Positions 1 through 20,630 of a stretch of 20,630 nucleotides of DNA are shown here, piece by piece. The position numbers and the translations under genes are program-made. The stretch comes from a virus. Location: the IMG/VR virus record IMGVR_UViG_3300039055_000063, positions 1 to 20,630 of that record. One strand, 5' to 3'. Within the stretch, counting starts at the first letter, position 1. The number at the start of each line of letters is the position of its first letter. The notes under the pieces were generated by a model, which saw nothing but the letters and a program-made list of their open reading frames with translations, was not told the DNA's origin and did not search any database.

Positions 1-2
1 TG

Positions 3-74
3 GTAGATGTAAACGGTTCAATTTGGGTGCAAGGTAGTAGAGAAGAGTGTGAACTCTATCTGTATGGTGGCTAA
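3..74 (+). CDS. C-terminal end of a cassette-borne protein (partial)
   Basis: An open frame enters from the left edge and encodes 23 residues ending in a Glu/Cys/Leu/Tyr-rich tail (final residues LYLYGG) before a TAA stop. That TAA is part of the R'' core (TGGCTAAC) of the first attC-like site, the same arrangement seen for three other genes in this array. Too little is visible to assign a function. It is most likely the last part of a gene carried by the cassette upstream of the window. Confidence 0.45.
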   Translation, partial: VDVNGSIWVQGSREECELYLYGG

Positions 75-203
75 CGGTTCGCAGCTAACCGAAGTTGGCG
101 ATTACGAAGCACAAACTTTCAAATTTAAACAAATGTATAATCGAAGCACAACAGTTCATTTCAGCACTACACCGCCAATTTTGGTTAGGTGCTGTTATAA
201 GCC
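68..203 (+). repeat. attC-like site 1
   Basis: R'' is TGGCTAAC at 68-75 and R' is GTTATAAGCC at 194-203. L'' at 85-100 (CTAACCGAAGTTGGCG) pairs with L' at 173-188 (CGCCAATTTTGGTTAG) over 16 positions. The only two deviations are G-T wobbles. The spacer is 9 nt on the R'' side and 5 nt on the R' side. The variable terminal structure (101-172) is about 72 nt, so the whole site is about 136 bp, within the range of long integron attC sites. R'' supplies the stop codon of the upstream partial gene. Confidence 0.8.
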
Positions 204-228
204 GTTTTTCTTCACAAATTAGTAACAA

Positions 229-555
229 ATGGAGTTACGAATTGAACATATTTTCAGAGAAGAAATGGAAGGAGATACATCTTTTCAAGAAAAAGAAAGC
301 GGATTAAATTTGCTTTTCGGAACTAACAAATATTCCAAAGTAGAAATGAGAGAAACTTGGAATAGAGGAATTAAACACGGAATTGAAATAGGGTTGCGAA
401 GAGCAAGTTTAGAAGGACAAATGATTGAACTTAATCACAATACTCCCGAAGGAAAACATAAGGAGTTTCTTGAAAAGTTTTATCAATTGGCTGATGAATA
501 CAAATGTGCTATTCAATATCATCCCGAAGTTGGAATGATTGTAGTCGCTCGTTAA
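229..555 (+). CDS. Hypothetical protein of cassette A (108 aa)
   Basis: This is the only complete gene of cassette A (195-748). The ATG at 229 lies 33 nt after the 5' core and follows an A-rich leader (TTAGTAACAAATG), like other starts in this genome. The product is mostly hydrophilic and probably helical, rich in Glu, Lys and Arg, with no signal peptide, membrane segment or Cys/His metal cluster. It ends in a short hydrophobic run (VGMIVVAR). I do not recognise the family. The stop lies 4 nt before the R'' core of attC site 2. An overlapping frame (part of an open stretch 95-307 with a TTG start) is considered a shadow. Confidence 0.6.
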   Translation: MELRIEHIFREEMEGDTSFQEKESGLNLLFGTNKYSKVEMRETWNRGIKHGIEIGLRRASLEGQMIELNHNTPEGKHKEFLEKFYQLADEYKCAIQYHPEVGMIVVAR

Positions 556-558
556 AAT

Positions 559-755
559 GGCTTATAACGGAATACGTGTATGCGTAGGGCGTATTATTAA
601 TGATAAACTTTAATAAAAAAAATGACAGTAGAAGAATATTTTGAAGAATGGTGGACACCAAAAGAACTACCTGAACAAGGATTTAATAAAACGGCTATGT
701 TAGACTTTGCCGAAATGTACCACAAACAAGCCTTACACATACACGATGTTGTAGG
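559..755 (+). repeat. attC-like site 2, with a gene start inside its variable region
   Basis: R'' is GGCTTATAAC at 559-568 and R' is GTTGTAGG at 748-755. L'' CGTGTATGCGTA (575-586) pairs with L' TACACATACACG (734-745). The pairing is 11 of 12 with one G-T wobble. The spacers are 6 and 2 nt. The variable region (587-733) is about 147 nt and contains the ATG at 622 of the next open frame. The total of about 197 bp exceeds the usual 57-141 bp of attC sites. Confidence 0.72.
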
Positions 756-849
756 GCGAAGCGAACAGTTGCATTGCCCGCATTGTGGTCAATTAGAGCC
801 GTGTGCTGGTAATTCACCTGAAACTTGCTACCATCCGAAAGTTTGTTAG
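622..849 (+). CDS. Hybrid cassette ORF: N-terminal module of cassette A, zinc-site module of cassette B (75 aa)
   Basis: The ATG at 622 lies inside the variable region of attC site 2. The frame runs through L' and the R' core, so residues 1-42 belong to cassette A. Residue 43 is the Val encoded by the core GTT (748-750), and residues 44-75 belong to cassette B. The N-module (acidic, aromatic, with AEMYHKQALHIHD near its end) looks like a small helical domain. The C-module holds a CPHCG knuckle followed by three more cysteines, suggesting zinc binding. The stop TAG falls 12 nt before the next R''. Whether the fusion is expressed is unknown. An excised cassette B circle would instead join this C-module to the N-module at 924-1062, also in frame. 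Confidence 0.5.
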   Translation: MTVEEYFEEWWTPKELPEQGFNKTAMLDFAEMYHKQALHIHDVVGRSEQLHCPHCGQLEPCAGNSPETCYHPKVC

Positions 850-860
850 CAAGGCAATTG

Positions 861-1068
861 CCTACAACGGCTAAGGGTATGAAATCGGTTTTTTACGGAT
901 AGATAACACTAAAATTTAAACAAATGAATTTAAAGAACACAATAATTAAGCATTACAAAAACTTCTTTGATTTACACGCCAAAGGAATAGCATTAGATGA
1001 AGATGACCACTTAAACATTGATTGGGCAGAGGACTTAGTAAAAAACTGTTTTATACCCAATGTTATGC
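861..1068 (+). repeat. attC-like site 3, with a gene start inside its variable region
   Basis: R'' is CCTACAAC at 861-868 and R' is GTTATGC at 1062-1068. L'' GGGTATGA (875-882) pairs with L' TTATACCC (1051-1058), with one G-T wobble, and the pairing can extend two bases inward. The spacers are 6 and 3 nt. The variable region is 168 nt and holds the ATG at 924. The arms are nearly the same as in site 4: the left side shares TAAGGGTATGA-type sequence and the right side shares TTATACCCAATGTTA. Confidence 0.7.
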
Positions 1069-1241
1069 AATGGGTGGCGGTTAAAGAGCAACAACCTTCG
1101 GATGAAACAAAACAGTATTTAGTGCTTAGAGATGGAAATGTGGAATTTGACACTTGGTATCACAGAGATGGTAAAAGTTATTGGTATAACTATTTAGGAA
1201 TTACACATTGGGCAGAAATACCTAAGCCACCTTGTGCATAA
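924..1241 (+). CDS. Hybrid cassette ORF with C-terminal DUF551-like module (105 aa)
   Basis: The ATG at 924 sits in the variable region of attC site 3 after a leader (AAATTTAAACAAATG) that also occurs near 121-135. Residues 1-46 come from cassette B and end ...NCFIPN. Val47 is the core GTT at 1062-1064. Residues 48-105 come from cassette C and begin MQWVAVKEQQPSDE. The C-module has the layout of DUF551 proteins, which are small phage and prophage proteins starting W-[IV]-x-V and ending THW-x-x-x-P-x-PP; here the end reads ITHWAEIPKPPCA. The function of DUF551 is unknown. The DUF551 part starts exactly at the cassette boundary, at an in-frame ATG. The TAA stop is supplied by the R'' core of site 4. 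Confidence 0.6.
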   Translation: MNLKNTIIKHYKNFFDLHAKGIALDEDDHLNIDWAEDLVKNCFIPNVMQWVAVKEQQPSDETKQYLVLRDGNVEFDTWYHRDGKSYWYNYLGITHWAEIPKPPCA

Positions 1242-1449
1242 CGGTAAAGGGTATGATGTTGGTTTTTATTTTTGGGGAATTATAAACAAATATTAGATAT
1301 GAAAAATACACACGAAGAAGCCTTAGAATATGTATCAAGGCTAGAAATAGTAGAGAAAAAATGGAATAAAGCGGAGATAGCAACTGCAATGATGAGTTAT
1401 GCAGAAAAAGTAAAAAATAAAAACTGCATTATACCCAATGTTAGCCACA
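1236..1449 (+). repeat. attC-like site 4, with a gene start inside its variable region
   Basis: R'' is GCATAAC at 1236-1242 and R' is GTTAGCCACA at 1440-1449. L'' GGGTATGATG (1249-1258) pairs with L' CATTATACCC (1427-1436) in 9 of 10 positions, the exception being a G-T wobble. The spacers are 6 (GGTAAA) and 3 (AAT) nt. The variable region is about 168 nt and holds the ATG at 1299. The arms closely resemble site 3. Confidence 0.72.
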
Positions 1450-1604
1450 GTGCTTTTCGCAATATTGCTGAAGAGTTTAGAGGTTGGCAAAGACAATGGG
1501 ACTTATTTGATAAGCAAGAAATTAAAACCAAACCACCGCACTTAGATGAATTTATAAAAAACTTAGAACAGAAATACGTGGCAGGATTTAAGCATTGTGG
1601 CTAA
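1299..1604 (+). CDS. Hybrid cassette ORF: N-module of cassette C, C-module of cassette D (101 aa)
   Basis: The ATG at 1299 is preferred over an upstream TTG at 1272 in the same frame. Residues 1-47 come from cassette C and end ...KNKNCIIPN. Val48 is the core GTT at 1440-1442. The remainder comes from cassette D and begins SHSAFRNIAEEFRGW. The joint resembles the preceding gene (NCFIPNV against NCIIPNV) because the L' arm is translated in the same phase in both. The protein is charged, probably helical, and of unknown function. Its TAA stop is inside the R'' core TGTGGCTAAC of site 5. The N-module might instead belong with the DUF551 module at 1065-1241 in the excised cassette C circle. Confidence 0.55.
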   Translation: MKNTHEEALEYVSRLEIVEKKWNKAEIATAMMSYAEKVKNKNCIIPNVSHSAFRNIAEEFRGWQRQWDLFDKQEIKTKPPHLDEFIKNLEQKYVAGFKHCG

Positions 1605-1667
1605 CGGACGTGGCTATTATTAAGCGATAGCGACCCGATAGGGTTAATTATAGCCTGTGTTAGTTGC
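1596..1667 (+). repeat. attC-like site 5, canonical short form
   Basis: R'' is TGTGGCTAAC at 1596-1605 and R' is GTTAGTTGC at 1659-1667. L'' GGCTATTATTAA (1612-1623) pairs with L' TTAATTATAGCC (1644-1655) in 11 of 12 positions. The spacers are 6 (GGACGT) and 3 (TGT) nt and the loop is 20 nt. At 72 bp this site has standard attC size and layout, and it anchors the interpretation of the longer sites. Confidence 0.85.
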
Positions 1668-1697
1668 TTTTCTTTTTGCGGAATTAAAGGATAAATA

Positions 1698-2267
1698 ATG
1701 AAAGTAAAAGATTTTGAAATAAGAGAAATTGATTACCAAACGTGTTTGAGCTTTTGTAAAATTTGGCATTACTCTAAAGGTTGCCCTGCGGGTAAGGCAT
1801 ATTGGGGGCTTTTTAATGGCTTTGATATGATAGGCGTAATTTGTTACGGAGAACCTGCGATGAGACACCAAAAAGGATGTTACGGGGCAGACATAGAACT
1901 AAGACGACTGTGTTGTATCGATGACACACCCAAAAACACAGAAAGCTACTTTATAGGTAATACGCTAAAAGCCATTAAAAAGATGGGGTATAAATGTTGC
2001 ATAAGCCTTGCAGACCCCGAACACGGACACGAAGGCACAATATACAAAGCAAGCAACTTTACCTACGCGGGTAGGGAGCGGGGTGGAGGTAGTAGGGAGA
2101 TTATAATTGATGGGGAGAAAATGCACAGTAGGACAGCTTATGCCAAATTTGGAGCAAGTGGATACGCTAAATTGCAAGAGATGTTCCCTGATAAAAAAGT
2201 AATAGTTAGAAACAAGGAGCGAAAACATGTTTACTTGTATCCACTTAGCAAAAATAATTGCAACTAA
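1698..2267 (+). CDS. Mom-like DNA modification protein (GNAT-fold), cassette E
   Basis: This 189-residue protein resembles the phage Mu Mom family, which modifies adenine in DNA (in Mu, to N6-carbamoylmethyladenine) and so blocks restriction enzymes. Family-like features are an early HYSKGCPAGKAYWG segment (His24, Tyr25), a strand LFNGFDMIGVICYGEPA (39-54), an IELRRL core (66-71), and the block SLADPEHGHEGTIYKASNF (103-121) followed by TYAG. The length is a little under Mu Mom. The gene is the sole content of cassette E, bounded by matched cores GTTAGTTGC and GCAACTAAC. Its TAA stop lies in the R'' core of site 6. The start follows AAGGATAAATA, with the stop-start motif TAATG. The role as anti-restriction modification is inferred from the family. 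Confidence 0.75.
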   Translation: MKVKDFEIREIDYQTCLSFCKIWHYSKGCPAGKAYWGLFNGFDMIGVICYGEPAMRHQKGCYGADIELRRLCCIDDTPKNTESYFIGNTLKAIKKMGYKCCISLADPEHGHEGTIYKASNFTYAGRERGGGSREIIIDGEKMHSRTAYAKFGASGYAKLQEMFPDKKVIVRNKERKHVYLYPLSKNNCN

Positions 2268-2315
2268 CACAAAGCTAAGTTTTCGTGCGAAGTATAAAAT
2301 TTAGCGACTGTTAAG
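2260..2315 (+). repeat. attC-like site 6, canonical short form, last of the array
   Basis: R'' is GCAACTAAC at 2260-2268 and R' is GTTAAG at 2310-2315. L'' GCTAAGTTTT (2274-2283) pairs with L' AAAATTTAGC (2296-2305) in 9 of 10 positions, with a G-T wobble. The spacers are 5 and 4 nt and the loop is 12 nt. No further attC-like site was found downstream, so position 2310 marks the right end of the array. The phage promoter begins 23 nt later. Confidence 0.8.
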
Positions 2316-2337
2316 AATCGTTACGAAGGAATGATGA

Positions 2338-2369
2338 TTTGGAAATTACAATTTTAATCCATATATTTG
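2338..2369 (+). promoter_or_regulatory. Bacteroidetes-type promoter
   Basis: A -33 box TTTG at 2338-2341, a 20-nt spacer and a -7 box TATATTTG at 2362-2369 match the Bacteroidetes consensus. It reads into the ATG at 2388 and lies just outside the cassette array, so it probably starts the recombination/SSB operon. Confidence 0.75.
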
Positions 2370-2387
2370 CAATTCAAATATAATTCA

Positions 2388-2744
2388 ATGAAAGCCAAAA
2401 AGATTAACATGCCACAAGAGATAGCCGATAAAATCGGTGTCAATCTCGATGTTATCAACGAAAAACTACAAGCCCTTGTTGATAAGAAAAAAGACCTCCC
2501 TATTGAGGAAGTAATCAAAAACACAGACCCAGTTAAGGATTACGAGAATTTCACCCGTGAAGAATGCCTCGCCCTGTTCATAGATGCTTCTTCCGAAGCA
2601 GGGTTCTATCAATTTAAGTTAGATATGCTTATGAAAGCAGGGGCTATTGATATGGAGAGATTCCATGAAGTTATGGGTCGTTCCATATCAGATGACGAAG
2701 GGGAGATTGGTGACATGCTTGGATTCCCAAAGGATTTTCTGTAA
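2388..2744 (+). CDS. Hypothetical protein, first gene of the recombination operon (118 aa)
   Basis: The start is placed at ATG 2388 rather than an upstream TTG at 2367, because the TTG lies inside the -7 promoter box. The protein is acidic and helical, beginning with a Lys-rich MKAKKINMPQEIADKIG segment and ending ISDDEGEIGDMLGFPKDFL. It has no membrane segment, signal peptide or metal motif. I do not recognise the family. Its position directly before ERF and the exonuclease suggests a role in early DNA metabolism, but this is only context. Confidence 0.75.
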   Translation: MKAKKINMPQEIADKIGVNLDVINEKLQALVDKKKDLPIEEVIKNTDPVKDYENFTREECLALFIDASSEAGFYQFKLDMLMKAGAIDMERFHEVMGRSISDDEGEIGDMLGFPKDFL

Positions 2745-2762
2745 TCTATAAAACGCAAATAT

Positions 2763-3431
2763 ATGAATGCACAAGAGAAGTTGGCTGCGATTCAACAGGA
2801 GTTAAAAGCACCTAAGAACCAGTACAATAAATTTGGTAAATATTATTACCGTTCAGCCGAGGATATCCTTGAGGCTGTAAAACCCTATGAGAAGAAACAC
2901 AAGGTGACGTTTCGTATTACCGAAGAAATCATTTCCATCGACAATTTGGACAACCCTTTGGTTTACATCAAGTCGATAGCCACAATGACCGACCATGAGT
3001 CAGGTCAGGTGATTGGTTCAGCAGGAACAGCAATCATTGACTTTGAGGCTAAAGGAATGCAGATGCCACAACGTACAGGTGCAGCAAGTAGCTACGCCAA
3101 GAAGTATGCGTTGGGTAACCTGTTGCTCTTGGATGACACCAAGGATTCCGATGCAATCAACGAACACGGAAAAGGGTTACAGAAAGCACCCGCAACACCA
3201 CCCGCACCGAAAGACACACCTAAACCTCAGCCTTCTGCAGTCAAATCTGCCGTAAAACCTACACTCAAAGCTATGAGCAAAGAGGAAAAGACTTCTTTTC
3301 TTAAAGGAATAGGTGAGGGTAAATTCAGCTTAGTTGAAAAACATTTGTCCAAGTACAAAAGTGACGCAAACAAAAAGGCTGTGGTAGCAGCATTAGATAA
3401 CGCAAAAAAGGGCGGGTCAAGCAAGTCATAA
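2763..3431 (+). CDS. ERF-family single-strand annealing protein
   Basis: The 222-residue product carries the ERF core in its first half: NKFGKYYYRSAEDILEAVKP near residue 20, a central strand region, and the signature GAASSYAKKYALGNLLLLDD, followed by DSDA. ERF proteins anneal complementary single strands in phage recombination and genome circularisation. After the core comes a Pro/Lys/Ala-rich linker (KAPATPPAPKDTPKPQP) and a basic C-terminal tail ending in Lys-Gly-Gly-Ser, possibly for DNA or SSB contacts. It is followed after 9 nt by a RecE-like exonuclease, the usual annealase/exonuclease pair. Confidence 0.9.
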   Translation: MNAQEKLAAIQQELKAPKNQYNKFGKYYYRSAEDILEAVKPYEKKHKVTFRITEEIISIDNLDNPLVYIKSIATMTDHESGQVIGSAGTAIIDFEAKGMQMPQRTGAASSYAKKYALGNLLLLDDTKDSDAINEHGKGLQKAPATPPAPKDTPKPQPSAVKSAVKPTLKAMSKEEKTSFLKGIGEGKFSLVEKHLSKYKSDANKKAVVAALDNAKKGGSSKS

Positions 3432-3440
3432 AACTTATAG

Positions 3441-4214
3441 ATGGATTATAACATAGAAGAAATAGTAGAACAGTTACGAGACGATAATAATTACTACGGG
3501 GAACTTGGTCGTAGGTTTCTATCTGCTTCCGATATCAAGACGTTGCACAACAACCCCCTTGATTATGGTGCTGTAGCTGAGGAAGACAAATCTTATTTCT
3601 TGAAAGGGGACTACTTCCATAAGCGTGTGTTGCAACCTGAGTTGGTCAAGAGTATACCAGTTGTGGATGCCAGTACTCGTGGTACTAAAATCTATAAGGA
3701 GTTTGTTGAAGAACACACTCTTGAGGGTATGCCGAAGCCGATGTTTCTTTTAAAGAAAGAAGTAGACGAACTTGAGGCGTTGGCTTGGAAGATTGAACAG
3801 AACGAGGAATTTACCTTTGCCCTGCAAGCTGACGTGCAACCTAATGAGATTGAAGAACCTATGGTGGGTCAGATATTCGGTTACTGGTTCAAAGGTAAAG
3901 CCGACAGGATTAACCGACATAGGGGATTCATAGCTGATATCAAGACCACACGGTCACTATCGTCATTTGTTTCCCAATTTGAAAAAATGGGCTATCATGC
4001 TCAGGCTTACATATATCAAAAGCTGTTTGGTCTACCAATGCGCTTTTATGTAGTGTCCAAGGAGGATGGTAAACTAGGCGTATATGATGTTAGCAAGGAA
4101 ACTCTGGAACGAGCAGAAGACTACATCAAGTGGGCTTTGGAAAAGATGGAAATGTACTACGGTGAGAATCCTACAGAGGATATCGGACAGTATTACGAAT
4201 ATCAATTACTATGA
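3441..4214 (+). CDS. PD-(D/E)XK exonuclease, RecE/exonuclease VIII-like
   Basis: This 257-residue protein has the RecB/RecE-type nuclease pattern: a GDYFH motif (His60) after LSASDIKTLHNNP, then the core KADRI (Asp155) and IADIKTTRS (Asp166, Lys168), then a helix with QAYIYQKL. The likely role is 5'-3' resection of double-stranded DNA to make substrate for the ERF annealase encoded just upstream. The gene ends in ATGA, overlapping the start of the next small gene. The family is well supported by motif order, but the exact activity has not been shown for this protein. Confidence 0.87.
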   Translation: MDYNIEEIVEQLRDDNNYYGELGRRFLSASDIKTLHNNPLDYGAVAEEDKSYFLKGDYFHKRVLQPELVKSIPVVDASTRGTKIYKEFVEEHTLEGMPKPMFLLKKEVDELEALAWKIEQNEEFTFALQADVQPNEIEEPMVGQIFGYWFKGKADRINRHRGFIADIKTTRSLSSFVSQFEKMGYHAQAYIYQKLFGLPMRFYVVSKEDGKLGVYDVSKETLERAEDYIKWALEKMEMYYGENPTEDIGQYYEYQLL

Positions 4215-4378
4215 CACTACAAGACATTATCCCAACTAGAGAAGTATCAGAAATGACTGGTTTGTACTCGCATGCTAGTAATGGAATGGTTGCATATCGT
4301 GCATACTACATCAATGACAAAGCGGGTATAGCCACGTGGAAGAAACGTAATGTACCAAAGTGGTACGTGCTGCCGTAA
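4211..4378 (+). CDS. Small hypothetical protein, possible HTH (55 aa)
   Basis: The ATG overlaps the stop of the exonuclease gene (ATGA), suggesting translational coupling. The product begins MTLQDIIPTREVSEMTG, which looks like the first helices of an excisionase/MerR-like helix-turn-helix, and ends in a basic aromatic segment WKKRNVPKWYVLP. It could be a small DNA-binding accessory of the recombination operon. The HTH reading is weak because the second half does not give a clear recognition helix. Confidence 0.55.
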   Translation: MTLQDIIPTREVSEMTGLYSHASNGMVAYRAYYINDKAGIATWKKRNVPKWYVLP

Positions 4379-4441
4379 TGGTAGGGTTGTAATTAATTTA
4401 TACTAAAAAAGTTACAATCAAGTGATAACTAAAACGTTCTT

Positions 4442-4999
4442 ATGAAAAAGTGTTTGGTAATCTGCATGGTATTGTTTACCTTTGCAGTCCGAGGGAGTGA
4501 GTACGAGGAAATTGTTGAAGTACTCAAGTACGTTGAAACAGCAAATCAACCTCATTTAATCGGAGACAACGGAGCAAGTTGGGGAGTATTACAAATCCAA
4601 AAAAGCTGCGTTGATGACGTAAACAGGTACTTCGGTACTAATTATACCCACAATGACATGTTCAATGTGGCATGTGCCGAAGAAGTAGCAATACTGTATA
4701 TGCAGATGGGTGCTGAGTTGTACGAGAAACGTACAGGTCGTAAAGCAACAGAGGAAGTACTTGTGAGGAATCACAATGGTGGTATCTACCGTGGGTATAG
4801 AATCAATGCAACCCGAAAGTACTATCGTAAGTATCTAAAGTGGAAATCAATAATTAAATCAAATTCAAATGGGTCTATTCAAAACAACATTGACAAAGAA
4901 AGCAAACACAATCCAGTCGCTACAAGCCAAGAGCGAGTCGGCTTTGAGTGTTTTCCGTTCAACGGTCGTGAATTTAGCCTCTATCAATCAAGAGATTGA
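4442..4999 (+). CDS. Secreted lysozyme/transglycosylase-like protein
   Basis: The N-terminus MKKCLVICMVLFTFAVRGS is a plausible signal peptide. Residues 28-53 contain a lysozyme-fold pattern with a candidate catalytic Glu32 (YVETAN) and the segment GDNGASWGVLQIQ, comparable to the GA-x-GL-x-QI motif of lytic transglycosylases. A later RNHNGG and a Tyr/Lys-rich helix complete the domain by about residue 140. The likely role is peptidoglycan cleavage in the periplasm during lysis or entry. The final 43 residues are read across the first 131 nt of the next gene in another frame, look low-complexity and are probably not part of the domain. Its location among replication genes rather than lysis genes is unusual. 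Confidence 0.72.
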   Translation: MKKCLVICMVLFTFAVRGSEYEEIVEVLKYVETANQPHLIGDNGASWGVLQIQKSCVDDVNRYFGTNYTHNDMFNVACAEEVAILYMQMGAELYEKRTGRKATEEVLVRNHNGGIYRGYRINATRKYYRKYLKWKSIIKSNSNGSIQNNIDKESKHNPVATSQERVGFECFPFNGREFSLYQSRD

Positions 5000-5132
5000 A
5001 ACGGAGGCACAGAACCGAAGGAACACAATCGAAACCCTTTACCAAGAGGTGGGTGTTCTTGAGACACAACAACAAGAGAACTCCAAGTTTATCAACAAGA
5101 TAAATGAGTTCTTGGGTGTAACTAAAAAGTAA
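4869..5132 (+). CDS. Small coiled-coil protein (87 aa)
   Basis: The ATG at 4869 follows an A-rich leader (AATCAAATTCAAATG) typical of this genome. The protein is almost entirely helical with heptad-like hydrophobic spacing through residues 15-80 (INQEIETEAQNRRNTIETL and on). There is no signal peptide or membrane segment. The function is unknown; similar short coiled-coil proteins occur near SSB-type genes in Bacteroidetes phages. It overlaps the end of the lysozyme-like gene by 131 nt in another frame. It is separated by 16 nt from the SSB-like gene. Confidence 0.7.
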   Translation: MGLFKTTLTKKANTIQSLQAKSESALSVFRSTVVNLASINQEIETEAQNRRNTIETLYQEVGVLETQQQENSKFINKINEFLGVTKK

Positions 5133-5148
5133 TCTTAATTATTTATCT

Positions 5149-5514
5149 ATGAGTGAATTGAAAGTGAGAGGCACAATAACCTCAATTCTCGATGTTCAGA
5201 CTGGTACTTCTAAGTCTGGAAACGAGTGGGCAAAGATTGGCTTTGTCATTAACACGGGCGGAGACTACCCGAAAGACGTAGCTTTCACCATCTTTGGTGT
5301 TGAAAAAGTGGACAAGTTCCTGCAGTACAACAAGGAGGGTGACGAAGTTGAAGTCTCGTTCGACCCATCAAGCCGAGAGCATGAAGGAAGGTACTATACC
5401 GACCTCAACGCTTGGAAGGTTTGGGGTCTCAACAGAGCGCAGGATGCTAATGCAGCACCCGAAGCAGTAGAAGTGCTAGAAGCGGAGGACGAAGACGATG
5501 ACCTTCCGTTCTAA
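5149..5514 (+). CDS. Single-stranded DNA-binding protein, DUF3127-like
   Basis: This 121-residue protein looks like an OB-fold: alternating strands KVRGTITSILDVQTGTS, NEWAKIGFVI, DVAFTIFGVEKVDKF, EVEVSFDPSSREHEGRYY and DLNAWKVWGL. It ends in a flexible acidic tail finishing DEDDDLPF. Acidic tips ending in a hydrophobic residue recruit replication and repair partners in SSB proteins. The layout matches DUF3127, a Bacteroidetes OB-fold family. It closes the recombination operon just before a strong terminator, consistent with service to both recombination and replication. Confidence 0.82.
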   Translation: MSELKVRGTITSILDVQTGTSKSGNEWAKIGFVINTGGDYPKDVAFTIFGVEKVDKFLQYNKEGDEVEVSFDPSSREHEGRYYTDLNAWKVWGLNRAQDANAAPEAVEVLEAEDEDDDLPF

Positions 5515-5520
5515 AAATCA

Positions 5521-5547
5521 AGACCCCCTTAATTGGGGGTTTCTTTT
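5521..5547 (+). terminator. Rho-independent terminator
   Basis: ACCCCC at 5523-5528 and GGGGGT at 5535-5540 form a 6-bp stem around TTAATT, followed by TTCTTTT. It closes the ERF-exonuclease-SSB operon. Confidence 0.85.
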
Positions 5548-5623
5548 CGAGTCTAATTTTTAATCAAAGACAGTAGGTGCTAAGAGCTTAATATCCTACG
5601 CATTTCATCCCTTATGGGGGGTT

Positions 5624-5695
5624 TGGTTAGTGGTGTAATGGTAAACACATCGGGCAACAATCCCGAAGATGAGGGTTCAAATCCTTCCTTACCAA
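5624..5695 (+). tRNA. tRNA-like element with non-standard anticodon loop (lacks U33)
   Basis: The cloverleaf is recognisable. The acceptor is TGGTTAG/CTTACCA with one mismatch, and the D arm is GTGT-AATGGTAA-ACAC. The anticodon stem is TCGGG/CCCGA. The T arm is GAGGG-TTCAAAT-CCTTC with one wobble, and A is the discriminator. The seven-base anticodon loop is CAACAAT, so the usual U33 is A and positions 34-36 would read ACA. Phage tRNAs near the right end all keep U33. It may be a degenerate tRNA or a tRNA-like structure with another role. No encoded CCA follows. It sits alone between the SSB terminator and the replication gene. Confidence 0.6.
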
Positions 5696-5709
5696 CAAAA
5701 AGTAAATCT

Positions 5710-6372
5710 ATGAAAGTTAAAGTTCAAATTATAGGCAATGATGACCATTACGAGATTAAGTCTCCGATGCACTTCCTTCCTAGCTCAGGAGACACTTTGA
5801 TTTTCAACTTCGAGAAATACAAAGTAAGAGAGGTCATACATGACACATGCGAGAACAATAGTAACCAAGCTGTTGAAGTCTTACTTAGGGTCTCCATGCC
5901 GCAGTCTCGTCAGCCAGTCGAGAGACACCCTGAGATAAGCGCAGAAGTACTAAACTATTTGTACGGGACATTGCTTAAGCAGAGGAATGATTTCACACCT
6001 GAAAACGTTCCCAAGGCGTTCTTGGAATTTATATCCGCACGGGTGAACGAAGGACACACGGTCGATGAAATGAAGGCTGTTGCTTACATCAAACACAAAG
6101 AGTGGAAAGGTACTAAAGATGAGAAGTATATCAGGGCTGATACGTTGTATCGCCCTACTAACTTCCAGAGATATCTGGCTGAGGTGCAAGCGAAGAAACC
6201 TAAGTGGAACGTTGTAAGCACTAAAGAACAAAAAGCAATCATCAAGCAACTTAACTCTTATGGAGTGCGTGGTGAGCGCAATGAAGAAACAGACCGACTA
6301 GCTAAAGAACTCATGGCTACTGGTTACAACAAGAAAGAGTTCCTTAACCTTTATTTAAAAGAACAGATTTAA
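5710..6372 (+). CDS. Replisome organiser-like protein (TIGR02220-type C-terminal domain)
   Basis: The start is ATG 5710; the upstream open frame only runs through the tRNA-like element. The 220-residue product has an unrecognised beta-rich N-terminal part (about 1-65). A central/C-terminal domain begins near EISAEVLNYLYGTL, continues with a long helix (FLEFISARVNEGHTVDEMKA) and ends with EWKGTKDEKYIRADTLY and FQRYLAEV. This order matches the conserved phage protein C-terminal domain found in replication initiators and helicase loaders. A third helical segment (residues 155-220) is less clear. Its stop overlaps the start of the primase-helicase (TAATG). It probably binds DNA or loads the helicase, by inference from family and context. 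Confidence 0.72.
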   Translation: MKVKVQIIGNDDHYEIKSPMHFLPSSGDTLIFNFEKYKVREVIHDTCENNSNQAVEVLLRVSMPQSRQPVERHPEISAEVLNYLYGTLLKQRNDFTPENVPKAFLEFISARVNEGHTVDEMKAVAYIKHKEWKGTKDEKYIRADTLYRPTNFQRYLAEVQAKKPKWNVVSTKEQKAIIKQLNSYGVRGERNEETDRLAKELMATGYNKKEFLNLYLKEQI

Positions 6373-8297
6373 TGTACGTATCAGTATTTGTAGATATAAA
6401 GAAGGTTACTAGTCCACCTGCACGTGTTCACGTGTCAAAGGTGCTAGAGCGTATACGTACTGGCGACAACGGATTAGCAGAGTTAATCGAAAGCATCCGC
6501 AAAGGGGATGGTAATCGTGAAGTCCTCAAGAAACAACTAGGTGCTGTGGTATTTGCAGGTTATTGTGGTAATGGTATACCAAAGGTGAGTCGAAGTACTG
6601 GCGCACCATATATGTCATACCGTGATGACGCATCATTGAATGAGCATGCAGGGCTGTGTGTTATAGACCTCGACCACTTAGGGGAAGATTTGGATAGATG
6701 GATTGAGCATTTCAAGACGGACAAACACGTCTATTCCGCATTTATTTCCCCTAGTGGTGACGGGTTGAAAATTATTTACAGAATCCCTGCTGACATAGAC
6801 ATGCACAGAGCGCATTACAGAGCGATTCTCGATGACCTACAACAGTTGGGTCTAAAAGTAGACCAAACGTCCATTAACGAGGCTCGTGTGTGCTTTGTAT
6901 CGTATGACCCGAACATCTACATAAACGAAGATGCAGAGGAGTACGAGAAGTTCATGCTTGCGAGTGAGGATGATGACGATGCTGCCGTCAAAGAGGGCGA
7001 TGGGCTGACCGACTTTGTTAAGCTGTCCATTGCTGCTAAGATGATTGACCAAGCCCGTGATGGGGAGAAGCACAGAACATTGATTAAGGCTTCATATCTC
7101 ATGGGCGGTTACATCGCATCTAAGTTTGTACGTGAAGAAGACGCACGTAAGATGTTGCGTGATAGAATCAAGGCTAAGAACCCTGCCGACCTTGACGCAG
7201 CTTATGCTACTATCGAGGACGGCCTTGAGCAAGGTAAGTTCAAACCAATCTATGAGATTGAGGCTATTGAGAAGGAGTTTCAGATTCACCTGTTACGTGA
7301 GAAGTACAAGAGCGAGGACAGAGGATTTACGTTCCTGATTGACCGAAACGAGGTTGACCGTAAGATGATGGATATTCTTGTCAACGGTACGGAGCAGGGC
7401 AAACCTGTAGGCTTAGATGACATTGACCGTCATTTTAGGTTCAAGGAGAACAACTTCTCCGTGTTTTTAGGGCATGACAACGTAGGTAAATCTACTCTCG
7501 TATGGTGGTTGACTGCTGTTGCTGCAGCAAAACATGGGTGGAAATGGTTGATTTATTCACCTGAGAACGACATCCCTAAGATTAAGATTAAACTAATGGA
7601 TTATATACTGGGTAGACCTGCCAAGAATGCAAGCCAAGGACAACTTAGAATGGCTAGGAAGTTTGTGGATGAACACTTCTACTTTGTCCGCAAGGATAAG
7701 GTGTACAACGTCTATGAGTTGTTGGAGTTCGGAAGAATCATGGTTGACAAAGACCCTATGATTAAAGGATTCTTGATTGACCCGTATAACTCTTTGGTTC
7801 TTGATTATAAAGACAAGGGTGCAGGGCTGTCGCAGTACGAGTACCACATGAGGGCTATCTCTGAGTTGCGTGTATTTGCGGAGACGCATTGTAGTGTTTA
7901 CGTTAGCGCACACTCAGTCACAGAAGCACGTAGGTTACGTGTTGATGATAGTGGTGATATCCCAAGACCTTACAAGGCACACATTGATGGTGGTGCTATA
8001 TGGGCGAACAGGTGTGATGACTTTTATATCATACACCGTCAGGTTAAGAATCCTGAACGTTGGATGTATACAGAACTACATGCCGATAAGATTAAAGACA
8101 CCGACACAGGGACGGAAGTAACCCGTGGTGATGATGAGGCTGTTATCCTGCAGTTTTGGAATAACGCAGACTTCATCGACCCTGATACAAAACTATCCCC
8201 ACTCAAGGAATGGAGGCAACAGTTCTTTGGTGAGGGAGTTCAGAAAACAATGGCACTTGGTGACCTCCCACTCGGTGACCCTAATTCAGCATTCTAA
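6372..8297 (+). CDS. Primase-helicase (BT4734/VirE_N-like N-terminus, RecA-like C-terminus)
   Basis: This is a 641-residue replication protein. The N-terminal third matches the BT4734-like/VirE_N domain associated with primases: GLCVIDLDHL near 95, FISPSGDGLKIIYRIP near 125, then VDQTSINEARVCFVSYDP. The C-terminal half is a RecA/DnaB-type ATPase with Walker A GHDNVGKST (367-375) and Walker B GFLIDPYNSL (Asp470). A SAHSVTEARR motif and a substrate-loop region (RPYKAHIDGGAIWANRCDD) follow. The likely role is unwinding the fork and possibly priming. The start overlaps the previous stop. The tail after about residue 610 is short and polar. Confidence 0.85.
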   Translation: MYVSVFVDIKKVTSPPARVHVSKVLERIRTGDNGLAELIESIRKGDGNREVLKKQLGAVVFAGYCGNGIPKVSRSTGAPYMSYRDDASLNEHAGLCVIDLDHLGEDLDRWIEHFKTDKHVYSAFISPSGDGLKIIYRIPADIDMHRAHYRAILDDLQQLGLKVDQTSINEARVCFVSYDPNIYINEDAEEYEKFMLASEDDDDAAVKEGDGLTDFVKLSIAAKMIDQARDGEKHRTLIKASYLMGGYIASKFVREEDARKMLRDRIKAKNPADLDAAYATIEDGLEQGKFKPIYEIEAIEKEFQIHLLREKYKSEDRGFTFLIDRNEVDRKMMDILVNGTEQGKPVGLDDIDRHFRFKENNFSVFLGHDNVGKSTLVWWLTAVAAAKHGWKWLIYSPENDIPKIKIKLMDYILGRPAKNASQGQLRMARKFVDEHFYFVRKDKVYNVYELLEFGRIMVDKDPMIKGFLIDPYNSLVLDYKDKGAGLSQYEYHMRAISELRVFAETHCSVYVSAHSVTEARRLRVDDSGDIPRPYKAHIDGGAIWANRCDDFYIIHRQVKNPERWMYTELHADKIKDTDTGTEVTRGDDEAVILQFWNNADFIDPDTKLSPLKEWRQQFFGEGVQKTMALGDLPLGDPNSAF

Positions 8298-8668
8298 TGA
8301 AAATAGAGTACCACAAGTGCGATATTGATAAATGTGAGAGCAAAGCTACCCATATCAATGTAGCACATAACGTAATTTTTCACACAGAACAAACAGAGGG
8401 AAGATATTCTGACCCTTATTTTGAGCCTTCAAAATTGGATTTGTGTCTCGAACACATGGGAGAATTGATTGTAGGTAAAACTGTACATGCCCATGGTGCG
8501 CAGGGTTATAATACCTATTACATCCCCACTCCTAATGGAGAAGCGTATTGGAAAAAAAGGTGTGAATTGGCTGAAAACTATATTGAACTTTCACCTTGTG
8601 ACTATGATGTACACGAAGAACAATATGCTGCATACAATAAATGGTTGAACTTCAAAAACAATGAATAA
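8297..8668 (+). CDS. Hypothetical protein with N-terminal Cys/His cluster (123 aa)
   Basis: The ATG overlaps the helicase stop (TAATGA), so translation is probably coupled. The N-terminus has CDIDKCESKATH and later LDLCLEHM, giving a C-x4-C-x4-H ... C-x2-H arrangement that could hold one zinc ion in a small treble-clef or ribbon. The remainder (YNTYYIPTPNGEAYWKK and on) is aromatic and acidic. I do not recognise a named family. Such short zinc proteins occur as accessories in Bacteroidetes phage replication regions. Confidence 0.68.
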   Translation: MKIEYHKCDIDKCESKATHINVAHNVIFHTEQTEGRYSDPYFEPSKLDLCLEHMGELIVGKTVHAHGAQGYNTYYIPTPNGEAYWKKRCELAENYIELSPCDYDVHEEQYAAYNKWLNFKNNE

Positions 8669-8692
8669 AATGAGAAATTTAATTCAATTATA

Positions 8693-9523
8693 ATGAGTGA
8701 ACAAGTAAAACCCGAAGACATGGGTAAAGGCGGTGGACTCCGATACAATACAGGCAAGCTACGCTATGACCTGCTGCACCCTACAGCCCAAGAAGGGATT
8801 GTAAGGGTACTTACAAAAGGAGCAGAGAAGTATGCTCCTCGTAACTGGGAGCGTGGTATGAATTGGTCAACCGTGATTGCATCGATGAAGCGACACATTG
8901 CAGCTATCGAAGCAGGAGAAGATTACGACCCTGAGACTGGGGAGTTACATATTGACCATGTACAATGTAATGCACACTTCCTTTCTGCGTACTATAAAAT
9001 CTATCCTCAAGGTGATGACAGAGCGCATGGTTATCTTTACCGTCCTGCTGTTGGGCTTGACATAGATGAAGTAATCGCAGACTGGGTACAGGCTTACATG
9101 GACAAATATGGTCTGGAAGAACGACCCGTGTTCTGGAACTTCGACAAGGAGATTGGTGAGAAATTTAGGCAACTCAAGGAGGACAAAGACTTTTGGTTGG
9201 GAGTTCCACCTAAGATTGACCCCAACAGCTTACCATTCGAGCCTACATGTTACATAACCTCACGTCCTATCCCTACAGAGTGGACAGAGGAATGGCTGCA
9301 GAAAAATGGTTTTCCTGCCCGCCCAATATACACCGTTGGTGTGGATATGAGTAAGTTAGAGGCTGCTAAAGACGCAGGGATTGACATCTTTGTTGACGAT
9401 AGGTATGAGAACTTCGTGGAACTTAACCGTGCAGGAATCTGTACGTATCTCATGGATGCCCCTCACAACCAACGTTACGATGTTGGTCATAAACGAATTA
9501 AAAACCTAAAAGAACTGTTATGA
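8693..9523 (+). CDS. dATP/dGTP diphosphohydrolase-like domain fused to HAD 5'(3')-deoxyribonucleotidase-like domain
   Basis: Residues about 10-105 match the dATP/dGTP diphosphohydrolase N-terminal family (DUF5664): GGLRYNTGKLRYDLLHP, KGAEKYAPRNWERGM, RHIAAIEAGEDYD, ETGELHIDH and NAHFLSAYY. Residues about 118-276 match a HAD-type nucleotidase: GLDIDEVIADW (Asp123, Asp125), CYITSRP in the middle and IFVDDRYENFVELNRAG near the end. The first domain would convert dNTP to dNMP and the second dNMP to deoxynucleoside, so one polypeptide could run two steps of purine dNTP removal. The gene lies beside ThyX and upstream of NrdJ, so it may adjust pools or clear host nucleotides. The substrate is inferred from the families. 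Confidence 0.82.
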   Translation: MSEQVKPEDMGKGGGLRYNTGKLRYDLLHPTAQEGIVRVLTKGAEKYAPRNWERGMNWSTVIASMKRHIAAIEAGEDYDPETGELHIDHVQCNAHFLSAYYKIYPQGDDRAHGYLYRPAVGLDIDEVIADWVQAYMDKYGLEERPVFWNFDKEIGEKFRQLKEDKDFWLGVPPKIDPNSLPFEPTCYITSRPIPTEWTEEWLQKNGFPARPIYTVGVDMSKLEAAKDAGIDIFVDDRYENFVELNRAGICTYLMDAPHNQRYDVGHKRIKNLKELL

Positions 9524-9609
9524 CAGGATTACTTTTACTTGGTGGATACTTTTTGCTTGTACTAACCATTAGGGTTTATTTCGCAAGACGAGATAGAGAA
9601 GATTGGTAA
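9520..9609 (+). CDS. Tiny single-pass membrane protein (29 aa)
   Basis: The ATG overlaps the stop of the preceding gene (ATGA). The peptide has one hydrophobic segment of about 19 residues (GLLLLGGYFLLVLTIRVYF) followed by ARRDRED, a positive-inside type flank. Its size and lack of other features leave the function open. The coupling and clean transmembrane segment support a real gene. Confidence 0.55.
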   Translation: MTGLLLLGGYFLLVLTIRVYFARRDREDW

Positions 9610-9628
9610 TTAAAAATATAATCAAATT

Positions 9629-10357
9629 ATGAATAAAACAAAAGTTGAACTTGTGTCTCGAACACAGGGAGTGGGTCTGTATGAAGGACTCACCTCTGGC
9701 GAAATGGTTGAAGCTGTTGCTCGTCATGGGAAGATTAAAGACTACGGTAAGCTAATAGCTTTCCTTATGAAGCACAAACATTGGTCACCCCTAGAGCATG
9801 TACACTTTACGTTTCGTATCGAGACTGCTAGGGATATCTCAGCGCAGATGATGCGCCACAGGTCATTCCATTGGCAAGAACTCTCACAGCGTTATGATGT
9901 GATACAGGAATTTATGCCTATTGAGATTCGTAAGCAGGGAGAGAAGAATCGTCAAATGAGTGACGAAGTATTTGACCCTGTTATTGGATTTCCCGCAAAT
10001 GTGTATGAGACGAAAGGGGATTCTAATTTAGATAGACATGAGGATTTGTTTTATGACCCCGCATCTGAATTTGTAGAAGCACATATCGAATTAACACAGA
10101 AGCTATATCAAACGTTAATTGAGGCGGGGGTTGCTCGTGAGTGTGCTAGGCGTATTCTCCCTATGTGTGCTAAAACAGTTGTACACATGACTGGGAACTT
10201 ACGTGACTTCCTTGCCTATATCAACGTTCGTGCAGAGAAGGGTACTCAAAAGGAACACCGTGAGATAGCGTTGGCTATTGGGAAAGCCCTTGAGAAAGAG
10301 TTCCCAAAGTTTAAAGAGACTTTCCCCGAATGGGAGAAAGGAGGATTTTTGAGTTGA
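9629..10357 (+). CDS. thyX: Flavin-dependent thymidylate synthase
   Basis: This 242-residue protein has the ThyX signature RHR-x7-S (Arg76 to Ser86: RHRSFHWQELSQRY), which binds dUMP and FAD. Supporting features are HWSPLEHVHFTF before it and ARRILPMCAKTVVHMTGNLRDFLAYINVR in the C-terminal half, matching the family's second conserved block. It makes dTMP from dUMP using methylenetetrahydrofolate and reduced flavin. The length is typical. It sits between the dNTP hydrolase fusion and NrdJ, forming a dNTP supply cluster. The stop is followed directly by the next start (TTGATATGG). Confidence 0.95.
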   Translation: MNKTKVELVSRTQGVGLYEGLTSGEMVEAVARHGKIKDYGKLIAFLMKHKHWSPLEHVHFTFRIETARDISAQMMRHRSFHWQELSQRYDVIQEFMPIEIRKQGEKNRQMSDEVFDPVIGFPANVYETKGDSNLDRHEDLFYDPASEFVEAHIELTQKLYQTLIEAGVARECARRILPMCAKTVVHMTGNLRDFLAYINVRAEKGTQKEHREIALAIGKALEKEFPKFKETFPEWEKGGFLS

Positions 10358-10358
10358 T

Positions 10359-10700
10359 ATGGATATACGATTAATGGAGATAGGTGATTTTATCAAAAGC
10401 CTGAGAGAATCAGACCGCTACATAGAAATAATCTTTATGAACGGTAGCTGCTACAAGTTTGCGAAGCTGTTGGAAAAAATGTACCCGAATGGTCAAATTG
10501 TCTTAGAACTACACGACCATGCGCTGTATCTGTACAAAGACAAACTTTGGGACATAAATGGTGAGCATAACCCTTCTGATATTGATTGGCATGTACCCTC
10601 TGAGGATGAGATAGAAATGGCAGAAGACTGGGATTTCTTTGAAAACAATTTATTAACCGTTGGTGACTGCGATAATTGCGGAGAACCAGTAATAGTATAA
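10359..10700 (+). CDS. Hypothetical protein with possible Cys-His-Asp triad (113 aa)
   Basis: The ATG is one base after the thyX stop. The pattern NGSCYKFAKLLEKMYPNG (Cys31) with HDHALYLYKDKLWDINGEH (His54, Asp65) resembles small phage proteins with a papain-like Cys-His-Asp layout. This suggests a peptidase or amidase-like fold, but no biochemical family is certain. The acidic C-terminal part ends CDNCGEPVIV, a short Cys-x2-Cys that could bind metal. Confidence 0.7.
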   Translation: MDIRLMEIGDFIKSLRESDRYIEIIFMNGSCYKFAKLLEKMYPNGQIVLELHDHALYLYKDKLWDINGEHNPSDIDWHVPSEDEIEMAEDWDFFENNLLTVGDCDNCGEPVIV

Positions 10701-10704
10701 TCAA

Positions 10705-10822
10705 ATGGCAAACGTAACATTCGACATAGAAAGGTAACCACCACGATGCTTTAGATGACTGTAAGTACCAAGCTAAGTATGTAGCAAAAGGATTGAGAAT
10801 ACTAAAAGAGAAAGGATTATGA
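10705..10822 (+). pseudogene. Remnant of a DEDD-type 3'-5' exonuclease (internal deletion, frame change)
   Basis: A start (ATG 10705) encodes MANVTFDIER then TAA. FDIE is the usual first motif (D-x-E) of DEDD exonucleases. From 10733, one frame over, the sequence reads GNHHDALDDCKYQAKYV and on to the stop at 10820-10822, which looks like the third motif (H-x-AL-x-D) of the same superfamily. Exonucleases of this kind are typically well over 150 residues, so most of the middle is missing. The terminal fragment still overlaps the start of the next gene by ATGA, as an intact gene would. Either the protein is lost or the two pieces are chance similarities; I favour loss. Confidence 0.5.
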
Positions 10823-11076
10823 GATACTTTATTATATTCTTTGAGGGCGTAGAACCCGCAAAAAACGAACTGGACGATGACATAACACACAGGGGTCATA
10901 TAGGATTCCCGCATGCGTGCTTTCCTCCATTCAGGGCTGCTAGTGCAGCCATAGGAGACACTTATGGTTTTGACAGAGTTATCATCACAAACATTGTTGA
11001 AGTTCCAAAAGAGGACTACGACAACTGGATTTTGGATGACGAAAGCGAAGAACAACACATTGAAGATTTTGAATAA
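10819..11076 (+). CDS. Hypothetical protein (85 aa)
   Basis: The ATG overlaps the stop of the exonuclease remnant. The product has a strand-rich N-terminus (RYFIIFFEGVEP), a central HRGHIGFPHACFPPFRAA segment with His and Cys residues, and a very acidic tail (LDDESEEQHIEDFE). No family is recognised. The DNA-mimic-like acidic tail and the intact reading frame support a real gene in the nucleotide-metabolism operon. Confidence 0.6.
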   Translation: MRYFIIFFEGVEPAKNELDDDITHRGHIGFPHACFPPFRAASAAIGDTYGFDRVIITNIVEVPKEDYDNWILDDESEEQHIEDFE

Positions 11077-11147
11077 TGACAACAGAGTTGGAGACAAAGC
11101 GAGGTTGCTATAGAGCATTTATTGCTGATTTAAAGAGGATTGTATAA
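11076..11147 (+). CDS. Very small ORF (23 aa)
   Basis: The ATG overlaps the previous stop (TAATG). It encodes 23 basic residues (start MTTELETKRG, end ADLKRIV) before TAA. Coupling is the only support. It may be a degraded gene end or a small peptide. Confidence 0.25.
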   Translation: MTTELETKRGCYRAFIADLKRIV

Positions 11148-11160
11148 GGATTATTTTTTG
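11129..11160 (+). promoter_or_regulatory. Possible weak Bacteroidetes-type promoter for nrdJ
   Basis: TTTA at 11129-11132, a 20-nt spacer and ATTTTTTG at 11153-11160 match the TTTG-N20-TAnnTTTG layout with one mismatch in each box. It lies 45 nt upstream of the ribonucleotide reductase start. Confidence 0.35.
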
Positions 11161-11204
11161 TAACTTTATCACCCACTTTTCTAATTAAAAAACACACATA
11201 CTAA

Positions 11205-14027
11205 ATGACACAAGAGCGAAAAGTAGCATTCGGAGACCTAGGTTTTATAACATTTACAAGAACCTATGCAAGAACGAAAAAAGATGGCAGCAAAGAATCA
11301 TTTTCAGAAACTGTCGAGAGAGAACTAAAAGGGATTGAAAAACAACTTAAGCTAAACTTCACCAACGAAGAGAAAGAATTTTACCGAGACATGAGACATA
11401 AGATGCTCGGTTCGGTTGCGGGTCGGTTCATGTGGCAACTGGGAACAAAGACAGTAGATAAACTAGGACTGCCCAGTCTACAGAACTGTTTTACAGGTGA
11501 TACTGAGTTTGTAACTTCGGAAGGAATTAAAAAGTTCTCGGACTTTAAAGATGGGGATAAAGTTATTATAAAAGGTAATTTATCTTGGAAAGAAGCTACT
11601 GTTAAGTCTTTCGGTAAACAGGAAACTGTGGCTTTAACGGTAAGGCGAGGTAATAGCAAAAGAACAGAAGTTATATTCACTACTGCTAACCACAGGTGGA
11701 TTGTTGGTAATAAGTTTGGAAAGAAACAATCAATCAAAACTACTTCTGAGTTAACAGAGGGGATGATTCTTCAACAAACCGCATTGAGAACTAACACTCA
11801 TAATATTCAAATATGTAATGTTGGACAACAACATGGTCTTGTGTTTGGTGATGGTCATTATAATGAAAATGCACAATGTTGTGCTTTTGTTCCATGTGGT
11901 GACTCAATTGATGAATATAAAGAAGTGTTTCATTTTACAGGCGACACAAAAGAAATAACAGGTTTACCAAATAACTGGAAAGAAATACCCAGTTATTCAA
12001 TGAATAAACATTATCTTCTTGGTTTTTTATCTGGTTGGTTTGCAGCAGATGGTTGTGTTGAAAAGAACGGAACGCTAACTCTTTCTAATAAATCAAGAGA
12101 AGTTTTAATGGAAGCAAAAGGGTTATTTGCTAAATTAGATATTTATACATCAGAGCCTAAATTATCAAGAGAAAAGAATCCCTTCGATGGCTCTGAATCT
12201 GAACTTTGGAAATTGTCAATAAACAGAGATAATATAAACGATAATTTCTTTATTCTTCAAAAACACAAAGAAAGGTTTGTTGGGTATTCCAAGCCTCAAC
12301 TTTGGAAAGTTGTGTCTGTTGAAAGTACAGGACTTGAAGAAGATGTATTTTGTGTGTCAGAGCCAGATAAAGAAGAATTTACTTTATCTAACGGAATCCT
12401 TACAAAGAACTGTGCATTCGTTGTAATCGATGACCCTATTAAGCCCTTCACATGGGCTATGGACATGTTAATGCTCGGCTCAGGAGTAGGTTACTCCATA
12501 AAGCGAGAGCATGTGTATAAGCTACCCAAGGTAAAGAGAGGTAGAATCAAGATTGAACGATGGGATGACAAACAAGCAGATTTCATCGTACCCGACACAA
12601 GAGAGGGTTGGGTGAAGCTGTTGGGGAAAGTACTCAAGGCTTATTTCTACTCAGGCGAAGGATTCACATACAGTACACAGCTTGTACGTGACCGTGGTGA
12701 GAAGATTGAAGGATTTGGAGGTGTAGCGTCTGGCGCAGGGATTCTCGTAGAAGGGATGAATTATATCTGCGAAGTACTGGACAAGCGCAAAGGAAAGCAG
12801 TTACGCCCGATTGACTGCTTGGATATTATGAACATTATCGGAATGATAGTGGTCGCAGGTAACGTTAGGCGTTCAGCGCAGATTGCAATCGGTGATTACG
12901 ATGACCTAGAATACTTAAAAGCTAAACGTTGGGATTTAGGTCAGATACCTAAATGGAGGGCAATGTCAAACAACAGCGTGGATGTCCACGATGTCAAAGA
13001 CCTACCTCAAGAGTTTTGGGACACGTATCAGCAAGGAGAGCCTTACGGACTTATTAACCTTGAACTATCCCGTAAAGTCGGAAGGTTGGGCGAAACACAA
13101 TATCCTGACCCTGACGTGGAAGGATATAACCCATGCGCAGAGCAGTCCTTAAACAACTTTGAGACTTGCTGCTTGGCTGAAATTTATTTGCCCAACATCA
13201 AGGACTACGAAACCTTTAAAAAGGTAATGACGATGCTCTATCGAGTGAACAAGCACAGTCTTGCGCTCAAGTCGCACCAAAAAGAGACTGAAAAGGTCGT
13301 GAACAAGAATATGAGAATGGGGATTGGGGTAACTGGCGTGATGATGGCTACCGAGGAACAGCTTTCTTGGTTGAAGCCTGCATACGAATACTTAAGAGAA
13401 TATGATAAAACTTATTCGAAGGTTATGGGGTTTCCTGAGTCTATCAAGCTTACCACTGTTAAGCCTAGCGGTACTCTATCTTTATTGGCAGGAGTTACGT
13501 CAGGTGTACACCCTGCTACGGCAGGACGATATTTCATACGAAGAATTAGAATAGCGTCTGACTCACCCCTTGTTGAGGTGATAAAGTCCCACGGTTACCA
13601 TACAGAGTACCAAAAGAACCTTGATGGGTCTGATGACTATTCTACGATTGTAGCTGAGTTTCCTTGTCAATACAATGGAGATATTATCTCAGCAGATGAA
13701 ATGAGCGTGTTCGAACAGCTTGATACTGTTAAGTTCATGCAAGAGAACTGGTCAGATAACTCTGTGTCTGTGACAGCTTACTATAAGAAAGAAGAACTCG
13801 ATGAGTTACGTGAGTACTTGGAGGAGAACTTTAAAGACAACTTTAAGACCCTTTCGTTCCTGCTTTATTCTGGACACGGGTTTGCGCAAGCACCGTTTGA
13901 GCCGATTACTAAGGAGCAGTACGAATACCTATCCGCTAAAGTTAAGCCTATCACCTCTGCAGAGATTCACGAGGATGATATGGAAGAACTGGGAAGTTGT
14001 GGGATTGGTTCTTGTCCCGTGAGATAA
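11205..14027 (+). CDS. nrdJ: Adenosylcobalamin-dependent (class II, monomeric) ribonucleotide reductase with intein
   Basis: The 940-residue precursor contains a 308-residue intein (95-402) and a reductase of about 632 residues. Reductase marks are NCAFVVIDDP with Cys403 (after splicing, the redox cysteine equivalent to Cys119 of the Lactobacillus enzyme), GSGVGYS, GNVRRSAQIA, and NPCAEQSLNNFETC with the thiyl-radical cysteine Cys644. Cys655, 11 residues later, is the partner redox cysteine. KPSGTLSLLAGVTSGVHP follows, and CGIGSCPVR at the C-terminus (Cys932, Cys937) is the re-reducing pair. The layout fits the monomeric triphosphate reductase family, which needs vitamin B12 and no oxygen-derived radical. 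It makes dNTPs for phage replication. It is shorter than bacterial homologues. Confidence 0.92.
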   Translation: MTQERKVAFGDLGFITFTRTYARTKKDGSKESFSETVERELKGIEKQLKLNFTNEEKEFYRDMRHKMLGSVAGRFMWQLGTKTVDKLGLPSLQNCFTGDTEFVTSEGIKKFSDFKDGDKVIIKGNLSWKEATVKSFGKQETVALTVRRGNSKRTEVIFTTANHRWIVGNKFGKKQSIKTTSELTEGMILQQTALRTNTHNIQICNVGQQHGLVFGDGHYNENAQCCAFVPCGDSIDEYKEVFHFTGDTKEITGLPNNWKEIPSYSMNKHYLLGFLSGWFAADGCVEKNGTLTLSNKSREVLMEAKGLFAKLDIYTSEPKLSREKNPFDGSESELWKLSINRDNINDNFFILQKHKERFVGYSKPQLWKVVSVESTGLEEDVFCVSEPDKEEFTLSNGILTKNCAFVVIDDPIKPFTWAMDMLMLGSGVGYSIKREHVYKLPKVKRGRIKIERWDDKQADFIVPDTREGWVKLLGKVLKAYFYSGEGFTYSTQLVRDRGEKIEGFGGVASGAGILVEGMNYICEVLDKRKGKQLRPIDCLDIMNIIGMIVVAGNVRRSAQIAIGDYDDLEYLKAKRWDLGQIPKWRAMSNNSVDVHDVKDLPQEFWDTYQQGEPYGLINLELSRKVGRLGETQYPDPDVEGYNPCAEQSLNNFETCCLAEIYLPNIKDYETFKKVMTMLYRVNKHSLALKSHQKETEKVVNKNMRMGIGVTGVMMATEEQLSWLKPAYEYLREYDKTYSKVMGFPESIKLTTVKPSGTLSLLAGVTSGVHPATAGRYFIRRIRIASDSPLVEVIKSHGYHTEYQKNLDGSDDYSTIVAEFPCQYNGDIISADEMSVFEQLDTVKFMQENWSDNSVSVTAYYKKEELDELREYLEENFKDNFKTLSFLLYSGHGFAQAPFEPITKEQYEYLSAKVKPITSAEIHEDDMEELGSCGIGSCPVR
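11487..12410 (+). mobile_element. Intein with LAGLIDADG homing endonuclease, inserted in nrdJ
   Basis: The intein begins at Cys95 (CFTGDTEFVTSEG, block A), has block B FTTANHRWIV (TxxH type, residues 158-167), and ends SNGILTKN at 402 before Cys403 of the host protein. Two dodecapeptide-like motifs, GLVFGDG (211-217) and LLGFLSGWFAADG (271-283), identify a LAGLIDADG endonuclease. The penultimate residue is Lys instead of the usual His, which may slow or alter C-terminal cleavage. The segment looks more A/T-rich than the surrounding gene, consistent with separate origin. It interrupts the reductase directly before a redox cysteine, so the enzyme should be inactive until spliced. Confidence 0.92.
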
Positions 14028-14031
14028 GGTG

Positions 14032-14063
14032 TTTGTCCAATTCATTTGTTTGTTGTATATTTG
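14032..14063 (+). promoter_or_regulatory. Bacteroidetes-type promoter for the HNH endonuclease
   Basis: TTTG at 14032-14035, a 20-nt spacer and TATATTTG at 14056-14063 match the consensus exactly. The expected transcript start falls at or next to the ATG at 14068, so the mRNA may be leaderless. Confidence 0.75.
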
Positions 14064-14067
14064 CAAC

Positions 14068-14652
14068 ATGGCAGGAAAACAAGTAAACTTAATAGGAAAT
14101 CGTTATGGGAAACTCCTTGTCGTTCGATTGGCAGGGGGTTCTCGTAATGGCAGCAAACTTTGGGAATGCAAGTGTGATTGTGGTAACACTAAACTCGTAA
14201 CCACAAGACATCTTAATAGAAAGAACCATACGGTGACTTCTTGCGGATGTAATAATGTAAACTCTCCAAGAAAACAACCGTCAGACCACCCCTTCTTTAA
14301 GGGATATGGTGTAATAAGTGGTACTTTCTTCGGAAGACACGTAACAAAAAGTGCTAAGAGAAGAAGTAAAAAAGGTAGAGACATCGAAGTAACAATAGAT
14401 TCTAAATACCTAGACGAACTGTGGCACTCTCAAAAAGGTAGGTGCGCATACACTAATCAAAAATTGACGCTACCAAAGAAACACAACGACAGAGACTATA
14501 CCGCATCTGTTGATAGAATAGACTCTACTAAGGGGTATATCGAAGGGAATGTTCAATTTGTCTGTCGTGCAGTAAATTTAATGAAAAATCAATTCACACA
14601 TTCTTTCTTTTTGGATATGTGTAAAAAAGTAGTAAACAATATAGAACAATGA
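14068..14652 (+). CDS. HNH homing endonuclease-like protein
   Basis: The start is ATG 14068; an upstream GTG at 14029 would lie across the promoter. The 194-residue product has an N-terminal module GNRYGKLLVVRLAG ... WECKCDCGN ... TSCGC with four cysteines, seen in phage HNH/AP2-type proteins. A C-terminal HNH-type region follows (GRCAYTNQKL, then ASVDRIDSTKGYIEGNVQF and CRAVNLMKNQ). It probably acts as a selfish site-specific nuclease. It has its own promoter between nrdJ and the phosphatase, suggesting later insertion. Its stop overlaps the phosphatase start (ATGA). Confidence 0.82.
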   Translation: MAGKQVNLIGNRYGKLLVVRLAGGSRNGSKLWECKCDCGNTKLVTTRHLNRKNHTVTSCGCNNVNSPRKQPSDHPFFKGYGVISGTFFGRHVTKSAKRRSKKGRDIEVTIDSKYLDELWHSQKGRCAYTNQKLTLPKKHNDRDYTASVDRIDSTKGYIEGNVQFVCRAVNLMKNQFTHSFFLDMCKKVVNNIEQ

Positions 14653-15398
14653 GAACTTTTGCAATAGGTGATATCCACGGTGGGTATCTCGCAATAAAAC
14701 AACTATTAGAGAGGATTAACTATGACCCCAAATCAGACAAGATTATATTTGTAGGTGATTACGTGGATGGTTGGAGTGAGAGCAAACAAGTGATTGATTT
14801 TCTCATAGAATTAAAGAAAGAAAACCCATCTATCATATTTCTTAGAGGAAACCATGACCAATGGATGCTTGATTTTCTTCTTGACGGAAAAGGGCGTGTA
14901 GCTGAAAATCATTGGGTCAATCAGGGAGGAATGGCAACACTAGAGAGTTATGGTGCGCATGTTATGCGTAATTTATCTGATTTCTTGGTTATTGTTGATA
15001 TTCCAGAGAGCCATAAGAAATTCTTAGAGGAAACAAAACTATATCACGTTGATGAACAGAATAGAGGGTTTGTTCACGGAGGATATAAAAGTTTTGAAGG
15101 ATTAGGACATGATGAAGAATTTGTATATATGTGGGATAGAGATATAGCATATATGCTACCAATGCGAACAACAGACCCCACTCCTAAAATACTTCGCCCT
15201 CACGAAGAACTATACATAGGGCATACAACGACCTTAATCTGGAAGTCTATTGAACCTATTTGTCTTCATGGGAAATATTTCAATATTGATACTGGTGGTG
15301 GTTGGAGTGGTAAACTGACAGCTATTAATATCGACACCAAGGAGATATATCAGACTGATTATGTTAAAAATTTGTACCCTCACGAAAAAGGAAGATAA
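14649..15398 (+). CDS. PPP-family metallophosphatase
   Basis: The 249-residue protein carries the metal-binding motifs of the lambda phosphatase/PPP family: GDIHGG (7-12), GDYVDGW (36-42), GNHD (67-70), FVHGGY in the middle, GHTTT further on and FNIDTGGGWSGKL near the end. Such enzymes remove phosphate from proteins or nucleotides with two metal ions. Phage versions may reset host kinases or act on nucleotide products such as diadenosine phosphates. The start overlaps the stop of the HNH gene. The polymerase start follows one base after its stop. Confidence 0.88.
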   Translation: MRTFAIGDIHGGYLAIKQLLERINYDPKSDKIIFVGDYVDGWSESKQVIDFLIELKKENPSIIFLRGNHDQWMLDFLLDGKGRVAENHWVNQGGMATLESYGAHVMRNLSDFLVIVDIPESHKKFLEETKLYHVDEQNRGFVHGGYKSFEGLGHDEEFVYMWDRDIAYMLPMRTTDPTPKILRPHEELYIGHTTTLIWKSIEPICLHGKYFNIDTGGGWSGKLTAINIDTKEIYQTDYVKNLYPHEKGR

Positions 15399-15399
15399 T

Positions 15400-17469
15400 A
15401 TGGACTATGTATTTGATATCGAGTTCTATAAGAACTTCTTCTGTGTGAACTTTATGTCTTTTCCCGATGGTGGTGAACGAATCACCTTCGAGATTAGCCA
15501 GAGGAAAGACCAGAGGTATGAACTTATAGAGTTCCTAAAGCAGAAGGGGTTGCGACTTATTGGTTACAACAACGTTGGATATGACTACCCTGTCCTTCAC
15601 ATGTTGATTGAAAGTCCTGAGATATCCTTGATGGTTTGGTGGAAGAAAGTCCAACGTGACATTTTCAACGAACGCAAGGGTATTGTATGGGAATCACAAC
15701 GACATGTGTTCCAAATTGACCTATTCAAGATAAACCACTACGACAATAAGGCTCGTTCTACGTCCCTTAAATGGCTTGAATTTACGAAAAGGTGGCACAA
15801 GGTGCAAGACCTCCCAATCGACCCGCAAAAGAGCGTTACAGAGGCTCAGATGAGGGAATTGATTCAATACTGTTGGAATGATGTGGAGTTTACCTTCGAT
15901 TTAGCCCTCGATTGTTGGGGTGCTGTGGAGTTTCGTGAGAATATGAGCGAAGTTCTTGGTCGTAACGTAATGGATTACTCTGACGTTAAGATAGGAGAGT
16001 ACCTCAACCAAAAGAAATACGAAGAACTTACTGGTAAGACTTGGAAGGACTTCAAGGATGGGCGCACATACAGGCAGAAGTTTGCTATGGCTGACATTAT
16101 TCCTGACTCGATTAAGTTTGAGACTCCATTAATGCAGAAGTTCTTGGAAGACCTAAGAGAAGTTACATTCGTAGACGGTGACAAGAAATTCCGTTACGAT
16201 ATTATCTTCGCCAATGGTGGTGGATTTCTGTACGTAGAGGAGGGTGGGCTTACAACCAAGAGTGGACTCAACGACACCGAGCGTATTAAAGCCGAGCATG
16301 AGAAAGGTAACAGTATCCTTACTTTCGCCAAGGGTGGATTGCACACAATCGAACTACCACGGGTTGTTGAGCGTAAGGAAGGTTGGAGACTCATGGAGAA
16401 GGACGTAGGTTCTATGTACCCTCGCTCTATTGTAGTTGACGGTATCTATCCTGAGCATTTAGGGGCAGAATGGAACGAAAGTATCAACCGAGCGTACCAT
16501 TATCGCCTAGATGTGCTTAAACCTAAGCTAAAAGAACTTGAGTACAAGTCTGATGAGTGGAATAAGGTAAACGATGAGCAGGCTGTGTATAAACTTGCCA
16601 TGAACGGTGGTGGGTTCGGTAAACTAGGGAGTGCATACTCTTGGCAGTTCGACCCGTTGGCGAAGTATCGTGTAACAATGGGCTGTGAACTTAAGCTGTT
16701 GATGCTTATTGAGCAATTCCTTATCAACGGTATCGAGGTTGTATCGGTTAACACAGATGGTGTAGTTGTACATTATCCAGAGGAAATGCAGGAGGTTGTA
16801 GACAGAATCCACAAAGAATGGGAGGCAGCTACTGACTTCCTCTTGGAGGACACCTACTACAACAAGATTGTATTCTCTAGCGTAAACGACTACATTGCTG
16901 TTATTGTTGACGAAAAGACTGATGAGGTCAAAAAGGTCAAATACAAAGGTGACTTCGAGATTGACAAAGAGCCTCACAAGAACAACTCACAGCGTATCGT
17001 AGCGATTGCCTTGAGTGAGTATTTTACCAAGGGAGTTCCGCTTAAAGAGTGCGTAGGTGTACTGGGATATACCTTCGACAATGACGACAAACAGGAGCAG
17101 GTGACAATATATGATTACTGTATTGGTCGCAAGAAGACCTCTAGTTGTGATTATTGGTTGGTCAAGAGTGGAAAGGCTCACAAGTTGGATGACAAGGTTA
17201 TCAGGTATTACATCGCCAATGGTAGCCGACACCAACTATTGAAGAAATACACCAAGGGTAAACTTGAGGGTAGATATACGAAGATTAACGCAGGTTTTGA
17301 TGTGCGTATGTTTATGACGTATTTCCCGCCATCAGGAATCCCCAACAGAAACGATTACGACATTGACGTGAACTACTACCTCAACGAGTGTAGGAAGATT
17401 GTTGACTCGATAGAATCGGGTACAAGAATCTATGAAGGAGGACGTTGGGTACAAGGTACTTTGTTTTAA
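15400..17469 (+). CDS. Family B DNA polymerase
   Basis: The ATG at 15400 is preferred over an in-frame ATG at 15361 because it comes right after the phosphatase stop and begins with the exonuclease motif. The 689-residue protein starts MDYVFDIEF (exo I, Asp6 and Glu8). It continues with IGYNNVGYDYPVLH (exo II) and YCWNDVEFT (exo III). Polymerase motif A is DVGSMYPRSI (Asp335), motif B KLAMNGGGFGKLGS (Lys398) and motif C VNTDGVVV (Asn451, Asp453). Motif C replaces the usual DTDS, keeping the second catalytic Asp but not the first. It is smaller than many phage B polymerases. It copies the phage genome and proofreads. Confidence 0.88.
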   Translation: MDYVFDIEFYKNFFCVNFMSFPDGGERITFEISQRKDQRYELIEFLKQKGLRLIGYNNVGYDYPVLHMLIESPEISLMVWWKKVQRDIFNERKGIVWESQRHVFQIDLFKINHYDNKARSTSLKWLEFTKRWHKVQDLPIDPQKSVTEAQMRELIQYCWNDVEFTFDLALDCWGAVEFRENMSEVLGRNVMDYSDVKIGEYLNQKKYEELTGKTWKDFKDGRTYRQKFAMADIIPDSIKFETPLMQKFLEDLREVTFVDGDKKFRYDIIFANGGGFLYVEEGGLTTKSGLNDTERIKAEHEKGNSILTFAKGGLHTIELPRVVERKEGWRLMEKDVGSMYPRSIVVDGIYPEHLGAEWNESINRAYHYRLDVLKPKLKELEYKSDEWNKVNDEQAVYKLAMNGGGFGKLGSAYSWQFDPLAKYRVTMGCELKLLMLIEQFLINGIEVVSVNTDGVVVHYPEEMQEVVDRIHKEWEAATDFLLEDTYYNKIVFSSVNDYIAVIVDEKTDEVKKVKYKGDFEIDKEPHKNNSQRIVAIALSEYFTKGVPLKECVGVLGYTFDNDDKQEQVTIYDYCIGRKKTSSCDYWLVKSGKAHKLDDKVIRYYIANGSRHQLLKKYTKGKLEGRYTKINAGFDVRMFMTYFPPSGIPNRNDYDIDVNYYLNECRKIVDSIESGTRIYEGGRWVQGTLF

Positions 17470-17478
17470 ATGTAACGT

Positions 17479-17510
17479 TTTGTTTATTCCATAACTTTTC
17501 CCTATCTTTG
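17479..17510 (+). promoter_or_regulatory. Bacteroidetes-type promoter for the nuclease operon
   Basis: TTTG at 17479-17482, a 20-nt spacer and TATCTTTG at 17503-17510 fit the consensus. It lies 18 nt upstream of the ATG at 17529. Confidence 0.72.
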
Positions 17511-17528
17511 TAGTAGATTGATATTGAA

Positions 17529-18011
17529 ATGGCTTATAAGAGAAAGAAAGGGAAATCAATCGTAGGAGGTCGTGGCAAGAAAAAGACTTATCCCTACAAA
17601 GGAATAGACTATAAAAGTACCTTAGAACGAAACATGGCAATGTTGTTGGATGAGGCAGGGATTGAGTTTAAATACGAACCCACCAAGTTTGACGTAGTAC
17701 CTGCGTTTCAGTTTGGGGTGGATTCATACGAAAGGCAGTCAAACGGTAAAGGTGATATGATTAACCGAGGACAGAAAAAAGTTCAGTCGGTCAGTTATAC
17801 TCCTGACTTTGTTGGGGAGGGGTTTATCATTGAAACCAAAGGATATGCTAACGAGACCTTTCCCCTGCGTTGGAAACTATTCAAGAAAATGATAGTGGAC
17901 AATCCAGAGCAATTTCCTAATGTTACCCTTTATAAGCCACAGAAGATATCTGAATGTGAACAAGTGGTTAAACTAATAAAGGAAAAACATGGACAGAAAG
18001 CAAGTAGTTAA
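17529..18011 (+). CDS. Endonuclease I-like (PD-(D/E)XK) Holliday junction nuclease
   Basis: The 160-residue protein begins with a basic segment (KRKKGKS, GGRGKKKTYPYKG) and then shows the T7 endonuclease I-type pattern: STLERNMAML (Glu33), SYTPDFV (Asp93) and FIIETKGYA (Glu102, Lys104), followed by LRWKLFKKMI. This family cuts branched DNA, resolving recombination intermediates before packaging. DUF1064 proteins share the pattern, so the exact family is not certain. The end overlaps the next small gene by 23 nt. Confidence 0.8.
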   Translation: MAYKRKKGKSIVGGRGKKKTYPYKGIDYKSTLERNMAMLLDEAGIEFKYEPTKFDVVPAFQFGVDSYERQSNGKGDMINRGQKKVQSVSYTPDFVGEGFIIETKGYANETFPLRWKLFKKMIVDNPEQFPNVTLYKPQKISECEQVVKLIKEKHGQKASS

Positions 18012-18165
18012 CAGGCGTGCGCAGTCCATCTTCAATTTCTGTGAGTCCTTACACAAGGACATTGATGAACTCTATGAGGTCATGGTAGATGGAAGTGATG
18101 AGGAAGAAAAGGCGCATATAGAGTCTGTAATCAAGAAGCTAAACGAGTTAAATTTAGATAGATGA
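17989..18165 (+). CDS. Small helical hypothetical protein (58 aa)
   Basis: The ATG follows GGAAAAAC inside the end of the nuclease gene. The stop overlaps the next start (ATGA), so the gene is tightly packed. The peptide has a basic N-terminus (MDRKQVVNRRAQ) and a long charged helix pattern (EEEKAHIESVIKKLNEL). No family is recognised. It may be a coupled accessory to the nucleases on either side. Confidence 0.6.
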   Translation: MDRKQVVNRRAQSIFNFCESLHKDIDELYEVMVDGSDEEEKAHIESVIKKLNELNLDR

Positions 18166-19109
18166 AGTTCAAAGACTTATTGAAATCCGATAGGGAGTAT
18201 ATTATAGCTGCTTATCGAAGACCTACCCCTCGCAGGGAGGTACAGACTGAACTGGCAGAACACTTCGGGGTTCACCGAAGAACAATCCGTAAATGGGCAA
18301 AAAGACTGCAAGTTGGAGTCAAGAAAGAGAACGTCACTAATCCATCCCGAATCTTAATCTATGATATAGAGACCCCACGATTGAGAGGAGAACTGTGGTG
18401 GTCTGGACAGCAGTATGTCAATGGTAATGACATTGTTGATGAACCCAAAATCATTAGTATCTCTTGGAAGTGGTATGGTGATGATAAAGTTCACGCTGCT
18501 CATTGGGACTTAGCGTCTCAAGATGACAAAGAAATGATGAAAGAGTTCCTTGAGCATTACAACGAAGCAGATGTAGTGGTGGGAATTAACAACGACAGGT
18601 TCGACAATCGTTGGATTAATGTCAGGGCAGCAAAGCATAAATTGGATGTGAATACCTTCGTCAGGTCTATTGACATTCAGAAGCAATGTAAAAGACTGTT
18701 CAGATTACCATCCTACAGCTTAAAGTACCTTGGTCAGTTCTTTGATGTTCCGATGCAGAAGCAAAACCATGAGGGGCTTATCATGTGGCGAAAGATTCAA
18801 TATGGCAACATGGAGGAACGAAAAGAATACATGAAGAAGATGATTGACTACAACGTAGGTGACATCTTGGCTACAGAAGCGTTATTTATGCGTCTGCTGC
18901 CCGTTCTGAACTTACACAGTCATTTGGGTGTCATGTATGGAAATGAGCCGTATAGCTGTCCTCTATGTGGTGAGACAGAAGATATCTCACTCGTGAAGAC
19001 AACCACAACCCGTGCGGGTACTGTACAGCACGTGATGCAATGTAACAAGGATGGTGTCAAGTACAAACTTAACAATCGACAGTACCTAAACTGGTTACAA
19101 GGAAAGTAA
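18162..19109 (+). CDS. HTH / RNase H-like 3'-5' exonuclease / zinc-ribbon protein
   Basis: This 315-residue protein shows three parts. Residues about 15-50 form a helix-turn-helix (ELAEHFGVHRRTIRKWAKRL). Residues about 62-245 form a DEDD-type exonuclease: RILIYDIETPR (Asp68, Glu70), VVVGINNDRFDNRWI and MIDYNVGDILATEALF. The C-terminus has CPLCG and a later MQCNKDG, consistent with a small zinc-binding element. The polymerase already contains its own proofreading domain, so this is a separate nuclease that the HTH may direct to particular DNA. The combination is unusual to me. It is the last gene before a micro-transcript and the tRNA cluster. Confidence 0.78.
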   Translation: MKFKDLLKSDREYIIAAYRRPTPRREVQTELAEHFGVHRRTIRKWAKRLQVGVKKENVTNPSRILIYDIETPRLRGELWWSGQQYVNGNDIVDEPKIISISWKWYGDDKVHAAHWDLASQDDKEMMKEFLEHYNEADVVVGINNDRFDNRWINVRAAKHKLDVNTFVRSIDIQKQCKRLFRLPSYSLKYLGQFFDVPMQKQNHEGLIMWRKIQYGNMEERKEYMKKMIDYNVGDILATEALFMRLLPVLNLHSHLGVMYGNEPYSCPLCGETEDISLVKTTTTRAGTVQHVMQCNKDGVKYKLNNRQYLNWLQGK

Positions 19110-19110
19110 G

Positions 19111-19142
19111 TTTGGTAGTTTAAAAAATATGTTGTATATTTG
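19111..19142 (+). promoter_or_regulatory. Bacteroidetes-type promoter for a short transcript
   Basis: TTTG at 19111-19114, a 20-nt spacer and TATATTTG at 19135-19142. The first 16 bases (TTTGGTAGTTTAAAA and flank) are shared with the promoter at 19962. Confidence 0.75.
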
Positions 19143-19146
19143 TAGC

Positions 19147-19224
19147 ATGAAAATATTTATTTTACATCAGGAACGCCTCCAAGAGCCGATTAAGTTCGGA
19201 GGGACTTCCTATGCTGTAAACTGA
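19147..19224 (+). CDS. Possible 25-residue leader peptide
   Basis: The ATG is at the expected transcript start, giving a leaderless frame of 25 codons (MKIFILHQERLQEP at the start, SYAVN at the end). No other support exists. The short transcript may instead act as RNA. Confidence 0.3.
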   Translation: MKIFILHQERLQEPIKFGGTSYAVN

Positions 19225-19288
19225 TTTCTTGTTTTTGGCGTATTAATTTGGACTGGAAGCCCTCTGTGTTTAATGGAGGGCTTTTTTA
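19148..19288 (+). ncRNA. Candidate small RNA between promoter and terminator (about 140 nt)
   Basis: A clean promoter (19111-19142) is followed after about 140 nt by a strong terminator. The segment can fold with a bulged hairpin using CCT/AGG and CCGA/TCGG (around 19176-19202). No sizeable gene lies inside. It could be a small regulatory RNA or an attenuator-type leader. Confidence 0.4.
19258..19288 (+). terminator. Rho-independent terminator
   Basis: AGCCCTC at 19258-19264 pairs with GAGGGCT at 19276-19282, followed by a T run through 19287. It ends the micro-transcript. Confidence 0.85.
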
Positions 19289-19298
19289 TTGTAATATT

Positions 19299-19425
19299 AT
19301 GGAAGAATGGAAACCTATTAAAGATTCTAACTATTCTGTGTCTAGTGGAGGTCATCAAGGATATAATTAAAATGAACTCTGAGGGTAAAACAGTCGATGA
19401 GATATTTGACTATTTTCGAGAATGA
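19299..19425 (+). pseudogene. Remnant of a NUMOD4-type homing endonuclease
   Basis: An ATG at 19299 encodes MEEWKPIKDSNYSVSSGGHQ before TAA at 19368. This closely resembles the N-terminal NUMOD4 motif (EEWKPI then YxVSNxG) of HNH homing endonucleases. A second short frame (19372-19425, MNSEGKTVDEIFDYFRE) could be a C-terminal fragment. The HNH core is absent. The second fragment overlaps the start of the tRNA-Pro at 19417, so it cannot be a normal gene end. Remains of a homing endonuclease beside a tRNA are plausible. Confidence 0.45.
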
Positions 19426-19488
19426 GGTGTAAAGGTATGCATACGTATTTTGGAAATACGGGGAACTGTTCGAGTCAGGCATTCTCGA
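19417..19488 (+). tRNA. tRNA-Pro (UGG), weak D and T stems
   Basis: The acceptor CGAGAAT/ATTCTCG is perfect. The anticodon stem CGTAT/ATACG carries the loop TTTGGAA, with anticodon TGG. The T loop is TTCGAGT. The T stem has only three good pairs (CTG/CAG) and the D stem relies on wobbles, so folding is less certain than for its neighbours. Confidence 0.6.
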
Positions 19489-19493
19489 CAACT

Positions 19494-19567
19494 GCTGCCA
19501 TCATCTAGTTGGTCTAGGATGCCACTCTTTCAAGGTGGTCACACGGGTTCGAATCCCGTTGGCAGTA
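19494..19567 (+). tRNA. tRNA-Glu (UUC)
   Basis: The acceptor is GCTGCCA/TGGCAGT and the anticodon stem CCACT/GGTGG has loop CTTTCAA (anticodon TTC). The T arm is ACGGG-TTCGAAT-CCCGT, with an A discriminator. Confidence 0.88.
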
Positions 19568-19639
19568 CAAGGCTGTGGTATAGCTGTTCATCCTCCTTTT
19601 GGACGACAAGCGAATGTTGGTCGGGAGGGGGAATGATAT

Positions 19640-19710
19640 TGGAGCGTGGTATAACGGTATTACACTAGATTTTGGCTCTAGTAATAGAGGTTCGATTCCT
19701 CTCGCTCTAA
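19640..19710 (+). tRNA. tRNA-Gln (UUG)
   Basis: The acceptor TGGAGCG/CGCTCTA has one wobble. The anticodon stem CTAGA/TCTAG has loop TTTTGGC (anticodon TTG). The T arm is AGAGG-TTCGATT-CCTCT. Confidence 0.88.
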
Positions 19711-19716
19711 CAACAT

Positions 19717-19790
19717 GGTGTTATTAGGAAAGTGGTCAATCCGCTTGCTTGTGGCGCAAGAGACATCGGTTCGACTCCGATATAACACCC
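19717..19790 (+). tRNA. tRNA-His (GUG)
   Basis: The acceptor GGTGTTA/TAACACC is perfect, with C73. The anticodon stem CTTGC/GCAAG has loop TTGTGGC (anticodon GTG). The T arm is ATCGG-TTCGACT-CCGAT. The base at -1 is T, so the G-1 needed by tRNA-His must come from processing or addition. Confidence 0.88.
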
Positions 19791-19793
19791 AAA

Positions 19794-19876
19794 TGCCGAG
19801 GTGACATAAAAGCGAATTGGTAGAGTAACCTGTCTTAGAAACAGGAGGTTTGCAGGTTCGAGTCCCGCCTTGGCTA
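19794..19876 (+). tRNA. tRNA-Leu (UAG) with enlarged D region
   Basis: The acceptor TGCCGAG/CTTGGCT has six pairs plus a T-T mismatch at the first position. The anticodon stem CCTGT/ACAGG has loop CTTAGAA (anticodon TAG). The T loop is TTCGAGT. Between acceptor and anticodon stem there are about 30 nt including AATTGGTAGAG, longer than usual, while the variable region is short (about 6 nt) instead of the long arm normal for tRNA-Leu. Confidence 0.7.
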
Positions 19877-19882
19877 CTATTT

Positions 19883-19954
19883 GCACCCGTAGGCTAACGG
19901 ATAAACCTCTGAGTTACGACCTCAGCATTACACGTTCGAATCGTGTCGGGTGTA
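19883..19954 (+). tRNA. tRNA-Arg (ACG)
   Basis: The acceptor GCACCCG/CGGGTGT has one wobble. The anticodon stem CTGAG/CTCAG has loop TTACGAC (anticodon ACG). The T arm is ACACG-TTCGAAT-CGTGT, with an A discriminator. A34 would need deamination to inosine. Confidence 0.88.
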
Positions 19955-19961
19955 CTAAGCG

Positions 19962-19993
19962 TTTGGTAGTTTAAAATATTATTCGTATATTTG
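19962..19993 (+). promoter_or_regulatory. Bacteroidetes-type promoter for the small membrane protein genes
   Basis: TTTG at 19962-19965, a 20-nt spacer and TATATTTG at 19986-19993. The upstream half repeats that of the promoter at 19111. Confidence 0.75.
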
Positions 19994-20019
19994 TACCTGA
20001 AACTGTAAAAACAATCATT

Positions 20020-20181
20020 ATGGATGGAGTAGCAGTTGGGATTTTGGTAGGCGCAGCAATAGTATTTATTGTATACAAAGCTGTCCAAATGAACAAGAAA
20101 AAAGCAAGTAAGTCTAACGGTGGTTCTGGTGGAGGTTCGAATAACGACCTACCATCGAATGACATAAAACAAAACAAGTAA
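20020..20181 (+). CDS. Small membrane protein with Gly/Ser linker (53 aa)
   Basis: The start lies 26 nt after the -7 box. The N-terminus has one membrane segment (VAVGILVGAAIVFIVYKAV), then a basic stretch (NKKKASKS), a Gly/Ser-rich linker (NGGSGGGSNN) and a polar tail. No family is recognised. It shares an operon with a second small membrane protein. A lysis or membrane-anchoring role is possible but unproven. Confidence 0.65.
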   Translation: MDGVAVGILVGAAIVFIVYKAVQMNKKKASKSNGGSGGGSNNDLPSNDIKQNK

Positions 20182-20328
20182 ATGATGACATTCATCGCAG
20201 GGGCAGTAGTAGGGGCATTGATTTTGTTCCTCGTTCTGGACAACAACCCAAAACTAGCTAAGAAGCTAGGTTCTGTAAAGAACATTGTTGAAAAGGTAAT
20301 TGAAGACAAAACAGGAAAAGACATTTAA
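20182..20328 (+). CDS. Small membrane protein (48 aa)
   Basis: The start is immediately after the previous stop (TAAATGATG; a second in-frame ATG follows). The N-terminal membrane segment FIAGAVVGALILFLVLD is followed by an amphipathic basic helix (KLAKKLGSVKNIVEKVIEDK). No family is recognised. Tight spacing suggests it acts with the preceding protein. Confidence 0.62.
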   Translation: MMTFIAGAVVGALILFLVLDNNPKLAKKLGSVKNIVEKVIEDKTGKDI

Positions 20329-20338
20329 GATTTCAAAA

Positions 20339-20413
20339 ATGAACACAGTAACAGGTATGGCGATTATCGGGAGAACTAAGGATAAACCCTTGGGGGAGGA
20401 AGATATGGTCTAA
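20339..20413 (+). CDS. Very small ORF (24 aa)
   Basis: The ATG follows a short A-rich leader (TTCAAAA). It encodes 24 residues (MNTVTGMAIIGRTKDK at the start) and ends 23 nt before a terminator. It fits the operon layout, but length gives little support. Confidence 0.35.
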   Translation: MNTVTGMAIIGRTKDKPLGEEDMV

Positions 20414-20435
20414 ACTAAACTATTTAAGAACTTAG

Positions 20436-20467
20436 AACCCTCCCCATCACAGGCGAGGGTTTTTTAT
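20436..20467 (+). terminator. Rho-independent terminator
   Basis: ACCCTC at 20437-20442 pairs with GAGGGT at 20455-20460 around a 12-nt loop, followed by TTTTTATT. It closes the small membrane protein operon. Confidence 0.8.
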
Positions 20468-20468
20468 T

Positions 20469-20542
20469 GGGGGTGATACACAAGCGGCTCGTACTGTTCC
20501 CTTGCAAGGAACGGGATGTGGGTTCGAGACCCACCACTTCCA
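20469..20542 (+). tRNA. tRNA-Ala (UGC)
   Basis: The acceptor GGGGGTG/CACTTCC has two wobbles. The anticodon stem GTTCC/GGAAC has loop CTTGCAA (anticodon TGC). The T arm is GTGGG-TTCGAGA-CCCAC, with an A discriminator. Confidence 0.87.
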
Positions 20543-20555
20543 CTAGAATCCTACA

Positions 20556-20630
20556 TTCACCCTCATGGCTGAATGGCGAAGCTACGGGCTTTTAACTCGG
20601 AGGCACAGGATACGATCGTGACTGGGAAAC
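20556..20630 (+). tRNA. Partial tRNA-like sequence, possibly Lys (UUU), cut by the window edge
   Basis: GGCTGAATGGCGAAGC resembles a D arm. CGGG/CTCG encloses a loop CTTTTAA that would carry anticodon TTT. No standard T loop appears before the window ends, so the 3' half may lie outside or the variable region may be long. The boundaries are approximate. Confidence 0.4.

Follow-up and report, generated by a model that had tools for sequence, protein, structure and literature searches.

Long attC sites of phage cassette arrays carry N-terminal gene halves joined in frame to C-terminal halves in the next cassette, with new N/C combinations among related viruses

The window, that is, the whole stretch of DNA analyzed here, is the 20,630-nt viral record IMGVR_UViG_3300039055_000063. 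Its positions 66-2319 form an array of six attC (integron-type) sites, all in the same direct orientation and all with recognizable R'', L'', L' and R' boxes. In three of these sites the front of a gene lies inside the attC itself and is read, through L' and the crossover triplet, into the cassette that follows. Among related viral arrays such fronts (N-halves) occur in new combinations with the segments behind them (C-halves), and the breaks fall at R' and at R''. The reading that we prefer, with a probability of roughly two in three (0.68), is that these are phage attC arrays without an integrase, in which some attCs took over gene fronts and on which an IntI of the host would act in trans, using both strands. 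The broader proposal, on which we place even odds, is one of combinatorial protein assembly: phages, mainly of Bacteroidota, would bank N- and C-halves, and hairpin recombination at R' and R'' would turn them into in-frame two-part proteins, likely of use in changing host-takeover or anti-defense proteins.

The array was delimited with a chain detector that works on DNA only, scoring the R'/R'' inverted repeat of each cassette and L''/L' pairing and ignoring open reading frames. It chained exactly six junctions, with the G of the crossover at 194, 748, 1062, 1440, 1659 and 2310 (score 20.3). When 240 other viral loci (L020-L259) were run, only L071 yielded a chain of at least two sites scoring at least 6, and this locus proved to be a true relative. 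Each cassette begins and ends with mutually reverse-complementary sequences, as seen for 194-208/554-568 in body A, 1062-1078/1226-1242 in body C and 1440-1455/1590-1605 in body D. The features are collected in Table 1. Bodies A and E conform to the classical cassette, in which a complete open reading frame is followed by its attC, and the Mom-like gene of body E is likely to be anti-restriction cargo. Bodies B, C and D do not conform, being C-halves.

Table 1. Parts of the attC array in the window and the annealing protein gene downstream of it
Feature	Position	Strand	Description
attC site 1	66..203	+	R'' 66-75, R' from G194; no N-half in Val phase
Cassette body A	194..568	+	Self-starting gene 229-555, 108 aa, no family match
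attC site 2	559..757	+	R'' 559-568, L'' ~578-587, L' ~737-745, R' from G748; N-half N2 (622-747) inside the variable region
Cassette body B	748..868	+	Headless C-half C2 748-846, stop 847-849, zinc-ribbon-like
attC site 3	859..1071	+	R'' 859-868, R' from G1062; carries N-half N3 (924-1061)
Cassette body C	1062..1242	+	C-half C3 1062-1238, stop 1239-1241; DUF551 (PF04448)
attC site 4	1233..1449	+	R'' 1233-1242, R' from G1440; carries N-half N4 (1299-1439)
Cassette body D	1440..1605	+	Headless C-half C4 1440-1601, stop 1602-1604 within R''
attC site 5	1596..1668	+	Short, 53 nt from R'' to R'; no N-half
Cassette body E	1659..2268	+	Self-starting Mom-like DNA modification gene 1698-2267 (PF25680, E 6e-34)
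attC site 6	2259..2319	+	Short, 41 nt; final site of the array, adjoins the phage backbone
ERF single-strand annealing protein	2763..3431	+	Possible agent of homologous exchange

Sites 2, 3 and 4 are long: counted from where R'' ends up to G^TT, they measure 179, 193 and 197 nt. In each of them L'' is followed by a leader rich in A, an ATG and 42-47 codons. Their L' boxes are translated as ..IHD, ..IPN and ..IPN, and the crossover GTT is read as Val. In bodies B, C and D the first base already belongs to an open frame, and the stop is at or near the body's own R'', so that continuous frames span the joints at 622-849, 924-1241 and 1299-1604. An earlier, sequence-only reading of this DNA had described frames that run from the variable region through L' and R' into the next cassette, with GTT in the same Val phase at 748-750, 1062-1064 and 1440-1442; all of these coordinates were correct and the phase was confirmed. 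Its statement that cassettes B and C contain no complete gene also stands: both bodies are C-halves, and the N-halves reside in the attCs. In the N3|C3 protein the junction Val is residue 47, and the Pfam match of DUF551 begins two residues further on, at 49. The second codon of this C-half is an ATG (1065), unlike in most related C-halves. It had further been pointed out that circularization would join each of these cassettes to the N-half in its own attC. The circular-order frames are indeed intact (N3+C2, 79 aa, for cassette B; N4+DUF551, 106 aa, for cassette C), and a search of relatives for these two genes found neither combination.

We examined whether the arrangement extends beyond the window by scanning IMG/VR with three L''...L'-GTT DNA patterns that are blind to reading frame; the comparative data are metagenomic contigs throughout. 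The scan yielded 116 different viral sites in this length range, and 100 of them had a Val-phase N-half that is open through GTT and at least 90 nt long. Nine others, all with one type of L''/L', were open in phase +1, the third phase was never used, and seven sites carried no N-half, about five of these resembling chance matches. In simulation, 2% of attCs had a Val-phase N-half that was 90 nt or longer and reached the junction without a stop. In bacterial genome contigs (Cochleicola, Flaviramulus, Crocinitomicaceae and Marinilabiliaceae) none of 10 sites with the same motif was open in the Val frame, and in the host-like family to which Cochleicola belongs, 397 genomes gave a single, chance-looking match to the N-site pattern. 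Thus, the N-bearing attC is essentially viral. A 14-base L'R' pattern that was also tried on viral contigs gave nearly all chance matches, and its loci were reused as negative controls.

Most attCs of the parsed arrays carry no N-half. Short sites of 38-56 and 70-84 nt lack a start codon, some sites of 105-125 nt have short N-halves, and sites of 210-280 nt have longer ones. Presence of an N-half is tightly coupled to the nature of the following body: bodies were open to R'' in 56 of 69 cases after an N-half of at least 36 nt and in 6 of 103 otherwise (odds ratio 70, P 1e-25). In a separate count an open C-half followed the N-attC in 57 of 58 instances, implying that shuffling, if free, must be followed by selection, or else is restricted. 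An ATG is missing from the first 15 codons of 99 of 122 C-halves.

The nine phase +1 sites bear on the earlier claim that any reshuffling would keep the frame. This holds for about 92% of the N-bearing sites; it does not hold throughout, because 9 of 109 use the second phase and most attCs have no N-half at all. In the second class of N-bearing attCs (L'' GTGTATGATTA and similar) the junction is read as TGT, Cys. Members were seen at 6095, 7577 and 7928 of L296, at 1275 of L298, and in L430, L441, L448, L449, L450 and L453. Cassettes of the two attC classes would consequently be frame-incompatible.

Names for the array proteins are few. Pfam and PHROGs recognized hardly anything except DUF551 and Mom. 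When two N|C proteins were compared with the INPHARED phages by tblastn, no relatives of the array were retrieved, only distant DUF551 proteins in Pseudomonas phages. For two N|C families AlphaFold gave poor models (pLDDT 66 and 42). Evidence that the N-halves are coding came from substitution patterns. Over 12 pairs of N-halves with differing C-halves, pN/pS was 0.31, pointing to constraint on the encoded protein. The hairpin is likewise maintained. Outside the search anchor, L'' and L' paired at 86% of positions as compared with 58% for re-dealt partners (maximum of 500 shuffles, 66%), and at 95% versus 72% (maximum, 83%) in a second motif class; the covariation rests on two of the three motif classes, the third being nearly invariant. 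The long-range L''/L' complementarity proposed beforehand thus exceeds that of shuffled partners, and the N-segments are under a double constraint, as hairpin and as protein.

Complementarity between cassette ends averaged 0.78-1.0 across the first nine positions in 144 viral bodies. Position 11 of the end repeat (e.g. 1450/1595 in the window) is a fixed non-Watson-Crick position, in most cases a G.T (83 of the 144 bodies), and positions 12-15 pair again, beyond the R box. The L stem holds a matching fixed G.T. No bulge was seen in the phage stems; a one-position G.T, which is an A.C mismatch on the bottom strand, was found in 94 of 111 sites.

According to the sequence-only reading, a given N-module should be found with different C-modules, the switch falling exactly on the Val codon. 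Such cases were encountered many times, and neither of the outcomes named beforehand as refuting the idea appeared, namely one N/C pairing everywhere without breaks at GTT, or L''/L' complementarity no higher than in shuffled sequences. The 122 N|C proteins fell into 102 N clusters and 102 C clusters, and 11 of the 14 N clusters with at least two members had differing C-halves. One C family (VSQQRELL..) stands behind nine N families. DUF551 stands behind at least four N-halves and occurs twice in L319, with different N-halves. Near-identical N-halves (95-98% DNA identity) are paired with unrelated C-halves, and the converse also occurs. For the pairs L390/L383, L387/L393, L381/L382 and L260/L269, identity is 90-100% from about position -180 to the junction and about 50% on either side, falling to background a few bases from GTT. 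Alternative joints recur (L383/L400/L402 versus L390/L417; L381/L388/L413/L414 versus L382/L395; L260/L268/L311 versus L269/L279), and since each is present in several independent assemblies, assembly chimeras are excluded for these cases. The parts of the window behave alike. Body B (733-869) is found in L467 at 92% DNA identity with another N-half before it and another attC after it. N2 is joined in L466 (3939-4250) to another zinc-ribbon C-half, apparently as a fixed form of two halves, because the GTT/L' joint is not intact there. The N3|DUF551 pairing is retained in L001, with the break just past R''.

Comparison of the neighbors of attC pairs of at least 75% identity, the remaining pairs being fully syntenic or ended by a contig end, showed which unit moves. 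Left and right neighbors were different/different in 15 pairs, different/same in three and same/different in none. Exchange of plain cassettes through the bottom strand predicts that a body is kept with its own attC and that the right neighbor changes, for which the linker-pair table contained 0 cases. The mobile unit that had been foreseen, a C-half plus the following attC, therefore does not describe the block that is usually conserved. In most cases the shared part was the attC by itself, sometimes the attC with the following body and sometimes the body alone. L385 and L423 have the C-body and at least 600 nt beyond it in common and differ in the N-attC, which is the sole clean break at R' only. 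Taken together, the neighbor counts and this pair indicate that R' and R'' are both exchange points; with breaks at R'' as well as at GTT, the swapped unit is often the attC itself.

In these arrays a long attC (about 170-200 nt, also 105-125 or 210-280 nt) houses a ribosome-binding leader, a start codon and an N-module, and the joint consists of the translated L' plus the crossover triplet (I-P-x-V, L-T-L-T-D-V or similar). The next body begins as an open frame, usually without a start, and its stop coincides with its own R'' or lies slightly ahead of it. On the reading that we prefer, exchange at G^TT would place new C-halves behind an N-half or new N-halves before a C-half, in frame. The integron integrase would be supplied in trans by the host and act on the phage hairpins. 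Hairpins of the bottom strand would give breaks at R' (GTT); those of the top strand, presumably competent because their stems lack the bulged bases that direct strand choice, would give breaks at R''. It is known that attCs recombine as folded bottom strands at R', that deletion or inversion of the extrahelical bases lets the top strand recombine, at R'', and that substitution of the variable terminal region changes little (PMC2727003). The published top-strand recombination at R'' and the lack of a bulge in the phage stems led us to propose a host integrase working on both strands, and recombination of both strands would account for the separate exchange of attCs and of bodies. We infer that the joined genes are expressed and that new combinations are selected for function.

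A search for the enzyme was conducted. The window record, which may be a fragment, contains no tyrosine recombinase and no intI or attI with the array, and no integron integrase above the family cut-off was found in 36 related viral records. Such integrases exceeded the cut-off in 46 of 148 Bacteroidota genomes. The attCs beside the chromosomal Bacteroidota integrases differ from the phage sites, being 76-115 nt long with GCGTTTAAGC stems and no N-half, which counts against the host-integrase route. Near arrays of the Cochleicola type, only Xer-like matches below the cut-off were obtained. Several phage attC sites are substrates of IntI1, one of them from Polaribacter phage P12002L (PMC9892861). 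The array of this phage was also recovered by our detector. An N-attC in a Maribacter contig (G041:C159:23313-23499; L375/L350) lies about 1.3 kb from a gene for a 289-aa phage-type tyrosine recombinase, suggesting that some arrays sit in temperate or integrative elements.

Three other explanations were weighed. The main one, ordinary phage recombination, which we regard as unlikely, would have an annealase such as ERF join replicating DNAs at short conserved boxes, the attC boxes being mere homology anchors or remnants of an older integron origin. The phages have no integrase and the window encodes ERF; both conserved ends of the attC are break points, and the L''-leader and L'-R' stretches provide 15-30 nt of similarity even between unrelated N-attCs. 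All this would suit an annealase. It leaves unexplained, however, the inverted-repeat cassette ends kept in the 144 bodies and the L''/L' covariation, and bodies with little similarity near R'' nonetheless break at the R'' box. Kept end repeats, covariation and R'' breaks are marks of hairpin substrates of a tyrosine recombinase.

It is rather improbable that the N|C genes are long-fixed two-domain genes with inert hairpins, whose differing pairings reflect ancient divergence. The matching of N- and C-halves in 57 of 58 cases, the conservation of N3|DUF551 in the window and L001 and the L466 fusion without an intact GTT are consistent with this view, yet N-attCs that are 95-98% identical between unrelated neighbors on both sides imply recent exchange, and R'/R'' and L''/L' complementarity has been maintained under change. 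The last possibility, namely long frames that arose by chance over AT-rich attC-like repeats or chimeric metagenome assemblies, draws on the facts that AT-rich DNA commonly has short open reading frames and that a single contig could be chimeric. For the family as a whole it is already refuted by the 86% of real sites with an N-half versus 2% of simulated ones, the recurrence of alternative joints in two to four independent assemblies each, the closed chromosomal sites with the same motif and the pN/pS of 0.31.

Shufflons (PilV/Rci) also change C-terminal segments through a recombination site that is read in frame. In shufflons a dedicated recombinase flips the segments where they lie, and the single N-part in front of them is constant. 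The viral arrays are unlike them in that both halves vary, attC-bounded units appear to pass from phage to phage and a recombinase gene is absent; in the window the sites are direct and the record lacks a recombinase gene. Nearer relatives are the phage CALINs, clusters of attCs without an integrase (Qi et al. 2023), in which each cassette is described as an open reading frame plus attC (PMC9892861). As in these, the window has several co-oriented attCs in a phage without an integrase, and anti-restriction-like cargo is common to both (Mom in the window, methyltransferases in phage CALINs; PMC9892861). Unlike in these, cassettes B and C of the window contain no complete gene, and the gene crosses the attC. 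Sites of similar form to those in the window are found in P12002L (L380, KR136259), where a 188-nt attC at 39518-39706 on the minus strand encloses a complete 44-aa open reading frame, P12002L_0057. This frame stops before L', so that no joint is formed, unlike in window sites 2-4.

The sequence-only reading knew of no described integron system that builds chimeric proteins in this way. Our search of open-licence papers on integrons with chimeric proteins or domain shuffling likewise found no described system, and the claim needs qualification only for a one-off precedent. GCUF1-OXA-28 arose in a class 1 integron from the clinic when IntI1 inserted a cassette, and its frame passes through an attC into the next cassette; the protein and the circular cassette were both demonstrated. 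The OXA-28 gene itself possesses a start and a signal peptide, and its product is less effective as a fusion (Hocquet et al. 2012, PMC3375312). This is a single accident, whereas dozens of viral arrays have N- and C-halves made to fit together at the joint in a fixed phase. Fused cassettes such as ant(3'')-Ii/aac(6')-IId and blaGES-1/aacA4 have joined coding regions, some yielding one bifunctional protein; they are permanent, having lost the intervening attC, whereas the viral joint is an intact attC (PMC8876359). The fixed form in L466 may be akin to them. We found no description of attCs that systematically carry N-halves, are joined in fixed phase to headless C-halves and are recombined across phages. 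Such arrays are a variant of the phage attC array and may deserve the status of a system of their own.

Integrons are known to shuffle whole genes. With the attC within coding sequence, parts of proteins would be shuffled, the frame being built in, and viruses would gain a one-step route to new small proteins, with exchange boundaries that can be read from sequence. The near-identical attC units beside different bodies bear on the question of how attCs attach to new genes, and the arrays supply test material in the form of attC hairpins that are possibly recombined on either strand.

Beside ERF, the backbone of the window encodes a PD-(D/E)XK nuclease, a BT4734-type N-terminal domain, DUF3127, ThyX and a tRNA cluster. 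The BT4734-like and DUF3127 domains, together with the A-rich leaders, point to a Bacteroidota host. At 11205-14027 a class II ribonucleotide reductase of 940 aa with a LAGLIDADG (intein-like) insert is encoded.
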